Assembly (NCBI RefSeq): GCF_900473935.1
Contig: NZ_UCNN01000030.1
Location: 1-64,000, forward strand
From: Synechococcus sp. UW105
Lineage (GTDB): Bacteria > Cyanobacteriota > Cyanobacteriia > PCC-6307 > Cyanobiaceae
DNA length: 64,000 nucleotides
Reading direction: 5' to 3'
Below are positions 1 through 64,000 of the stretch, piece after piece. Position 1 is the stretch's first letter. The number at the start of each line of letters is the position of its first letter. Position numbers and translations under genes: made by a program. The notes beneath the pieces are model-generated. The model ran no database searches and had not been told where the DNA came from. It saw only the letters and a list, made by a program, of their open reading frames with translations.

Positions 1-192
1 ACGATTTCTGGTGAAGACCTGGTGAACCAGGCCCGACGGACGCTCGGCTTGCGGTTGATTGGCGCAGCGCGCTCAAGTGCAGTCAGTGCAGCCCCGCTGT
101 TTGCCTGTCTGTGTGTTGGCTTTTGGATGCTCTTGAACGGGTCTCACAAACAGATTGGAGACCCGATTGGCTGGCATGGGCTCAGACGCTGA
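1..192 (+). CDS. 3' end of an unidentified membrane protein gene (partial)
   Basis: Frame 1 is open from the first base to a TGA at 190-192, giving 63 residues of a protein whose start lies outside the window. A hydrophobic stretch at about residues 29-45 looks like a membrane segment, followed by a short polar tail. An 8-bp inverted repeat (138-145 with 158-165) lies inside the frame and has no T-tract, so it is not a clear terminator. The reading ends 27 bases before the convergent gene on the other strand. I do not recognise the family. Confidence 0.4.
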   Translation, partial: TISGEDLVNQARRTLGLRLIGAARSSAVSAAPLFACLCVGFWMLLNGSHKQIGDPIGWHGLRR

Positions 193-219
193 GCATGGTC
201 TTGCTGCACGGAAGCAGCG

Positions 220-642
220 TTAGAGACTGTTCTCACGACCTGTGTTCGGGCCTTTGAACAGCTCGTTGGCCATCGAACGGAAGCCCTTAAGGCTGGCCCC
301 AGGACGACGACGTTGTTGCCGCAGGGCATTCCCCGGTTGAAGGGCTTCGGGGGCAAAGGTGCTCAGGGTCGCCACGGGCCGCTCAGCTTCGGCTGCAGCG
401 AGTTCAGCGGCAATCGCCTCGGCGGTTGTGAGGGAGGCGTCGTTGACTGTTTTGGCCTTGCCAGCAGGCTTGGAAGCAGGCTTCGCTGACCCTGCTTTCT
501 GCTTCGGATTGCTCGCTTTGGCCGCGGCAGACTCACTATCAGGTTCAGCTTCCCGAACAGGGGCAACGGTCACCGAAGCAGTGCTCGAGGTCTTGGCAAC
601 ATCCTCGAGTTCGAGGAAAAAGCCTTTCTTGTTGAACACCAT
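220..642 (-). CDS. Conserved hypothetical protein with Ala/Lys/Pro-rich linker
   Basis: A 140-residue soluble protein. I chose the ATG at 642 because the translation from there (MVFNKKGFFLELEDVA) begins with an ordered-looking segment, whereas the 18 upstream in-frame codons look like noise. Residues about 20-75 are low-complexity and rich in Ala, Lys, Ser and Pro. The C-terminal 45 residues are more ordered, with an RQQRRRPG motif and a segment resembling FRSMANELFK. It is divergent from the DUF92 gene at 702 with a 59-base gap. No function can be assigned; it may be a cyanobacterium-specific protein. Confidence 0.6.
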   Translation of the reverse strand: MVFNKKGFFLELEDVAKTSSTASVTVAPVREAEPDSESAAAKASNPKQKAGSAKPASKPAGKAKTVNDASLTTAEAIAAELAAAEAERPVATLSTFAPEALQPGNALRQQRRRPGASLKGFRSMANELFKGPNTGRENSL

Positions 643-701
643 GTCGTGATCTCGACAGTGACCTTGGCTGATTATCCGTTGCCTCAGGCCCTTCACGGTT
701 G

Positions 702-1481
702 ATGCTTAGGGCAGTGCAACACAGGCTGATGGCATTTCCCGCTCAGGATCTCACCATCTGGGGGATCGCTTTGGCCCTCAACGGCGTGTTGATCGCCCTC
801 GCTCAACGATTGCCTTTGCTGACCAAAGCCGGCTGGGTGCATGCAGGGATTCTCGGCACGATTCTGTGGGGATGCCTTGGTTGGCGTGGCTGGTTGGCCG
901 TGGTGATGTACCTGGTGTTGGGCTCCCTTGTCACCAGAGTTGGCCTTAAACGCAAGCAGGAAAAGGGACTGGCGGAGGCCCGTGGCGGACGTCGCAGCCC
1001 GGCCAATGTGTGGGGATCAGCTGCGGTTGGTGCCCTCATTGCTCTGTTGATCGGTGCGGGACTCGAGCCCGTTGGCCTGCTGCTGGTGGGATTCGCTGCC
1101 AGTTTTGCCGCCAAGTTGGCTGACACCTTTGGCAGTGAAATTGGCAAGCGCTGGGGACGCACCACCGTTCTGATTACGACGCTGCGACGCGTCCCTGCAG
1201 GCACGGAAGGGGCCGTGAGCCTTGAAGGAACCCTTGCGAGTGCTGCCGGCAGTGCAGTAATGACGTTGGTGGCCGTGGCATTGCAGTTGGTGCCTGCTGG
1301 GCCTGAAGCCTTACTCGTTGCCAGTGTTGGCTTGGTGGCCACCCTGATCGAAAGCGTTGTTGGGGCTTTGGTGCAGGAGCGTATCTCCTGGCTCAGTAAT
1401 GAACTTGTGAATGGGTTGCAGACAGCGATCGCGGCGATGCTGGCGATCGTCGCCGCGAACCTGCTTCAGCACCTCGGCTGA
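702..1481 (+). CDS. DUF92 family membrane protein (VTE6-like, putative phytyl-phosphate kinase)
   Basis: About 259 residues with roughly six hydrophobic segments, matching the DUF92 (TIGR00297-type) family. Signature-like features are the ADTFGSEIGKRWG motif near residue 145 and a following TLRRVPAGTEGAVSLEGT segment. In plants the family member VTE6 phosphorylates phytyl phosphate to phytyl diphosphate for tocopherol and phylloquinone synthesis, and cyanobacterial homologues are thought to do the same; this is family knowledge and has not been shown here. The ATG at 702 is used, although a later ATG at 729 is possible. Its 3' end overlaps the convergent sigma gene by 16 bases. Confidence 0.8.
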   Translation: MLRAVQHRLMAFPAQDLTIWGIALALNGVLIALAQRLPLLTKAGWVHAGILGTILWGCLGWRGWLAVVMYLVLGSLVTRVGLKRKQEKGLAEARGGRRSPANVWGSAAVGALIALLIGAGLEPVGLLLVGFAASFAAKLADTFGSEIGKRWGRTTVLITTLRRVPAGTEGAVSLEGTLASAAGSAVMTLVAVALQLVPAGPEALLVASVGLVATLIESVVGALVQERISWLSNELVNGLQTAIAAMLAIVAANLLQHLG

Positions 1482-2342
1482 TCCCCCACGCCGTCTCTGC
1501 CTGCGGCCATCTCTTGCAAAACTTGCAGGGATTGCCTGAGGACCGTCCTCACCTCGACGTGACTTAGGCCCTTCTGGCGGCCAATCTGGCGAACGGTCTC
1601 TCCAAGGACGTAATGGCGAATGAGCAGCTGACGGGCATGGTCAGGCAATTGGCGCATGGCTTGATGCAACCATTCCAGTTGGTGATCGGTCTTGGTGTCT
1701 GTGCGCGAGTCCGCGAGTTGTTCAATTAACGCCGTTGCGGCTGCTCCTGTGGATGTTGCGGCGCTGGTTCCCGGTTGGTGAAGGCTGGCTGACCAGATAG
1801 CGATGCTGATGGGCCTCGAGCGCCTGCAGCCAGCGGTCCACTGAGACATCAAGAGCATCCGCGAGCTGTCTGGTCAAAAAAGGAGGCAAACCTTGTTGCA
1901 GCCGTTGTTGCTGGATTTTCATCCCCTGCGCATGCAGGTTCAGCAGCCGCCAAGGAATATGCAGTGTGCGCTCTCGATCACGACGAAAATGCATGATCTG
2001 GCCATTCGCCAGAGCCATCACATAGCTGCTGATTCGGTGCCCGCGCGATGGGTCAAACCGTTCTGAAGCTTTGATGAGACCCAGTTGGGCTTCCTGGAGA
2101 AGATCATCGTGTTCGCCTGTGCCGCGGGCCAGCTGACGGCCTGCAGCCAGGTGTGCCAGACCGAGATGGCGCAGAACACGTTCATTGCGTCGTCGGACGC
2201 TGGGATCGAGCTGTCTTCGGTTTTCTTGGCGGATCCGTTGTTGCTCGACTGTTGCTTGATCTGAGTCTTGAACCTGGCGTCTACGAACCATGAATGGTGG
2301 AACCACTGCATTCACGCTCTGTGTTTTCACGGGCGGTTCCAT
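1466..2342 (-). pseudogene. Sigma-70 family factor (group 2/3 type) split by a frameshift
   Basis: The first frame (from ATG 2342, with a GTG just upstream) encodes sigma region 2 (HDDLLQEAQLGLIKASERFD, then a segment ending HFRRDR) and region 3, then reads into a stop at 1722. Region 4 continues in another frame (QLPDHARQLLIRHYVLGETV, ending at 1466). The break coincides with GGCTGGCT at 1783-1790, which reads AGCCAGCC on the coding strand. Removing one AGCC joins the frames into V-S-L-H-Q-P-G, close to the S-L-D-Q-P motif usual between regions 3 and 4, and gives an exact 290-residue protein. The gene may be inactive, or may yield a product of about 206 residues lacking region 4. A sequencing error cannot be excluded. 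Confidence 0.8.
1783..1790 (-). repeat. 4-bp tandem duplication causing the sigma-factor frameshift
   Basis: The plus strand reads GGCTGGCT, two tandem copies of GGCT (AGCC on the coding strand). One copy gives an uninterrupted sigma factor; two copies shift the frame. It sits exactly where the two halves of the protein should join. Confidence 0.75.
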
Positions 2343-2363
2343 CACCCTCAGGAGTGATTCTGT

Positions 2364-2615
2364 TCACCCCAGAGGGGGTATGAATTCCTGCTTCAGCACG
2401 GCAATCAGCTCCAGGCATGAACGCATGGGCATGCCGTTGTCGAGACTTGGCTGAATTTCCGCTTCCAACGTTCGGATCACAGATTCAGCACTTTCCCCTC
2501 GCTGCATGAGTTCCCGCACCGCGAGGATGGCGGCCTCTTCCGTAAAGCCGAGCAGAAATTCCTTTAACTGGTCTGTGCTGGCTTTAGCAATAATCGCGGC
2601 AGTGGGGTTGGGCAC
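2364..2615 (-). CDS. Small conserved hypothetical protein
   Basis: An 83-residue, mostly helical soluble protein starting at a GTG (2615). It has an amphipathic pattern (TDQLKEFLLGFTEEAAILAV, then RELMQRG) and no cysteine pair or signal peptide. It lies between the SGNH hydrolase and the broken sigma gene, all on the minus strand, with 48 and 21 base gaps, so it may be co-transcribed with them. I do not recognise the family. Confidence 0.55.
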   Translation of the reverse strand: MPNPTAAIIAKASTDQLKEFLLGFTEEAAILAVRELMQRGESAESVIRTLEAEIQPSLDNGMPMRSCLELIAVLKQEFIPPLG

Positions 2616-2663
2616 AGGTAGGTCCCGTTAGAAGGCAACTTTAGGGAAACTGTGTGTGCCCAA

Positions 2664-3350
2664 TTAGCTCCAGAGTGGCGTGGTCTGGGTTTGAGCTTCT
2701 AATCCTGCCCAGCTGAGTAGGGCTGGCCAATGCATCACCCGTTGGTGGATCCAGTGGTGTCCATCGGCATTGAGATGAATCCCGTCCGGCTCGATCCACC
2801 CCAGCCAACCCGTTTCCTGTTGCATCGCCTGATGCAAAGCCAGAAACGGCACATCCGCTTCGAGGCAGGCCTCTTCCAGCTGTGCCTCGTAGACCGCAAC
2901 GGAGGCATTGTCGTACCAGAGGCACTGCGCGAATGGCATCGCAGCTTCATCCACGGCCGTGAGGCCCAACACCATCACCTGCGTTCGCGGTGCCATCGCC
3001 CGAATCAGTTGTTCGACTCCAAAGCGATAGGCCTCAACCGAAAGTTGGCGTCGCCCATCGGCACGACCGACCCTGGCGCTGTCGTTGAGGCCCACGGCCA
3101 GAAGCAAGCCAGCGGGTGTTTGACGACGAAGCTCTCCGCGGCGCTCCCATTCTTGTTCCCATCGTTTTGCCACGTTTTCCAGCCCATCACCGCGCACGCC
3201 GAGTGAATAAATCAACGGCATCTCAGGTGTTTGCATCCAGCTCAGGCGCAGCCGCTCACACCAACCACCGCCTACTCGGTCCCCCCATCCGTAGACGCCG
3301 CTGTCGCCGATCACCGTGAGTTGGCGGGGTGCTTGCATCGCTGAGGGCAT
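2664..3350 (-). CDS. SGNH/GDSL-type hydrolase
   Basis: A 228-residue protein. Block I is IGDSGVYGWGD with the candidate nucleophile Ser17, a GLND block near residue 88 supplies the Asn, and DGIHLNADGHHW near residue 194 supplies the Asp-His pair. This is the complete SGNH catalytic arrangement, so it is likely an esterase, lipase or deacylase with unknown substrate. There is no obvious signal peptide, so it is probably cytoplasmic. It starts 22 bases after the end of the ABC permease gene and is probably in the same transcript, which could link it to the imported compound, though that is inference only. Confidence 0.85.
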   Translation of the reverse strand: MPSAMQAPRQLTVIGDSGVYGWGDRVGGGWCERLRLSWMQTPEMPLIYSLGVRGDGLENVAKRWEQEWERRGELRRQTPAGLLLAVGLNDSARVGRADGRRQLSVEAYRFGVEQLIRAMAPRTQVMVLGLTAVDEAAMPFAQCLWYDNASVAVYEAQLEEACLEADVPFLALHQAMQQETGWLGWIEPDGIHLNADGHHWIHQRVMHWPALLSWAGLEAQTQTTPLWS

Positions 3351-3372
3351 GTTCTCTCACAGCTTTGCAGGC

Positions 3373-4920
3373 CTAGGTGGACGCGCTCTCGCCTGGGGTT
3401 CGTAACCAGCGCTGTCGAAGTCCATCACTAATGCTTTCCCCAGCCAGGGTGAGCAGTGCGAAACAAACGATGATCAGCAGCACCGCCGCCCAGTGAAAAG
3501 AACTGAGGGATTCAATCAGCATCCAGCCCAGTCCGGTACCGCCTACTAGACCGACGACAAGCGTTTCCCGCAGAATGACATCGGTGCGATAGGCCCCGTA
3601 GGCCAGGTATGAACGGCTCTGTGGGCTGAGGCAGCCAAGCAGCCACGCCTGTCTTGGCCCTGCCGCGGTGACTTCGATGGCCTTCATCGTTCCAGGGCTT
3701 TGCTGGTCCAGTCCCTCCACCAGCAGGCGTCCCATCACCCCGGCGTTCTGAAGGCCGAGGGCCAGCGCTGCCAACGCCAGGGAGGGCAGATTGGCCAACA
3801 GAAGCATTAAGAGCGTGAGCGGCGGCGGAAGGACTCTTTGAAGCGTCCAGAGACCGAGGAAGACCTGTTTCGCGATTCTTCCAGGAAAGATCAGCAGGCA
3901 GAGGGGCGGAAGGGCAATGGCAATAGCAGCTGCCAAAAGCGTGAGTCGCATGGTTTGCTCGATCATCCGCAGCCATGGCAGCTCTGTGGCAGCGAGCTGT
4001 AAGGCGCTGATATCAGGGAGCGGTGGCAGCATTAGTTGCAGGGTTGTGCCGCTGGTGGGCAGCAGTTGCTGGAGCCAGTGGCCACCAACCAGCACAGCCA
4101 GCACGGTCATGGTCAGAACGCTGACACCGTTCCATTGGCTGGGGTTTGTTTGTTGTCGATGCCTCCAGAACGTCAGACCTTGTTCCAACAGCACGCTGAG
4201 GAGGATTAACAGCCAGAGGCCCGACCAGAATTCTGCGAACCGAAGGGACTGGAGGGTGAGTTGCAGCTCTGTGCCGATCCCGCCCAGGCCGAACACACCC
4301 AGCAAGGTGGCGCTGCGAAGGGCGCATTCCAGTCGATAGCCGCCGTAGCTCAGCAAGATCGGCTGAAGCGGAGGGCCGATGCTGGAAACAAATGCTGCGG
4401 GGGCTGAAGCTCCGCTTTGCAGCACCGCGGTCAGCCTTCGCCGGTCGATGCTGTCAATTTGGTCTCGAAACACCCGGGCGACCAGAGCGGAATAGGGAAT
4501 GGTGATCGCCGCAACTGCAACCCAGGGATGCAACCCCAAGACTTGCAAGAGCAGCAGACCCCAAAGCAGTTCGTGGATAGCTCTGGGCAGTGCTAGCAGG
4601 CTGCGTATGGCGGCAGCAGGCCAGGTGGGGATTTTGGCACTCTCCCAGAGCACATCACTGCTGAAAACCCCCAGCAGCAGGCCGATCAGGGTGCTAAGCC
4701 CCCAGCCAACTAAGGCTGTGGCCAGGGTGACCTGCAATCCTTCCCACAGCGATTTCAGCAAGAGAGGGTCCTTGCTGGGCTGCACGGCTCCTTGGAGGAA
4801 TCGCCACCAGGTTTCGAACCCGCCGCCATGCAGTCCTTCCCCCACCACGATCAACACGGGAACGAGAGCGAGAGCCGGTAGCAGGCAGAGAAGAGGTGCG
4901 CTGACGACGGGTCGCTTCAT
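3373..4920 (-). CDS. phnE: ABC transporter permease, PhnE-like, two permease domains fused
   Basis: 515 residues, about twice the usual PhnE length (around 270). Two membrane domains follow one another, each ending with an EAA-like cytoplasmic loop. The first has GYRLECALRSATLLGVFGLG near residues 195-215 and the second has AYRTDVILRETLVVGLVGGT near residues 445-465. The second loop closely resembles that of phosphonate/phosphite permeases. Its ATG overlaps the stop of the ATPase gene by 4 bases (ATGA), so the two are translationally coupled. It forms the membrane channel of the importer encoded by the next two genes; the substrate is uncertain (see the binding protein). Confidence 0.85.
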   Translation of the reverse strand: MKRPVVSAPLLCLLPALALVPVLIVVGEGLHGGGFETWWRFLQGAVQPSKDPLLLKSLWEGLQVTLATALVGWGLSTLIGLLLGVFSSDVLWESAKIPTWPAAAIRSLLALPRAIHELLWGLLLLQVLGLHPWVAVAAITIPYSALVARVFRDQIDSIDRRRLTAVLQSGASAPAAFVSSIGPPLQPILLSYGGYRLECALRSATLLGVFGLGGIGTELQLTLQSLRFAEFWSGLWLLILLSVLLEQGLTFWRHRQQTNPSQWNGVSVLTMTVLAVLVGGHWLQQLLPTSGTTLQLMLPPLPDISALQLAATELPWLRMIEQTMRLTLLAAAIAIALPPLCLLIFPGRIAKQVFLGLWTLQRVLPPPLTLLMLLLANLPSLALAALALGLQNAGVMGRLLVEGLDQQSPGTMKAIEVTAAGPRQAWLLGCLSPQSRSYLAYGAYRTDVILRETLVVGLVGGTGLGWMLIESLSSFHWAAVLLIIVCFALLTLAGESISDGLRQRWLRTPGESAST

Positions 4921-5684
4921 GGCTTGGGAGCAGCCCGGCGTCCTTCTGATGAGGCGCGGTAGAGCACGTCTAGATCCTTGGTCGTGATCGATGCGGAAGG
5001 AGCATCCATCACGACGTGTCCATCGCGTAGGGCAATCACCCGGTCAAAACGATCGATCAGATCTGGACGGTGCAGGCAGACCACCGTCGTGCTCGCCAAG
5101 ATGTCCCCTGCAGATGTCGGTGTTTGCCGCAACAGGGTGTTGAGCAAATCCTGCACCAGTGCTGGGTCGAGATTGGAGAGCGGCTCATCCGCCAGCACAA
5201 GATCCGGGCGTTGCCGAAAGAGGCGTGCCAGCGCAACGCGTTGGCGTTGCCCTCCTGAGAGGGTGGTCACGGAGCGATCAATCAGGTCTTGCTGCAGACC
5301 TGCCTGCTTCAGGCAGGTCATGCAGGCATCTCGTTCCAAAGGCACCAGCAGATTGGCCAGGGCCCACAACAGGGAGCGACGCCCAAGCGCACCGCAATTG
5401 ATGTTTTGGGCCACCGACAATTCCTCCACCAGGTGGAGGTCCTGCCAGAGCGTGCCGATCCGTCGACGCTGGCGACGTGGAAGTTGATGCACTGGTGTGC
5501 CCTGCCAGAGCGCAGTGCCGCTGCTCGGCTTGAGACTTCCATTGGCGATGGAGAGCAGAGTGCTCTTGCCGGCACCACTGGGTCCGATCAGAGCAATGGT
5601 CTCCCCTGCCCTGAAGGTAAGGGAGACGTGATTGAGGCGAGGGCTGTCGCGGCTAGTGAGACAGACATCGCGCAGCTCAAGCAT
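4917..5684 (-). CDS. phnC: ABC transporter ATP-binding protein, PhnC-like
   Basis: A 255-residue ATPase: Walker A GPSGAGKST at residues 34-42, signature LSGGQRQRVALAR, Walker B LVLADEPLSNLD and a switch histidine in VVCLHRPDLIDRFDRV. This layout fits PhnC and similar oxyanion importers. I start it at the ATG at 5684; a TTG at 5693 that overlaps the stop of the binding-protein gene is an alternative. It powers the permease encoded immediately downstream. Confidence 0.88.
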   Translation of the reverse strand: MLELRDVCLTSRDSPRLNHVSLTFRAGETIALIGPSGAGKSTLLSIANGSLKPSSGTALWQGTPVHQLPRRQRRRIGTLWQDLHLVEELSVAQNINCGALGRRSLLWALANLLVPLERDACMTCLKQAGLQQDLIDRSVTTLSGGQRQRVALARLFRQRPDLVLADEPLSNLDPALVQDLLNTLLRQTPTSAGDILASTTVVCLHRPDLIDRFDRVIALRDGHVVMDAPSASITTKDLDVLYRASSEGRRAAPKP

Positions 5685-5689
5685 CACGG

Positions 5690-6589
5690 TCAACGGATCT
5701 TGCCCAGTTGCCTGCCGACGGTTTCGATCGGCGCATACTGTGACGCCGATGCCGGGATGAACTCTTCAGCTGCAAACAGGCTCAGGATTGTTTTGCCGTT
5801 GGCGGTTGTTGGTTTGATCCCAAGAATGGCTTTTTGCAGCTTTGTTGTGAATCCGCTACCGAATCGTTTGTCTAGGACAGGACGGGCAACCCAGTGGTAA
5901 TCCACATACGTAGGCGTACGCCAGATCACCGTCACTTTGTTCGGATCGGCTGCTCCGGATTTCAGCGCACTGGTCCAAACCTGTTCGTTTAAGGCACCGG
6001 CTTCGTAGGAGCCGCTCTGCACAAGAGCGATCGTTGCGTCATGGCTGCCGCTGAAGCCAGGGCGTCCCCCAGCGAACTGATTGGGAGTGACACCGCCCTG
6101 CTGGAGGAAGTGCTGAGGCATCAATCTCCCGGACGTGGAACTTTCCGATCCGAACGTGAACCGTTTCCCCTTGAGGGTCTGCAGTCCTTCCAGGCTGCTG
6201 ATCGATTGCAGACCAGACTGGGTATTGGCGATGAAGACGCTGCGGAATTTGGCATCGATGTCCCTCTGGGCAAGCACCGTGGCCCCGGGGGTCTGGAGAC
6301 GTGCCTGCACCCCGGTCAGTCCGCCAAACCAAACGACGTCGAGGCCTCCGGTGCGAAAGGCACTGACCGCCGCTGGGTAATTGCTAACGGGCACGTAGCG
6401 AACGGGCACCTGAAGCTTCTGGCTGAGCTCTTGGGCAAGAAGTCCGTAGAGCCTATTCAGTTTCTCGGGGTTCTGATCGGGAATGGCACCGATCCGCAGG
6501 GTTTCAGCTGCCCAACTTGGAAGGGCCGTCGTTGAAAGACTGCAGAGCAGCGCAAGGCAGACGACGGCCCGGTGTTCTCGTGCTGACAT
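5690..6589 (-). CDS. phnD: Periplasmic binding protein of a PhnD-like (phosphonate/phosphite or selenate-type) ABC importer
   Basis: 299 residues with an N-terminal signal peptide (hydrophobic core about 8-20, cleavage near PSWAAE). The mature part has PhnD-family features: RIGAIPDQNPEKLNRLYGLL, YPAAVSAFRTGGLDVVWFGG, GSESSTSGRLMP and GFSGSHDATIALVQSG. PhnD proteins bind phosphonates or phosphite. The IPDQNPEKL form also resembles the subgroup that databases call putative selenate-binding, so the ligand is uncertain. Three genes (binding protein, ATPase, permease) run in order, and the aminotransferase gene ends 32 bases upstream. Confidence 0.85.
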   Translation of the reverse strand: MSAREHRAVVCLALLCSLSTTALPSWAAETLRIGAIPDQNPEKLNRLYGLLAQELSQKLQVPVRYVPVSNYPAAVSAFRTGGLDVVWFGGLTGVQARLQTPGATVLAQRDIDAKFRSVFIANTQSGLQSISSLEGLQTLKGKRFTFGSESSTSGRLMPQHFLQQGGVTPNQFAGGRPGFSGSHDATIALVQSGSYEAGALNEQVWTSALKSGAADPNKVTVIWRTPTYVDYHWVARPVLDKRFGSGFTTKLQKAILGIKPTTANGKTILSLFAAEEFIPASASQYAPIETVGRQLGKIR

Positions 6590-6621
6590 CGAGGAATGGA
6601 ATGTTCTGAAGGTGATTCAGT

Positions 6622-7803
6622 TCAGAGCTGGCTGGCAAGCAGTGGCTCGAGCCGACTGAGACCGTCTTCGATCGTCTCATGCGAGACGGCACAGGAGAGG
6701 CGGACACAGCGGTCATCACCAAAGGCGGCGCCAGGGACAAGAGCTAGGCCTTCCCTTTCCAAGGCAGCCTCACAAAATGCCAGTGAGCTGCTGACATGAT
6801 CCGGCAGTTTCGGGAATGCATAGAAGGCTCCACGGGGAGGGACCAAGGTGAGTCCATCCAGGGCCTTGAGTCCCTGTGTCAACAACCGACGACGGCTATT
6901 GAAGCTGGCTGCCATGCTTTTGACGCAATCCTGAGAGCCACGCAAGGCGGCTAGAGCACCTCTCTGGGCGAAGCTGCACACATTGCTGGTGCTCTGGCTC
7001 TGAAGGGCTGCTGCCGCTGTGATCACCTCGGGTGGTGCGACCAGATAGCCAAGTCGCCAGCCAGTCATTGCCCAGCCTTTCGCGAATCCGTTCACCACCA
7101 TCGTGCGTTCTGCCAGATCGGGTGCCAGTGCAGCAAAGCTGTGGTGGGTTTCACCCTCTTCGAGCAGATACTCGTAGATCTCGTCACTCATCACCAGCAA
7201 CTGGGGATGACGTCTCACGATCTCGGCAACTGCCAACATTTCGCTGCGTTCAATCACCCGACCGGTTGGGTTGCCTGGGCTGTTGATCACCAGTAGGCGC
7301 GTATTCGGGGTGATCGCTGCTTCCAGTGCGTCCAGATCAAGGCTGAAGCCCTCTTCGGCCGAGGAGGGAATCACCACGGGTTCGGCTCCGGCCAGTCGGG
7401 CCATTTCTGGATAGCTGAGCCAGTAAGGGGCCGGGATCAGAACCTGATCGCCAGGGTTGAGTAGCACCTGGAACAGGTTGAAGATCGCTTGCTTCCCACC
7501 GTTGGTGACCAGCACGTTGGTGGCGGTGGAGGGAATGTTGTTGTGCTGAGTGAGTTTGTCGGCAATGGCCTCGCGGAGCTCAGGGTCCCCTGCCGCAGGC
7601 CCGTAGCGGGTGACTCCATCGTGAAGGGCCTTAATCGCTGCCTCAACGATGAAATCGGGAGTGTTGAAGTCAGGCTCCCCTGCCGACATGCTGCAGATGT
7701 CACGACCATCCTGTTGCAGTGCCTTGGCGCGGGCACTAATGGCGAGGGTGAGGGATGGCTTGAGGGCTTCGGCCCGATTTGAGAGCACGGTCGGGCGGGG
7801 CAT
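6622..7803 (-). CDS. aspC: Aspectate/aromatic-type aminotransferase class I (aspartate aminotransferase)
   Basis: A 393-residue PLP enzyme of fold type I. The Schiff-base lysine is Lys242 in GFAKGWAMTGWRLGYL, and NSPGNPTGR and DEIYEYL supply cofactor and substrate contacts. It transfers amino groups between aspartate and 2-oxoglutarate; many cyanobacterial members also use prephenate. The ATG at 7803 is chosen over an in-frame upstream codon because MPRPTVLSNRAEALKPS is the typical N-terminus. It heads the minus-strand run that continues into the ABC importer and is divergent from the VOC gene. Confidence 0.9.
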   Translation of the reverse strand: MPRPTVLSNRAEALKPSLTLAISARAKALQQDGRDICSMSAGEPDFNTPDFIVEAAIKALHDGVTRYGPAAGDPELREAIADKLTQHNNIPSTATNVLVTNGGKQAIFNLFQVLLNPGDQVLIPAPYWLSYPEMARLAGAEPVVIPSSAEEGFSLDLDALEAAITPNTRLLVINSPGNPTGRVIERSEMLAVAEIVRRHPQLLVMSDEIYEYLLEEGETHHSFAALAPDLAERTMVVNGFAKGWAMTGWRLGYLVAPPEVITAAAALQSQSTSNVCSFAQRGALAALRGSQDCVKSMAASFNSRRRLLTQGLKALDGLTLVPPRGAFYAFPKLPDHVSSSLAFCEAALEREGLALVPGAAFGDDRCVRLSCAVSHETIEDGLSRLEPLLASQL

Positions 7804-7836
7804 CAGCGCGGCACCCCTCCACCGGGTGCGCATTAA

Positions 7837-7862
7837 GACACCATCCTGCCTGATCTGGTGTC
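7837..7862. promoter_or_regulatory. Inverted repeat between aspC and the VOC gene
   Basis: GACACCA at 7837-7843 is mirrored by TGGTGTC at 7856-7862 with a 12-base spacer. It lies 34-59 bases upstream of aspC in the 109-base divergent gap. There is no T-tract, so a regulator site fits better than a terminator. This rests on the symmetry alone. Confidence 0.3.
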
Positions 7863-7912
7863 GTGGACAACCGTATCTGCGTCAACATTTGTGGGTGTCG
7901 ATACAGCGCCGA

Positions 7913-8317
7913 ATGTCCGACCCAGGATCCGCTGGCATACAACTCAGCTGGGTTCTTGCCTCGAGCCAACCCGAGCGGATTGCCCTCTTTTATGCACGGC
8001 TTCTCGGCCTGACTCCCCAACCAGGAGCCTCCTCAGCTCACTGGCTTGTGATCACTGCCGAAGGGGAACGCCTGCAGTTTTATCGACCGTCCAGCCAACG
8101 ACCCCAGCAAGCTCAGGGTCGTGCCTGGTCGCCCTGCTTCACGATGGCGACAGAAATGGCACCAATGCAGCGTTTGGATCGTTGGTGCAGAGACGCCTTG
8201 GATCAGGGTGCATCGCTTCACGAGGCCGCCCGGATGGAACCTTTTGGGGCTGAGTGCTGGATGAAGGACCCCGATCAGAATGACTTTCTTCTGTTGGTGA
8301 CTCCGTCGCTGCACTGA
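7913..8317 (+). CDS. VOC (glyoxalase/bleomycin-resistance) superfamily protein
   Basis: 134 residues beginning MSDPGSAGIQLSWVLASS, with the beta-alpha-beta repeats typical of vicinal oxygen chelate proteins. One segment is IALFYARLLGLTP, and the C-terminus ends WMKDPDQNDFLLLVTP, which is the usual end of a VOC domain (DPdGN...). Members include glyoxalases, dioxygenases and binding proteins; the substrate here cannot be told. The ATG at 7913 is chosen because upstream codons in frame overlap the aspC promoter and look non-coding. It ends 7 bases before the uracil-DNA glycosylase gene. Confidence 0.75.
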   Translation: MSDPGSAGIQLSWVLASSQPERIALFYARLLGLTPQPGASSAHWLVITAEGERLQFYRPSSQRPQQAQGRAWSPCFTMATEMAPMQRLDRWCRDALDQGASLHEAARMEPFGAECWMKDPDQNDFLLLVTPSLH

Positions 8318-8324
8318 TGCTCCG

Positions 8325-8960
8325 ATGGCCGTAATGCCTTCCCCTCCTGGTTCTTTCAAACAGTCCTGGCTCGAGCGTTGCCGGCAGTGCAGTCGTTGCG
8401 GCCTCTCCGCTGAGCGTCAGCATGTCGTGATCAGTCGCGGCGACCCAAGTGCCAAGGTGATGGTGATCGGTGAAGCGCCTGGAGCAAGCGAAGACATTCA
8501 GGGCCTTCCATTTGTCGGACGCTCCGGGCAGTTGCTCGATCAGTTGCTCCGTACCGTTGGCTTTAACCCTGACTCTGACCTCTTCATCTGCAACGTGGTG
8601 AAGTGCCGTCCACCCAACAACCGCAAACCGTCCTCGGCTGAATTGCGCGCCTGTCGCCCTTGGATTGAAGAGCAGTTAGCGCATGTCGATCCCCTTGTTG
8701 TGGTCCTTGTGGGTGCGACTGCTGTGGCGGCAATGCTGAAGCGCAAACAAGCCATGCGCAGTCTGCGCGGTGTTTGGATTGAGCAGGCTGGACGCCTATG
8801 GATGCCGGTCTTTCATCCCGCCTATCTGTTGCGCAACCCTTCTCGAGAACCTGGCAAGCCCATGGCCATGACGCTCGAAGATTTGCGTCAGGTGCGGCTG
8901 CGGTTATGCCAGTGTGAGCCGGCATCCGGCGCGCTGTTCCCTTGTCCGCCACCATCGTGA
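8325..8960 (+). CDS. Family 4 uracil-DNA glycosylase (4Fe-4S)
   Basis: A 211-residue repair enzyme that removes uracil from DNA. Cluster ligands are a CxxC pair (Cys22, Cys25) and a C-x15-C pair starting at [11 protein letters not shown]. Active-site motifs are [20 protein letters not shown] and [10 protein letters not shown] near residue 165. The length is normal for the family. Its TGA stop at 8958-8960 overlaps a GTG start for ispG, so the two may be translationally coupled. The last residues (FPCPPPS) are encoded within the repeat that also encodes the ispG N-terminus. Confidence 0.9.
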
Positions 8961-8977
8961 CCGCCACCACCGTGACC
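8948..8977 (+). repeat. Tandem 15-bp repeat at the UDG/ispG junction
   Basis: GCCACCATCGTGACC (8948-8962) is followed by GCCACCACCGTGACC (8963-8977), with 14 of 15 positions identical. The first copy holds the glycosylase stop and a GTGA overlap; both copies provide an in-frame GTG for ispG. The repeat therefore duplicates the start region and lengthens the IspG N-terminus by five residues (TATTV-like). Confidence 0.7.
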
Positions 8978-10177
8978 GCCATCAACGCGCAGTCCCGTCG
9001 TTACGACACTCAGATTCATCGGCGGGAGACCCGCACGGTGATGGTGGGTGATGTCCCCGTCGGCAGTGAACACCCAGTGGTGGTGCAGTCGATGATCAAT
9101 GAGGACACGCTTGACATCGAAGCCGCGGTGGCCGGAATCCGTCGTCTTGCTGATGCCGGTTGTGAGATTGTGCGCGTCACAACGCCTTCCATGGCCCATG
9201 CCAAGGCCATGGGGGACATTCGGGCGGCGCTCCGTTCCCAGGGCTGCACTGTTCCTTTGGTGGCTGATGTTCACCACAACGGAATTCGCATTGCGCTCGA
9301 GGTGGCGAAGCATGTCGACAAAGTGCGAATCAATCCAGGACTGTTTGTCTTCGACAAACCGGACCCCTCCCGTCAGGATTTTTCTCAAGAGGAATTTGAT
9401 GCGATTGGCCAGCGCATCAAAGATGACTTCAGGCCGCTTGTAGAAGTTCTCAAGTCTCAAAACAAAGCGCTCCGCATCGGTGTGAACCATGGCTCCCTCG
9501 CCGAGAGGATGCTTTTCACCCATGGCGATACACCCCAGGGAATGGTGGAGTCGGCGATGGAGTTCGTGCGCATTTGCGACGAACTTGATTTCCACAACAT
9601 CTTGATCTCGATGAAGGCCTCACGTGCCCCGGTGATGCTTGCCGCCTACCGATTGATGGCGGACACCTTGGATGCCGAAGGTTTCAACTATCCTCTCCAC
9701 CTCGGCGTCACTGAGGCTGGAGATGGCGACTACGGACGTGTGAAAAGCACGGCTGGTATCGCAACACTTCTGGCTGAAGGTTTGGGTGACACCATCAGGG
9801 TGTCGCTGACTGAAGCTCCTGAGAAAGAGATTCCTGTCTGCTTCTCGATCCTGCAGGCCCTGGGTCTGCGCAAGACGATGGTCGAATACGTGGCCTGTCC
9901 GAGTTGCGGTCGCACTTTGTTTAATCTTGAGGAGGTGCTGAATCAGGTACGCGACGCTACCTCTCACCTCACTGGTCTCGACATCGCCGTGATGGGTTGC
10001 ATTGTGAATGGGCCCGGCGAAATGGCAGATGCTGACTACGGTTACGTTGGTAAGACCCCCGGAGTGATCTCTCTTTATAGGGGGCGAGAGGAAATCCGAA
10101 AGGTGCCTGAGCAGGAAGGGGTGTCGGCCTTGATTCAATTGATCAAGGACGACGGACGCTGGGTAGAACCCGCTTGA
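8957..10177 (+). CDS. ispG: 4-hydroxy-3-methylbut-2-enyl diphosphate synthase
   Basis: This iron-sulfur enzyme of the MEP isoprenoid pathway reductively converts MEcPP to HMBPP; in cyanobacteria the electrons come from ferredoxin. From the GTG at 8957 it is 406 residues. The cluster cysteines are Cys314 and Cys317 ([11 protein letters not shown]) and Cys348 ([11 protein letters not shown]), with the conserved Glu355. The N-terminus has [20 protein letters not shown]. The start is uncertain: TTG 8942, GTG 8957 and GTG 8972 are all in frame. I prefer 8957 because it overlaps the upstream stop as GTGA. Confidence 0.93.
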
Positions 10178-10214
10178 TCTCGTTAGGCTGAAGAATCAGG
10201 CCTGAACAGTTGTC

Positions 10215-11567
10215 ATGTCCGAGTTAAAGCCCAACCGTTCGAGCCGTTCTTCCTGGTTGGTCTTGCTTGGTGCCGGAGGCTTGTCAGCTGCGGTGGCCCT
10301 GTCTGCCCCTGGGTTGGGTTTGCCAACCAGTGGCTCTTCCTCGATCACGGATAGTCCCAAGGAGGTCATTGATCAGGTCTGGCAGATTGTCTATCGCGAT
10401 TATCTCGATTCCACCGGTGAATACGATCCTCAGAAATGGAAAAAACTGAGACGAGATCTTCTCGCAAAGCCATACGCAGGCACTTCTGAATCGTATGAGG
10501 CAATCCGTGGCATGCTCGCAAGCCTGGATGACCCATATACCCGTTTTCTTGATCCGAAAGAGTTCAAGGAAATGCAGATTGAAACCTCAGGTGAACTGAT
10601 GGGGGTGGGTATACAGATTTCACTCGATAAGGACACAAAAGAAATTGTTGTTGTGTCCCCGATTGAGGGAACTCCAGCTTCCCGGGCAGGCGTACAGCCC
10701 AAGGATGTGATTGTTTCAATCGATGGTCGCTCCACAAAGGGAATGACCACAGAGGATGCCGTTAAATTAATTCGAGGCAAAGAAGGCACAGAAGTTACTC
10801 TCGGTCTGCGCAGGAAGGGTGAGGTGATCGCCTTGCCGATGGTGAGGGCTCGAATCGAAATTCATGCGGTCGATAGCCAACTGAACACCTCTCCTGGTGG
10901 CGAGAAGGTTGGATATATCCGTTTGAAGCAGTTCAATGCCAATGCTGCAAAGGAGATGCGTGCGGCGATCCGTAAGCTCGAAGCCGAAGGGGCAAGCGGC
11001 TATGTCCTTGACCTACGCAGCAATCCCGGTGGCCTGCTGGAAGCGAGTGTGGATATTGCGCGGCAATGGCTTGATGAGGGAACAATCGTTAGCACCAAAA
11101 CGCGCAATGGCATCCAGGATGTGCGCAGGGCAACGGGTTCGGCACTGACTCAGCGCCCTGTGGTCGTGCTGGTGAATGAAGGCTCTGCTAGTGCCAGTGA
11201 GATTCTCTCTGGTGCCCTTCAAGACAATCACCGAGCGCAGCTTGTTGGTCAGAAAACATTCGGGAAGGGCCTCGTTCAGTCGGTTCGAGGTCTTGCCGAT
11301 GGCTCAGGACTCACCGTCACCATTGCTAAATACCTCACTCCGAACGGCACTGATATCCACAAGAACGGGATTCGGCCTGATGTGACCGTGGAAATGACGG
11401 AGGAGGAGGTGAAGTCTCTGACTATCGAGGACCTCGGGACCAAGAAAGACAGTCAGTACCGGATTGCGGAAACGACGCTGATGAAAGCTCTCAAGTCAGC
11501 GAATGCAACGCAAACGTTCCGACCTGGCCTCAGCAATCTCACATCGGCGTTGACTACGAAACGCTGA
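10215..11567 (+). CDS. ctpA: Carboxyl-terminal processing protease (S41 family)
   Basis: 450 residues. An N-terminal signal/anchor segment (about 13-35) targets it to the periplasm or lumen. A PDZ domain spans roughly 110-195 (GVGIQISLDKDTKEIVVVSP). The S41 catalytic domain carries NEGSASASEILSGALQDN around residue 325 and the general-base Lys in QKTFGKGLVQ. One cyanobacterial paralogue, CtpA, matures the photosystem II D1 protein; the family has several members, so which one this is cannot be settled from sequence alone. The gene starts 37 bases after ispG. Its 3' end overlaps a small convergent ORF by 14 bases. Confidence 0.88.
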   Translation: MSELKPNRSSRSSWLVLLGAGGLSAAVALSAPGLGLPTSGSSSITDSPKEVIDQVWQIVYRDYLDSTGEYDPQKWKKLRRDLLAKPYAGTSESYEAIRGMLASLDDPYTRFLDPKEFKEMQIETSGELMGVGIQISLDKDTKEIVVVSPIEGTPASRAGVQPKDVIVSIDGRSTKGMTTEDAVKLIRGKEGTEVTLGLRRKGEVIALPMVRARIEIHAVDSQLNTSPGGEKVGYIRLKQFNANAAKEMRAAIRKLEAEGASGYVLDLRSNPGGLLEASVDIARQWLDEGTIVSTKTRNGIQDVRRATGSALTQRPVVVLVNEGSASASEILSGALQDNHRAQLVGQKTFGKGLVQSVRGLADGSGLTVTIAKYLTPNGTDIHKNGIRPDVTVEMTEEEVKSLTIEDLGTKKDSQYRIAETTLMKALKSANATQTFRPGLSNLTSALTTKR

Positions 11568-11670
11568 ATGGATCTTGATCTTCAACCGTGATTTCCATCA
11601 CCGCGGCGCACTCCTCGGGCTCCCTCATTTGCTCCGCGTCGAATTCGAACTCTTGGTTGACCTCGCTCAT
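11554..11670 (-). CDS. Small acidic protein, 38 residues
   Basis: Begins MSEVNQEFEFDAEQMREPEE and ends in a TAG at 11554-11556. It has about twelve acidic and one basic residue, one Cys, and no hydrophobic segment. Its ATG overlaps the stop of the upstream lipoprotein gene as ATGA (11667-11670), which suggests translational coupling. The last 14 bases overlap the end of ctpA on the opposite strand. Coding potential is supported by the coupling and clean composition only; the function is unknown. Confidence 0.45.
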   Translation of the reverse strand: MSEVNQEFEFDAEQMREPEECAAVMEITVEDQDPFSVS

Positions 11671-12056
11671 TCGCCGTAGCCCATTGCGTCGAGGGATCCC
11701 GCCTCACAGAAGCGATCTGCAAATTCCTGCTCCCACACTCCTCCATTGATACCGCTGAGCTTGGCTTCCGAGTCGGTGCATCGAACCTCCCATCGCGCTT
11801 TGATCCTCCAATCCCCTGCGTCGTAGAGGTTGAACGTGCCGCCTTTGGTACTGACGCCAAGCTCAGGGCAGATGCGACCGCTTTTGGATGTGCTCGAGAA
11901 GAGCTTCTTCTCGCTCGTCACGCACAAGTTTTCCAGGACTGGCTTGCGTACCGGAACGCTTCGATCCAGAGAATCGATTGTCGTTTCCAGCAGCGAGCAT
12001 CCCGAGCAGAGCAGCACGACGACTGGCCAAGCAAGGGGGAAAAGACGTTTTTGCAA
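11667..12056 (-). CDS. Putative lipoprotein, hypothetical
   Basis: 129 residues if started at the TTG at 12056. That start gives MQKRLFPLAWPVVVLLCSGC, a typical signal II layout: a basic N-region, a hydrophobic core, and a Cys preceded by C-S-G. A TTG at 12089 would add 11 residues that spoil the signal. The mature part has four further Cys (CVTSEKK, CPELG, CTDSE, CEAGS), possibly two disulfides, which fits an exported protein. No family is recognised. The downstream 38-residue ORF overlaps its stop by 4 bases. Confidence 0.55.
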   Translation of the reverse strand: MQKRLFPLAWPVVVLLCSGCSLLETTIDSLDRSVPVRKPVLENLCVTSEKKLFSSTSKSGRICPELGVSTKGGTFNLYDAGDWRIKARWEVRCTDSEAKLSGINGGVWEQEFADRFCEAGSLDAMGYGE

Positions 12057-12140
12057 TGGATTGAGCTCGCTGATGCTCAACTCCGCCAAATTGAATCTGA
12101 TTCTGCCGCTCTACAGACTGATGGCTTTGATCAAGACCGG

Positions 12141-12305
12141 TCAGGAGACCGGTTGCATCAATCCACCACCAGGCGTTGAATCATCATCATCATTTTCAGT
12201 GTCGCTCTGAAGCAGAGCGAACAGACCAAGGGCAGCAGCGCCGATCAAGCTTCCGTATAGGCCAATAGGGCCGGACGACGTGATTGGTTCCATGATTTCG
12301 CCCAT
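12141..12305 (-). CDS. Small single-span membrane protein with poly-Asp tail, 54 residues
   Basis: Starts at ATG 12305 (or 12293) and ends at TGA 12141-12143. Residues about 14-33 (GLYGSLIGAAALGLFALLQ) form a glycine/alanine-rich membrane helix. They are followed by a DTENDDDD acidic run and a Pro-Gly-rich tail. It lies 73 bases downstream of mfd on the same strand. The hydrophobic-then-acidic pattern and clean frame argue that it is real. The function is unknown. Confidence 0.5.
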   Translation of the reverse strand: MGEIMEPITSSGPIGLYGSLIGAAALGLFALLQSDTENDDDDSTPGGGLMQPVS

Positions 12306-12378
12306 TCATGAACCCATCCAAGTCGACACAGTGTAACGAAGAATTGCGGGCTGTGGCGAATTGTTCTCATTTTCGCGC

Positions 12379-15300
12379 TTAAACGCTGAGAACCTTGTCG
12401 TTGGAACGATTCTGCTGTTCCTGGCGCTGCTCCGTGGTGAGCCCATCGGCACCGGGAATCTGTGCTGCCATCTGTTCGAGCCAGCTCTTGAGCTCCTCCA
12501 ATTGCTTGTCCATGGCCAGGACACCCAACCCTCGCGCCAGCACCTTGGCGGTACTGCCACTTCCAGCCTGATAGATCAGTCGGCCATGGAGGTGCTTGGG
12601 CAGGCCCTGACGCAGCAGTCTGAAGGCGGGTTCCTCCATCGGTGTTTCCAGCGCAATGTTCGGTTTCTCGGGGCGGATTCGGGCAAAGCCACAACGCTTG
12701 GCCAGCAGTTTCAGTTCCATCAGTTGCAGCAATGACTGCACCGGTCCTGGTAGGGCGCCGTAGCGGTCGGCCCAGCCAGCGGCCATCTCGACCAATGCTT
12801 CCTGGCTCTGACATTCGGCTGCGGACCGATAGGCACCCATCTTTTCGTCCGCATCCGTGATCCAGTCGGCAGGGATGAAGGCAGTGACCTGGAGATCCAC
12901 CTGGGTGTCGTCAACGGCGGGGATGTCTTGCCCTTGGATGTCGGCCAGGGATTCCTGCAGCATCTCCATATAAAGGTCGAAGCCAATCGCCTCCATCTGG
13001 CCGCTCTGTTCCACGCCTAGAAGGTTCCCCACACCTCGGATTTCCATATCGCGCATGGCCAGTTGGTAGCCGCTGCCCAGTTGGGCAAATTCCTGAATGG
13101 CTCGTAAGCGCTGGCGGGCTGCATCGCTGAGGGAGGCGTTGCCTGGATAGAACAACCAGGCATGGGCCTGAATACCGCTTCGTCCGACACGGCCCCTCAG
13201 CTGGTAGAGCTGGGCAAGGCCGAAGCGGTGGGCATCTTCGATCAGGATGGTGTTGACGCGGGGAATATCCAGACCGCTTTCCACAATCGTGGTGCAGAGC
13301 ATCACATCGGCCTCTCCGCCGTTGAAGGCCACCATGGCGCTTTCAAGTTCACCCTCGGCCATCTGGCCATGGGCCACAAGCAGCTTGAGGTCCGGCAGCA
13401 TCTGACGCAGATTTTCTGCGACCTCCTCAATGCCCTCCACGCGCGGTACGACATAAAACACCTGGCCGCCGCGATCCAGTTCCTGTCGGATGGCACTGCG
13501 CACCACTTCATCGTCCAATGCGGCTAGATGGGTTTTGATCGGCCTGCGCAAGGGCGGAGGTGTGGTGATCAGGCTCATTTCACGCACACCCGAGAGGCTC
13601 ATATAAAGCGTGCGCGGAATGGGGGTTGCCGACAGGGTGAGTACGTCGACGTCTTTGCGCAGGGCTTTGATCTTCTCCTTCTGATTCACGCCGAAGCGTT
13701 GTTCTTCGTCCACCACCAGCAGGCCGAGCTTGTCGAAGGCTGTGCTCTTACTCAGGAGCTGATGGGTTCCCACCACGGCATCGATGGTGCCCGAACCGAG
13801 CCCCTCAAGGATCACTTTGCGCTCGCTGGTGGTTCTGAAGCGGTTGAGCAGCGCCACCTTGATTGGATAAGGGGCAAAACGCTCTGAAAGGGTGCGCCAG
13901 TGCTGCTGAGCCAACACGGTTGTGGGGGCCAGCATTGCCACTTGCTTCCCAGCGGTGATCGCCTTGAAGATTGCCCTGATCGCGACTTCGGTCTTCCCGA
14001 ATCCCACGTCTCCACACACGAGGCGATCCATCGGCTGTGCCTTCTCCATATCTCGCTTCACTTCGGCGGTCGCCTTGACCTGGTCTGGGGTCGGTTCATA
14101 GGGGAAGGAATCTTCCAGCTCCAGCTGCCACGGCCCATCAATAGGGAAGGCAAAACCGGCTGCCTGATGCCTCTCGGCATAGAGCTTGACCAGATCAACG
14201 GCCACCTTGCGTACGGCCTTGCTAGCCCGTTCTTTGGCTTTCACCCAGGCCGAACCACCCATCTTGCTCAGCTGAGGTGGGCTGTCACTGTTGGCTCGAT
14301 AGCGGCCGAGGCTGCCCAGTTGATCGGCCGCTACACGCAGGATGCCGTCGGCGTATTGCACCACCAGGTAGTCGCGTGCTTCGCCACTGATCGCTAATTT
14401 TTCGAGCTGCTTGAACCGACCGATTCCGTGGTTGCGATGGACCACGAAATCCCCCTGCTGCATCTTGTTGGGATCCACCGTGCGGCTTGCTGCCTTGCGT
14501 CGCCGGCGGATGTAGCCGCTGCTCGTGAGGTTCTGTTGCCCGAAAAACTCTCGGTCAGTGATCAGAACCACTCGCCAGGCTGGCAACTGCAGCCCTTCGA
14601 GCTCCGCTGTTCCTTTGGTTTTGAGCGCAACCGGAGTGCCCTGCTCAATCAAGCGGGCAATGGCCTGATGGTCCGCAGAATTGGGTACAAACCGGCTGAT
14701 GCAGTCGTGTTCTTCAAGTAGCGCGACGGCTCGACTGGGCTGGGCTGAGACCAACCACACCGCCTGCCGCTCGCGTTGGTAGTCCTTCAGCAGTTCTCCC
14801 AGTTTTCCAAACTGATTGGGGTAGGCCGGGACGGGGCGACTGGCCAGGTCAAAAGCGTTGAGGTGGTCATCACTTTCATGAAGTTCCGCTAGATCAAATC
14901 CGGGGAAGACATCGGTCAGCCCCATCGCCTCCTCGATTCCGCGGTGCAATAACGGCAGTGGCAGGGCGAGTTCGCTGTGGTGTTCGGTGGCATGGTCCAA
15001 CCACTGCTGACCATGGGCTTTGCCGTGCCGTCTTTCATCAATGGCGACACAGCACTGCTCGGGTAAGTAATCCAGCAGAGAGGCCGGTTCGGGCCAGGCC
15101 AGCCCCATCAACCGACGCATCCCTTCTGGGGTATTGCCTTCCAAGAGCGCACTGATTTGCTCTTCGTCGAGTAATTGATCGAGCCCTTCCGGCATCGTTT
15201 CGCGCAGTTGTTCGGCGATCAGTGGGCTGAAGCCGGTCGGAGTCAATCGCAGCTGTTCAACTGGATCGAGGGATCGCTGACTCGCGGGGTCAAATTCCCG

Positions 15301-15921
15301 CAGTTTGTCGAGCTCATCCCCGAAGAATTCAAGGCGTACAGGTAGTTCGCTGCTCACCGGATAGATGTCAACGATGTCGCCGCGGCGGCTCCAACTGCCT
15401 TCCTGGTCAATGCTGGAGACCCGCTCGTATCCGAGTTGGCTGAGGGTGAGGGCCAGCTCTTCAAGGTCGATGCTGTCGCCTTTGCGGACTGTGCGGCAGC
15501 GTGAGGCAAGCGCCTGCGGTGGCGGTAGATGGGGCTGCAGGCAACGCTCAGTGGCGACAATCGCCATCCCCTCACGGCCGCACTGATCCTGCAACTCGCT
15601 CAGCACTTGCAGTTGTCCCCAAGTGATTTCCGTCGTGGGGTCGAAGGGTTCGTATGGAGACCCTTCGCTGGTTGGGTAGAGCTGAGCTGATGGCCAACCC
15701 ATCAGCTCCAGGAGTGCCGTCCATCGACCGGCCTCTTCCAGGGTGGGAACGACCACCAGCAGGGATTGATCTGCGCGTCTGGCCAGGGCACTGGCAATCA
15801 GCGCTCTGGCTGCACGATTGGCGCCCCGCAGTAGCAGGCGTTCCGGTCGCTGGCTGCGCTCCTGGAGCTCTCCGGTCAACGCCGTCGTCTGCAGCAGGCG
15901 CACCAGGGAGTTCAGGGGCAT
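12379..15921 (-). CDS. mfd: Transcription-repair coupling factor
   Basis: 1180 residues, full length for Mfd. It removes RNA polymerase stalled at DNA lesions and recruits UvrA for nucleotide excision repair. In order: a UvrB-like N-terminal module (about 1-350), an RNA-polymerase interaction domain (GDFVVHRNHGIGRF near 490), then RecG-like helicase lobes. Walker A CGDVGFGKTEVAIRAI is near residue 637, the DEEQ box (VVDEEQRFGV) near 737, and QLRGRVGRSG belongs to motif VI. A C-terminal TRCF domain follows. The ATG at 15921 gives MPLNSLVRLLQTTALTGE, the usual N-terminus. Confidence 0.97.
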   Translation of the reverse strand: MPLNSLVRLLQTTALTGELQERSQRPERLLLRGANRAARALIASALARRADQSLLVVVPTLEEAGRWTALLELMGWPSAQLYPTSEGSPYEPFDPTTEITWGQLQVLSELQDQCGREGMAIVATERCLQPHLPPPQALASRCRTVRKGDSIDLEELALTLSQLGYERVSSIDQEGSWSRRGDIVDIYPVSSELPVRLEFFGDELDKLREFDPASQRSLDPVEQLRLTPTGFSPLIAEQLRETMPEGLDQLLDEEQISALLEGNTPEGMRRLMGLAWPEPASLLDYLPEQCCVAIDERRHGKAHGQQWLDHATEHHSELALPLPLLHRGIEEAMGLTDVFPGFDLAELHESDDHLNAFDLASRPVPAYPNQFGKLGELLKDYQRERQAVWLVSAQPSRAVALLEEHDCISRFVPNSADHQAIARLIEQGTPVALKTKGTAELEGLQLPAWRVVLITDREFFGQQNLTSSGYIRRRRKAASRTVDPNKMQQGDFVVHRNHGIGRFKQLEKLAISGEARDYLVVQYADGILRVAADQLGSLGRYRANSDSPPQLSKMGGSAWVKAKERASKAVRKVAVDLVKLYAERHQAAGFAFPIDGPWQLELEDSFPYEPTPDQVKATAEVKRDMEKAQPMDRLVCGDVGFGKTEVAIRAIFKAITAGKQVAMLAPTTVLAQQHWRTLSERFAPYPIKVALLNRFRTTSERKVILEGLGSGTIDAVVGTHQLLSKSTAFDKLGLLVVDEEQRFGVNQKEKIKALRKDVDVLTLSATPIPRTLYMSLSGVREMSLITTPPPLRRPIKTHLAALDDEVVRSAIRQELDRGGQVFYVVPRVEGIEEVAENLRQMLPDLKLLVAHGQMAEGELESAMVAFNGGEADVMLCTTIVESGLDIPRVNTILIEDAHRFGLAQLYQLRGRVGRSGIQAHAWLFYPGNASLSDAARQRLRAIQEFAQLGSGYQLAMRDMEIRGVGNLLGVEQSGQMEAIGFDLYMEMLQESLADIQGQDIPAVDDTQVDLQVTAFIPADWITDADEKMGAYRSAAECQSQEALVEMAAGWADRYGALPGPVQSLLQLMELKLLAKRCGFARIRPEKPNIALETPMEEPAFRLLRQGLPKHLHGRLIYQAGSGSTAKVLARGLGVLAMDKQLEELKSWLEQMAAQIPGADGLTTEQRQEQQNRSNDKVLSV

Positions 15922-16023
15922 GGACGATCAACAGCTGCCAACGGTTGATCTTCGCAACTGGATGTGCTCGCTGTGGAGAGTCGCCTCGCCTTCAGCGCGG
16001 ATTAGGGTCGAAGCTCTGGATGG

Positions 16024-17124
16024 ATGGGTTCAGGAATGGACCGGATCATCGATGACCCACTGGCGATTACGCCCTCCTGGCTGGAGGGGCAACTCAGGTG
16101 CATTCCTTCGTTCAAGGATCTCGAGGTCACCTCTGTTGAAACAGAAACGATTGGTGCAGCAACTGGATTCCTCTCGCGAATTGCAAGGCTGACGCCGAGC
16201 TATGGCGCCAATTCGCCACAAGCGCCATCAACATTGATTCTGAAGGTTCAGACCAATCGAGAAGGTTTTACGGATGTGGCTGAACGGCTGCAAGCCTTTG
16301 AACGTGAGCTTGGCTTTTACAAGGATTTTGCGCCAGATCTACAAGCCCGACTGCCCAGGATTTTCGGGGGCTACGCCGAAGGTGGGAAAGGCTGGATCTT
16401 GATGGAAGATCTCTCGTCCTGGAGCCAGGGTGATCAGGTCTTCGGCATCAGTCATGACCAAGTCAAGTCCACATTGAAAACAATGGCTGCCGTGCATGCC
16501 GGTTATTGGCAGTGCGATCAGTTGGGCTTGAAATCATGGCTTCCTCGTCATGATTTCTGGTTCCATGATGACCTTGCTGTCACTTGGGAAGCTGTTAAAG
16601 AGAGTTATGCACTACGGCTTGGCGAGGCAGCGGTTGCCCTCACAGACCGAGTGGTGAACAACTACGAAAACCTGATCGCACAGTTGGACGCACTCCCTCA
16701 AACCTTGGTGCATGGAGATCTAAGGGCGGACAATCTTCTTCTCTCTTCCCCTGCTTCTTCCGGATCCGATGTGATCGTGATTGATTGGCAGACAGTTACC
16801 CGTAGTCTTGCTTGTATCGATCTGGCTTTTCTGATTGGTGGTAGCGAACCCACCGCGGAACGGCATGGTCATCCTCAGGACCCTTTGCGGTACTGGCATC
16901 AGCAATTGGTGGCTCATGGTGTGTGTGATTACACCTATCAACAAGCTCTGCATCACTTGCGTTTGGCGTTGCTGATCTGCCTCGCTGTGCCGGTTGTTGC
17001 CTTCAGAGAACTTGATGGACCCAACTTTCACACTGCGCGAGAAGCACAGCTGGCTGAATGCTTTCTTTTTCGACACACCCAGGCAGCACTCGACTGGTCT
17101 GCCGAGATTGCATTGCAAGATTGA
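16024..17124 (+). CDS. Aminoglycoside-phosphotransferase-like kinase (CHK/APH fold)
   Basis: 366 residues with the APH/choline-kinase fold. The catalytic loop is HGDLRADNLLL (His230, Asp232, Asn237), followed by the metal-binding VIDWQT (Asp about 254). In the N-lobe LILKVQ supplies the ATP-contacting Lys and GWILMEDLSS forms the hinge. Such proteins phosphorylate small hydroxylated molecules; the substrate is unknown and resistance is not implied. A start at ATG 16036 is equally possible. It is divergent from mfd across 102 bases. Confidence 0.75.
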   Translation: MGSGMDRIIDDPLAITPSWLEGQLRCIPSFKDLEVTSVETETIGAATGFLSRIARLTPSYGANSPQAPSTLILKVQTNREGFTDVAERLQAFERELGFYKDFAPDLQARLPRIFGGYAEGGKGWILMEDLSSWSQGDQVFGISHDQVKSTLKTMAAVHAGYWQCDQLGLKSWLPRHDFWFHDDLAVTWEAVKESYALRLGEAAVALTDRVVNNYENLIAQLDALPQTLVHGDLRADNLLLSSPASSGSDVIVIDWQTVTRSLACIDLAFLIGGSEPTAERHGHPQDPLRYWHQQLVAHGVCDYTYQQALHHLRLALLICLAVPVVAFRELDGPNFHTAREAQLAECFLFRHTQAALDWSAEIALQD

Positions 17125-17159
17125 ATTGAGCCTTACGATCAGTGCAGACTCCTTGGCTG

Positions 17160-17447
17160 ATGCCCCGTTTTCGTTGTCCGGATTGCTGCTGTGGACCAGC
17201 GATCGTGTTGCATCCCCCAAGGGGTGCTACGCCGATTTGCTCGCGATGCGGTGCAGTTTTAGAGCGGCAACCTCTGATTCGACCCGTGCCCATGCTGGTG
17301 TTTTTGGCCGTCACGACTGCCTTCATTGGTCTCTCCTTTCCGGTGTTGTTCGTGCCGCGTCCCGAACCCAGACGCCGGCCATTGATTCCAGCGTCTCCCA
17401 CGGCTGAGCTTGAAGCCCGCCATCGTGGGTTAGCCCCTGTTGTTTGA
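17160..17447 (+). CDS. Small zinc-ribbon membrane protein, hypothetical
   Basis: 95 residues from ATG 17160 (MPRFRCPDCCCG). A CPDC...CSRCG pair of CxxC motifs near residues 6-36 looks like a zinc ribbon. One membrane helix (MLVFLAVTTAFIGLSFPVLF, about 46-65) and a short basic/proline tail follow. In-frame GTG 17142 is an alternative start. It follows the APH-like gene at 35 bases. A role in membrane protein biogenesis or regulation would be a guess. Confidence 0.6.
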   Translation: MPRFRCPDCCCGPAIVLHPPRGATPICSRCGAVLERQPLIRPVPMLVFLAVTTAFIGLSFPVLFVPRPEPRRRPLIPASPTAELEARHRGLAPVV

Positions 17448-17456
17448 GCTGAGCTG

Positions 17457-17570
17457 ATGTCGTCTTTGGAAACTCAGCTTGTGGCTTTTCTCGCCTTTGG
17501 GGCTGCGGTGTCAACGCTTGCTGCCTGGATGCTCTCCAGCCTGGGGGCAAGTGCAAGAAGGCAGGGTTGA
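17457..17570 (+). CDS. Small single-span membrane protein, 37 residues
   Basis: Begins MSSLETQLVAFLAFGAAVST and ends ...SARRQG at a TGA (17568-17570). Residues about 8-30 form one hydrophobic helix followed by a basic tail, which by the positive-inside rule puts the C-terminus in the cytoplasm. It starts 9 bases after the zinc-ribbon gene on the same strand. The size resembles cyanobacterial photosystem or NDH small subunits, but it matches none that I know. Confidence 0.5.
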   Translation: MSSLETQLVAFLAFGAAVSTLAAWMLSSLGASARRQG

Positions 17571-17930
17571 GGACAATCTGCTCGATTGCATTGGCTGGAG
17601 CATGTCAATGCTTGGCCATGCTTCAGCGAAATTGCCTTAATTGGAAAGTGATCTTGCCTTGTAGTAGGCCTGTCTATCTCCCCTTCGCTCAAGGTATAAG
17701 AGGCGCCAAATTGCTTTATTGCCTCTTGTTGATGCTTTTTGGGGTGGTTGATGCCTGGCTGACTGCTGCATGATTGATTTCAGAATTTGAATCAAACTCG
17801 AGATTCTCCCAAGCAAAAACTTGCTAATTCAGTCCGTTTTGTACAACTAATCGCCAAAAAAAAGATCCACCCGTTTGGGGTGGACCTTGACGCTTCGAGT
17901 TGGTTCGGAGTTGTTGATTGAACCTCTTGC
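17571..17930. other. 360-base gene-free stretch
   Basis: Lies between the small membrane protein gene and the end of rpe (convergent). It is AT-richer than its surroundings and holds the rpe terminator at 17856-17884. I see no coding frame with a plausible start, no tRNA and no clear promoter in the remainder. A small RNA cannot be excluded. Confidence 0.5.
17856..17884 (-). terminator. Rho-independent terminator of rpe
   Basis: On the minus strand a 7-bp GC-rich stem (TCCACCC 17866-17872 with GGGTGGA 17878-17884 on the plus strand) is followed by eight Ts (plus-strand A-run at 17856-17863). It is 46 bases past the rpe stop. Confidence 0.85.
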
Positions 17931-18599
17931 TCAGGAGCTCTTACTATCGCGGATTCCTTGGATCGCAGCTGCGTAATCGGGTTGGTTGAACACTCCAGAT
18001 CCACTCACGATTGCGTTAGCACCGGCTTCGATCACTTTCCAGGCATTAGCTCCCTTGATGCCACCGTCCACTTCAATCCATGGATCGACACCCTTCTCTT
18101 CACACATCCGGCGTAGATCGCGGATTTTCTGAACTTGATTGTCGATGAAGCTCTGGCCTCCGAAACCGGGATTCACACTCATGATCAGCACCAAGTCGCA
18201 GAGTTCGAGGCAGTACTCCAGTGTGTCGATCGGGGTGCCGGGATTGAGGACGGCACCAGCCATTTTTCCCAGATCCTTAATTTGGCCAAGATTGCGGTGT
18301 AAGTGGGGGCAGGCTTCGACCTGCACAGAGATGATGTCTGCTCCAGCCTTGGCAAAGTCGGGGACGTATTTCTCCGGCTCCACGATCATCAGATGAACGT
18401 CCAGAGGCTTCTCAGTCACAGGACGAAGCGCATCAACGATCAGTGGCCCAATGGTGATGTTGGGCACGAAACGGCCATCCATCACATCCACATGGATCCA
18501 GTCAGCACCGGCCTGATCCACCGCTTTCACTTCTTCACCAAGGCGAGCAAAGTCAGCTGAAAGGATGGATGGAGAGATCACCAGGGGCTTGGTGCTCAT
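17931..18599 (-). CDS. rpe: Ribulose-phosphate 3-epimerase
   Basis: 222 residues. It interconverts xylulose 5-phosphate and ribulose 5-phosphate in the Calvin cycle and the pentose phosphate pathway. Signature segments are [37 protein letters not shown] (metal His and Asp), [19 protein letters not shown] and [11 protein letters not shown]. The ATG at 18599 gives [17 protein letters not shown], the usual cyanobacterial start; upstream codons overlap the promoter region. It is divergent from glpX, so two Calvin-cycle genes share a 170-base regulatory gap. Confidence 0.96.
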
Positions 18600-18769
18600 G
18601 GGGGGATCCGCGGGAATGCGCGGCGATTGTAGGAACCGCTGAATGCGCTGATACAGTGAGCCGCGCTCTTGAGCTGAGAAGTCCTGCGGCATCGGGTTCC
18701 TTGCCCTTCCCGTGGATCGCCAGGTCAGCTCACCGTTCGCTGCACCCTTTACCCCAACGCCGCATACCC

Positions 18770-19774
18770 GTGGATCGCACTCTTATCCAGGAAATTCTCG
18801 AGGTCGTTGAGCAGGCGGCTATCGCTTCCGCAAAGCTCACCGGTCTCGGTCAAAAGGACGAAGCTGACGCCGCAGCTGTTGAAGCAATGCGTCAGCGCAT
18901 GGGCCAGATCCAGATGCAAGGTCGCATTGTGATCGGTGAGGGCGAGCGTGATGAAGCTCCGATGCTCTACATCGGTGAGGAAGTCGGCAGCGGCACAGGC
19001 CCTGGCGTTGATTTCGCTGTGGATCCTTGCGAGGGCACCAACCTTTGTGCCAACAACCAGCGAGGCTCCATGGCAGTCCTCGCTGCTTCCGATCGAGGTG
19101 GTCTGTTCAACGCTCCAGACTTCTATATGAAGAAACTGGCTGCTCCCCCGGCCGCCAAGGGCAAGGTGGACATTCGCAAGTCGGCCACTGAGAACATCAA
19201 AATTCTGAGTGAGTGTCTTGGCATTGCCGTCAGCGACCTCACCATTGTCGTGATGGATCGTGCCCGTCACAAAGATCTGATTGCTGAAATCCGTGCCACC
19301 GGTGCCCGTGTTCAGCCCATTTCCGATGGCGACGTTCAGGCAGCTATTGCTTGTGGTTTTGCCGGTACTGGCACCCACTGTCTGATGGGAATCGGTGCAG
19401 CCCCCGAAGGCGTGATTTCTGCCGCTGCCATGCGCGCTCTTGGTGGCCACTTCCAGGGCCAGTTGGTCTATGACCCGGCCGTTGCTCAGACCCAAGAATG
19501 GGCTGACCTCACCAAGGAAGGCAACCTGGCACGCCTTGAGGAGATGGGGATCACCGATCCAGACAAGATCTACGAAGCTGAGGAGCTTGCCTCCGGAGAG
19601 CATGTTGTCTTCGCTGGCGGTGGCATCACTGATGGCCTGCTCTTCAACGGCGTTAAGTTCGAGAAGGACTGCACCCGGACCAGCAGCCTGGTGATCAGCA
19701 ACCTTGACAACACCTGTCGCTTCACCGACACGGTGCATATCAAGGACGGCGCTCAGAGCATCGCGCTGAACTGA
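18770..19774 (+). CDS. glpX: Fructose-1,6-/sedoheptulose-1,7-bisphosphatase, class II
   Basis: 334 residues from a GTG at 18770 ([17 protein letters not shown]), the standard length for the cyanobacterial dual-function FBPase/SBPase. It dephosphorylates FBP and SBP to drive Calvin-cycle regeneration. Lithium-sensitive phosphatase motifs are [18 protein letters not shown] and [14 protein letters not shown] (metal ligands). GTG is used because no ATG exists at the N-terminal position. It is separated by 31 bases from hemA on the same strand. Confidence 0.95.
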
Positions 19775-19805
19775 CCTTCAACGACTGGATAAGAGGAGCA
19801 TCTCC

Positions 19806-21116
19806 ATGCACATTGCCGTCGTCGGCCTCAGTCATCGCACGGCACCGGTCGAAATCCGTGAAAAGCTCAGTATTCCTGAGCAAACCATGGAGACCTCTCT
19901 CCAGACCCTCCGTGGTCATGAGCAGGTGCTTGAGGCTTCCATCCTCAGTACCTGCAACAGGCTTGAGATCTATACCCTGGTGCGTCATCCCGAACTCGGA
20001 ATTTCCGCGGTACGGGAGTTCCTCAGTGGGCACTCAGGCCTGGCTACCGAGGCCCTCTCTCCTCATCTTTTTGCGTATCACCATCACGAAGCTGTCGATC
20101 ACCTGCTCAGGGTCTCGGCTGGTCTCGACAGTCTTGTTCTAGGCGAGGGGCAGATCCTCTCCCAGGTCAAGAAAATGATGCGTCTGGGTCAGGAACACAA
20201 ATCCATCGGTCCGATTCTCAACCGGTTGCTGACGCAAGCCGTCAGTACTGGTAAGCGAGTTCGCTCTGAAACCAATCTGAGCACGGGTGCGGTTTCAGTC
20301 AGTTCAGCTGCTGTCGAACTGGCCCAGCTCAAGCTCGGCCAATCCCGAGGCCTCGACCAGCTCGTCACCCTTGAGACTGAAAAGGTCGCCGTGGTTGGCG
20401 CTGGCCGAATGAGTCGGCTGCTGCTTCAGCACCTTCAGTCCAAAGGTTGTTCCGGCGTTCAGCTGCTCAATCGCACGCGTGAGAGAGCACTCGCTCTGGC
20501 TGAAGATTTTCCTGGATTGCCAGTGGAGTGCCGATCGCTTGAGGACCTGGATCACTGCCTCAGTACATGCTCGTTGGTCTTCACCAGTACGGCCACCGAT
20601 GAACCCATCATCGATGCAGCCCGTCTCAATCAGCTGGATCGGCTGAACGCCCTTCGCCTGATTGATATCGGCGTGCCGCGAAACATCTCCGCGGATGTTG
20701 AGGGCATTCCAGGAGTTGAATCCCATGACGTGGACGATCTCCAAGAGGTCGTAGCCCGCAACCAGGAGGCACGCCAGCAGGTGGCGATGGAAGCCCAGGG
20801 TCTGCTTGATGTTGAGTCTCGCCTTTTTCTTGAGTGGTGGGACAGCCTTGAGGCAGTGCCAACCATCAACCGCTTAAGGGCGTCTCTAGAACAGATTCGG
20901 ACTGAGGAGCTTCAAAAGGCTCTTAGCCGCATGGGGCCTGACTTTTCCGCGCGGGAGCGCAAAGTTGTAGAGGCCCTCACGAAGGGCATCCTCAACAAGA
21001 TCCTTCACGCGCCAGTGACCCAGTTGCGTAGCCCTCAGCCCCGCTCTGAGCGCCAGGAAGCCCTGCGTGTGGTTGAGCGCGTGTTTTCCCTTGGTGAGGA
21101 CCAATCCACCAGCTGA
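19806..21116 (+). CDS. hemA: Glutamyl-tRNA reductase
   Basis: 436 residues. It reduces glutamyl-tRNA to glutamate-1-semialdehyde, the first committed step of haem, chlorophyll and bilin synthesis. The nucleophile is Cys50 in ILSTCNRLEIYTLV. GLSHRTAPVEIREKLSI is at the N-terminus, VVGAGRMSRLLLQHL is the NADPH site near 197, and a C-terminal dimerisation helix is present. It may share a transcript with glpX. Confidence 0.97.
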   Translation: MHIAVVGLSHRTAPVEIREKLSIPEQTMETSLQTLRGHEQVLEASILSTCNRLEIYTLVRHPELGISAVREFLSGHSGLATEALSPHLFAYHHHEAVDHLLRVSAGLDSLVLGEGQILSQVKKMMRLGQEHKSIGPILNRLLTQAVSTGKRVRSETNLSTGAVSVSSAAVELAQLKLGQSRGLDQLVTLETEKVAVVGAGRMSRLLLQHLQSKGCSGVQLLNRTRERALALAEDFPGLPVECRSLEDLDHCLSTCSLVFTSTATDEPIIDAARLNQLDRLNALRLIDIGVPRNISADVEGIPGVESHDVDDLQEVVARNQEARQQVAMEAQGLLDVESRLFLEWWDSLEAVPTINRLRASLEQIRTEELQKALSRMGPDFSARERKVVEALTKGILNKILHAPVTQLRSPQPRSERQEALRVVERVFSLGEDQSTS

Positions 21117-21251
21117 GATCGCCTGAGAGGCAAGGGCTGAGAGCAGTCTCGATCAGAGTCTCATCGTTCTTGGTTGATCTGAGGGTGCTGATGGTTTTTT
21201 GAGCACAAAGTCCGTTAGGTTTGCCCCCGTCTCCAGTGTTAAGGCACCGGC

Positions 21252-22547
21252 ATGAAGCGCGTTCTGTCAATAATTCTTGGTGGAGGAGCGGGTACCCGTC
21301 TTTACCCACTCACAAAAATGAGGGCCAAGCCAGCTGTACCTCTGGCTGGTAAGTATCGCCTGATTGATATCCCCATCAGCAACTGCATCAATTCAAACAT
21401 CACCAAGATGTATGTGTTGACTCAGTTCAACAGTGCATCTCTGAACCGCCATCTTTCCCAGACTTACGACCTCAGTGCTGGTTTCGGCCAGGGTTTTGTT
21501 GAGGTACTAGCGGCCCAGCAGACCCCTGAGAGCCCATCATGGTTTGAAGGCACAGCTGACGCTGTACGTAAATACCAGTGGCTATTCCAGGAATGGGATG
21601 TTGATGAATACCTGATTCTTTCCGGTGACCAGCTGTATCGAATGGATTACAGCTTGTTTGTTGAACATCACCGTAAATCTGGTGCTGATCTCACTGTTGC
21701 TGCGCTCCCCGTCGACCCGAAGCAGGCTGAATCCTTTGGCTTGATGCGCACTGATGAGAACGGTGCAATTCAGGAATTCCGAGAGAAGCCAAAGGGTGAT
21801 TCTCTTAAGGAGATGGCTGTTAATACAGCCCGATTTGGCCTCTCTCCCGAGTCGGCCCAGGAGAAGCCCTATCTCGCCTCAATGGGCATCTATGTATTCA
21901 GTCGCAAGGCTCTCTTTGGTCTCCTTAATGATTATCCGACTTATAAGGACTTCGGCAAGGAGTTGATTCCTGAAGCCCTTAAGTCTGGGATGAATCTTAG
22001 GAGTTATGTGTTTGACGACTATTGGGAAGATATTGGAACGATTGGGGCTTTTTACGAGGCTAATCTCGCCTTGACAGAGCAGCCTAAGCCTCCATTTAGC
22101 TTCTACGACGAAGACTTCCCTATCTATACAAGGCCACGTTATTTACCCCCTAGTAAGTTGGTCGATGCACAGATCATTGACTCCAGTATTGGTGAGGGAA
22201 CGATTCTTAAATCCTGCAGCATCAATCATTGCGTCCTCGGTGTTCGAAGCCGCGTCGAGAACAACGTCGTTCTCCAAGATTCCTTGCTGATGGGGAGCGA
22301 TTTCTTCGAATCCACCTCAGAGCGTGAGGAGCTGCGTCAGAACGGCGGTACACCGCTCGGTGTGGGCGAAGGCTCAACTGTGAAGCGTTCCATCCTTGAC
22401 AAGAACACTCGAATCGGACGAAATGTCACCATTGTCAATAAGGACAATGTTGAAGAGGCCGATCGTCCGGAACTTGGTTTCTACATCCGTAACGGCATTG
22501 TTGTCGTGGTGAAAAATGCCACGATCCCTGATGGGATGGTGATCTGA
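21252..22547 (+). CDS. glgC: Glucose-1-phosphate adenylyltransferase
   Basis: 431 residues. It makes ADP-glucose from ATP and glucose 1-phosphate for glycogen synthesis. The N-terminal nucleotidyltransferase motif is [20 protein letters not shown], with [14 protein letters not shown] and [10 protein letters not shown] in the active site. The C-terminal left-handed beta-helix has [15 protein letters not shown]. In the family, 3-phosphoglycerate activates and phosphate inhibits. The 135-base gap after hemA suggests its own promoter. Confidence 0.97.
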
Positions 22548-22646
22548 GCCGGGCTTTGGTTTCCTCTTTCTGACAGACGGTGCTCTGAGGGCAGCGGTTT
22601 CTCTGCCCGATGGTCACACTGAGGACATTGCAAACCACCTTTGACG

Positions 22647-24065
22647 ATGTCCAAGGCTCATTTCGGCCTGATCGGTCTCGGAGTAATGGGCGAGAACCTT
22701 GTGCTCAACGCAGAGCGCAACGGCTTCTCGAGTGTGGTTTACAACCGCACCTACTCCAAGACTGAGGAATTTCTTGCTGGCCAAGGTGCTGGTAAGAACA
22801 TTCAAGGAGCAACAGATCTTCAGGATTTTGTTAGCAAACTGCAGCATCCTCGCCGCATCCTCATGATGGTGAAGGCGGGGGCACCGGTGGATGCTGTGAT
22901 TCAACAGATCTCCCCCTATCTCGAGCAAGGGGATCTACTGATCGACGGCGGTAACTCGGAGTATCACGATACGGAACGTCGAGTTGCCGAGCTGGAAAGC
23001 AAGAGCTTTGGCTTCATCGGCATGGGTGTGTCAGGTGGTGCCAAAGGAGCCCTTGAAGGGCCAAGCATGATGCCTGGTGGAACAAAAGCTTCGTACGACG
23101 CGATTGAAAGCCTGGTGACCAAAATGGCAGCCCAGGTTGAGGATGGACCTTGTGTCACCTATATCGGTCCTGGTGGCTCGGGGCATTTTGTCAAGACCGT
23201 TCATAACGGCATTGAGTACGGAATTGAGCAGATCCTTGCCGAGGGCTACGACCTGATGAAGCGGGTCGGTGGCATGAATGGTTCTCAGATGGCTGATGTG
23301 TTCGCCCATTGGAACAGCACTGAGGAACTGGCCTCCTATTTGGTGGAGATCACAGAGGTCTGCCTGCGGACAAAAGACCCGGAGGATGGTGCTGATCTCG
23401 TCGAGCGGATTCAAGACAAGGCTGGTCAGAAGGGCACTGGGCTTTGGACAGTGGTTAGTGCCCTGAAGATGGGTGCCTCTGTACCCACGATCTATGCCGC
23501 ATTAAACGGCCGGGTGATGAGTTCAATGAAGGATCAGCGCGTCAAGGCCGAAGAGGTTTTGCGCGGACCTGCCCCGACCCCGTTTGACATGGGAAGCCCC
23601 GACGATGGAATGGCTCCTTTAATGGATGCGATGGTTTTGGCTTGTGTGGCCAGCTATGCCCAAGGCATGGAGCTGATGCGCATTGCCTCTGCTGAGCATG
23701 ACTACAACCTGAACATGCCTTCCATTGCTCAGATCTGGAAGGGGGGTTGCATTATCCGAGCTCGCTTACTCAAGCGCATTCAGGATGCGTTCAATGCCGA
23801 TCCACAACTGCCCAATCTGCTGATCGACCCCTGGTTTGCGGATCAGGTCAACCGGCGTTTGCCTGGTTTGGCCAAGGTCGTGGCCGGAGCGGCCCAAGCA
23901 GGGATTCCAGTTCCTTGTCTGAGCAGCACCCTCGATTACATCAATAGCTATCGCACTGGCCGACTTCCCCAGAATCTGGTGCAGGCCATGCGTGACTGTT
24001 TTGGCTCCCATACCTATGAGCGCACCGACAAACCGGGTGCTTTTCACACGGAATGGCTGGATTGA
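22647..24065 (+). CDS. gnd: 6-phosphogluconate dehydrogenase (decarboxylating)
   Basis: 472 residues from ATG 22647 (MSKAHFGLIGLGVMGENLVL); an in-frame TTG 6 bases earlier is less likely. The Rossmann motif GLGVMGEN binds NADP. GMGVSGGAKGALEGPSMMPG and HFVKTVHNGIEYG are the substrate-binding signatures. It converts 6-phosphogluconate to ribulose 5-phosphate plus CO2, which matters mainly in the dark. It is 9 bases from pgl, which supplies its substrate. Confidence 0.97.
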   Translation: MSKAHFGLIGLGVMGENLVLNAERNGFSSVVYNRTYSKTEEFLAGQGAGKNIQGATDLQDFVSKLQHPRRILMMVKAGAPVDAVIQQISPYLEQGDLLIDGGNSEYHDTERRVAELESKSFGFIGMGVSGGAKGALEGPSMMPGGTKASYDAIESLVTKMAAQVEDGPCVTYIGPGGSGHFVKTVHNGIEYGIEQILAEGYDLMKRVGGMNGSQMADVFAHWNSTEELASYLVEITEVCLRTKDPEDGADLVERIQDKAGQKGTGLWTVVSALKMGASVPTIYAALNGRVMSSMKDQRVKAEEVLRGPAPTPFDMGSPDDGMAPLMDAMVLACVASYAQGMELMRIASAEHDYNLNMPSIAQIWKGGCIIRARLLKRIQDAFNADPQLPNLLIDPWFADQVNRRLPGLAKVVAGAAQAGIPVPCLSSTLDYINSYRTGRLPQNLVQAMRDCFGSHTYERTDKPGAFHTEWLD

Positions 24066-24074
24066 GGTTGATTG

Positions 24075-24797
24075 ATGAGCATGACTCCGTATCAACTCGT
24101 GTGCACCGGGGATTCTCAGGATCTCGCTCGCCGTGCCGCAGAAACCATTGCGACAGCCATTGATCTCGCCCTTGATCAACGCGATCGTGCCCAGATTGCT
24201 TTGTCCGGTGGCACGACCCCCGCTAAGGCCTATGCCTTGCTCTCTCAACAGCATCTCCCCTGGGACAGGGTCGATGTCTTGCTAGGTGATGAGCGCTGGG
24301 TCTCTGCTGAGGACCCCTCCAGCAATGCCCGGATGCTCCGTCACACGCTTATGGAGCCAGGATCTCCAGGTGCTCAGGCCTGTTTCCATCCTGTCCCCAC
24401 AGTTGAACTGGCGAGCCCTGAAGCCAGTTCCGAGGCTTTTGCTGATCTGATCGGGCGGCTTTGCCCGGGAGATCCACCCGTGTTTGATCTGATGTTGCTG
24501 GGCCTTGGCGATGATGGTCATACGGCCTCACTGTTTCCAGGAACGGATGCTCCTCTGGTGACCAATCGCTGGACGACCATTGGTCGTGGCAAAGGTCTTG
24601 ATCGGATCACCCTTACGGCACCCGTTCTCAGTGCTGCTCGTCAAGTGGTTTTTCTGGTGAGTGGTGAAGGCAAGCGTCAGGCTCTGAGTCGATTACTCGA
24701 TCCGATGGAGTCACCAGAACGCACACCTGCCAAGTTGGTGCAATCTCAACAGCCGATCACGATCCTTTGTGATCAAGCCGCTGCACCGGATCAGTGA
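24075..24797 (+). CDS. pgl: 6-phosphogluconolactonase
   Basis: 240 residues. It hydrolyses 6-phosphogluconolactone in the oxidative pentose phosphate pathway. Family motifs are LSGGTTPAKAYALLS, DVLLGDERWVSAEDPSSNARM and LGLGDDGHTASLFPG. The ATG at 24075 is used. With gnd immediately upstream this forms an OPP-pathway operon. Confidence 0.93.
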   Translation: MSMTPYQLVCTGDSQDLARRAAETIATAIDLALDQRDRAQIALSGGTTPAKAYALLSQQHLPWDRVDVLLGDERWVSAEDPSSNARMLRHTLMEPGSPGAQACFHPVPTVELASPEASSEAFADLIGRLCPGDPPVFDLMLLGLGDDGHTASLFPGTDAPLVTNRWTTIGRGKGLDRITLTAPVLSAARQVVFLVSGEGKRQALSRLLDPMESPERTPAKLVQSQQPITILCDQAAAPDQ

Positions 24798-25030
24798 GGG
24801 TACCGATTGGGATGAGGTTGATTTGATCCCTTTGATTTGATTAGAAGCAACCTGCTTGATTACCACCGTTCTCTAAACTTTTGATCTATTTTGACCTCGC
24901 TTCAGCTCTAAGGTTGAATTGAAAGATCGTATTGCTTGCGATTCTTTGAAGTAGATCCACTGGGCTCAGAGTCACCTTCAATGGTCAATCTTATGATAAT
25001 GCCTCAAACCATTGATCCCGTTCAGGTCTG

Positions 25031-25564
25031 ATGGCGTATCCGATTGGAGACCTTCGTGAATGGTCAGTGCTTAACGACACAATCATGGGTGGGTCCAGTT
25101 CTTCTGCTTGTCGACTGACTGCGGAAGGCCTTCTCCTCGAGGGAAATATTGTTGAACAAGGTGGAGGATTTGTGAGTTGTCGATCCCCACGTTTCCAGCC
25201 TCCTCTCAATCTTTCGGCCTATCGTGCCTTGAGAATTTGTGTTGATGGAGAGGGTCGTACTCTGAAGTTTGCTCTGGCATGCAGTGATGGAGTGATGGGG
25301 CTGAGTGAATTGATTCCTGGTGGGTTGCGTTGGGTGCATTCCATCCGCACCAACAGCTCAGGAACAACAGTGGCTGAGATTCAGTTCCAGGACCTACGGC
25401 CCGTGATTCGTGCCAAACCTCTTCGCCTCCCGTTGCGTTTTGAACCATCAGCCCTGACCCGTCTTCAGCTGCTCCATTCCCGCTTCGATGACCAGGGTGA
25501 TGCCAATCCTGGATTCAGAGCAGGTTCGATCCGACTGCTCTTACGTTCCATTGAGGCCTTCTGA
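25031..25564 (+). CDS. CIA30-family protein (NDUFAF1-like)
   Basis: 177 residues beginning MAYPIGDLREWSVLNDTIMG. The WSVLNDTIMGGSSSS motif, a beta-sandwich-like pattern and GGFVSCRS fit the CIA30 (complex I intermediate-associated protein 30) domain. The mitochondrial relative assists complex I assembly. In cyanobacteria the role is not established and could concern NDH-1 or a ligand-binding function. A 233-base gap, with a repeated TTGATTTGAT (24818 and 24832), precedes it. It is 3 bases from the next ORF. Confidence 0.75.
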   Translation: MAYPIGDLREWSVLNDTIMGGSSSSACRLTAEGLLLEGNIVEQGGGFVSCRSPRFQPPLNLSAYRALRICVDGEGRTLKFALACSDGVMGLSELIPGGLRWVHSIRTNSSGTTVAEIQFQDLRPVIRAKPLRLPLRFEPSALTRLQLLHSRFDDQGDANPGFRAGSIRLLLRSIEAF

Positions 25565-25567
25565 AGG

Positions 25568-26005
25568 ATGGATTTGGCGTTACGGGATGACAGCGCTGAC
25601 CCGTCGGTTGACCTGCTTGTTCTGATTGCATCCGCTGCTGACGTGTGCCGAAAGCCATTCCGCCACGCTGTGGTGTTATTGGACGATGCCAGCGCGATCT
25701 CAGATGCTCCAAGGCTTCTCACTGACCTTCTGGAGAGTGGAGATGACCTTCGCCTCAGGATTGAGTGCAGAGATCCGGACGGTGAGCGCTGTCCAGACGA
25801 GGACCTTGAGCTGGAGCTCTATCGCAGCGGTCAGGATCTGAACCTCATGCTTGGCTGGTGGAATCAGCCAGACCGCCCCCTGCTCTGGCAGGGGCAGCAT
25901 CCGGTCTGGATGAATGCCGACAGTGGTCAACGTTGTTCGGCCCCAGAGGATGGTGCGCCCCTGGAGGCGCTAACGCGCCGGCTAAGGGCCCTATTCATGG
26001 TTTGA
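25568..26005 (+). CDS. Hypothetical protein
   Basis: 145 residues, acidic overall. Central segments LRLRIECRDPDGERCPDEDL and LELELYRSGQDLNLMLGWWN suggest beta structure. There is no signal peptide or membrane helix. It starts 3 bases after the CIA30 gene, so co-expression is likely. I do not recognise a family. Confidence 0.6.
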   Translation: MDLALRDDSADPSVDLLVLIASAADVCRKPFRHAVVLLDDASAISDAPRLLTDLLESGDDLRLRIECRDPDGERCPDEDLELELYRSGQDLNLMLGWWNQPDRPLLWQGQHPVWMNADSGQRCSAPEDGAPLEALTRRLRALFMV

Positions 26006-26031
26006 ATGGTGAGATCTCTGGAAGCTTCTTC

Positions 26032-26382
26032 GTGAGCAATGCATTGCCGGTTGTTCTTTTGGCGCCATGGATGGTGGCGGTCGCTGTCTCCGGATCCGTG
26101 CAGGCCCGCCCGCTCTCGCCTGCACAGAGAATCAATATTGCGGCATTCATGGGTCGAGAAAGCGCAGCGCTCTACTGCCAGGGCAATGACCTCAAAACAG
26201 CAATCGAGAAGAGCGTGATCAAAACAATGCTCGATCAGGATCTCGATCCAGAGTCGATGGATCAGATCGATCTAGACCAAAAGGAAATTGGCATTGCCTT
26301 TTTTGAAAATGTCTTTGCTGATGCCTTCGCCAACTGCCCTTCAAGGGCCAGGAACATCTGGCGCCAGATGACGGAGATGTGA
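26032..26382 (+). CDS. Small exported hypothetical protein
   Basis: 116 residues from the GTG at 26032, which gives a signal peptide ending near SGSVQA. The mature part, from RPLSPAQRINIAAFMGRESA, contains two Cys (YCQGN and NCPSR) that may form a disulfide. It ends RNIWRQMTEM and is convergent with ilvD 18 bases away. The start is chosen because it is the first codon giving a proper signal sequence. No function can be assigned. Confidence 0.55.
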   Translation: MSNALPVVLLAPWMVAVAVSGSVQARPLSPAQRINIAAFMGRESAALYCQGNDLKTAIEKSVIKTMLDQDLDPESMDQIDLDQKEIGIAFFENVFADAFANCPSRARNIWRQMTEM

Positions 26383-26400
26383 GTTTGGCTGTGGCAGTGC

Positions 26401-28071
26401 TCAGGGTTGGTCTGTGACCGCCCCTTCGCTGGCGCATGACACCAGTCGGCTGTACTTGCCGAGAATTCCGGTGCGGTATTTCGGTGTTGGAGTGCTCCAA
26501 GCACTGCGACGTCGATCTAGCTCACTGTCGTCCACATTCAATTGCAACAACAGTTGGTTGGCATCCACAGTGATGCTGTCACCTTCTTGAATGAGGCCGA
26601 TGGTGCCGCCGACCGCGGCCTCCGGGGACACATGGCCGATCACCAGCCCATAAGAGCCACCTGAGAAACGGCCATCGGTGATCAAGGCCACCTTGTCGAG
26701 CAGACCTTGCCCCACGATTGCTGAGGTCGGGCTCAGCATTTCGCGCATGCCCGGCCCCCCCACCGGTCCCTCATTGCGCACCACCACGACATCTCCGGCC
26801 TTGATCTGGTTGTCAAGGATCGCGGTCAGACAGCTTTCCTCACTTTCGAACACCCTTGCTGGGCCAGTGATGACTGGATTCTTGACGCCGCTGATCTTGG
26901 CAACGGCACCCTGCTCGGCCAGATTGCCCTTGAGGATCGCCAGATGTCCTTTGGCGTAGAGCGGATTGGATAGGGGGCGAATCACCTCCTGATCGGCAGG
27001 TGGCATGGCCGGAACATCGGCCAGCCGTTCTCTCAGGCTCTTGCCTTCGATCGTGCGGCAGTCCCCATGGAGCAGGCCTGCATCAAGCAGGAGTTTCATC
27101 ACCTGTGGAATGCCACCAGCTTGATGGAGATCAACGGTCACAAACTTGCCGCTTGGTTTGAGATCGCAGATCACAGGAACGCGCTGGCGAATGCTTTCAA
27201 AGTCGTCGATGTTGAGATCGATCCCCGCGGTGCGAGCGATGGCCAACAGATGGAGCACCGAATTGGTGGAGCCTCCCACCGCCATGATCACGCTGATGGC
27301 GTTTTCAAATGCTTCTCGGGTGAGCAGCTCTCGTGGACGGATATCGGATTTGATCGCCTCGACCAGCACTTCGGCGGAGAGGGCCGCACTGTCGGCCTTT
27401 TCGGCATCCTCAGCAGCCATGGTGGAGCTGTAGGGGAGGCTCAGGCCAAGCGTTTCGATTGCGGCACTCATCGTGTTGGCTGTGAACATTCCTCCACAGC
27501 TGCCGGCTCCCGGACAAGCGTTCTTTTCGATCGCCGTGAGCTGTTCTTCGTCAATCTTGCCGCTTGTGATCTGACCGACAGCTTCAAAGGCACTGACCAC
27601 AGTGAGATCGCAACCTCCCAGCTTCCCTGGTTTGATCGTGCCGCCGTACACAAAGATTGAGGGGATGTTCATCCGGGCCATGGCGAGCATGGCGCCGGGC
27701 ATGTTCTTGTCGCAGCCCCCGACGGCCAGCACTCCGTCCATGCTTTGGCCGTTGCAGGCGGTTTCAATCGCATCAGCGATGACCTCCCTGCTCACGAGGG
27801 AATACTTCATCCCCTCGGTGCCCATTGAGATGCCATCACTGACAGTGATGGTGCCGAAGGTCTGAGGCATCCCTCCGGCCATGCGTGTGGCCTCTTCCGC
27901 TCGCATGGCCAGATCGTTCAGGCCCACGTTGCAAGGAGTGATGGTGCTGTAGCCGTTGGCGATTCCAATAATCGGTTTGCCAAAATCGGCATCACCGAAG
28001 CCGACTGCACGCAACATCGCTCGGTTTGGTGAGCGTTGGATTCCCTGCGTGACGGCGTCGGAGCGGAGCAT
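26401..28071 (-). CDS. ilvD: Dihydroxy-acid dehydratase
   Basis: 556 residues. It dehydrates 2,3-dihydroxy-3-methylvalerate/-isovalerate in isoleucine and valine synthesis. The iron-sulfur Cys motifs [11 protein letters not shown] and [21 protein letters not shown] and the C-terminal [20 protein letters not shown] are clear. The ATG at 28071 gives [20 protein letters not shown], the usual start. Confidence 0.97.
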
Positions 28072-28125
28072 CGATTGCAGCCGGTGGCCGGTGAATGACT
28101 GTCGCCAACCTACCGACTGCAGGGT

Positions 28126-28413
28126 TCAGCTTCTGGCACCCAGATCCTCGAGCTGCCTTCGCACATCGGCGATCGCGGCATTGAGCTGTTCGACGCGATG
28201 TTCAAGCTGGCCTTCCTGGACCACTTTCTCAGTTGCATCGAAGGCTTCACTGCCGTCTTGGATGCGCGGCGCGTAAAGCATGGATCGCTGGCGTTTGGAA
28301 TGTTGACGACGATCCGCTTCGGAAAGCAGCCACCAAGCCAGACCGGCAGCGCCCATGACGGCGCCGCTGATCAGGGTGGCAAGGGTGCCGGAAGCCGTCT
28401 CGCGCTGGGCCAT
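28126..28413 (-). CDS. Small membrane-anchored coiled-coil protein, hypothetical
   Basis: 95 residues. One N-terminal membrane helix (TLATLISGAVMGAAGLAWWL, about 10-29) is followed by a basic segment and a C-terminal coiled coil (EHRVEQLNAAIADVRRQLED, about 70-90). It sits between upp and ilvD, all on the minus strand. The function is unknown. Confidence 0.6.
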   Translation of the reverse strand: MAQRETASGTLATLISGAVMGAAGLAWWLLSEADRRQHSKRQRSMLYAPRIQDGSEAFDATEKVVQEGQLEHRVEQLNAAIADVRRQLEDLGARS

Positions 28414-28442
28414 GGTCTGCTGCTGATGCCTTGTCCTTCAGG

Positions 28443-29063
28443 TTAGGTGGCTGATCCAGTTCTGATCTGCATTCGCTGAACAGGGTCACCGATGCCTGGC
28501 AGAACCCTGCCGTTGTCATCCAGGCTTTCATCGATGCAAGCGGTGTGAATCGTCAAATCAGGGATCTGCTCGCCGATCTGCTTCAGGCCTGGGCTGGCGG
28601 CAACCGCCGTGATCATCCGAACCCGGCGCATGTCATCCACTCCGCGATCGGCAAGTTTGTCCAAAGCCTTCAGGCATTGGCTGCCATCACTGATTTGGTC
28701 AAGAAACACCACCACGCCAGCTTGGGGTTCAATCACCTCTGGAACACCATCAAGGCAAAGCAGTGCATTGGGCAGCACCTGACGTGCGCCCTGCCAGAGA
28801 CTGAGACCTCCTGGCATCAACGGGATGGTCAGAAGCGGCACAGAAGCCTCGATCACACTGCCTTCTGTGTCTTGAAGCGGTGTGGTGACGGCTTCCTTCC
28901 GATGGGGCAGCCAATCGCGAACCGCCTCGTAGCAGAGCCATCGGCCAAGCTCCTCCATCCCGGTCGCGTAAAGGGCTGCTGGTGTTCCCGCATGCCTCAG
29001 CACCGTGAGCCAGTGGGCGATCAGGGGATGGGGGGGAACCACCACCCTCAGGGTCTTGGCCAT
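28443..29063 (-). CDS. Uracil phosphoribosyltransferase homologue with degenerate PRPP loop
   Basis: 206 residues. The C-terminal CIDESLDDNGRVLPGIGDP matches the uracil-binding segment of Upp (typically ASIDxxLNExGYIxPGLGDA), and the N-terminus HPLIAHWLTVLRHAG matches that of Upp. The PRPP-binding loop, normally DPMLATGGS, reads LDQISDGSQ here, and the conserved RAG is IPLMPGG. Catalysis as a standard UPRT is therefore doubtful; it may be a divergent or regulatory relative. Divergently transcribed from the pentapeptide gene. Confidence 0.75.
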   Translation of the reverse strand: MAKTLRVVVPPHPLIAHWLTVLRHAGTPAALYATGMEELGRWLCYEAVRDWLPHRKEAVTTPLQDTEGSVIEASVPLLTIPLMPGGLSLWQGARQVLPNALLCLDGVPEVIEPQAGVVVFLDQISDGSQCLKALDKLADRGVDDMRRVRMITAVAASPGLKQIGEQIPDLTIHTACIDESLDDNGRVLPGIGDPVQRMQIRTGSAT

Positions 29064-29155
29064 GTCGCGTGGATTGGTGGGCAGCTGCCATAACGTGACG
29101 TTTCAAACTACGGCAGGTGGTTCGCCGCTTGTCCGTCAGATCCAATCCCACGACC

Positions 29156-29704
29156 ATGGTCGCCTTTTTTTGCGGTCTTGCCGCACGGCTCAAGCACACT
29201 CGTGCCATTGCCGCTGGACTGCTGACAGCACTGGTTTGCTTAACGGGCACCGTGTTGTGTTTGGGAGCGGAGCCTGCTCTGGCGATCACCGCCCCTGAGC
29301 TCCGTGGCCAATTTGCTGTGCAGGAGATCAGCGCTGATATGCATGGGTTGGACCTGAAGGAGAAGGAATTCCTCAAGGCTGATCTCCAGGGCGTTGATTT
29401 GTCGGACAGCGATCTTCGTGGTGCCGTGATCAATACCTCAATGCTTCAGGGTGCAGACCTCCAAAGGGCAGACCTCGGTGACGTTGTGGCCTTTGCGAGT
29501 CGTTTTGATGGTGCTGATCTTCGTGATGCCCGTTTTGAAAACGCGATGATGATGCAGAGCCGATTTACAGATGCCCGCATTGATGGCGCTGATTTCAGCA
29601 ACGCCGTGATAGATCTTTCACAGCAAAAAGCACTGTGCGCCCGGGCTGATGGGGTGAACAGTGTTACTTCCATCAGTACCCGCGAGAGTCTTGGCTGTCG
29701 ATGA
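29156..29704 (+). CDS. Exported pentapeptide-repeat protein
   Basis: 182 residues from ATG 29156 (an upstream in-frame start at 29117 is possible). A signal peptide ends near PALAI. About ten A(D/N)LXX-type repeats follow at roughly 75-150, such as KADLQGVDLSDSDLRGA and DGADLRDARFENA. They form a right-handed quadrilateral beta-helix. Cyanobacterial lumenal members are common but their function is mostly unknown. It overlaps the CobW gene by 4 bases (ATGA), so the pair is co-translated. Confidence 0.8.
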   Translation: MVAFFCGLAARLKHTRAIAAGLLTALVCLTGTVLCLGAEPALAITAPELRGQFAVQEISADMHGLDLKEKEFLKADLQGVDLSDSDLRGAVINTSMLQGADLQRADLGDVVAFASRFDGADLRDARFENAMMMQSRFTDARIDGADFSNAVIDLSQQKALCARADGVNSVTSISTRESLGCR

Positions 29705-30768
29705 TGCGTCGTCTCCCTGTCACCGTGATTACCGGCTTTCTTGGTGCCGGAAAAACCACCCTGCTTCGCCACTTGCTGTCCAACAGTGGGCAGCGACTTG
29801 CAGTGATGGTGAACGAATTCGGAACCGTCGGTCTTGATGGAGATCTGATCCGAAACTGTGGATTTTGTCCAGAGGATGAGCTTGAGGGACGTCTAGTTGA
29901 ACTCAATAACGGCTGTCTCTGCTGCACCGTGCAGGATGATTTTCTGCCAACCATGGAGACCCTTCTCCAGCGAACTGATTCCCTCGACGGCATCGTGGTT
30001 GAGACGAGTGGTCTTGCACTGCCTCGACCCCTTTTACAGGCTTTGGAATGGCCAGAAGTGCGTTCCAAAGTTGTGGTGAACGGTGTGATTACGGTTGTGG
30101 ATGGTGAATCTCTTGCTGGCGGCAGCCCGGTGGGTGATCTCGAGGCCATCGAGCGTCAACGGCAGGACGATCCGAGCCTCGATCACATCAGTGCCATTGA
30201 AGAACTTTTTGCTGACCAGCTTGAGGCCGCAGACCAGGTTCTGATCAGTCGCGCCGATCTGATTGACCCCGCTCAGCTCAGTGGTGTTCGTGAGCAGCTC
30301 AGCAGCAAGGTTCGAAGTGGCACGCCCTTGCTGGCGATCGAGCGAGGCGTTGTTGATCCGGCTTTGGTGCTCGGCACCAATCGACACGCTGTTGCGTCTG
30401 CAACGCCTGAGGCGGACGACCATCACGACCATCACGACCATCACGATCATCACGACCACACCCATGTCGAGGCGGTCAGTGGCCTTCTGCGCATGGAGTG
30501 CTCCGTCTCTCGAGAGGCTCTGGAACAGTTGCTCCCAGACTTTGTGGCTCGCAATCAAGTGGTGCGATTGAAAGGTCGGGTGTGGCTCCCGGGTAAAGCC
30601 CTGCCGCTACAGCTGCAGATGGTTGGACCTCGTCTTGAATCGTGGTTCGAAGCCGCGCCTGATCAAGCCTGGCGGCCCGATAGTGGGGCCGGTCTTGATT
30701 TGGTGGTGATCGGCTTTGTTGCTGATGCGGCTGACCGTTTGGGTGAACTCCTGCCCGTGCCTGCGTGA
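29701..30768 (+). CDS. cobW: G3E-family GTPase, CobW/metallochaperone type
   Basis: 355 residues. Walker A is GFLGAGKTTLLRHLL near residue 12, the metal-binding NNGCLCCTVQDD (CxCC) near residue 75, and ETSGLALPRP follows. A linker has four exact His-His-Asp repeats (residues 241-252) plus HTHVE, a metal-rich loop typical of Zn or Co chaperones. A C-terminal CobW_C domain follows. The metal (Zn, Co or other) cannot be decided from sequence. The ATG overlaps the upstream stop. Confidence 0.88.
   Translation: MMRRLPVTVITGFLGAGKTTLLRHLLSNSGQRLAVMVNEFGTVGLDGDLIRNCGFCPEDELEGRLVELNNGCLCCTVQDDFLPTMETLLQRTDSLDGIVVETSGLALPRPLLQALEWPEVRSKVVVNGVITVVDGESLAGGSPVGDLEAIERQRQDDPSLDHISAIEELFADQLEAADQVLISRADLIDPAQLSGVREQLSSKVRSGTPLLAIERGVVDPALVLGTNRHAVASATPEADDHHDHHDHHDHHDHTHVEAVSGLLRMECSVSREALEQLLPDFVARNQVVRLKGRVWLPGKALPLQLQMVGPRLESWFEAAPDQAWRPDSGAGLDLVVIGFVADAADRLGELLPVPA
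30421..30456 (+). repeat. Four tandem 9-bp units encoding His-His-Asp
   Basis: CATCACGAC repeated four times (third copy CATCACGAT) inside the CobW gene. Repeat slippage could change linker length without breaking the frame. Confidence 0.8.
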
Positions 30769-30773
30769 ATCGA

Positions 30774-30799
30774 AAGCCTTCTGTTCGAGGAGAAGGCTT
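30774..30799 (+). terminator. Hairpin after the CobW gene
   Basis: AAGCCTTCT (30774-30782) pairs with AGAAGGCTT (30791-30799), a 9-bp stem with an 8-base loop six bases past the stop. There is no T-tract, so termination is plausible but not certain. Confidence 0.5.
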
Positions 30800-30999
30800 C
30801 TGCCTCGATCATCCTCGCCATCCATGCTTTGCAGTGAAGCCCTGTCCCAGTCACTGAGTTAGAAGGCTGGTCTGGATGGCAATTCCAGTCAGCGCAAAGC
30901 TCACAAGACTGGTCAATCCGGCGGCACCATCACCAACGATGTTGGTCGGCAGGCTCTGATCTCACGACAGCAGTCGCCAGGCGATCTGATCGCCAATGC

Positions 31000-31623
31000 T
31001 CAGTGGGTCACAACGAGTTCCCGAATTTTGGCTCGTTTCACTTGTTGCGCTAAATCCAAGAGGTCATTGCGGTCGATTAGGCCGATGCAGCCAAGGGTGC
31101 CGCTGTTGCCATTGCGTCCAGCGCTTGGATCTTGGTGAATGCCTAGGACCCTTCGACCGGTCGTAAAGGTTGGTTCGATGCTGATCCAGATTGGGCCGAG
31201 CTCCGGGTAGGCACCTGCCGCCAATGGTTCCACGGGGCCAAGGGTGTAGTGGCCTGCGGGAAGAGGGGCGCGGCTTCCCATCTGGTCGCGATCGGCATCC
31301 TGGCGATTGGCTCGACCACTGAGCGCGTCGTAGTGACGGACCGGATGGCCAGGGATTTCCAAGCGCAGATCCCAGATCGGATCACCCGTGCCTGCTAACT
31401 GTCGATGGGTCTTTTCAAGCACGAGCACCGACTCTCCATCCTGTTGGAGACGTGCCAGTAGTTCCTCTGGCGCAATGCTGCTCCTTGCGGGAGCGGTGCT
31501 TTGGGGTCTTGCCAGGGCAATGGTGGCTAGGGCCTGCTCCAGGGTCTGAGCAGCTGCTAATCCAGGTGCTGTCAGAACAGCAGAGAGAAACACAAGCGTG
31601 ATCGAGAGGCGTTCCTTCAGCAT
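31000..31623 (-). CDS. L,D-transpeptidase-like (YkuD fold) exported protein
   Basis: 207 residues from ATG 31623. A signal peptide (MLKERLSITLVFLSAVLTAP, cleavage near LAAAQ) sends it to the periplasm. The C-terminal half has the YkuD layout: a conserved His in VLGIHQDPSAGRNGNSG, then the catalytic Cys in GTLGCIGL, where classical members have SHGC. Related enzymes crosslink peptidoglycan. The missing second His makes activity uncertain. A 231-base gap to cobW contains a short TM-like reading (see findings). Confidence 0.7.
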   Translation of the reverse strand: MLKERLSITLVFLSAVLTAPGLAAAQTLEQALATIALARPQSTAPARSSIAPEELLARLQQDGESVLVLEKTHRQLAGTGDPIWDLRLEIPGHPVRHYDALSGRANRQDADRDQMGSRAPLPAGHYTLGPVEPLAAGAYPELGPIWISIEPTFTTGRRVLGIHQDPSAGRNGNSGTLGCIGLIDRNDLLDLAQQVKRAKIRELVVTH

Positions 31624-31702
31624 CCGCACCACCGCAATGGATGCAGAAAGCTACGGATTGTTTTTTTCGCTCACGAAAGAAAAAGCCAGTTCCTTGTCTG
31701 AC

Positions 31703-31719
31703 CTCAGGTCTCACCTGAG
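31703..31719 (-). promoter_or_regulatory. 7-bp inverted repeat between the MFS and transpeptidase genes
   Basis: CTCAGGT and ACCTGAG with a 3-base loop, 23 bases past the MFS stop on the minus strand. A short T-rich run appears about 20 bases further on. It may be a weak terminator or a binding site. Confidence 0.35.
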
Positions 31720-31741
31720 ATGTCAATACGCTCCACCTGGG

Positions 31742-33001
31742 TCAGTGGATGAAGGGTGTGAAGGCTGTTTCACGGGTGTAGCCAAGACAGGTAATCAAGG
31801 TGATCAGACCTGCAACCGCTGCCAGTAGAGCTGGACTGACGGGCTGACCTGTGTGCAACACCAGCCATGTGGCGGCAAGAGGGGTGAGGCCTCCAATCCA
31901 TCCCTCTGCAACGTTGAAGGCAAGCGCCAGGCCTGTGTTGCGCACCTCGCCAGGCATTAATTCGACGTTGGCCGCATTTTTGGCGCCAGCCAGGATGGCC
32001 ACAGCCACCACCAGCCCCACCTCGCCACGAAGAATGTTGTTGATGCTGTCGCTCTGGAGCAGGGTAAAGATGGGCCAAGCGCCAAGAACTAACCAGCCGC
32101 TGCCAATCACAAACAGTGGTTTGCGACCAACCCTGTCGCTGATCCAGGCCGCGATCGGATAAAGAATCAAGAGGAGCGCCATCACGCGTGTATTCAGTGA
32201 CAGGGCAGTTCCTGCTGAGAGTTTGTCGATGGTTTCAAGATCGCTGACAACGTAGACAAATAAGAGATAAAAACTAACGCTGCTAGCCACATTGAGCAGC
32301 ATCACTTTGGTGATCGGCCAACGGTGCTTCAGCACCATGCGAAGTGGTTGAGACGTCTTGTTTTGATTCAGCAACGCTGGTTTCAGATGCCTGCGAAGCA
32401 TCACCCCTGCAAACGCAATGAATGAACCCAGTGCAAACATCAGTCGCCAACCCCATTGCTCTAGCTTGTCGGGTTGCAACAGTTGCGCCAGTCCTTCGCT
32501 GAGGGCTGACGCCAGCCACATGCCAGCAACGGATCCCCATAATCCCCAGATTGAAAGAATGCCTCGCTTCCGTTCCGGTGAACGTTCGCAGAGAAAGACA
32601 ATTGAGGTCGTGTATTCACCTCCTGCAGATAGTCCCTGAAGCAGGCGAAGGCTGACCAACAGCACTGGTGCTGCGATGCCGATCTGTTCATAGGTGGGTA
32701 AGAACGCCATCAGTGTTGTGGGAATGGCCATGGCCACAACGCTGATCAAAAGAGCTCTTTGGCTGCCGTGACGATCGCCGATTCGACCAATGATCAGTCC
32801 ACCCAGGGGTCTGACCAGGAATCCCGCTGCAAAAGCAGCAAATGTTGCGAGAAGGGAAAGGGCAGGATTAGTGGAGGGAAAGAAGTGGTGACTGAGCGCG
32901 ACAGCGAAATAGCCATAGAGCGAAAAGTCGTACCACTCCATGACGTTGCCGACGATGCCTGCAGCGATCACGGACAATCGACTGTTGGTTGGGGCGCTCA
33001 T
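31742..33001 (-). CDS. MFS transporter, metabolite:H+ symporter (MHS/ProP-like) type
   Basis: 419 residues with about 12 membrane helices. MEWYDFSLYGYFAVALSHHF at the N-terminus and IGRIGDRHGSQRALL between helices 2 and 3 are typical of the MHS branch (proline/betaine, citrate, shikimate and others). RLLQGLSAGGEYTTSIVFL is the conserved helix 4 motif. The substrate cannot be told. Its ATG overlaps the stop of the methyltransferase gene by 4 bases. Confidence 0.85.
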   Translation of the reverse strand: MSAPTNSRLSVIAAGIVGNVMEWYDFSLYGYFAVALSHHFFPSTNPALSLLATFAAFAAGFLVRPLGGLIIGRIGDRHGSQRALLISVVAMAIPTTLMAFLPTYEQIGIAAPVLLVSLRLLQGLSAGGEYTTSIVFLCERSPERKRGILSIWGLWGSVAGMWLASALSEGLAQLLQPDKLEQWGWRLMFALGSFIAFAGVMLRRHLKPALLNQNKTSQPLRMVLKHRWPITKVMLLNVASSVSFYLLFVYVVSDLETIDKLSAGTALSLNTRVMALLLILYPIAAWISDRVGRKPLFVIGSGWLVLGAWPIFTLLQSDSINNILRGEVGLVVAVAILAGAKNAANVELMPGEVRNTGLALAFNVAEGWIGGLTPLAATWLVLHTGQPVSPALLAAVAGLITLITCLGYTRETAFTPFIH

Positions 33002-33573
33002 GATGCGTCCTCAATGGACCAGTTCAGCCCTGGAATCCACGCCAGGATGGCTGGCTTGCCAGAGAACAGTGTTCTGTAGTCAGGATGGTGTCTGACCAGG
33101 CCTTGTTCTTCGCGTTTTGCTTTTCCGCGCAAGGTCATGGCGAGGGCGATCAGCAGCGCAAGATGCAACGGGCTCTGTCGCATCAGCATCACGCCGGCTG
33201 CGCAGATCAGGACCGCTAAATACAGCGGATGGCGGCAGAGTCGATAGGGGCCTGACTGGACGAGTTGGATTCCAGGTTTTGGCTCTGGTAGGGGAGAAAG
33301 GTTGTCTCCCAGTGCGAGAAAACTCGCCACCGCCCACACCACGCCTCCGGTTAGGAGGCTTCCGCCGCTGATCATCAGGCAGTTGCGCCAGGTCAGGTTG
33401 AGATCTGCCAACGCACTCTGAGGCCATCCCGGCAGGATGATCACCGCCAGGATCAGGATGCCTTGGCCGAGCAGCCACCACTCTCCCTGTTGATTGCGCC
33501 ACAACCCTGCCCAGCTGAGGTTCCAACCGCTCAATGCGGCTTTGATGCCGATCCCCCTTGCTCTCACTCCCAT
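32998..33573 (-). CDS. Isoprenylcysteine methyltransferase-like (ICMT/PEMT) membrane protein
   Basis: 191 residues from ATG 33573 with four or five hydrophobic segments. The C-terminal signature GPYRLCRHPLYLAVL and EEQGLVRHHPDYRTLF is typical of the ICMT/phospholipid-methyltransferase superfamily that methylates thiols or amines. The substrate is unknown. Upstream in-frame codons were dropped because they overlap the divergent SDR gene. The gap to that gene is 38 bases. Confidence 0.75.
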   Translation of the reverse strand: MGVRARGIGIKAALSGWNLSWAGLWRNQQGEWWLLGQGILILAVIILPGWPQSALADLNLTWRNCLMISGGSLLTGGVVWAVASFLALGDNLSPLPEPKPGIQLVQSGPYRLCRHPLYLAVLICAAGVMLMRQSPLHLALLIALAMTLRGKAKREEQGLVRHHPDYRTLFSGKPAILAWIPGLNWSIEDAS

Positions 33574-33611
33574 CTGTCCAAGCACAATTCCATTGTGATT
33601 GGACTTTGAGG

Positions 33612-34331
33612 ATGGAGACGACGAGACGAACCATCCTGATGAGCGGTGCCTCGCGCGGGATCGGTCGGGCGATTGCTGAGCAGGCATTGCGAGACGGACA
33701 CCGTCTCAGCCTTGGCCTACGCAATCCTGATGCTCTAAGAGGGTCGGTGCTGGATCCCGCGATCGCCGGCTCTGATCGCATTCAATTGGTGCCTTACGAC
33801 GCCGTTGATCCAGAGGCGGCCCCCCGTTGGGTGGAGGCCGCTGATGCAGCCTTCGCTGGCTTTGATGCCCTGATCCATTGTGCTGGGATCCTTCTCCCCA
33901 CGCCTCTGCTGTTCTCCGATGCCCATGCTCATGAGCCGGAACTGTTGCTCAAGGTGAATCTGATGGGGCCCTGGTGGCTGACCAGAGCGGCTTGGCCATG
34001 GCTGCAGGCCCACGGCGACGCAAGGATTCAGGTGCTGGTCTCGATGAGTGGAAAACGCAGTAAAGGTCGCTTGGCGGGTTATGCCAGCAGCAAGTTTGCC
34101 CTGATGGGTTTATGCCAAACGATGCGCAATGAAGGTTGGCAGTCCGGTATCCGCGTTACGGCCATCTGCCCGGGTTGGGTCAACACCCAAATGGTGGAAG
34201 GCATCACCGACCTTCCGCCTGAAGCGATGACCCAGCCTCAAGACCTGGCTGCACTGTCGTCTCGACTGCTTGAGCTCCCTGCTTCAGCGGTCCCGTTTGA
34301 ACTTGCTGTTAGCTGCCTACCGGAAGTCTGA
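33612..34331 (+). CDS. Short-chain dehydrogenase/reductase
   Basis: 239 residues, classical SDR. The cofactor motif is SGASRGIGRAIAEQAL near residue 10, with catalytic Ser in VSMSGKRSKG and the YxxxK motif in GYASSKFALMG. Its substrate is not apparent. ATG 33612 is used because it directly precedes the Rossmann motif. It is convergent with the next hypothetical gene. Confidence 0.85.
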   Translation: METTRRTILMSGASRGIGRAIAEQALRDGHRLSLGLRNPDALRGSVLDPAIAGSDRIQLVPYDAVDPEAAPRWVEAADAAFAGFDALIHCAGILLPTPLLFSDAHAHEPELLLKVNLMGPWWLTRAAWPWLQAHGDARIQVLVSMSGKRSKGRLAGYASSKFALMGLCQTMRNEGWQSGIRVTAICPGWVNTQMVEGITDLPPEAMTQPQDLAALSSRLLELPASAVPFELAVSCLPEV

Positions 34332-34342
34332 GCCTGGCTTGT

Positions 34343-34738
34343 TTAATCCAGCGGCATGGCTCCACGCGCGCAAAGAGACCCCCAGCACAGCACTTGCTCT
34401 TCAGCCCAGCTGGATTGCACAGGGATCCAGTCGGCACCAGCACGGGATTGCATACGCACACTGCCGCTTCCGTCGTGTTCGAACCGAATCCGTTGTTGGG
34501 CCACTTCGATCCACCACTGGCTGCCAATGCGGTTGATTCCCATCCGGCAGGGCAGCCAAGGGCCTTCTTGGCTCCGACACTCCAGGGCAATGGTCTCTGC
34601 CTGTTGGCTACGGGCTCTGGTTAGGTTTGAACTGATCAAGCCAATCCCAGTCGTCACCGTTGCTGTCAGCACAACCGCTGTGATGGGAATGGAGGGATGT
34701 TGATGCACTGCGCCGCTGGGCCTTTCTTCAACGTGCAT
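34343..34738 (-). CDS. Hypothetical membrane-anchored protein
   Basis: 131 residues from ATG 34738 (MHVEERPSGAVHQHPSIPIT). One N-terminal helix (about 16-36) anchors a soluble part with three Cys (ALECRS, WLPCRM, VLCWGSLCARG gives two) and Trp-rich segments. It is divergent from purS (60 bases) and convergent with the SDR. No family is recognised. Confidence 0.5.
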   Translation of the reverse strand: MHVEERPSGAVHQHPSIPITAVVLTATVTTGIGLISSNLTRARSQQAETIALECRSQEGPWLPCRMGINRIGSQWWIEVAQQRIRFEHDGSGSVRMQSRAGADWIPVQSSWAEEQVLCWGSLCARGAMPLD

Positions 34739-34798
34739 CTGCTGATTCGGCCGCGGTGCCCCGGCCTGCCAAGATTTAACAATCCCTACGAGGTGACC

Positions 34799-35053
34799 GT
34801 GCCGCGTTATCAAGCCCGCGTATTGGTGAATCTGCGTTCGTCGGTGCTCGACCCGGCTGGTGAAGCGACCCGTTCAGCGGCATTCCGTCTGGGAGTCGAT
34901 GGCGTCAGCAAATTACGTATCGGTAAGTCGGTGGAGCTTGAACTCGAGGCCCCTGATGAGGATGAAGCTCGTCGCCGGTTGGAACTCCTCAGTGACAGGC
35001 TTCTGGCCAACCCCGTGATTGAGAACTGGACTCTGGAGCTTCAGCAATCATGA
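34799..35053 (+). CDS. purS: Phosphoribosylformylglycinamidine synthase subunit PurS
   Basis: 84 residues from the GTG at 34799, preceded by a GAGG-type ribosome site. [20 protein letters not shown] is the PurS N-terminus. It assembles with PurQ and PurL to aminate FGAR in purine synthesis. Its stop overlaps the purQ ATG by 4 bases. The upstream longer frame is not used because it precedes the conserved start. Confidence 0.92.
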
Positions 35054-35703
35054 GTGTCGGAGTTGTCGTCTTTCCCGGTTCCAACTGTGACCGGGACGTG
35101 CGCTGGGCCAGTGAGGGGTGTCTGGGGATTCCCACCCGCTACCTCTGGCATGAGGAGAGGGATCTCAGTGGCTTGGATGCGGTTGTCTTGCCCGGCGGTT
35201 TCAGCTATGGCGACTATCTGCGCTGCGGTGCAATTGCCCGGTTCGCCCCTGTGCTCGAGTCGCTTGTTGACTTCGCAGCACGGGGTGGAAGGGTCCTTGG
35301 CATCTGCAACGGCTTTCAGGTGCTCACCGAGTTGGGATTGCTCCCCGGCGCCTTAACGCGCAATCGCAATCTCCATTTCATTTGTGAGGATGCCGAACTG
35401 GAGATCGCTTCAGTGCGCACTCCCTGGACGAACGCAGCCAAAGCCAGTGACAGGATCACGCTGCCCATTGCTCACGGAGAAGGCCGTTATCAGTGTTCTG
35501 ACGAGACCCTGCGTCAACTGCAAGAAGATGACTGCATCGCTTTTCGCTACCTCTCCAACCCCAATGGTTCCGTTGGCGATATCGCCGGCATAACCAATGC
35601 CGAAGGCAATGTGCTCGGCCTGATGCCTCATCCCGAGCGGGCCTGTGATGCCGTTACCGGAGGGGTTGACGGACGCTTGCTGATCAAGGCCCTGCTCAGT
35701 TGA
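35050..35703 (+). CDS. purQ: Phosphoribosylformylglycinamidine synthase subunit PurQ (glutaminase)
   Basis: 217 residues, class I glutamine amidotransferase. The nucleophile is Cys86 in [14 protein letters not shown], with the His-Glu pair in [10 protein letters not shown] near the C-terminus. [14 protein letters not shown] and [13 protein letters not shown] are PurQ-specific. It supplies ammonia for FGAR amidation. Translationally coupled to purS. Confidence 0.96.
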
Positions 35704-35750
35704 ACCCACCGCTTTGTTGATGTCCTATGCATCGCAGAGTTCCGCGTCTC

Positions 35751-35782
35751 CGTTGTGAGCTGTCTCCGTTCTGAGCTGTCTG
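35751..35782 (+). repeat. Two tandem 16-bp repeats upstream of the S66 peptidase
   Basis: CGTTGTGAGCTGTCTC (35751-35766) and CGTTCTGAGCTGTCTG (35767-35782), 14 of 16 positions identical, in the 150-base gap after purQ. They may be a regulator site or chance duplication. Confidence 0.4.
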
Positions 35783-35853
35783 GGTTCGAGACCGGCTGCG
35801 GTGAGCTCTGATCAGCTCCAAACTGCTTGCAGCCCTGTGCCGCCGGAGGCCTG

Positions 35854-36864
35854 GTGATCGATCGCAGCCATCTAGCCCCTTTGTCCCGTCGCGCTTTGCT
35901 CCGCCTCGGATGTGTCGGAGCAGGTGTGCTGGGAAGCTCTGTTTTCGGGTCATTTGCAGCCTTGGCTGCAGGCCGTCAATCGACGTCTGTTTCGGCTCCA
36001 CCCTCCCCTTTGCGACGCGGCTCTCGACTGCGGGCTGTCAACCCAGGCACCTGGATTGATCCCGAGACCGATCTCACCCCCCTGATTCAACGCTGTGCCG
36101 TCGAGGGCTGGCATCTGGAGGTCCCTCCCAGTGTGATGGGCCAGTGGCGTTATTTCTCTGGTCAAGACCACGAGCGCGTGGCTGAGCTGGAGGCTGCCTG
36201 GTCTGATCCCTCGGTGGATGGCGTGATCACCTTGGCCGGCGGCTGGGGAGGGGCTCGTGTTTTGGAAGCGGGTTTTCGTTTCCCGCGACGTGCCAAGTGG
36301 ACCCTTGGCTTTTCAGATACCAGCGCTCTTTTATTGGCCCAGTGGGCAGCAGGATTGCCTGGTGCAATCCACGGCTTCAGTGGCGGATCTGATCTTCAGT
36401 GGCAGCGCACGGTTGACCTTCTGTCTGGTCGGTCTGTGGCACCGCTCATCGGCAGGTCTGTGCGCTCAGGCGTGGCCACTGGGCCACTTGTGGTGACCAA
36501 CCTCACGGTGGCCACGCACCTGATCGGTACGGCATGGATGCCAAACCTGAAGGGTGTGATTCTTGTGCTGGAGGATGTCGGTGAAGCGCCCTACCGCGTT
36601 GATCGCATGCTCACCCACTGGCGTATGGCTGGTTTGCTCCCGTCCCTTGCTGGAGTGGCCTGTGGTCGCTTCAGCTGGGCGAAGGATGACATCCTCCCAG
36701 GTGATTTCTCGATGGAAGAAATTCTCGAGGAACGCCTCGGAGAACTCGGCATCCCCTTGGTTCTGGATCTTCCTGTGGGCCATGGTCGTCCGAACATGGC
36801 ACTGCCGTTGGGGAGGATGGCGCGTTTGGATGGCACACGCGGAAGCCTCACCCTGCTCGGATGA
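35854..36864 (+). CDS. S66-family peptidase (LD-carboxypeptidase/MccF-like), exported
   Basis: 336 residues from the GTG at 35854, preceded by GGAGG (35844-35848) at a good spacing. The N-terminus has RRALLRLGCVGAGVLG, a signal-like and possibly twin-arginine segment. The catalytic Ser154 lies in LGFSDTSALLL, the Glu in LEDVGEAPYRVDR and the His in LPVGHGRPNMALPLG, as in S66 peptidases. Members cut L,D-peptide bonds in muropeptides or inactivate microcin C-like compounds. Overlaps ggt by 4 bases (ATGA). Confidence 0.85.
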   Translation: MIDRSHLAPLSRRALLRLGCVGAGVLGSSVFGSFAALAAGRQSTSVSAPPSPLRRGSRLRAVNPGTWIDPETDLTPLIQRCAVEGWHLEVPPSVMGQWRYFSGQDHERVAELEAAWSDPSVDGVITLAGGWGGARVLEAGFRFPRRAKWTLGFSDTSALLLAQWAAGLPGAIHGFSGGSDLQWQRTVDLLSGRSVAPLIGRSVRSGVATGPLVVTNLTVATHLIGTAWMPNLKGVILVLEDVGEAPYRVDRMLTHWRMAGLLPSLAGVACGRFSWAKDDILPGDFSMEEILEERLGELGIPLVLDLPVGHGRPNMALPLGRMARLDGTRGSLTLLG

Positions 36865-38609
36865 TCCGTTGTCTGTTCCTGGTCATCAGCCTTGTGAGCG
36901 GTCTCGCTGTTGCGGCACCGGTCAGTCGCGATGATCCGGAACACGCTGGTGAGGTCCATGCCGCTGGCTCCGCTGCAGTCGGCGCGGCTGTGGTAGTCAC
37001 GGCCCATCCAAAGGCCAGTGCCGCCGCATTGGCTGTCTTGCAGGAGGGCGGGCAGGCCATCGATGCCCTCGTCGCAGCTCAGTCGGTGTTGGCGGTTGTG
37101 GAGCCCCAAAGTTCTGGCCTTGGGGGCGGCGGCTTCTTGCTGCACTGGGATGCGCGCCAGCAGGAGCTGGAGGTTTTCGATGGTCGAGAAACGGCCCCTG
37201 CCAGCAGTCGTCCCGATGACTTGCTGACGCCGGAGGGTCAACCGCTGCCTTGGCGTACGGCGAGCAGTCGCCTCACATCGATTGGGGTTCCTGGCACCGT
37301 GGCGCTGCTTTGGGACGCGCATCAGCGTCATGGCCTCTTGACCTGGCCACGCACTTTGCAGCCTGCGATTCGCCTGGCCCAAGATGGCTTTTTACCTAGT
37401 CCTCGCTTACGGCGATCCATTGAGCTTGCTCAGCGGTTAGGCGTTGGGCACAGCCCTGCGTTTCAGGCTCTTTATCTGCCTGATGGCCAGCCTCCATCCT
37501 TGGATCAACGCTTCCGCAATCCGGCTCTCGCCCAAACCTTTGAGGAGTTGGCGCAGGTTGGTGCGCCCGGTTTCTACCGCGGCAGCCTTGCCCAGCAGAT
37601 GGTCAAGACGATCAACACTCTGGCGCCAAGTCAAACCGGATTCCGTGGTTGGTCCATCTCAGACCTTGCCTCCTATGCCGTGAGGCGTCGTCGACCACTG
37701 TGCCGAAATCTCCAACGCTATCGGCTTTGCACGATTCCCCCACCCAGCAGCGGCGGTCTTGGGCTGCTTCAAACCTTGGCGTTGCTCAATACAGCCGGTG
37801 AGCTGCCGGGGCCCACTCATCCGGAGGCTTGGTACCGACTGGCCCGCGCTATCCCTCTAGCGGATGCGGACCGTCTCTATTGGCTTCGGGATCCCATTGA
37901 TGGCCCCTCACCGACTGAATCCCTGTTGAGACCCTCCTATCTCAGGCGGCGCGCCTTGCTGATGGAATCTTCGCCAGGCTTCCCTGTCCAGCCTGGTCTT
38001 CCCCCCGAGATCGGCCATTTTCCCTTTGCTTTGCCTGGTTCCGGTCATGAGCAGGGCACGACCCATGTGTCGATTGTTGATCGACAAGGCAATGTGGCCA
38101 GTTACAGCGGATCGGTTGAAACGGTCTTCGGCAGTCGCTATGTCGTTCAGGGCATGGTGATGAACAATCAGCTCACCGATTTCTCTTTCCGGCCCAATGT
38201 CGCGGGTGTGCCCGTTGCCAATCGCCGCATGCCCGGCCGTCGGCCACTGTCATCGATGGCTCCGGTCATCGTGTTCGAGGAGGGGGCTCCGGTGATGGTC
38301 CTGGGTAGTCCAGGGGGGCGCACCATCCCCCACTTCCTGAGCCGCGTTCTGGTTGCTTCACTGATTTGGAAGGAACCCCCTTCCCGGGCTGTGGCCCTCC
38401 CCCATCTCTCCATCCGGCGTGGCTCCTTGGTGCTTGAAAAGGATCCACCTCTGGCCTGGCCTTTCCCTCTGACCGAGCTGAACGATTCTCATCAGCCATT
38501 GCGTCAGCAACGATTTTCCAGTGGCACTGCTCTGTTACATCGCATCAACGGTGTCTGGCATGGTGCTGCTGATCCTCGCCGTGAGGGCACAGCGCTGGGT
38601 CTCCCCTGA
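36861..38609 (+). CDS. ggt: Gamma-glutamyltranspeptidase
   Basis: 582 residues with an N-terminal signal (about 1-20). The autocatalytic Thr400 is in GTTHVSIVD, which splits the precursor into large and small subunits; GSPGGRTIPHF is the C-terminal substrate motif, and SGLGGGGFLL precedes it. It hydrolyses or transfers gamma-glutamyl groups from glutathione and related peptides in the periplasm. Coupled to the S66 gene, which also targets unusual peptide linkages. Confidence 0.93.
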   Translation: MIRCLFLVISLVSGLAVAAPVSRDDPEHAGEVHAAGSAAVGAAVVVTAHPKASAAALAVLQEGGQAIDALVAAQSVLAVVEPQSSGLGGGGFLLHWDARQQELEVFDGRETAPASSRPDDLLTPEGQPLPWRTASSRLTSIGVPGTVALLWDAHQRHGLLTWPRTLQPAIRLAQDGFLPSPRLRRSIELAQRLGVGHSPAFQALYLPDGQPPSLDQRFRNPALAQTFEELAQVGAPGFYRGSLAQQMVKTINTLAPSQTGFRGWSISDLASYAVRRRRPLCRNLQRYRLCTIPPPSSGGLGLLQTLALLNTAGELPGPTHPEAWYRLARAIPLADADRLYWLRDPIDGPSPTESLLRPSYLRRRALLMESSPGFPVQPGLPPEIGHFPFALPGSGHEQGTTHVSIVDRQGNVASYSGSVETVFGSRYVVQGMVMNNQLTDFSFRPNVAGVPVANRRMPGRRPLSSMAPVIVFEEGAPVMVLGSPGGRTIPHFLSRVLVASLIWKEPPSRAVALPHLSIRRGSLVLEKDPPLAWPFPLTELNDSHQPLRQQRFSSGTALLHRINGVWHGAADPRREGTALGLP

Positions 38610-38656
38610 GGATCTTGCTGTCAGGCAAGGAACGCAGTCTCGTCGAAGCAACCATC

Positions 38657-38678
38657 AAAAAAGGGGGCCGAAGCCCCC
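38657..38678 (-). terminator. Rho-independent terminator of the class II aldolase gene
   Basis: A 6-bp GGGGGC/GCCCCC stem with a CGAA loop (38663-38678) followed on the minus strand by six Ts (plus-strand A-run 38657-38662). It is 22 bases past the fbaA stop. Confidence 0.9.
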
Positions 38679-38700
38679 ATGCTCTTGATCAAGCCGATGA

Positions 38701-39774
38701 TCAGGCGGCAACAGCAGCCTTGGGATCAAGGGCACCCTTGGCGTACAGACCGGCGAAGTAGTTGATGTCGCGCTGTTTGATCTTGCTGGCGTTGCCTGCA
38801 GCCCAGAACTGTTGGTAACGGTCGAGGCAGACCTGCTTCATGTACTTGCGAGCCGGCTTGTTGAAGTGGCGGGGATCGAAGTTGGCGGGATCAGCTGCGG
38901 CTGCTTCACGCACGGCTGCAGTGAAGGCCAAGCGGTTGTCGGTGTCGATGTTCACCTTGCGAACGCCGTTGCGAATGCCTTCCTGGATCTCCTCAACAGG
39001 GACGCCGTAGGTCTCGGGGATCTGACCGCCGTATTTGTTGATCATTTCCAGCCATTCCTGAGGAACGGAGGAGGAGCCATGCATCACCAGATGGGTGTTG
39101 GGGATGGCTTTGTGAATTTCAGCGATACGGCTGATCGCAAGCACTTCGCCTGTGGGCTTGCGGGTGAATTTGTAGGCACCATGGCTTGTACCAATGGCAA
39201 TGGCCAGGGCATCCACCTTGGTCTTGGCGACGAAGTCAGCGGCCTCGGCGGGATCGGTAAGGAGCTGATCCTTGGAGAGCTCACCTTCGAAACCGTGACC
39301 ATCTTCGGCTTCACCTTTGCCGGTCTCGAGAGATCCGAGGCATCCCAGTTCGCCTTCGACGCTCACGCCAATGGCATGGGCCACGTCGACCACTTCCTTG
39401 GTGACTTGGACGTTGTAGTCGTAGGAGGCAGGCGTCTTGGCGTCAGCTTCCAGAGAGCCGTCCATCATCACGGAGGTGAAGCCGTTGGCGGCAGCACCAA
39501 AACAGGTGGCGGGGCTGTTGCCATGGTCCTGGTGCATCACCACGGGGATGTCGGGATAGGTCTCGACAGCCGCGATGATCAGATGACGCAGAAAGTTCTC
39601 GCCGGCGTAGGTGCGGGCTCCGCGTGATGCCTGAAGGATCACCGGGGAATCGGTTTCTTGAGCCGCCTCCATGATCGACTGAACCTGCTCAAGGTTGTTC
39701 ACGTTGAAAGCAGGGATGCCGTAACCGTTCTCGGCTGCGTGATCGAGCAGAAGCCGAAGGGGAACTAGCGCCAT
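38701..39774 (-). CDS. fbaA: Fructose-1,6-bisphosphate aldolase, class II
   Basis: 357 residues from ATG 39774 ([20 protein letters not shown]). Metal-dependent enzyme: [13 protein letters not shown] supplies a zinc His, [16 protein letters not shown] and [20 protein letters not shown] follow, and [15 protein letters not shown] supplies another. It condenses DHAP with GAP (or E4P, giving SBP). It follows the class I aldolase gene at 152 bases on the same strand and has its own terminator. Confidence 0.96.
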
Positions 39775-39840
39775 GGAGTACCTCGCAGGTGACCTGAAAT
39801 CGGACAGAAGTCCGGACCGGCTGGGAGTGTACCCGCGAGG

Positions 39841-39867
39841 CGTCAGGAATGTCACGTAAGCCTGACG
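39841..39867. promoter_or_regulatory. Inverted repeat upstream of the class II aldolase gene
   Basis: CGTCAGG (39841-39847) and CCTGACG (39861-39867) with a 13-base spacer, 67-93 bases upstream of fbaA in the gap following fbaB. On the plus strand TTTT follows the second arm but no plus-strand gene ends here, so an operator is more likely than a terminator. Symmetry evidence only. Confidence 0.3.
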
Positions 39868-39926
39868 TTTTGACGACGCCAGGCTGTGACGGTTTCGACT
39901 GAATCAGTGGTCAGTCAGGCGATCCA

Positions 39927-40994
39927 TCAATAGGTGTAGCCAGCCACGAACAGCTGTTCATCCGAGGATGGTTGAGATCCAGAAACGTAGCGCCCCATTG
40001 AAGCCTCAGAGTTGGCCTGGGCCCGCGCCATCAGGGCCTTCTGTCCGGCTGCGGTGTCAGACCCGCCCCATGCTTTCAGGCAGGAATGCTGAAGAGCCCG
40101 ACCGTAGGAGAAGCCAAGATTCCAGCTGGCTTTCCGCTCAATCGTATTCATGAGATTGAGGTAGATCGAGGCGGCTTCTTCGCTCAGTCCACCGGAGAGG
40201 AAGACGATGCCTGGAACACTGGCCGGCACGCTGCGCTCCAACGTACGAACTGTCATCGAAGCCACGGTCTTGGGATCCGGCTTGGCGGAACAATCCGCTC
40301 CCTGCACGGTCATGGATGGCTTCAACAGTGTTCCTTCCAGCAACACACCATTGCGCTGGCAAGCGAGATACACCTCCTTAATCACGCGTTCCTGAACGTG
40401 GGCGGTCTGTTCGATGGGGTGGGAGCCATCCATGAGGATTTCGGGCTCGATGATCGGCACCAGCCCAGATTCCTGCACTGATCGGGCGTAACGAGCAAGC
40501 CCCCAAGCGTTTTCTCGAATCGACAGTTCTGATGGACAGCCGTCTGCTGTGATCTGGAGCACCGCCCGCCATTTGGCGAATCGAGCACCTTGGGCGTAGT
40601 AATCGGCTGCACGTTCGACCAGGCCATCGAGTCCGGTGCAGAGGGTTTCGATCGGATGCGCTCCGGGTAGAGGACGCAGACCCATGTCGACTTTGATGCC
40701 AGCAATCATTCCGAGCTTTTTCAGCTTGTCGACCATCGACTCGCCGTCTGCGTGATTCTGGAAAAGCGTTTCCTCATAAAGGATCGCGCCGCTGATGTAA
40801 TCACCTAGGCCGGCTGAGGTGAACAGCATTCCCCGATAGGCCTTGCGATTGGCCTCGGTGTTTTCAACGTTGATCGAACCCAGTCGCTTGCCGATCGTTT
40901 TGGTGGACTCATCAACGGCCAGGATTCCCTTGCCTGGAGTCGCCAGCGCTTTGGCGGTAGCGATCAGTTCACTCGAATGCTGTGACAGTGACAT
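39927..40994 (-). CDS. Fructose-bisphosphate aldolase, class I
   Basis: 355 residues, eukaryote-like class I aldolase acting through a Schiff-base Lys. GKGILAVDESTKTIGKRL is the N-terminal phosphate motif, KWRAVLQI contains a conserved active-site Lys, and LLEGTLLKPSMTVQGAD carries the Schiff-base Lys. Class I is metal-independent, so it can work when divalent metals or iron are limiting. It lies directly upstream of the class II enzyme. Confidence 0.95.
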   Translation of the reverse strand: MSLSQHSSELIATAKALATPGKGILAVDESTKTIGKRLGSINVENTEANRKAYRGMLFTSAGLGDYISGAILYEETLFQNHADGESMVDKLKKLGMIAGIKVDMGLRPLPGAHPIETLCTGLDGLVERAADYYAQGARFAKWRAVLQITADGCPSELSIRENAWGLARYARSVQESGLVPIIEPEILMDGSHPIEQTAHVQERVIKEVYLACQRNGVLLEGTLLKPSMTVQGADCSAKPDPKTVASMTVRTLERSVPASVPGIVFLSGGLSEEAASIYLNLMNTIERKASWNLGFSYGRALQHSCLKAWGGSDTAAGQKALMARAQANSEASMGRYVSGSQPSSDEQLFVAGYTY

Positions 40995-41109
40995 GGGACC
41001 TCGCAGGGGCTCAAATCTTGTTTGAGCACGTTGGTCTCAGGGCAATGGTTGATACTTTGGCTGATGGCGATCGCTACAAAAACCAGACTGCTTAAATCTC
41101 GCTTTCAGG

Positions 41110-42204
41110 TCACTTTTGAGCGATAGGACCGACTGATTGATCACAGGCTTGTTGGCTCAGTAGCCCTTCCAGAAGTCCTGGAACCATCGGCCTGCCGCTG
41201 CGGATGCTGCGGGCCCACCAGTCCTGGATCCTTGCCACAGGTGCCACCCTTCCATCGCTCCAAGTGGTGGCGAAAGCGAGGTCATCATCTGGAGACAGCG
41301 GGCGCAGAGACTCGCCACTTTTGGCATGCCAAAGGCCGAAACCATGGACATAATCCTTCTGGTTGTCACTGCCGAGCCTGAGGGTTCCTTCGGATCCGTA
41401 CACCTCAATCCAGCAGCCGCGGCCGTTTCGAGCCACTGATGAGAGGCTCATCTGGGCAGGAACGGCCTTGTCGCTGTCTCCCTGCCACTTGAGCGTGGTC
41501 TGAATCAAAGACACATCTTCAGCATCAACGATGGCCATTCCGCCCTTGGGATTGGGGCGTTCTTTGATTGAGACGCCATTGAGCGCCTGCACCGGTCCGA
41601 CCGGACCGATCAACCAAGCGAGCATGTCGAAGGCATGACTTCCCAGCGCCCCAATCACCCCTCCTCCACAAGCGCTCTGTGAATACCAGTTCCATGCCCG
41701 TGACGCATCAGCTCTGCTACTCATCAGCCAGTCCAGTTTCACCAGCCAGGGGCTGCCAATGGCACCGGATTGCAGCAACCGGGCCGCTTGCATGAACAGC
41801 GGGACGGCCCGGTACTCGAAATCAACGGCGACGCTCAGCCCCTTGGCCATTGCTAGGCGCTGCAGCTCTTCAGCCTGCTCAGCATGAAGGGCGACTGGTT
41901 TTTCTAGAAGCAAATGCTTGCCTGCTTCTAGAGCGCTTTTGGCTAGCTCAAATCGCGGTGCCGGGGGGGTGGCAATGATCACTGCATCCACGGCAGGATC
42001 AGCAAGAAGGGCTTCCCAATCGGTTGTGCCTTGTAAGCCGTGCCGAGAGCAGGCTTGATCCAGCCTCTCCTGGCGCGGGTGCCATAGGGCCACAGCGCGG
42101 AGATCGGGATTGACCTCCATGGCAGGCAGATGCACAGCTTCTCCAAACCCCAGTCCGGCAATGGCAACGCCGATGGGTGACTGCGTGGAGGTTGGGGATT
42201 GCAT
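41110..42204 (-). CDS. Gfo/Idh/MocA-family oxidoreductase
   Basis: 364 residues. The NAD(P) motif is AIAGLGFGEAVHLPAM near residue 14, the EKPVA motif (LLEKPVALHAEQAEEL) near residue 100 supplies the active-site Lys, and ACGGGVIGALGSHAFDML near residue 182 marks the C-terminal domain. Such enzymes oxidise sugars, inositols or biliverdin-like compounds; the substrate is unknown. Starts 3 bases after the small exported gene ends. Confidence 0.85.
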   Translation of the reverse strand: MQSPTSTQSPIGVAIAGLGFGEAVHLPAMEVNPDLRAVALWHPRQERLDQACSRHGLQGTTDWEALLADPAVDAVIIATPPAPRFELAKSALEAGKHLLLEKPVALHAEQAEELQRLAMAKGLSVAVDFEYRAVPLFMQAARLLQSGAIGSPWLVKLDWLMSSRADASRAWNWYSQSACGGGVIGALGSHAFDMLAWLIGPVGPVQALNGVSIKERPNPKGGMAIVDAEDVSLIQTTLKWQGDSDKAVPAQMSLSSVARNGRGCWIEVYGSEGTLRLGSDNQKDYVHGFGLWHAKSGESLRPLSPDDDLAFATTWSDGRVAPVARIQDWWARSIRSGRPMVPGLLEGLLSQQACDQSVGPIAQK

Positions 42205-42207
42205 GAA

Positions 42208-42615
42208 TTAGGCCAGATCAGCTCGGCAGACGGCATCAATCACGCGTTCGATCAACCCGTCGCCGCCAGCAGGTTCCCATTGCGCACGCCACCGCGGCAA
42301 GCCGTTGACCTGTTTGTCGCGGAAGATGTTCTGATCGCAGTCGATCTGCATCACATAGAGCTTCCCAAGTGTTGGGGTGTCTGTGTCGGTTTGGGGTGTG
42401 TAGCGGCTCAGCACGCTGAGGAATCCTTCGCGATCGCGGCGAACACTGCCGCGATCCCACCATTGGCGTCCATCATTTGTGGGTTCCACTTCCTGCCAAT
42501 CCACAGGAGCTGCGATTGCCGACTGCACGCCTTGATGCAGAGCGATTGGGATCAGAACCAGTGCTGCCAGAAGCAGTGAGCAGAGCCGTCCACGCCAATC
42601 TGATGGCCTGATCAA
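42208..42615 (-). CDS. Exported conserved hypothetical protein
   Basis: 135 residues with a signal peptide (hydrophobic core about 11-24, cleavage near AIAAP). The mature part, from [20 protein letters not shown], has two Cys ([16 protein letters not shown]) that may pair. It resembles a small cyanobacterial lumenal/periplasmic protein type of unknown function. Its ATG overlaps the accD stop by 4 bases, so it is translated with it. Confidence 0.6.
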
Positions 42616-43490
42616 CCCACCACCTCGACAGGACGACTTCCATGCAGCCGCAGCAGGCTGGCCAGGGTGGTTTTCAGCTGTGTGCGGGGCACGATCGTGT
42701 CCACAAATCCGTGTTCTTGGAGGTATTCAGCTGTTTGAAAATTGTCTGGCAGTTTTTCGCGCAGGGTTTGCTCAATCACTCTGCGGCCTGCGAAACCGAT
42801 CAGAGCTTTGGGCTCAGCCAGGATTAGATCTCCCAGCATCGCGAAGCTTGCAGTCACGCCGCCAGTGGTGGGATGAGTGAGCAGTGGCATGTAAAGCAGG
42901 CCTTGTTCGCGGTGCCGCTCCAGGGCCCCTGAGATTTTGGCCATCTGCATCAGGCTGAGCATGCCTTCCTGCATGCGGGCGCCACCTGAGGCACACACAA
43001 TCAGCAAGGGCACTCGCTCGTCGGTCGCTCTTTCGACCAGTCGTGTGATCCGTTCTCCAACCACGGACCCCATGGACCCGCCCATAAAGCGGAAATCCAT
43101 CACCGCCAAGGCCATCGGCAGGTTGTCCACTCTGCACATCCCTGTGATCACTGCATCGCGCAGACCTGTTTTGGCTTGGGTTTCACGAAGTCGATCGGCA
43201 TAGGCACGACGATCCTTGAAGCCGAGAGGATCGGTTGGTTCAAGCTCCCCGTTAATGGCAATGAAGCTTCCCGCATCCGCGATCAGAGCGATCCGCTCTG
43301 TGCTGTCGATGCGGTTGTGATAGCCGCAATGACTACAGACGCTGGCATTCGCGATCAGGTCTTTGCGATACACCACTTGTGAGCATTCCGGGCATTTGCT
43401 CCAGAGCCCATCGCCTTCGTCCTGTTCCTGGGTCACCTTGCCCACGTACTGATCTTTGCGGCGATCAGCAAACCAGTCGAACAGGCTCAT
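42612..43490 (-). CDS. accD: Acetyl-CoA carboxylase carboxyltransferase subunit beta
   Basis: 292 residues. The N-terminal zinc ribbon [20 protein letters not shown] with VCSHCG supplies four Cys, followed by the crotonase-fold carboxyltransferase domain ([19 protein letters not shown] and [13 protein letters not shown]). With AccA it transfers CO2 from biotin to acetyl-CoA, making malonyl-CoA. The length is normal for the family. Confidence 0.97.
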
Positions 43491-44187
43491 TGGTTCTGGC
43501 TCCTAAGTCTTGGGCTGGATTCCAAGTGATCGCAGTGGGGATGGGTGGTTGGTCCGACCTGACATGGTTCCACTGATGGGACCTGGCGGTGATCAGCACG
43601 AATGGTGTGCACCGCAAGCTTAAGAGAGACCCCTCTGCGCCAATGATTCATGCGCCAGAATGTTCTTCTTTTGCTTGTACCACTGGTCTGATCCTAGGTG
43701 ATTTCTTGATGCCTAGGCCCACTCAGTCAATGTGGAAATCAGGTTGGTCTTCAGCGGAACTGTTGGCAGTGCTGAATGCTAGACACACACATTTTTCCAG
43801 TCTATGACGTCTGTTTTTCGAATGTGTTTGGCTGATGGTGATTGGCAGTCGCGAAAATGATGGTTCAACTGTTTTGGGGTCGCTGTTTCTGCCCTGACAG
43901 GTTGCCTCTGTAGGGGTTGGGCTGGGTCTGCTCATAGGCCTTGAAATCGAGTCGTGAGCTTCAGTTGTGAACCGGTTTCAATCGATGATCGCTTTACAGC
44001 TGATCTTTCTCCCCAGTGCTTGTTGCTACGCCCTAGATTGGAAAGAAGGAGAACTGCGTGTTGAGCCTTGAGGAAGTGCTTCCTGTTTCATCTTTTGATG
44101 GGGGCGGTTCTCTTGCTGTTCGGTCTAGGCGGATTTTGATCTATCAAAGTCATGATCGTTCATCGTTTCATTCAGAATTAAGCGGCT
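43491..44187. other. 697-base gene-free stretch (longest in the window)
   Basis: Divergent gap between accD and the DUF3598 gene, so it should contain both promoters. It is AT-richer than the flanks. It holds two CCTAGG palindromes (43693-43698 and 43712-43717) that could form a short hairpin. A 72-codon frame (43589-43807) does not look like protein. I see no tRNA. An undetected small RNA is possible. Confidence 0.5.
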
Positions 44188-44811
44188 ATGTATGACCCCC
44201 GACAATCTCTGTTGGAGCATAATTCTGGCGATTGGCAGGGATATTTTGTGCGATTCAATGGCTCATTTGTGGAGCAGGAGCGCTTTCAAACGTCTCTCAG
44301 ACTTCGTGAATCACAGGGCCAGATCCAGGTGTGCTTGACGCATGTCTCAAGTGGTCAAGAACACTCCATGAGCTTCAGCACTCTTCCTGACCAGATGCAG
44401 GTGAGTGAAACGGGTGACTGGTCACTTGGGCCAACCTTCCTGACCCATTCTCACTGCGCCATTGAGCTCTGCGTTGTCAACCAACAGCAGCGTCGACGCC
44501 TCATTGTTCAGCAAGGAATGAACGGACTTGATCGCGTTGTGTATGTGATTGAGGTGAAGGGAGACGCTGGACGGGTCGAACCACCAACACCAACACAGCC
44601 CTTGGTCATGAACTCAACGCAATGTGGTGGGTATGAATTGTGGCAACCGGAGCCAGGCATCGAGTTGCTCTTTCCTCCCAGGGAGCGAGAGGATGTTGAG
44701 CAGCCGGTTTGGGGCCTTCGTTGGAGGGATCACCGAGGTGAAACGCATCAGATTGTGCGTCGGTATGGCCGTCAAAGATTATTGGAACCTCTCTCGCCTC
44801 AATGGATCTAA
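44188..44811 (+). CDS. DUF3598-like protein (lipocalin-like fold)
   Basis: 207 residues. EHNSGDWQGYFVRFNGSFVE is the DUF3598-type start (usually W-x-G-S-F-T-R-F). A beta-rich body with repeated Q/R strands follows, and the end is LRWRDHRGETHQIVRRYGRQ. Cyanobacterial DUF3598 proteins are thought to be lipocalin-like and to bind a small molecule, but the ligand is unknown. It is preceded by the long gap and convergent with the prepilin peptidase gene. Confidence 0.65.
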   Translation: MYDPRQSLLEHNSGDWQGYFVRFNGSFVEQERFQTSLRLRESQGQIQVCLTHVSSGQEHSMSFSTLPDQMQVSETGDWSLGPTFLTHSHCAIELCVVNQQQRRRLIVQQGMNGLDRVVYVIEVKGDAGRVEPPTPTQPLVMNSTQCGGYELWQPEPGIELLFPPREREDVEQPVWGLRWRDHRGETHQIVRRYGRQRLLEPLSPQWI

Positions 44812-44876
44812 GTCGTCAACATCAGAGGATTGAGACTGTCAGTGTGCTGATTGCAATGTTGCTCATTGGTTAGGCC

Positions 44877-45689
44877 TCAGTGGCCAAGCAGCATTAGCCA
44901 TTGATGCCACCACCATGGACCACCTTTGATCCATACCAACCAGATCCCCGTTGCAATGAAGGGTCCGAAGGGAAAGGGTTCGCGCGCACTAAGGCGCCCG
45001 CTTAAGCGGGCGATGGACCCGATCACTGCTCCACCAAGAATGGCCAGCATCATGCTGATCAGAATGCCGCTGAGTCCAAGCCAAGCTCCTCCCATCGCCG
45101 CGAGTTTGGCGTCCCCAAGGCCAAGAGCAGGCTGGCCCAGAATCCTTTCTCCTATCGCACTAAGGCCCTCGAGGGCTAATAGGGCAGCACTTGCCGCCAG
45201 CAGGTGATCAAGCAGCAGACTGCCTCCGCCTTGCTCGGTCAGCCATGCCGCCAACGCGGTCGCGATTAGGCCGCAGATCACTCCTGCGCGACACAAGGGT
45301 TCAGGCAACCAGAGATGATCGAGATCGATCAGGGTGAGGATGATCAGGAGAGTCACCAGCACCACACCTGCTAAGACCGTGATCAGCCAAGGGATGGGGA
45401 CAGCGAACCCGACTGCGCTGATGGTGCTCATCCACAGGCCTGCTGTGAGCAGTTCAATCAGTGGATAGCGGATGGGAATGCTCCATCCGCAGTCACGGCA
45501 TCGACCCGCCAGAAACAGCCAACCCAAGACAGGAATGTTGTCGTGCCATCGCACTGCATGGCCGCAGCTCGGGCAATGACTGCCTGGCCAAATCACTGAT
45601 TCCCTTCGTGGCAGACGCCAAGCCACCACATTGAGAAAACTACCGATGCAGGCCCCAGTGAGCAGGAGCATGAAGGCGTTGGTGTTCAT
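44877..45689 (-). CDS. pilD: Type IV prepilin peptidase/methyltransferase
   Basis: 270 residues, about eight membrane helices. The cytoplasmic zinc-binding CxxC pairs are CPSCGHAVRWHD and CRDCGWSIPIRYP. The two catalytic Asp lie in LTLIDLDHLWLPEP and GLGDAKLAAMGGAWLG. It cleaves and N-methylates type IV prepilins. ATG 45689 overlaps the stop of the preceding small ORF as ATGA. Confidence 0.93.
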   Translation of the reverse strand: MNTNAFMLLLTGACIGSFLNVVAWRLPRRESVIWPGSHCPSCGHAVRWHDNIPVLGWLFLAGRCRDCGWSIPIRYPLIELLTAGLWMSTISAVGFAVPIPWLITVLAGVVLVTLLIILTLIDLDHLWLPEPLCRAGVICGLIATALAAWLTEQGGGSLLLDHLLAASAALLALEGLSAIGERILGQPALGLGDAKLAAMGGAWLGLSGILISMMLAILGGAVIGSIARLSGRLSAREPFPFGPFIATGIWLVWIKGGPWWWHQWLMLLGH

Positions 45690-45904
45690 CCTCGCGTCAG
45701 CCCTCGCCGAGAGCTTTTGCCTCGGAGAACCTGCGTCGAGACAAAGTCTTCTTCCGGTAGCAAGGTTGGCATGTCAAACACCACGCGCCCCTCACCACTG
45801 TGTGCGCAGAGAACCACACCCATGGGTTCGGCGGAGCGTCCCGCATCACTGAGATGACGGAAATAGATCGCGCGTGCTTTGGCGATCAGTTGCTGACTGT
45901 TCAC
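45686..45904 (-). CDS. Small hypothetical protein upstream of pilD
   Basis: 72 residues from the GTG at 45904 (VNSQQLIAKARAIYFRHLSD). A helix followed by a short beta-like part (GVVLCAHSGEGRVVFDMP) and a basic tail. A longer in-frame reading reaches 46009 but would run through the prk terminator hairpin, so the later start is chosen. It overlaps pilD by 4 bases. No function can be assigned. Confidence 0.5.
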   Translation of the reverse strand: MNSQQLIAKARAIYFRHLSDAGRSAEPMGVVLCAHSGEGRVVFDMPTLLPEEDFVSTQVLRGKSSRRGLTRG

Positions 45905-45966
45905 GCGATCCCATCGCGGCGAGGGGGTTGCGTTGAACGTCGCCCCGGCGATTACAAACGATGGGG

Positions 45967-46008
45967 AAGAAAAAGAAATGGGTCCACCTGATTGCTCAGA
46001 TGAACCCA
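45967..46008 (-). terminator. Strong terminator of prk
   Basis: A 13-bp stem (TGGGTCCACCTGA 45979-45991 with TCAGATGAACCCA 45996-46008, two G-U pairs on the RNA) with a 4-base loop. It is followed on the minus strand by a T-rich tract (plus 45967-45978). It starts 26 bases past the prk stop. Confidence 0.9.
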
Positions 46009-46034
46009 CGATAGGTGTTTTTAGGAGGTTTGAA

Positions 46035-46937
46035 TCAGGCGAGCTTCTGCTTTTCCTCGATCATCCGGTGAATGATCGGAGTGAGGATCAATTCCATCGC
46101 AAAGCCCATCTTGCCGCCGTTCACCACGATGCTGGTGGGGCTCGACATGAAGGAGTCGTGAATCATGCTCAGCAGATAGCTGAAGTCAATTCCCCACTTC
46201 TCCCTTGCTCCCTTTCTGAAGTGAATGATCACGAAGCTCTCGTCAGGCGTCGGGATGTTCCTGCAGATAAAGGGATTTGAGGTGTCCACTGTCGGCACCC
46301 GCTGGAAGTTGATGTCGGTACGGCTGAACTGAGGACAGATGTGATTGATGTAATCAGGCATCCGGCGAAGGATCGTGTCAACGATCGCCTCAGCGGAGTA
46401 ACCACGCTCCGCATTGTCGCGATGGATTTTCTGAATCCACTCGAGGTTGGTGATTGGCACCACACCCACCAGTAGATCGGCAAGGCTGGAGACGTCATAG
46501 CCCTCGCCCTTCACGCCACCGTGGAGGCCTTCATAGAACAGCACATCGGTGCCGCCAGGTATGGCTTCCCAGGGTGTGAATTGGCCAGGTTCCAGATTCA
46601 CACCAAGACGAGCATTGTGCTCGGTGGCTTCTTCTGGGCTGTGCAGGTAGTAACGCTTTTGTCCACCACCGGTTTCGCCGTAGACACGGAACAGCTCTTC
46701 GAGCTTGTCAAAGAGGTTCGCTTCAGGTCCGAAGTGTGAGAAGTTCTCGCCTTTGGCCAGGGCATCAGCCATGGCCTTCTTCATTGGCATCCGCTCAAAG
46801 CGGTGGTAGCTGTCGCCTTCAACGACCGCAGGAGTGATGTTCTCGCGGGCGAAAATGTGCTCGAAAGCCCTTTTTACGGTGCTGGTTCCGGCACCGGACG
46901 AACCTGTAACGGCGACAACGGGGTGGCGCTTCGACAT
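46035..46937 (-). CDS. prk: Phosphoribulokinase
   Basis: 300 residues. It phosphorylates ribulose 5-phosphate to RuBP, the acceptor for Rubisco. P-loop AVTGSSGAGTSTVKRAF near residue 9, then EGDSYHRFERMPMKKAM and FYEGLHGG. This bacterial-type form is shorter than typical cyanobacterial class II PRK and lacks an evident Cys pair near the P-loop, so CP12/thioredoxin control may not apply. Confidence 0.93.
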   Translation of the reverse strand: MSKRHPVVAVTGSSGAGTSTVKRAFEHIFARENITPAVVEGDSYHRFERMPMKKAMADALAKGENFSHFGPEANLFDKLEELFRVYGETGGGQKRYYLHSPEEATEHNARLGVNLEPGQFTPWEAIPGGTDVLFYEGLHGGVKGEGYDVSSLADLLVGVVPITNLEWIQKIHRDNAERGYSAEAIVDTILRRMPDYINHICPQFSRTDINFQRVPTVDTSNPFICRNIPTPDESFVIIHFRKGAREKWGIDFSYLLSMIHDSFMSSPTSIVVNGGKMGFAMELILTPIIHRMIEEKQKLA

Positions 46938-47020
46938 CGATGCAGGAGGACTGGGCCTCGAGAGTTTGGCAGGTCATCGGGCCTTTGCGCTCGAAGCGTG
47001 GCCGGCATCTGCAATGGTCG

Positions 47021-48100
47021 TTACCGATCCAGAGCCTTCAGAAGCTCGGAGCCCATGGCTTGACAGCCCACGGCCGTGCAACCATCCGCCATCAGATCAC
47101 CGGTACGGAAGCCGCTGGCGAGCACCCGGTCGACAGCCTGTTCCAGATCAGCGGCGGCCTCTGCTTCCTTCAGGCCGATCCGCAGCATCATCGCCGCCGA
47201 GAGCACCATCGCCATCGGGTTGGCCTTGTCTTGCCCAGCGATGTCCGGTGCGGATCCATGCACAGGTTCGAATAGTCCTGGCCCCTCAGCGCCAAGCGAA
47301 GCGGAAGGCAGCATGCCAATCGAGCCCGTGAGCATGGCCGCTTCATCACTGAGGATGTCGCCAAAAAGGTTGCCGGTAAGAAGCACATCAAATTGGCGCG
47401 GCGCGCGCACCAGCTGCATGGCGGCATTGTCCACATACATGTGAGACACCGCCACGCTGGAGTACTCAGGGGCCATGGCGTCAACGCGATCGCGCCAGAG
47501 TTGGCTCACATCGAGCACGTTGGCCTTATCGACTGAGCAGAGTTCTCCCCGACGTTCTTTGGCTAGATCAAAGGCCACCTTGGCAATCCGATCCACTTCG
47601 GAGCTGGAGTAGGTCATGGTGTTGAAGCCGCGTTCCTCGCCATCGGCCTCGACGCGCCCTTTGGGCTGGCCGAAATAGATCCCTCCGGTGAGTTCACGCA
47701 CCACCATCAGATCCACTCCTTCGATCACCTCAGGCCTGAGGCTGCTCGCATCGATGAGGGCGGGAACGATCTTGACCGGTCGAAGGTTGGCGAACAGTTT
47801 CATGCCAGCGCGAAGGCCTAGAAGGCCTGTCTCGGGTCGCTTATTGCGTGGCAAGTTGTCGAAACGCGGACTCCCGATCGCGGCTAACAGCACCGCATTT
47901 GAAGAGCGGCAGGCTGCAAGTGTTGATTCAGGCAGTGGGTCGCCGGTGGCATCGATGGCCGCGCCGCCGATGGGCTGATATTCAAAGCTGAGTTTGAATC
48001 CGTGCCGCTGGCTGACCTCCTCCAGCAGGTTTTGCGCCACCGAGGTGATTTCAGGTCCGATCCCATCACCGGGCAGCAGAACGACGCGATGCTGACGCAT
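47021..48100 (-). CDS. leuB: 3-isopropylmalate dehydrogenase
   Basis: 359 residues. It oxidises and decarboxylates 3-isopropylmalate in leucine synthesis. [11 protein letters not shown] at the N-terminus, [16 protein letters not shown] in the middle and [20 protein letters not shown] are the beta-decarboxylating dehydrogenase signatures. Together with lpxD and proB it lies in one minus-strand run (34 bases after lpxD). Confidence 0.97.
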
Positions 48101-48134
48101 GGAATCTCAGGAGCAGCAGGGGCAGGCTGTGAGG

Positions 48135-49205
48135 TTACTGAGGGGGCTGGGTTCCGCCCTTCAGCACAGTGATTTCCTTTTTCAATTCTCGAAGCTGCTT
48201 GGTGAGTTCGGGAAGTTTGGAGAAGGCCGCTGAGCATCGCAGCCAGAGGCGGTTGGAGATGGCTGGATATCCACTCACCACTTCACCTGCGGCGACTTCG
48301 CCATGAATCCCGCTCTTGGAGCTTGCAATCGCGCGGTCTCCGATCTCTGCACGGTTCGCGACCCCCACTTGTCCCGCCAGGATCACGCCGTTGCCCAGAT
48401 GTGCGCCGCCGGCAATGCCGACCTGGGAGGCCAGGGCACATCCCTTGCCGGTTTGAACGCCATGGCCAATCTGGACCAGATTGTCGATCTTGGTGCCTGC
48501 TCCGATGCGGGTTTCGCCGACGGAAGGTCGATCAATGGTGCTACCGCAGCCAACCTCAACCTCTTCCTCAAGCACAACAAGGCCTGTTTGCGGCATCTTG
48601 CGCCAGCCAACGGCGGTGGGCACAAATCCAAACCCCTCAGAACCAACCACCGCGGTGGAGTGCACCACACAGCGTGGATGCAGTCGCGTGCCCGGGTGCA
48701 GAACAGCATTGGCATGAACCACACAGTGCTCGGCAATGACCACGTCCGGATAAATCACAACCCCTGGGTGCAAAACAGTGTGGGCTCCGATCCGGCTGCC
48801 GTCCGCGATGCAGACATGCGGACCGATTGTGACCCCAGCACCAAGTTCGACTCGGTCGCCAATCACAGCGCTGGGATGGATACCGGCGATGCTGGGCGGT
48901 GAGGGGTGGAGGCTTTCAAGGGTTTCGGCAAAGGCGAGGCGTGGGTCTCTCAGCACGGCCCAGGCGATGCCGCGTTGATCGGCCAGTTGCTTCAGATCCT
49001 CTTGGTCTGGAAGCAACACCGCGCCGACGCCACTGGTTTCCAGATCTGTCGCCAGTGCACTGCCTTTCTCGAGAAAACTGATCTGATCTGCACACGCTTT
49101 CTCAAGGGATGCTGCGCCTCTCAACTCGGGGTCTGAGGCAAGTTGATGGGCCTGCAGGCCTGCATCTCCCTGTTGCAGGTTGGCGATCAACTGGCTGAAA
49201 CGCAT
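48135..49205 (-). CDS. lpxD: UDP-3-O-acylglucosamine N-acyltransferase
   Basis: 356 residues. The C-terminal left-handed beta-helix has hexapeptide repeats such as [19 protein letters not shown] and [18 protein letters not shown]. It adds the N-linked acyl chain in lipid A synthesis. The N-terminal part holds the uridine-binding domain. It begins 3 bases after the proB gene. Confidence 0.95.
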
Positions 49206-49208
49206 GGG

Positions 49209-50333
49209 TCAGGTCTCCTGCGGCTGGATCGTAGGCGGAGGGATCATCACGAGTGCATCGCGATGCACCACGACAGGTGATCCCTCCTCGCCGGCCCGGA
49301 CGCGGGGGGATTCTTCGCGGAGTGCACGATCGAGGGCTTCACTGCTCATGGAACTCAGACCTCTTGCCACTTCCACTCCCTTGGGATCGAGCATCCGGAT
49401 CGGTTGATTGGCACCGAATTGGCCTTCCACGCCCTTCACTCCTACGAGCAGCAGTGAAGCGCCGCGATATTGCAGAGCCTGGCAAGCGCCGGCATCCAGT
49501 TGCAGGCTTCCCAGCGGCTGGAGTGCATGGGCCAACCAGCTCTTGCGGTTGCCGAGCGGTTCGGGGTGGGGGTGAAACACGGTGCCTCCACGACCGCCGG
49601 CCAACAGTTTTTCGAGAACCATGGGCTGGCGACCATCGGCGAGGTGCACGCTGATGCCGCTGGCTGTGGCGATCCTGGCCGCCGCCAGCTTGGTGGTCAT
49701 GCCGCCAGTGCCCCAGCGACCACCATCACCTGCCCCTTCTTCGAGGGCAGCCAGTTCGGCGGGATCGCGCACGTCTGTGATCGGTTTGGCTGTGGCATCG
49801 ATGCGGGGGTCCGCTGAATAAAGACGATCAACGTCTGTGAGCAGGATCAGTTCATCCGCCCCGACCGCAGCGGCGACAAGGGCCGAGAGGGTGTCGTTAT
49901 CGCCGAAACGCAGTTCTGCCGCGGAGACGGTGTCGTTTTCGTTGACGATCGGCAGAACGTTCCAATCGAGGAGTTGATGCAAGGTGGCTGAAGCACTGTG
50001 GTAGCTGCGTCTGTCAGCCAGATCGGATCGGGTTAACAACACCTGGGCGACCGCATGGCCATGGCTGGCCATGGCCTGTTCATAGAGCCCCATGAGATGC
50101 CCCTGGCCGATGGCTGCCGCCGCTTGGAGGGCTACGACTCGATCAGGTCTCTGGTCGAGGCCAAGGCGACGACAGCCAAGTCCGACGGCACCGCTGCTGA
50201 CCAGCAGAACGCGATCACCTCTGGCCAGACTGGTGGCTAGTGCACCTGTGAGGTGCTGGATCATAGCGGCGGTGGTCTGACCGTTCTGACCGCGGAGCAG
50301 GCTCGTGCCCACTTTCACCACCCGCAGCGTCAT
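49209..50333 (-). CDS. proB: Glutamate 5-kinase
   Basis: 374 residues. It phosphorylates glutamate, first step of proline synthesis. VVKVGTSLLRG binds the substrate, LLVSSGAVGLGCRRLGL and NENDTVSAAELRFGDND belong to the amino-acid kinase domain, and a C-terminal PUA domain (about 280-370) is present. Its start overlaps the yqeG stop by 4 bases. Confidence 0.96.
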   Translation of the reverse strand: MTLRVVKVGTSLLRGQNGQTTAAMIQHLTGALATSLARGDRVLLVSSGAVGLGCRRLGLDQRPDRVVALQAAAAIGQGHLMGLYEQAMASHGHAVAQVLLTRSDLADRRSYHSASATLHQLLDWNVLPIVNENDTVSAAELRFGDNDTLSALVAAAVGADELILLTDVDRLYSADPRIDATAKPITDVRDPAELAALEEGAGDGGRWGTGGMTTKLAAARIATASGISVHLADGRQPMVLEKLLAGGRGGTVFHPHPEPLGNRKSWLAHALQPLGSLQLDAGACQALQYRGASLLLVGVKGVEGQFGANQPIRMLDPKGVEVARGLSSMSSEALDRALREESPRVRAGEEGSPVVVHRDALVMIPPPTIQPQET

Positions 50334-50842
50334 CGACGTCCGACCCCCAGCAGGCGGACCAACCCCCGTTCGATTCGCTGCACCCGGTCATGGGGGCAGG
50401 GCGTTCCATCCGCTTTGAGGGGCTTCACCAGCACGGTGTACAAGCCCAAGCGATTCCCGGCAAGCACGTCTGTGAATAGCCGATCTCCGACAATCGCTAG
50501 TTCGTTTGGTTGCACTTGTAGATCCCTGAGCACCCTGCGCAGAGCAGCACGTCGAGGTTTGGCAGCACCGGAAGTGAAGCTCACCCCCAACTGCTCAGCG
50601 ACTGCCCCAATCCGCTGACGGGAAGGGTTATTGCTGAAGAGATGAAGGTGCAGATGCTTCTGGGCTGCTGCGGCCCAGGCTTTGACCGCATCCGGAAGAC
50701 GGACGTCATGCCCAGGCAAAAGCGTCCGATCGACATCGAGCAACAACGAGGTAATCCCCCGATTGAGAAGGTGCTCAAGCGGTAGTTGGACCACTGTTAG
50801 GCCAGGATCCCAGTCGGGCTGAAGCCAAAGGCGGCGCATCAC
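50330..50842 (-). CDS. YqeG-family HAD-IIIA phosphatase
   Basis: 170 residues. The HAD core shows LLDVDRTLLPGHDVRL (catalytic Asp pair) near residue 38, then FSNNPSRQRIG and VGDRLFTDVLAGN. The family is found widely in Gram-positives and cyanobacteria; its substrate is not settled, and a phosphatidylglycerophosphate phosphatase role has been proposed for plant relatives. Overlaps neighbouring genes on both sides by 4 bases. Confidence 0.85.
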   Translation of the reverse strand: MMRRLWLQPDWDPGLTVVQLPLEHLLNRGITSLLLDVDRTLLPGHDVRLPDAVKAWAAAAQKHLHLHLFSNNPSRQRIGAVAEQLGVSFTSGAAKPRRAALRRVLRDLQVQPNELAIVGDRLFTDVLAGNRLGLYTVLVKPLKADGTPCPHDRVQRIERGLVRLLGVGRR

Positions 50843-51384
50843 TCCGGCAGCTCACGTTCTTCCAGTTCAGCCTCGATCCGAGGCTGTATGCGATCGAAGT
50901 CAGCACCTTCTACCAACACAGCTCCGGCCTCATCCATCCGTGCAACGACAAAGAAGGGATCCAGGGGGATATAGAGGCCATACTCCTGCTCCTCAACAAG
51001 GAAACTCACCAACAATTCGTAGGTTTCGGCATCATCCTCTTCGCCATCGTCGTCCTCCAGGTCTTCGGGTTCGGGTTCGTCTAGTTCGCCACTGACGGTG
51101 AGGGTGACGGCGGAACGCACCAAAGTGAGGTCATGTTCCTGCAGCACCACATCCGCCACTGAAAGAATGGGTTCGCTATCGCTGATGGCATCGATCAGTT
51201 CGGGGTCGCTTCCGTCTTTGAGGCGGAAGAGGCAAACGGGTGTGTCGACAGGGGTAAGCAGGGCGTAGTCGCTTCCGTCAAGGGGGATCAGCTGTTCCAG
51301 GAAACAGAGAAGATCTCTGCCTGAGCTGTCTTTCACCAGGACGGTGGGCACTTCTCCGCTATTGCCGGGGCCGCTGGCGGTCAT
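50839..51384 (-). CDS. DUF3727 protein
   Basis: 181 residues, very acidic. An N-terminal part resembles DUF1292/DUF3727 (TVLVKDSSGRDLLCFLEQLI). A central linker is rich in Glu and Asp (about 98-120), followed by LLVSFLVEEQEYGLYIPLDP. The family is restricted to cyanobacteria and plastids and its function is unknown. It lies in a tight operon between ruvX and yqeG. Confidence 0.8.
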   Translation of the reverse strand: MTASGPGNSGEVPTVLVKDSSGRDLLCFLEQLIPLDGSDYALLTPVDTPVCLFRLKDGSDPELIDAISDSEPILSVADVVLQEHDLTLVRSAVTLTVSGELDEPEPEDLEDDDGEEDDAETYELLVSFLVEEQEYGLYIPLDPFFVVARMDEAGAVLVEGADFDRIQPRIEAELEERELPE

Positions 51385-51404
51385 GGAACTGGAGGTCGGT
51401 TTCT

Positions 51405-51890
51405 TCAGGATCCAGCATCGTCGGTCCCCATGCCATGCCGGGGGGCCGAAGCCTTGACCGGTTCTGGCTCGGGGCCTTCACGTAACCACTGCTCCAGCAG
51501 GAGGCTTGCCGCCTCACTATCCAGTCGACCACTCCGATCTCCATGCAGATTGCGCTGCTCAGCGGCGGCCCAGCTGCTGCTGTGTTCATTCACCCAAGCA
51601 ATTGGCAGGGCGAGCGCCTCAGCCAGGCGTCTGCCATAGCGTTCGCAATGCTTTGCCTGCTCGGTTGGATGGCCCCGCTGGTCCAGCGGTAGCCCCACGA
51701 CTAATGCATCGACTCGGCGCTCTGCGCACAGGGGCCTGATGGTCTTGAGGTCTTGGTCGAAAGGACCACGACGGATGGCCTGCAGCGGACGCACGCTGAT
51801 CCCGAGTGGATCGCATCCCGCCAAGCCGATGCGTCGACGGCCAACATCGAGGCAGAGAACGGACCGCGGAACTGGAGCAGGCAATGCCAT
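51405..51890 (-). CDS. ruvX: Putative pre-16S rRNA nuclease / Holliday junction resolvase YqgF
   Basis: 161 residues from ATG 51890 (MALPAPVPRSVLCLDVGRRR). RNase H-like motifs are LDVGRRRIGLAGCDPLG (first Asp), ALVVGLPLDQRG, and VNEHSSS followed by DSEAASLLLEQWL (last acidic residue). In bacteria YqgF finishes 16S rRNA 5' processing. Starts 13 bases after the upstream GNAT-like gene. Confidence 0.93.
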   Translation of the reverse strand: MALPAPVPRSVLCLDVGRRRIGLAGCDPLGISVRPLQAIRRGPFDQDLKTIRPLCAERRVDALVVGLPLDQRGHPTEQAKHCERYGRRLAEALALPIAWVNEHSSSWAAAEQRNLHGDRSGRLDSEAASLLLEQWLREGPEPEPVKASAPRHGMGTDDAGS

Positions 51891-51903
51891 CGCGTTGCTG
51901 GCC

Positions 51904-52956
51904 TCACTCAACCCTGGCGGACGAAGGCGTGGGCAGTGGGGGCCTTTGCGGCTGTAGACGACCCAGCATTGACTCGAGCGGTCGCGTGGCCTGCAACCTG
52001 CGAGGAGAGGCCTGTCGGCGCCAGAGACTCCGACCGAGAAGAAGTCCATTATCGAGCTGTTGCCAGCCGAGAGCGTTGATTCGTTCCTTCGCGGTGGTGT
52101 CTTCGCTGTTGCAGATGAGCGTGGCCTGTGGATGATCCTTGGCGACGGTCGCGAGCATGAACGCCAGACCCTGATCAAGACGTTCATCCCAGGCGGGTTC
52201 GCGAAGCAGTTCGAGCACCAAAGCTTCGTCGCAGCGTTGCTGGCGCACGAGAGCTGCGATGGCCACTGCGCGACTGGATCCGCTGGTCTCTTCTGAGGCT
52301 GAAAGCAGAATGCCGGTGCCCGGACCCCGCTGATCCAGCAGATCCTCGGGGCGGCGATCCACGATCTGGCGTTGATGGCTGGTCGTGGAGGCTTGATCCA
52401 GTGGCCAGACCAGCGATGCGCTCCTCCGATCGATCGCGACCCAGCGGCTGACATCGGGCCAGGCTGTTGGATCGTGATCTGATGGGGTTGCTGGTGAACG
52501 CCAGCGGCAGAAACTTCGGATCGGCTGGAAGCCGAGCTCCCTCAGCACCGCCAGCAGAATGGAGTCAGTCTCATTGCAGCGAAGGATCCAGCTGCGGGAA
52601 CGCGTGTGAGCTCCCAGAAGAGCCAGCTTGATCAGTTCCCTGATGATTTGCCCCTGGCTGTGCTCGGTGGGAGACGTGAGCTGCTGTAGTTCAAGCCTCC
52701 AGCAGCTGCCTTCGCGGTTGTGGGGCCTGATCACCAAAAGCGAGCGGATTTGCTCGTGCTCACTGGCAACCAGGGCAAGCGGTTGCCTGCTGATCAGAAC
52801 CCCAGGTAGGAGGCTTTCGGCTCTGCTGATCCAGCCACGAAACAAACAGGTCTGAAGTCTTGGCAGAAGAGCGGCCTGATCTGTGGCCTGGAGCCAGGAC
52901 AGATGGGTCGCTTTCAGTGGCTCAACTTTCAGTGAGCTGCTGGACGACTCCACCAC
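51904..52956 (-). CDS. GNAT-like protein, cyanobacterial conserved
   Basis: 350 residues from a GTG at 52956. The N-terminal half shows a GNAT-like pattern (LALVASEHEQIRSLLVIRPH, then VLRELGFQPIRSFCRWR). A second similar unit ends INALGWQQLDNGLLLGRSLW. Two acetyltransferase-like halves are plausible. The acyl-CoA loop is not clearly conserved, so enzyme activity is uncertain. Confidence 0.6.
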   Translation of the reverse strand: MVESSSSSLKVEPLKATHLSWLQATDQAALLPRLQTCLFRGWISRAESLLPGVLISRQPLALVASEHEQIRSLLVIRPHNREGSCWRLELQQLTSPTEHSQGQIIRELIKLALLGAHTRSRSWILRCNETDSILLAVLRELGFQPIRSFCRWRSPATPSDHDPTAWPDVSRWVAIDRRSASLVWPLDQASTTSHQRQIVDRRPEDLLDQRGPGTGILLSASEETSGSSRAVAIAALVRQQRCDEALVLELLREPAWDERLDQGLAFMLATVAKDHPQATLICNSEDTTAKERINALGWQQLDNGLLLGRSLWRRQASPRRLQATRPLESMLGRLQPQRPPLPTPSSARVE

Positions 52957-53009
52957 CTCGCATCCTCAGGGCGTGTTCACAATGTATCCCGCGTTTCCGG
53001 GTGAGTGCG

Positions 53010-54179
53010 TCATCCTCCGGCTCGTACCAGCACCAGCGGGGTGCGTTCGTTGGCATTGCCTGCAGGATTCGGACGTAGGGCGCGATGAAGCAGGGCTTCG
53101 TCGCAGCCATGGCTCGATGCCAGCACTTTCACTCGGCCAAGATCATTGACGTCGACAATGGCGACGGCCACGCCGAGGGCATCGGCCGCCTCCTGGCACA
53201 ACTGTTGCGGACGAGATGGACCGAGAACGATCGTCTGGTCATAAGGCGGTGTTGTGCCGGTGACGTCATCGATCAGTCGGGCCTGGGAGCCGGCTAGGCG
53301 ATAGAAGCCACCCGGACTACCAATCAACTTGAGGCCAAAACCGAGAACCCAAGCGACGAGTACGCGGGTCGGTCCGACCTGGTCGATCAAGGTCTGCAGG
53401 CCACAAGCAGTGGCCAGGCTGCTGGTCGGGTGGAATGTTCTGCAGAGAAGTCGTGATAACCAGCTCGGTTGAAGATTGGCTGGGTGCGCATAGCGACCCT
53501 GAATCACCGCAACGGGTGTTTCCCCGATCGTGAGCACATCACCGGGTTGAATCAGCCCGCCTGCGTAGGTGCGCATCACGGCAACGGTGTCATCGAGCGG
53601 TCCCAGCAGATGGGTCCGTATCGGCAGTACGGCACAGTCATCGCCGCGATTGAACAGTGCCTTTTCGGGCTTGAGCGGGGTGGGTCGTTTCATCGGCACC
53701 ACAACGCCCTGTCGGCGTTGCAAACGCCCGAAGGGGCCATAGTTCACCCAATGCACCTCGGCCCAAAGGGTGTCGACATCCTCTGCGGCGTTCACCCCGC
53801 CCCCAGACAGGATGCTGATCTCAACCTTTACACGGGTGCTTTTGTGCCCTTTCACGATGTATGCAGCCCAGTAGCCGTCGTTGCGTGATGCCTCGTCTGG
53901 GTGATGGGGGGTGATTTTGGTTTGAATGCTCAGCGAACCCAGGTCGCATTGCCCCAAGAGCGTTGACTTCACGTCAATCTCAGGAACAAAGACCTCCATG
54001 CGTGCATGGGGGTTATTGATGTCGAGCCATCCCTCCACGAGCAAGTCATTGCCCTGTGGTGAGACCGACCAGTCACGGGGAACGAGTTGAAGTGGAGAGG
54101 CTGGTCTCAGTCGATGGCGTGACTCCAGCCAGATCACGCTCAGACCCAGGAGAAGAAGGATCAGGAGCAGGACTGACAT
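53010..54179 (-). CDS. Membrane-anchored CofE-like (F420-0:gamma-glutamyl ligase) protein
   Basis: 389 residues. An N-terminal membrane anchor (about 2-17) is followed by a beta-rich domain of about 140 residues (LLVEGWLDINNPHARMEVFV looks LEA/Ig-like). The remainder is CofE-like: AVMRTYAGGLIQPGDVLTIG, then IDDVTGTTPPYDQTIVLGPS. CofE ligates glutamates to F420-0; here the fusion to a membrane-anchored domain is unlike the standard enzyme, so the substrate may differ. It ends 54 bases before the GNAT-like gene. Confidence 0.7.
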   Translation of the reverse strand: MSVLLLILLLLGLSVIWLESRHRLRPASPLQLVPRDWSVSPQGNDLLVEGWLDINNPHARMEVFVPEIDVKSTLLGQCDLGSLSIQTKITPHHPDEASRNDGYWAAYIVKGHKSTRVKVEISILSGGGVNAAEDVDTLWAEVHWVNYGPFGRLQRRQGVVVPMKRPTPLKPEKALFNRGDDCAVLPIRTHLLGPLDDTVAVMRTYAGGLIQPGDVLTIGETPVAVIQGRYAHPANLQPSWLSRLLCRTFHPTSSLATACGLQTLIDQVGPTRVLVAWVLGFGLKLIGSPGGFYRLAGSQARLIDDVTGTTPPYDQTIVLGPSRPQQLCQEAADALGVAVAIVDVNDLGRVKVLASSHGCDEALLHRALRPNPAGNANERTPLVLVRAGG

Positions 54180-54241
54180 GCGTAAATCGACCGAGGGCCG
54201 GAAGGATCAGCCGCGCAGCGTAAGCGCTTTCCGATCAGGCT

Positions 54242-54778
54242 TCAGCGGGTCTGCACTTCCGTGTTGACCTCGTTGAAACTCAGACTGGTGCTGACCCCTT
54301 GCGGAGCAGCGATCCCTGTTGCTTTGCTGATCGCTGCATTGATCGATCCCAGAGGCACTTGCCCCTCCTCATCAAGGAGAATGTTGCCGTTGCCGTCGAC
54401 AATGACCACTTGGGGGATGCGCCCGTGCCAATAGCTGGCAGGGTCGGCAGCGCCCATCGCTTCACGTCCCTGAAGTGGATCTGTGGTGAGTGGCATGAGA
54501 TCCACCGCATTTCCCCAGAGGCGTTGTAACTCAGAAACGACGGGGGCGAAGGCTTTGCTCGTGCTGCTGTCGTCGAGATAGAAGATGAGCACGCTGGTTC
54601 TACCAGCTGCTTGGGACTCACTCAAACTTGTCGCTGGTGGCACCAAGGATCCGTTGCCGGCGTAAAGGGCGTAGATGTTGCCGTCGTAGCTGTCGCTGTT
54701 CAGGCTTGCCATCGCGGGTGCCCCCAACGCTGTGATGGCGATTACAAGGCCCAAGAGCGAAGACAGCAAACGTGCCAT
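54242..54778 (-). CDS. Exported thioredoxin-fold protein without active-site cysteines
   Basis: 178 residues with a signal peptide cleaved near APAMAS. A thioredoxin-like domain (about 55-150) shows TSVLIFYLDDSSTSKAFAPV where CxxC would be, and the cis-Pro segment GRIPQVVIVDGNGNI. No Cys occurs in the protein, so it cannot act as a disulfide oxidoreductase. It may be a lumenal structural or chaperone-like protein. Confidence 0.7.
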   Translation of the reverse strand: MARLLSSLLGLVIAITALGAPAMASLNSDSYDGNIYALYAGNGSLVPPATSLSESQAAGRTSVLIFYLDDSSTSKAFAPVVSELQRLWGNAVDLMPLTTDPLQGREAMGAADPASYWHGRIPQVVIVDGNGNILLDEEGQVPLGSINAAISKATGIAAPQGVSTSLSFNEVNTEVQTR

Positions 54779-54848
54779 GGAGCGTTGCAGGAAACGAGCA
54801 TTCTGCAGCCAGCTGCTCGACCCTGGCTACTGCAAAACGATGTGTTGA

Positions 54849-56522
54849 TTAATGCCGCTCGACAGGGCGTCGACCGAGATTGCGACCCATGCCTTGGGCG
54901 ATGCCGCGGCCGACAAGACCAATGGCACGGCCAATCACCTGAGTCAGAACCACCACCATCAGGTCACCGATGCGTTGGACCAATGCTTGAACCTGGGGTG
55001 CAATCGCATCTCGGGCTTCGAGCAGAAGAGCTACCTGCTGTTGCCACCAGCCCAGTGTGCGTAATTCATCATCACGGGGTTCGGTTAGAAGCAGAGGCTC
55101 AATGCGTCCTGCGCGCAGTTGGTAGAGCAGACGTTGGCTTTCATAAAGCCGAACCGGCCGTAGCACCCAGCCCTGCCAGCGTGACTGGTTGTTGAGTTGG
55201 TTGCGCAAACGTTCCAGTTCGCGAGTTGAGATCAAACGCTGGTCCAGAAGATAACGACGCAGTTCCGGCCACTCGCCGCAGATCCCAAGCAATTCGGCAC
55301 TAATCAGTTCGGCATTGCGGACCAGCCAGTTGCTGACAAGGGTCTCCAGTTGCAAAAGAGCCCTGGGATGGTCGGCGGGGAGGAGCTGACCGTCCACAAG
55401 AACGGGTTGGTCACGTAGCAGTGGATCGAGCATCCGGCGTGGATCAGGCAGTTCTTCATCCCGTTGGCTCAGATCTGAATCGTCAATCAACTGCTGCGCG
55501 ACGCTCTGCAACGCTTCACCACGAGGAAGGCGCACATAGTTTCCGGTCATCGCTTGGATCGCCTGGCGCCTCAACTCGGGTTGGAGACTTAGCCATTGCT
55601 CTTCAACGTCCGTGGGCTGGATCGAGCTGGTCTGGGTTCTCAGACGTTCGATGACCTGGTCGAGTTGGTTGAGAAGGGCAAGCAGCAGATCACGTCGGCG
55701 TTCTGGATGGAGACCCTCAATCGCTAGCAATCTGCCGGTGCCATTCCCCAAACCAGTGACTAATGCGGTCTGGACCCGCTCTTGGATCGACGCCCAGACC
55801 GCCATCGCATTGCGTTCTCTCACGGTGATGGCCATTCCCGATCCAAGCGGCGCAGGCTGCTCGGAGTGGGTGTCGCTACCCGTGGTTAAACCGTGATGTG
55901 CCAAGGGTTGCGCGTCTGCAAGCCCAACTTGCAAGGGGCCCCAGAGCCAAAGCAACAGGTTGCGGGCGCTTCTCAGCTCCCGCTGACGGCCTTCCAGCAA
56001 AAAACGGAGGAGCAGGTTCTCCGGTGGGGGGATCAACAGAGCATCGATCAGTTGAAGATCGTTGCTGATCTGTTGCAGCCCACTGCTGAGCAGCCATTGG
56101 CCGAGCCCCATCGGAGCTTGTTGTTCTGGTTGTGCTGCTGCTGAGTCGAAGAGGCGAATGATTCGGCCGCCATTTAAAAGAGTGGAGATCCCCTCACGCA
56201 GAGTGGGTAGGTCTGGAGCCTGAAGCAGTCCAGGACAGTCCAGATTGAGCAGATCGCTTGTGGATAGTCGCAGAGACTTCGGCAGCAACAACAGCAACGG
56301 TGAGGGTTGCCAGTACTCCTGTAGCTTGATCAGTTCCGCTTGAAGCAGGCTGAGCGACTGCACATCTTCGACGGACCAAACCACCAGACAGGGGTGCGAT
56401 TTGAGCTGATCTGCCCGTAGACAGACAGCGCATTCAGGATCGTCGGCTGTGAGTTGGAGAGCTAGCGACTCACCCAGAAGTCCAGGAGCCAGCAGCAGGA
56501 TCTCGGCTTTCGCAGCGTTCAC
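54849..56522 (-). CDS. DUF3685 (Ycf55-related) protein
   Basis: 557 residues from a GTG at 56522 (VNAAKAEILLLAPGLLGESL); a TTG at 56564 would add 14 residues. The N-terminal 120 residues look like a receiver-type domain without the phosphorylatable Asp pattern. The long helical C-terminal part carries the DUF3685 signature. The family is found in cyanobacteria and red-algal plastids (Ycf55); its function is unknown. It lies 29 bases after the Fur gene end. Confidence 0.75.
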   Translation of the reverse strand: MNAAKAEILLLAPGLLGESLALQLTADDPECAVCLRADQLKSHPCLVVWSVEDVQSLSLLQAELIKLQEYWQPSPLLLLLPKSLRLSTSDLLNLDCPGLLQAPDLPTLREGISTLLNGGRIIRLFDSAAAQPEQQAPMGLGQWLLSSGLQQISNDLQLIDALLIPPPENLLLRFLLEGRQRELRSARNLLLWLWGPLQVGLADAQPLAHHGLTTGSDTHSEQPAPLGSGMAITVRERNAMAVWASIQERVQTALVTGLGNGTGRLLAIEGLHPERRRDLLLALLNQLDQVIERLRTQTSSIQPTDVEEQWLSLQPELRRQAIQAMTGNYVRLPRGEALQSVAQQLIDDSDLSQRDEELPDPRRMLDPLLRDQPVLVDGQLLPADHPRALLQLETLVSNWLVRNAELISAELLGICGEWPELRRYLLDQRLISTRELERLRNQLNNQSRWQGWVLRPVRLYESQRLLYQLRAGRIEPLLLTEPRDDELRTLGWWQQQVALLLEARDAIAPQVQALVQRIGDLMVVVLTQVIGRAIGLVGRGIAQGMGRNLGRRPVERH

Positions 56523-56593
56523 CGGGTCACCAGCAGGTCCAACTGCTTCAAACGTAACGAGCAAATGGAGGGATCTCCAGTGCCGAGTGCAGA

Positions 56594-57052
56594 TCAGTTT
56601 CCGCTTCGCCGACCGTTGAGCTGAAGGGTGTAGGACTCAATGCGATAGCCGGTAACGGTCTCGATCCGTTCCAGCAGATCTGCGGGGAGTTTCACATCGA
56701 TGTCTTCGATACGCCCACTGTCGAGGCAGGTGAGGTGACTGTGGGGATCGCTCCGGTAGCCGTAAAGCCGTCCATTGGCCCGGTCGAGGCACTCGATCAC
56801 ACCCGCGGATTGAAGCGCTTCGAGGTTCTGATAAACGGAGGTGTGGCCAATACTCCGGCCCCGGGCATTCAACTTCTCAAAAATGTCACGTGCACTCATA
56901 TGGCTTGCTTCACTCCACAGCAGATCGAGCACCATGCGGCGCTGTCGACTGAGGCGCATACCAAGCGTTCGACAGCGTTCGAAGGCGTCATGCACCCCTT
57001 GACCGATCAGTGACGGTTCAGAAGGCGAATTGTCACCAGATCTGCCCGTCAC
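56594..57052 (-). CDS. Fur-family transcriptional regulator
   Basis: 152 residues from a GTG. The winged helix (MRLSRQRRMVLDLLWSEASH, then GHTSVYQNLEALQSAG) and dimerisation domain fit Fur/PerR/Zur. The metal region reads DPHSHLTCLDSGRI, so the usual C-x2-C after the His cluster has lost its second Cys, and there is no C-terminal Cys pair. The metal and targets are unknown. Next to hisA and DUF3685 rather than an iron operon. Confidence 0.85.
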   Translation of the reverse strand: MTGRSGDNSPSEPSLIGQGVHDAFERCRTLGMRLSRQRRMVLDLLWSEASHMSARDIFEKLNARGRSIGHTSVYQNLEALQSAGVIECLDRANGRLYGYRSDPHSHLTCLDSGRIEDIDVKLPADLLERIETVTGYRIESYTLQLNGRRSGN

Positions 57053-57103
57053 AGTCGTTGATGAAGTGACTTCACCTTAAGAGGACGGTTCTCTCAATGC
57101 ACG

Positions 57104-57871
57104 TCAGGCCAGAGCGTTCATGCCAGTGTCTGGATCCTGAAGGCGGCCTTCTCCGATGGCCTGAATCGCCTCTTTCAGCGTCACTCGGCCGTCGTAGAGC
57201 GCGCGACCGACAATCACGCCAGAGACGCCATGTGCGGCAAGACCAAGCAGTGCCAAGAGATCGGCCATGCAGCCCACGCCTCCGGAGGCGATCACAGGAA
57301 CTGAGCTGGCTTCAGCCATGCAGCGAAGGGCATCGAGATTCGGCCCGGCAAGAGTTCCGTCTGTGGCGATATCGGTGCTGATGATGGCAGCAAGACCGGT
57401 GCGGCTGAGCTCGCGGGCTAGGGACGTGGCTTCCACATCACTCTCCTTCAACCAGCCTCGTGTGGCGACCTTGCCGTCTCGGGCGTCAATCCCCACCACG
57501 ATTCGTCCGGGGTGTTTGTCTGCCAGATCTTTCACCAGACCTGGATCCTCGATCGCTGCGGTGCCAAGGATGACCCGATCAAGGCCGTAATCCAGCAGGG
57601 ACTCTGCCCGCTCGAAAGAGCGCACCCCACCGCCCAGCTGTACAGGAATCGATAGCGCTTCAGTGATCCTGCGCACCATGGCGTCATTGACCGGAGCACC
57701 ACTTTTGGCACCATCGAGATCGACAAGATGGAGACGGCTTGCGCCTTGCTCTTGCCAGCTCAGGGCCTGGGTGACGGGGTCATCGCTGAATTGGGTGACC
57801 TGGTCGTAGTCCCCCTGATGCAGGCGCACGCAGGCTCCATCGAGAAGGTCGATGGCGGGGATGATCTCCAT
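57104..57871 (-). CDS. hisA: ProFAR isomerase (HisA)
   Basis: 255 residues from ATG 57871 (MEIIPAIDLLDGACVRLHQG). TIM barrel with IIPAIDLLDGACVRL (first catalytic Asp), VQLGGGVRSFERAESLLDYG, IISTDIATDGTLAGPNLDAL (second Asp) and VIASGGVGCMADLLAL. It isomerises ProFAR in histidine synthesis. Divergent from the CSP41-like gene. Confidence 0.96.
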   Translation of the reverse strand: MEIIPAIDLLDGACVRLHQGDYDQVTQFSDDPVTQALSWQEQGASRLHLVDLDGAKSGAPVNDAMVRRITEALSIPVQLGGGVRSFERAESLLDYGLDRVILGTAAIEDPGLVKDLADKHPGRIVVGIDARDGKVATRGWLKESDVEATSLARELSRTGLAAIISTDIATDGTLAGPNLDALRCMAEASSVPVIASGGVGCMADLLALLGLAAHGVSGVIVGRALYDGRVTLKEAIQAIGEGRLQDPDTGMNALA

Positions 57872-57953
57872 GCGTCTGGTCAGTGATCTCTTGATCATCC
57901 TGCAGTGCTGAGTCACGACACACGCTTCAATAGCGGCGAGTGGCGCTGATGTG

Positions 57954-58877
57954 ATGAAGATCCTTGTGATGGGTGGAACCCGTTTTGTGGGGAAGCCTCT
58001 GGTGGCATCCTTGTTGGCTCAGGGGCATGAGCTCACACTCTTCACCCGAGGGCGTCAAGCCGCTCCTGATGCTGTTGTGCATCTCAAAGGCGATCGCACC
58101 AATCCGGAGGATCTGCTGCAGCTCAAAGGTCAGCACTTCGATGTGATCATCGATAGTTCAGGTCGTTCACTGGGTGACACCCAGTCGGTGGTGGCCGTTA
58201 CCGGCGCGCCTTCACACCGGCTTCTTTATGTCAGCTCTGCGGGTGTTTACGCCGGTTCGGATGTTTGGCCGTTGGACGAGCAGGCGGAGGTGGATCCTGC
58301 CAGTCGTCACGCTGGTAAGGCGGAAACCGAGGCTTGGTTGCTGCGGGAGGGGATCCCCTTCACCAGCTTCAGGCCGACCTACATCGTGGGCCCGGGCAAC
58401 TACAACCCTGTGGAACGGTGGTTCTTCGATCGTGTTTGTCATGACCTACCGGTGCCGATGCCCGGTGATGGAACCACGATCACGCAGTTGGGGCATGTGG
58501 ACGACCTCGCCGACGCGATGCTGAAGTCTCTGGCCGTGGATGCAGCGGCGAATCGGATCTACAACTGCTCTTCTCGCAAAGGAATCACCTTCTCTGGTGT
58601 CGTGAAGGCGGCTGCTCTGGCCTGCGGTAAGGATCCCAGCACTGTGGACATCCGTCACTTCGATCCCAGTGGTCTGAATCCAAAGGCTCGAAAGGCCTTT
58701 CCGTTACGGCTTGACCATTTCCTTACCGACGTGAGCCGCGCCGAACGAGAGCTTGCCTGGGTGCCTCGCTTTGATGCCATCTCAGCGTTCCAGCACAACT
58801 ACGATCTCGACTACAGCCAACGACCATCAGCGTCCCCCGATGTCAGTGGTGATGCGGCCTTGATCGGCTTGGCCTGA
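57954..58877 (+). CDS. NAD-dependent epimerase-like protein (CSP41-type)
   Basis: 307 residues from ATG 57954. N-terminal GGTRFVGKPLVASLLAQGHE and LLYVSSAGVYAGSDVWPLDE, with RPTYIVGPGNYNPVERWFFD, match the SDR subgroup of plastid CSP41 RNA-binding proteins. The plant proteins bind and cleave stem-loop RNA; whether this one acts on RNA or sugars is not shown. Its 3' end overlaps pgsA (convergent) by 35 bases. Confidence 0.8.
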   Translation: MKILVMGGTRFVGKPLVASLLAQGHELTLFTRGRQAAPDAVVHLKGDRTNPEDLLQLKGQHFDVIIDSSGRSLGDTQSVVAVTGAPSHRLLYVSSAGVYAGSDVWPLDEQAEVDPASRHAGKAETEAWLLREGIPFTSFRPTYIVGPGNYNPVERWFFDRVCHDLPVPMPGDGTTITQLGHVDDLADAMLKSLAVDAAANRIYNCSSRKGITFSGVVKAAALACGKDPSTVDIRHFDPSGLNPKARKAFPLRLDHFLTDVSRAERELAWVPRFDAISAFQHNYDLDYSQRPSASPDVSGDAALIGLA

Positions 58878-59418
58878 GGTACCCCACCGCTGAGTGAAGG
58901 GCTAAAAGCAGCGAAGGCCAGAACAGCCACCACCCCAGTTGTTGCAAGGTCAGGATCAGAGGCTCTGGCCCCCAAGCATCGGGCCAGAGCAACAAGAGCA
59001 GGCTGATGAATTGCAAAACGGTCTTCGCTTTTCCCCATTGCGACGCTGGCGCCCCATCGTCGGCATCCCTGCGCCAACCTGAGATCAACATCTCCCTGGC
59101 GAGTAAGAGCCAGACCGCCCACAGAGGCAGGGTTTGATGTGTCGCCAACCAGATCAGAGGAGCGGCGAGGAGGAGCTTGTCGGCGAGTGGATCAAGCCGA
59201 GCTCCCCAGCTGCTGCCCCCACCTGCTCGTCTCGCCATCCAGCCATCAAGGGCATCGCTGATACCAGCCAGTAGAAGGAGGTTCCAGGCCAGGGCTTGTT
59301 GCTGGGCGATCAGCGCGATCAGCAAAGGAAGACCTGCTATGGCCCTGAATACGGTGAGGCGATCGGCCCAGGTGCGCCATCGGGATTCCAAGCTCAGAAT
59401 GCATGCAGTTGGTTGCAT
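58843..59418 (-). CDS. pgsA: CDP-diacylglycerol-glycerol-3-phosphate 3-phosphatidyltransferase
   Basis: 191 residues from ATG 59418 (MQPTACILSLESRWRTWADR). CDP-alcohol phosphotransferase motif DALDGWMARR followed by GARLDPLADKL (D-x2-D-G-x2-A-R-x8-G-x3-D-x3-D). Four or five membrane helices. It makes phosphatidylglycerol phosphate. Its start is only 3 bases from the start of the divergent CBS gene. Confidence 0.9.
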   Translation of the reverse strand: MQPTACILSLESRWRTWADRLTVFRAIAGLPLLIALIAQQQALAWNLLLLAGISDALDGWMARRAGGGSSWGARLDPLADKLLLAAPLIWLATHQTLPLWAVWLLLAREMLISGWRRDADDGAPASQWGKAKTVLQFISLLLLLWPDAWGPEPLILTLQQLGWWLFWPSLLLALHSAVGYLRPSRSRPHHH

Positions 59419-59421
59419 TCC

Positions 59422-59892
59422 ATGGTGCTTCAGCAGACGGTCCGTGATGTGATGACCTCTCCGGTCTTGACCGTCACGCCTGAAACCGAGCTTCAGGAAG
59501 CTGTGAGATTGCTCAGTCAGCATCACATCAGTGGGCTTGCAGTGGTCAACGGCAAGCGTGAACTGATCGGTGAATTGACCGAGCAGAATCTGATGGTGCG
59601 AGAGAGCGGTGTGGATGCCGGTCCTTACGTCATGCTTCTGGACAGCGTGATTTATCTGCGCAATCCACTGAACTGGGACAAACAGGTCCACCAGGTACTC
59701 GGTAACGCGGTGCAGGATCTGATGGTTGATGACACGCACTCCTGTGCCGAAACACTGCCTTTGCCTAAGGCAGCTGCTCTGCTGCATGAGCGCAGTACCC
59801 AACGTCTTTATGTTGTGAATGAAAGCAAGCAACCTGTCGGCGTGATTACCCGAGGGGATGTGGTGAGAGCTCTCGCTGATCAGGGTGGTTGA
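59422..59892 (+). CDS. CBS-domain pair protein
   Basis: 156 residues from ATG 59422 (MVLQQTVRDVMTSPVLTVTP). Two CBS domains: V-R-D-V-M-T-S-P-V...HHISGLAVVNGKRELIGELT, and VQDLMVDDTHSCAETLPLPK...RLYVVNESKQPVGVITRGDV. They form a nucleotide-sensing Bateman module; no fused enzyme is present, so it probably regulates a partner. It overlaps the next gene (TGATG). Confidence 0.85.
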   Translation: MVLQQTVRDVMTSPVLTVTPETELQEAVRLLSQHHISGLAVVNGKRELIGELTEQNLMVRESGVDAGPYVMLLDSVIYLRNPLNWDKQVHQVLGNAVQDLMVDDTHSCAETLPLPKAAALLHERSTQRLYVVNESKQPVGVITRGDVVRALADQGG

Positions 59893-60209
59893 TGCGTAAC
59901 GCTTTGATCAACGCGATCCGTCCTGCTGCTCTGATTCTCCTGGCGCTGGGGACGACACTTGGACTCCCTCTCCAGCCGGCACAGCCGCAGGCTTCACGTC
60001 GTCCTGTCGATGAAATGGAAGAAAGTGATTTCCTTGATCTTGTTGATCAGGAAGGGCTTGTGCTGATCACTGCCATCGGTGTGGAGGCGGTTGATGCAGA
60101 GGCTCGTCGGCAACGGCTCAGCCTTCCTGCTTTGGGTTACTGGTCACCTGATGGAGGTTGCTTCCGCCGTCCTCCGCAGGATGACTGCAATGGAATTTTT
60201 AACCCCTGA
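59892..60209 (+). CDS. Small exported hypothetical protein
   Basis: 105 residues from ATG 59892. A hydrophobic N-terminus (about 10-27) suggests a signal or anchor. A soluble part with DEMEESDFLDLVDQEGLVLI follows, and a C-terminus with two Cys (GGCFRRPPQDDCNG). Co-translated with the CBS gene. Unknown function. Confidence 0.5.
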   Translation: MRNALINAIRPAALILLALGTTLGLPLQPAQPQASRRPVDEMEESDFLDLVDQEGLVLITAIGVEAVDAEARRQRLSLPALGYWSPDGGCFRRPPQDDCNGIFNP

Positions 60210-60216
60210 AATCTCC

Positions 60217-61740
60217 TTAGGGCATTGGTGGAGGCAGCAGTGGCGGCGGCGGCGCGTCATGGAATTGTTCCGGCTGTTGATCCGCGGAAAAATCGTTTTC
60301 AGCTCTCTCGCCCATGCCTTCGGTCTCACTGGGTTGGGGGATGGCCACGGGGTCAGGCATGACAAGCGGGGGTGGCAAGTCAGGTGGCAGGGTCGGGCGG
60401 AGAGTTGGTTCAGCAGGAGAAAGTTGCTGTTCGGCAGAGTCTCCGGGAATGGGGTTGGGGGCGGGGCTGAGACTCTCTCTCAAGACCAGAGGATCTGCGG
60501 TAATCGGTGGCTCAGGCAGAGGGGAGCGATCAGAGGGGATCTCCAATGTTTGCTCTGCTTGGCGATCCGGTCGTTGAGCAGGCCCCGATCTTGGTGGCCA
60601 GATCATGCGTGCAACCGGTTCTACGCCTTGTTCCATCACCCGGTTCAGTCCTGCGAGAGAGCGGTCTAAGAGCCGTCCTGCAAACCATTGACTGCAGTCC
60701 AAGGGATTGGAACAGCGTTGATTCATCCTGATTTTCAGCCCGATGTTGTCCATCAGGTCACCGCGTAAGGGGGCGCGACGTTGACTCAAACGCAGCAGGT
60801 ATGGAACGTGCACGAAACTGGTCGCGCCGCCACTGATCCAATTGGCGTCCTCTTCTGTAAAACCTTTGACCCCAGGAATAATCAGTCGGCTCTTGGAGGC
60901 GTGATCGGGTAGATAGGCGCTCACTAGCCCGCGACGTCTTGCCAGGTCTCGTGTTTGCTCGAGTGTGAGGCCGTCTTTGCTCATCAACATCTCAAGTCGG
61001 CCGTCCTGACGGAGCCCGAACACCATCCGGATCCTTGGCAGGTAGTAGCGGATCCGTTGGCCCATGCTGATGCTGTAAGCACCTGTGTAAGCCGCAGGCG
61101 GCTCTTCCAAGTCGTTGTAAACGCTGTGAAGCCCCCCGATGAATGTGTCGTAGAGCGCGGATTTCTCCGCTGTCAGTTCGCCATAACTGAAATCGACTCC
61201 TCCGTCTTTGCGGATGCCGATCGAAGCGCGTTGACGCGCAGCGGTGCGGTTACGCCCCTTCCAGACCTTTTGACCGAACTTGAGGTCTCCCAAGGGCACG
61301 GTGATCTCCTGGCCCCCTGCTTCGAGGTGACGCTCGTACATCGGCCCGGTGACGTAGGCCAGAGCAGCCGTGTCCTGGAAGGCATCCTGTTCACGGTCCC
61401 ATCCCTCCAGCAGTCCGATCCTCACTTTGCGGGGATCGAAATCAAGGGCGTAAACCTCATCATCAGGCACGTAGCGAAACGCACCTCCGGCCTCGCCCAG
61501 ATTGTCGAAACTTGCGCTGGTGCCCTGCTCCCCTGGGCCAGGAGTGTCGGGTGCTAGGGCAATGAGCGTGGCGAACGTGATCAGGGGTAAGCCAACAATC
61601 CAGAGCCGTTTGCGCAGTAGCCATGGACGCCTCCTGCGGCGTGCTTGCCGCCGGCTCTTGGTCTTTGGAAGGCGTTGTGGCGATTCAGGCTGAGGCTTTC
61701 GTGCTCTGGCCTGGGCCGATTTGGAGAGAGTGCTGGTCAC
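60217..61740 (-). CDS. Large membrane-anchored protein with proline-rich tail, hypothetical
   Basis: 507 residues from a GTG that overlaps the pdeM stop (GTGA). A very basic N-terminus (about 10-40) is followed by one membrane helix (46-62). A globular domain of about 300 residues (VYALDFDPRKVRIGLLEGWD, RMVFGLRQDGRLEMLMSKDG) has a weak resemblance to phosphodiester glycosidase (NAGPA-like) proteins. The last about 120 residues are Pro/Glu/Ser-rich, ending in poly-proline. It may span the cell envelope. Confidence 0.6.
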   Translation of the reverse strand: MTSTLSKSAQARARKPQPESPQRLPKTKSRRQARRRRRPWLLRKRLWIVGLPLITFATLIALAPDTPGPGEQGTSASFDNLGEAGGAFRYVPDDEVYALDFDPRKVRIGLLEGWDREQDAFQDTAALAYVTGPMYERHLEAGGQEITVPLGDLKFGQKVWKGRNRTAARQRASIGIRKDGGVDFSYGELTAEKSALYDTFIGGLHSVYNDLEEPPAAYTGAYSISMGQRIRYYLPRIRMVFGLRQDGRLEMLMSKDGLTLEQTRDLARRRGLVSAYLPDHASKSRLIIPGVKGFTEEDANWISGGATSFVHVPYLLRLSQRRAPLRGDLMDNIGLKIRMNQRCSNPLDCSQWFAGRLLDRSLAGLNRVMEQGVEPVARMIWPPRSGPAQRPDRQAEQTLEIPSDRSPLPEPPITADPLVLRESLSPAPNPIPGDSAEQQLSPAEPTLRPTLPPDLPPPLVMPDPVAIPQPSETEGMGERAENDFSADQQPEQFHDAPPPPLLPPPMP

Positions 61741-62426
61741 CTGGCCACCCTCGCTTCATCCCGGTTGGGATGGGGTTCAAACCAAGGCACGATGGCATGG
61801 TCCGCCACGAGCCATTTGCGATATCCCTCGTCGCAGTGATGACCACCCGTCAATTGCCCAAAGGCCGGAATCAGCAGACGCTGTTGAGAAGGGTTGTAGG
61901 CAAAGCAGGGAAGCCTGAGCCTGTCGCAACCGTTGCCAATGCCGGCAACTGGATGAACATGACCGCAGACATTGAGCAGCTGATCCTGCTGTTTAGGCGG
62001 TGTTTCCGGTTCATGGCTTAACCAGAGGTCTCCGCATCGATAACTGGGCTGTTGAGGCAGGCCCTCGATCCGGCTGGAGCGGTCGTGGTTGCCTCCGATC
62101 AACCTCACAGGGCAGCCACAGAGATCTGGAAGCGAGCGCAAGATTTGGCGCAACCTCTCGGTGAGCCCCAGTTCGCCATGGATCAGATCCCCAAGCACGA
62201 TTAGCAGTTGAGGGCTGAAGCGTTGGCAGAGCTCGATTAAGGGGTTGAGGGTGCCTTGATCGCCATCGCTAGGGATCGGGATGCCATGGCGTTGAAACAG
62301 TTCGGCCTTGCCGAGATGCAAATCAGCGACGAACAACTGGCTGGCCTTGGGTCTCCACAGAGCACGATCGGCCAGAAAAACCAGCTCCTCACGTTGCCAT
62401 TGCCAGGTGTGACTTATCCCCGGCAT
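61737..62426 (-). CDS. pdeM: PdeM-type metallophosphoesterase
   Basis: 229 residues. Calcineurin-like metal motifs in order are VADLHLGKAELFQ, IVLGDLIHGE, LIGGNHDRSSR and VCGHVHPVAG. The length and the LADRALWRPKASQLFVADLH start fit the ligase-associated DNA damage response endonuclease PdeM. In many bacteria it is next to a ligase and a helicase; here it is next to a membrane protein. The exact activity is not shown. Confidence 0.85.
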   Translation of the reverse strand: MPGISHTWQWQREELVFLADRALWRPKASQLFVADLHLGKAELFQRHGIPIPSDGDQGTLNPLIELCQRFSPQLLIVLGDLIHGELGLTERLRQILRSLPDLCGCPVRLIGGNHDRSSRIEGLPQQPSYRCGDLWLSHEPETPPKQQDQLLNVCGHVHPVAGIGNGCDRLRLPCFAYNPSQQRLLIPAFGQLTGGHHCDEGYRKWLVADHAIVPWFEPHPNRDEARVAR

Positions 62427-62548
62427 GGGTCGAGCCTGATGTCAGATCCGCAGTGCATTTGAGCATCTTGGCGAATAACACCTGTATTGGCCAGCACATT
62501 CCTTGAAGAAATGCCAATGTGCGTCCATGTAATTGCTGTGATTTCCGC

Positions 62549-62629
62549 ATGACCCTGGCATTGCTTCTTGCTCTGGCTGGTTCGCTTGTGGCGATGGGCC
62601 TGATTGTGCGACGTCTCGATCAGGGTTGA
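62549..62629 (+). CDS. Very small membrane ORF (26 residues) upstream of the receptor gene
   Basis: Begins MTLALLLALAGSLVAMGLIV and ends RRLDQG at a TGA (62627-62629), which is 7 bases before the next ATG. One strongly hydrophobic helix with a basic C-terminus, consistent with a single-span peptide. No Shine-Dalgarno is evident. It could be a genuine small subunit, a leader peptide or chance. Confidence 0.4.
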   Translation: MTLALLLALAGSLVAMGLIVRRLDQG

Positions 62630-62636
62630 AGTTGTC

Positions 62637-63707
62637 ATGCAGCATCTGCGTCTTCTGCTGCTCGCGGTCATCCTTCTGGCCACCACACCTGTCGATGCCT
62701 TTGCAAGGGTGCTTCGGGTTGGAATTAGTGGCACAGCTCCCTTTGTCGTGAGAGAGGGGAGTGTCTACAGCGGTATCAGTGTCGAAATCTGGCAGGACGT
62801 ATCCACTCGCTTGAATCAGCCATTCGAGTGGGTTGGTCAGCCCAATACCGATGCGAGCCTGCGTGCACTTGCGAAGGGCGATCTTGACCTTGCTGTCGGT
62901 CCGATCAGCATTACGCCTCAGCGACTGGCTGATCCGCTGATTGATTTCACCCAGCCCTACTTCCTGGCCGAAGAAGGCTTGTTGGTGCCAATCACTGCGC
63001 CGAGCCTGTTCCGTCGCCTCCAACCGTTCTTTGGGCTGGCGGCACTCTCCTCTGCTGGAATTTTGGTCTTCCTGCTGTTTGTTGTCGGCAACCTGATCTG
63101 GTTGGCTGAACGTCGCCGCAACAGCGATCAATTCCCCCGCGCCTACGCCCATGGTGTTGGCAATGGCATGTGGTTCGCGTTGGTCACACTGACCACTGTT
63201 GGCTACGGCGATCGTGCCCCCCAGTCCCGCACCGGCAGAGCGATTGCCGGTGCCTGGATGGTTCTTTCCCTCGTTGCCCTTTCCTCGATCACCGCGGGCC
63301 TGGCGACCGCCTTCACCGTGTCCTTCTCAAGGACGGCGCCATCAGGGATTGAGTCTCTCGATGACCTCAGCCAGATGTCGGTCGCAGTGGTCAAGGGCAC
63401 CAGTGGCGAATCGCTCGCACGCTTCTACCGGGCTAGGTCTGAAGTGGCGGAGACCCTTCCGGAGGCGGTCAAACTGCTCAAGAGCCACCAGGTGGAGGCC
63501 GTGATGTTCGATTCCGTTCAGCTTCGGTACTACCTCAGTCAAAATCCGAGATCTGGGCTCAAAGTCTCTCCGTTCTCTGTCGCCAAGCAGGCTTACGGAT
63601 TTTCAGTGCCTGTAGGCAGCCCATTGCGCACACCGATTGATGTGCAGTTGGTCAATATGCAGCTCGACGGCAGGATCAAAAACATCACCCGTCAGGCCTT
63701 GAAGTAA
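62637..63707 (+). CDS. GluR0-type glutamate receptor/potassium channel
   Basis: 356 residues with a signal peptide cleaved near VDAFA. S1 of the ligand-binding lobe (about 25-120) has the anchor Arg in TPQRLADPLIDFTQPYF. A first membrane helix (about 130-157), a pore loop with the K+ filter TTVGYGD (186-192) and a second helix (about 205-230) follow. Then S2 with LSQMSVAVVKGTSGESLAR. The layout matches the cyanobacterial GluR0 ionotropic receptor, which opens a K+ pore on binding glutamate. The ligand here is not certain. Confidence 0.85.
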   Translation: MQHLRLLLLAVILLATTPVDAFARVLRVGISGTAPFVVREGSVYSGISVEIWQDVSTRLNQPFEWVGQPNTDASLRALAKGDLDLAVGPISITPQRLADPLIDFTQPYFLAEEGLLVPITAPSLFRRLQPFFGLAALSSAGILVFLLFVVGNLIWLAERRRNSDQFPRAYAHGVGNGMWFALVTLTTVGYGDRAPQSRTGRAIAGAWMVLSLVALSSITAGLATAFTVSFSRTAPSGIESLDDLSQMSVAVVKGTSGESLARFYRARSEVAETLPEAVKLLKSHQVEAVMFDSVQLRYYLSQNPRSGLKVSPFSVAKQAYGFSVPVGSPLRTPIDVQLVNMQLDGRIKNITRQALK

Positions 63708-63741
63708 GAACCTTTCGGGCTTTGCAGAGCAGGGGACGGTT

Positions 63742-63978
63742 TCACACAAGGCTTTGGTGACGTCGGAGCCCATCCTCAATCAGAAAGGAGGCCAGGCTGC
63801 TGCAGCTGCGACCTTCTCGAAGGGCATGTTGCTTGAGTTGTCCCATCACCCCTCCCGGCAATGTCACGTTGAGACGTTCGGACTCAGCTGCCTCGGCGAC
63901 GTCTGCGGCGGAAGGTGATGGGGTCTCTGCTTCGAGGCGTTCCTGGAGCTCCTTCAGCAGTGATTGGAGGATTGACAC
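63742..63978 (-). CDS. Ribbon-helix-helix DNA-binding protein
   Basis: 78 residues from a GTG at 63978. N-terminal helix (LQSLLKELQERLEAETPSPS), then the RHH core SERLNVTLPGGVMGQLKQHA and SLASFLIEDGLRRHQ. RHH proteins dimerise and bind short operators, often autoregulating. The DNA just upstream has an inverted repeat. It is convergent with the receptor gene. Confidence 0.7.
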   Translation of the reverse strand: MSILQSLLKELQERLEAETPSPSAADVAEAAESERLNVTLPGGVMGQLKQHALREGRSCSSLASFLIEDGLRRHQSLV

Positions 63979-63984
63979 GTTTGC

Positions 63985-64000
63985 GTTACGGATTGGTAAC
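63985..64000. promoter_or_regulatory. Inverted repeat GTTAC-N6-GTAAC upstream of the RHH gene
   Basis: GTTAC (63985-63989) and GTAAC (63996-64000) with a 6-base spacer, 7 bases upstream of the RHH start and running to the window edge. Operators of RHH regulators are often short dyads like this. No binding evidence exists. Confidence 0.35.

Follow-up and report, generated by a model that had tools for sequence, protein, structure and literature searches.

Layout of the split sigma-factor gene

The window, by which we mean the whole stretch of 64,000 nucleotides from Synechococcus sp. UW105 that was analyzed, carries a SigF-like sigma-factor gene (2342 to 1466, minus strand) in which Sigma70 region 2 and Sigma70 region 4 are encoded in separate frames. 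The upstream frame, which can start at GTG 2345 or at ATG 2342, stops at 1722 and carries region 2 (PF04542; E value, 1.3e-11). The downstream frame ends at 1466 and carries region 4 (PF08281; E value, 1.2e-6). The switch between the two frames is the sequence AGCCAGCC at 1783 to 1790 on the minus strand. The features of the locus are as follows.

699..1481, plus strand: DUF92 membrane protein gene, an intact convergent neighbor whose 3' end overlaps the end of sigF
1466..2342, minus strand: SigF-like sigma-factor gene, frame-shifted (two open reading frames, Pfam matches to regions 2 and 4, open orthologues in the genus)
1526..1675, minus strand: Sigma70 region 4 (PF08281), in the second frame (Pfam match)
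1722..1724, minus strand: stop codon closing the upstream frame (list of open reading frames)
1783..1790, minus strand: AGCCAGCC, frame-shifting 4-bp tandem duplication (single unit in Synechococcus sp. UW140)
1939..1940, minus strand: equivalent of the GA dinucleotide that holds the 16.9-kb serine-integrase element of genome G010
1949..1957, minus strand: TTCCTTGGC (codons I-P-W-R), uninterrupted in the window and identical to the 9-bp direct repeat around the 8.2-kb insert of UW140
1965..2171, minus strand: Sigma70 region 2 (PF04542) (Pfam match)

A previous, sequence-only reading had assigned regions 2 to 3 and region 4 to different frames, and both the open reading frames and the Pfam matches bear this out. 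Its coordinates and its length of 290 residues for the repaired protein also hold (877 bases minus 4 give 291 codons, including the stop). The S-L-H-Q-P linker that it deduced from removal of one AGCC unit is found in nature, since UW140, with one AGCC, reads VSLHQPGT. No Rfam match was detected in positions 1 to 6000 of the window.

In the intact orthologues, as in SigF-type group 3 sigma factors, a single protein of ~260 to 290 residues harbors both region 2 and region 4, whereas the window has these regions in different frames. Similar to cyanobacterial SigF (group 3; Synechocystis slr1564), the intact orthologues have the NCBIfam SigF model as their best match, over nearly the full length, and contain PF04542 and PF04545/PF08281. 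They differ by their scores, which for two of them were 136 and 125 bits, below the curated cut-off of 261. We therefore designate the window's gene and its orthologues as SigF-like and regard them as divergent. No second SigF copy was found in the window genome.

Comparison with UW140 and age of the break

The exact species is represented by one genome only, and the closest relative found was Synechococcus sp. UW140 (G029; contig NZ_UCOB01000003.1). The alignment spans ~62 kb, nearly the whole window, at 93 to 97% identity, with DNA identities of 95% on the 5' side of the gene and 93% on its 3' side. UW140 has a single AGCC unit, and its frame is open across the site, which provides the comparison with a close strain that the sequence-only reading had proposed as a check. 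None of the homologues examined displayed the same split. The aligned region contains 27 indels, 22 of which are not a multiple of three. All of these non-triplet indels other than that at 1783 are located in intergenic regions, before a start codon, or at a stop codon, and the indel at 1783 is the sole frame-breaking one within open reading frames of at least 200 residues. It is this status that exceeds chance, rather than the frequency of the 8-mer AGCCAGCC, which is unremarkable by count (3 occurrences in the window versus 5.1 expected).

Sloppy assembly is unlikely, because no other frame-breaking coding indel separates the window from UW140 in open reading frames of at least 200 residues, and the comparison thus suggests that the duplication is probably real rather than an artefact. 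An assembly or sequencing error, the gene being intact in the strain, would fit with the good conservation of both halves; we nevertheless consider it unlikely, on account of this low background of coding indels over ~62 kb and of the ten further genomes in which sigF is interrupted by different lesions. The sequence error that had been proposed earlier is accordingly kept as an alternative of reduced weight.

Both parts of the gene have dN/dS ratios similar to those of intact sigF pairs. Between the window and UW140, the ratio is 0.155 upstream of the break (5' part) and 0.29 downstream of it (3' part), and most pairs of intact sigF genes in the genus range from 0.07 to 0.25 and from 0.16 to 0.47, respectively. 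Since both parts match the intact pairs, dN/dS does not point to a prolonged relaxation of selection, and the break is probably recent. The increase in dN/dS in comparison to neighboring genes (P = 2e-6) was considered as a sign of relaxed selection and rejected, since intact sigF pairs behave similarly. The recent inactivation put forward by the sequence-only reading is thus favored by the single unit in UW140, the restriction of the split to the window among the homologues examined, dN/dS values typical of sigF, and the frequency of independent breaks in relatives (see below).

The sequence-only reading had also envisaged a reversible switch, in which gain and loss of AGCC by slippage would toggle SigF. 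Such phase variation appears very unlikely, even though a 4-bp tandem duplication can be reversed exactly and the two halves are conserved, because there are only two units, the 8-mer is no more common than expected by chance in the window, UW140 has no repeat tract at the site, and the broken homologues are interrupted elsewhere in the gene. Two units in the window and one in UW140 do not amount to the conserved tract of variable copy number among relatives that characterizes contingency genes. The switch is therefore conceivable in principle and unsupported by the data.

Loss of sigF among relatives and mobile elements inside the gene

Among the 31 genomes of the genus, 25 sigF copies are open, including one cut by a contig end, and the gene is broken in 5 genomes. 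The lesions comprise the 4-bp duplication of the window genome (G000), a stop codon in region 4 (G017), and inserts (G029, G010, and G025). In a second genus (g20), frameshifts or stops interrupt 6 of 17 copies (G107, G108, G109, G114, G115, and G122; loci L076, L077, L078, L081, L130, and L131). We took the eleven breaks to be independent, because they are of different kinds or lie at different places. At the scale of the family, a sigF match was present in 149 of the 271 genomes that are at least 90% complete, and no match was obtained in the listed small-genome genera. Group 3 sigma factors were reported in 2009 to be uncommon in Prochlorococcus (PMC2784084). No relative of the sigma gene was found in IMG/VR.

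The broken copies of the relatives terminate at differing points, a pattern more in keeping with loss than with conservation of a short product. This bears on the possibility that the split gene is still useful, either as a region-2-only competitor or as a source of full-length SigF made by ribosomal frameshifting. Although both region 2 and the frame encoding it are preserved, this explanation is extremely improbable, since the truncation points vary among relatives, leaving no conserved short form, and since the sequence has no slippery heptamer at the frame junction.

The insert of UW140 measures 8,179 bp between the starts of two 9-bp direct repeats, TTCCTTGGC, located in codons I-P-W-R. 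A 493-residue tyrosine-integrase-like protein adjoins the 3' junction (PHROG integrase; E value, 1.2e-18), and relatives of this integrase occur in 41 of 400 genomes of the family. Excision alone would not restore sigF in UW140, because the 3' half also has a stop. The element (L039:1554-9760) additionally carries a gene for a YadA-anchor protein and other unnamed open reading frames. A distant relative of the integrase (32%) is encoded on a different contig of the window genome (G000:C7:73413-74651).

The insert of G010, which belongs to another species of the genus, is a phage-like element of 16,896 bp (L040:1486-18380; G010:C1:1351485-1368379). It encodes a 478-residue serine integrase immediately within the 5' junction and has genes for a terminase large subunit, a tape measure protein, a primase/helicase-like protein, and a T5orf172 protein; no capsid gene was recognized among the proteins scanned. 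The flanks have only the dinucleotide GA in common, such minimal identity being expected for a serine integrase, and when joined they encode an open SigF of 285 residues. G010 therefore combines, as skin-like elements do, a recombinase located inside the gene with restoration of the frame by precise removal, a combination that the window's gene does not display. The closest parallels are the skin element in sigK of Bacillus and Clostridioides and SP-beta in spsM (PMC5025042, PMC4191935); in G010, the interrupted gene encodes a sigma factor, the phage-like insert has a serine integrase, and precise removal would leave the gene open. G010 differs from these systems by the sigma factor involved, the absence of sporulation, and the fact that excision is predicted from the joined sequence; UW140 differs by its tyrosine-integrase element and the decayed 3' half of sigF.

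The insertion sites of UW140 (tyrosine) and G010 (serine) are separated by ~10 bp and fall within the same conserved codons of sigF. On the left side, the junction in G028 coincides with the UW140 position, and that in G025 with the G010 position. In G025 (L041:14400-19600), the 5' part of sigF is followed by an insert of several kilobases and then by a decayed 3' remnant; the insert has outer-membrane-barrel and TPR-like open reading frames, with no integrase recognized. G028 has an extra truncated copy of sigF beside an insert with two Nif11 leader-peptide genes (L043:1-3626 and L044:1-600). The first 55 bases of contig C4 of this genome are shared with the 5' half of sigF, and in a second 55-base overlap the end of the insert equals part of the upstream UPF0114 gene. 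A mixed population including excised forms was considered for G028 and rejected, since the two overlaps are more simply accounted for by a 628-bp duplication and one intact sigF.

Relatives of both integrases in other genomes did not adjoin sigF in any of the flanks retrieved, neither integrase had relatives in IMG/VR, and no tRNA was found in the UW140 and G010 loci. A further proposal, which we regard as unlikely and for which G010 would be the candidate case, is that integrases unrelated to one another share sigF as their attachment gene in marine Synechococcus, insertion and excision providing reversible on/off control comparable to that exerted by the sigK skin element.

Expected role of SigF and significance of its loss

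The pilin and other cell-surface genes of Synechocystis are under the control of SigF. This factor directs transcription of pilA1 (PMC2758279), and sigF mutations arise as suppressors in cultures (pilD-suppressor strains; PMC8546353). These strains resemble the window genome in the loss or reduction of SigF activity, which in them arises and is selected in culture, and differ in that the changes are missense and occur in a pilD deletion background (PMC8546353). By analogy, altered pili or an altered cell surface would be the likely effect of SigF loss. Since the window genome retains the type IV pilus secretin and ATPases, no parallel loss of the machinery that SigF would be expected to target is seen, and sigF loss did not track with pilus-gene loss.

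Taken together, the evidence makes it likely that a recent loss-of-function 4-bp tandem duplication inactivated the sole SigF-like factor of this marine Synechococcus. An event of the strand slippage type would have duplicated AGCC and shifted the frame of sigF, and the resulting product, devoid of region 4, would leave SigF promoters unread. In this reading, the gene is dispensable and is repeatedly lost in the clade through stops, small indels, and mobile-element insertion at the I-P-W-R codons, the break in the window being one such loss.

Taken by itself, the split is an unexceptional and most likely recent loss of a gene, which alone would define a recent pseudogene, and the noteworthy part is sigF as a repeated integration site. 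The pattern of loss and integration around sigF is more interesting than the split. Neither the recurrent loss of sigF nor its use as a site of integration was found described in the open-access literature searched. With the relatives, the locus reveals an alternative sigma factor repeatedly lost in an abundant marine group and two kinds of site-specific recombinase landing on the same sigF codons. If excision occurs, the case would be one of a cyanobacterial element that splits a sigma-factor gene; if it does not, the inserts still illustrate one route of SigF loss.
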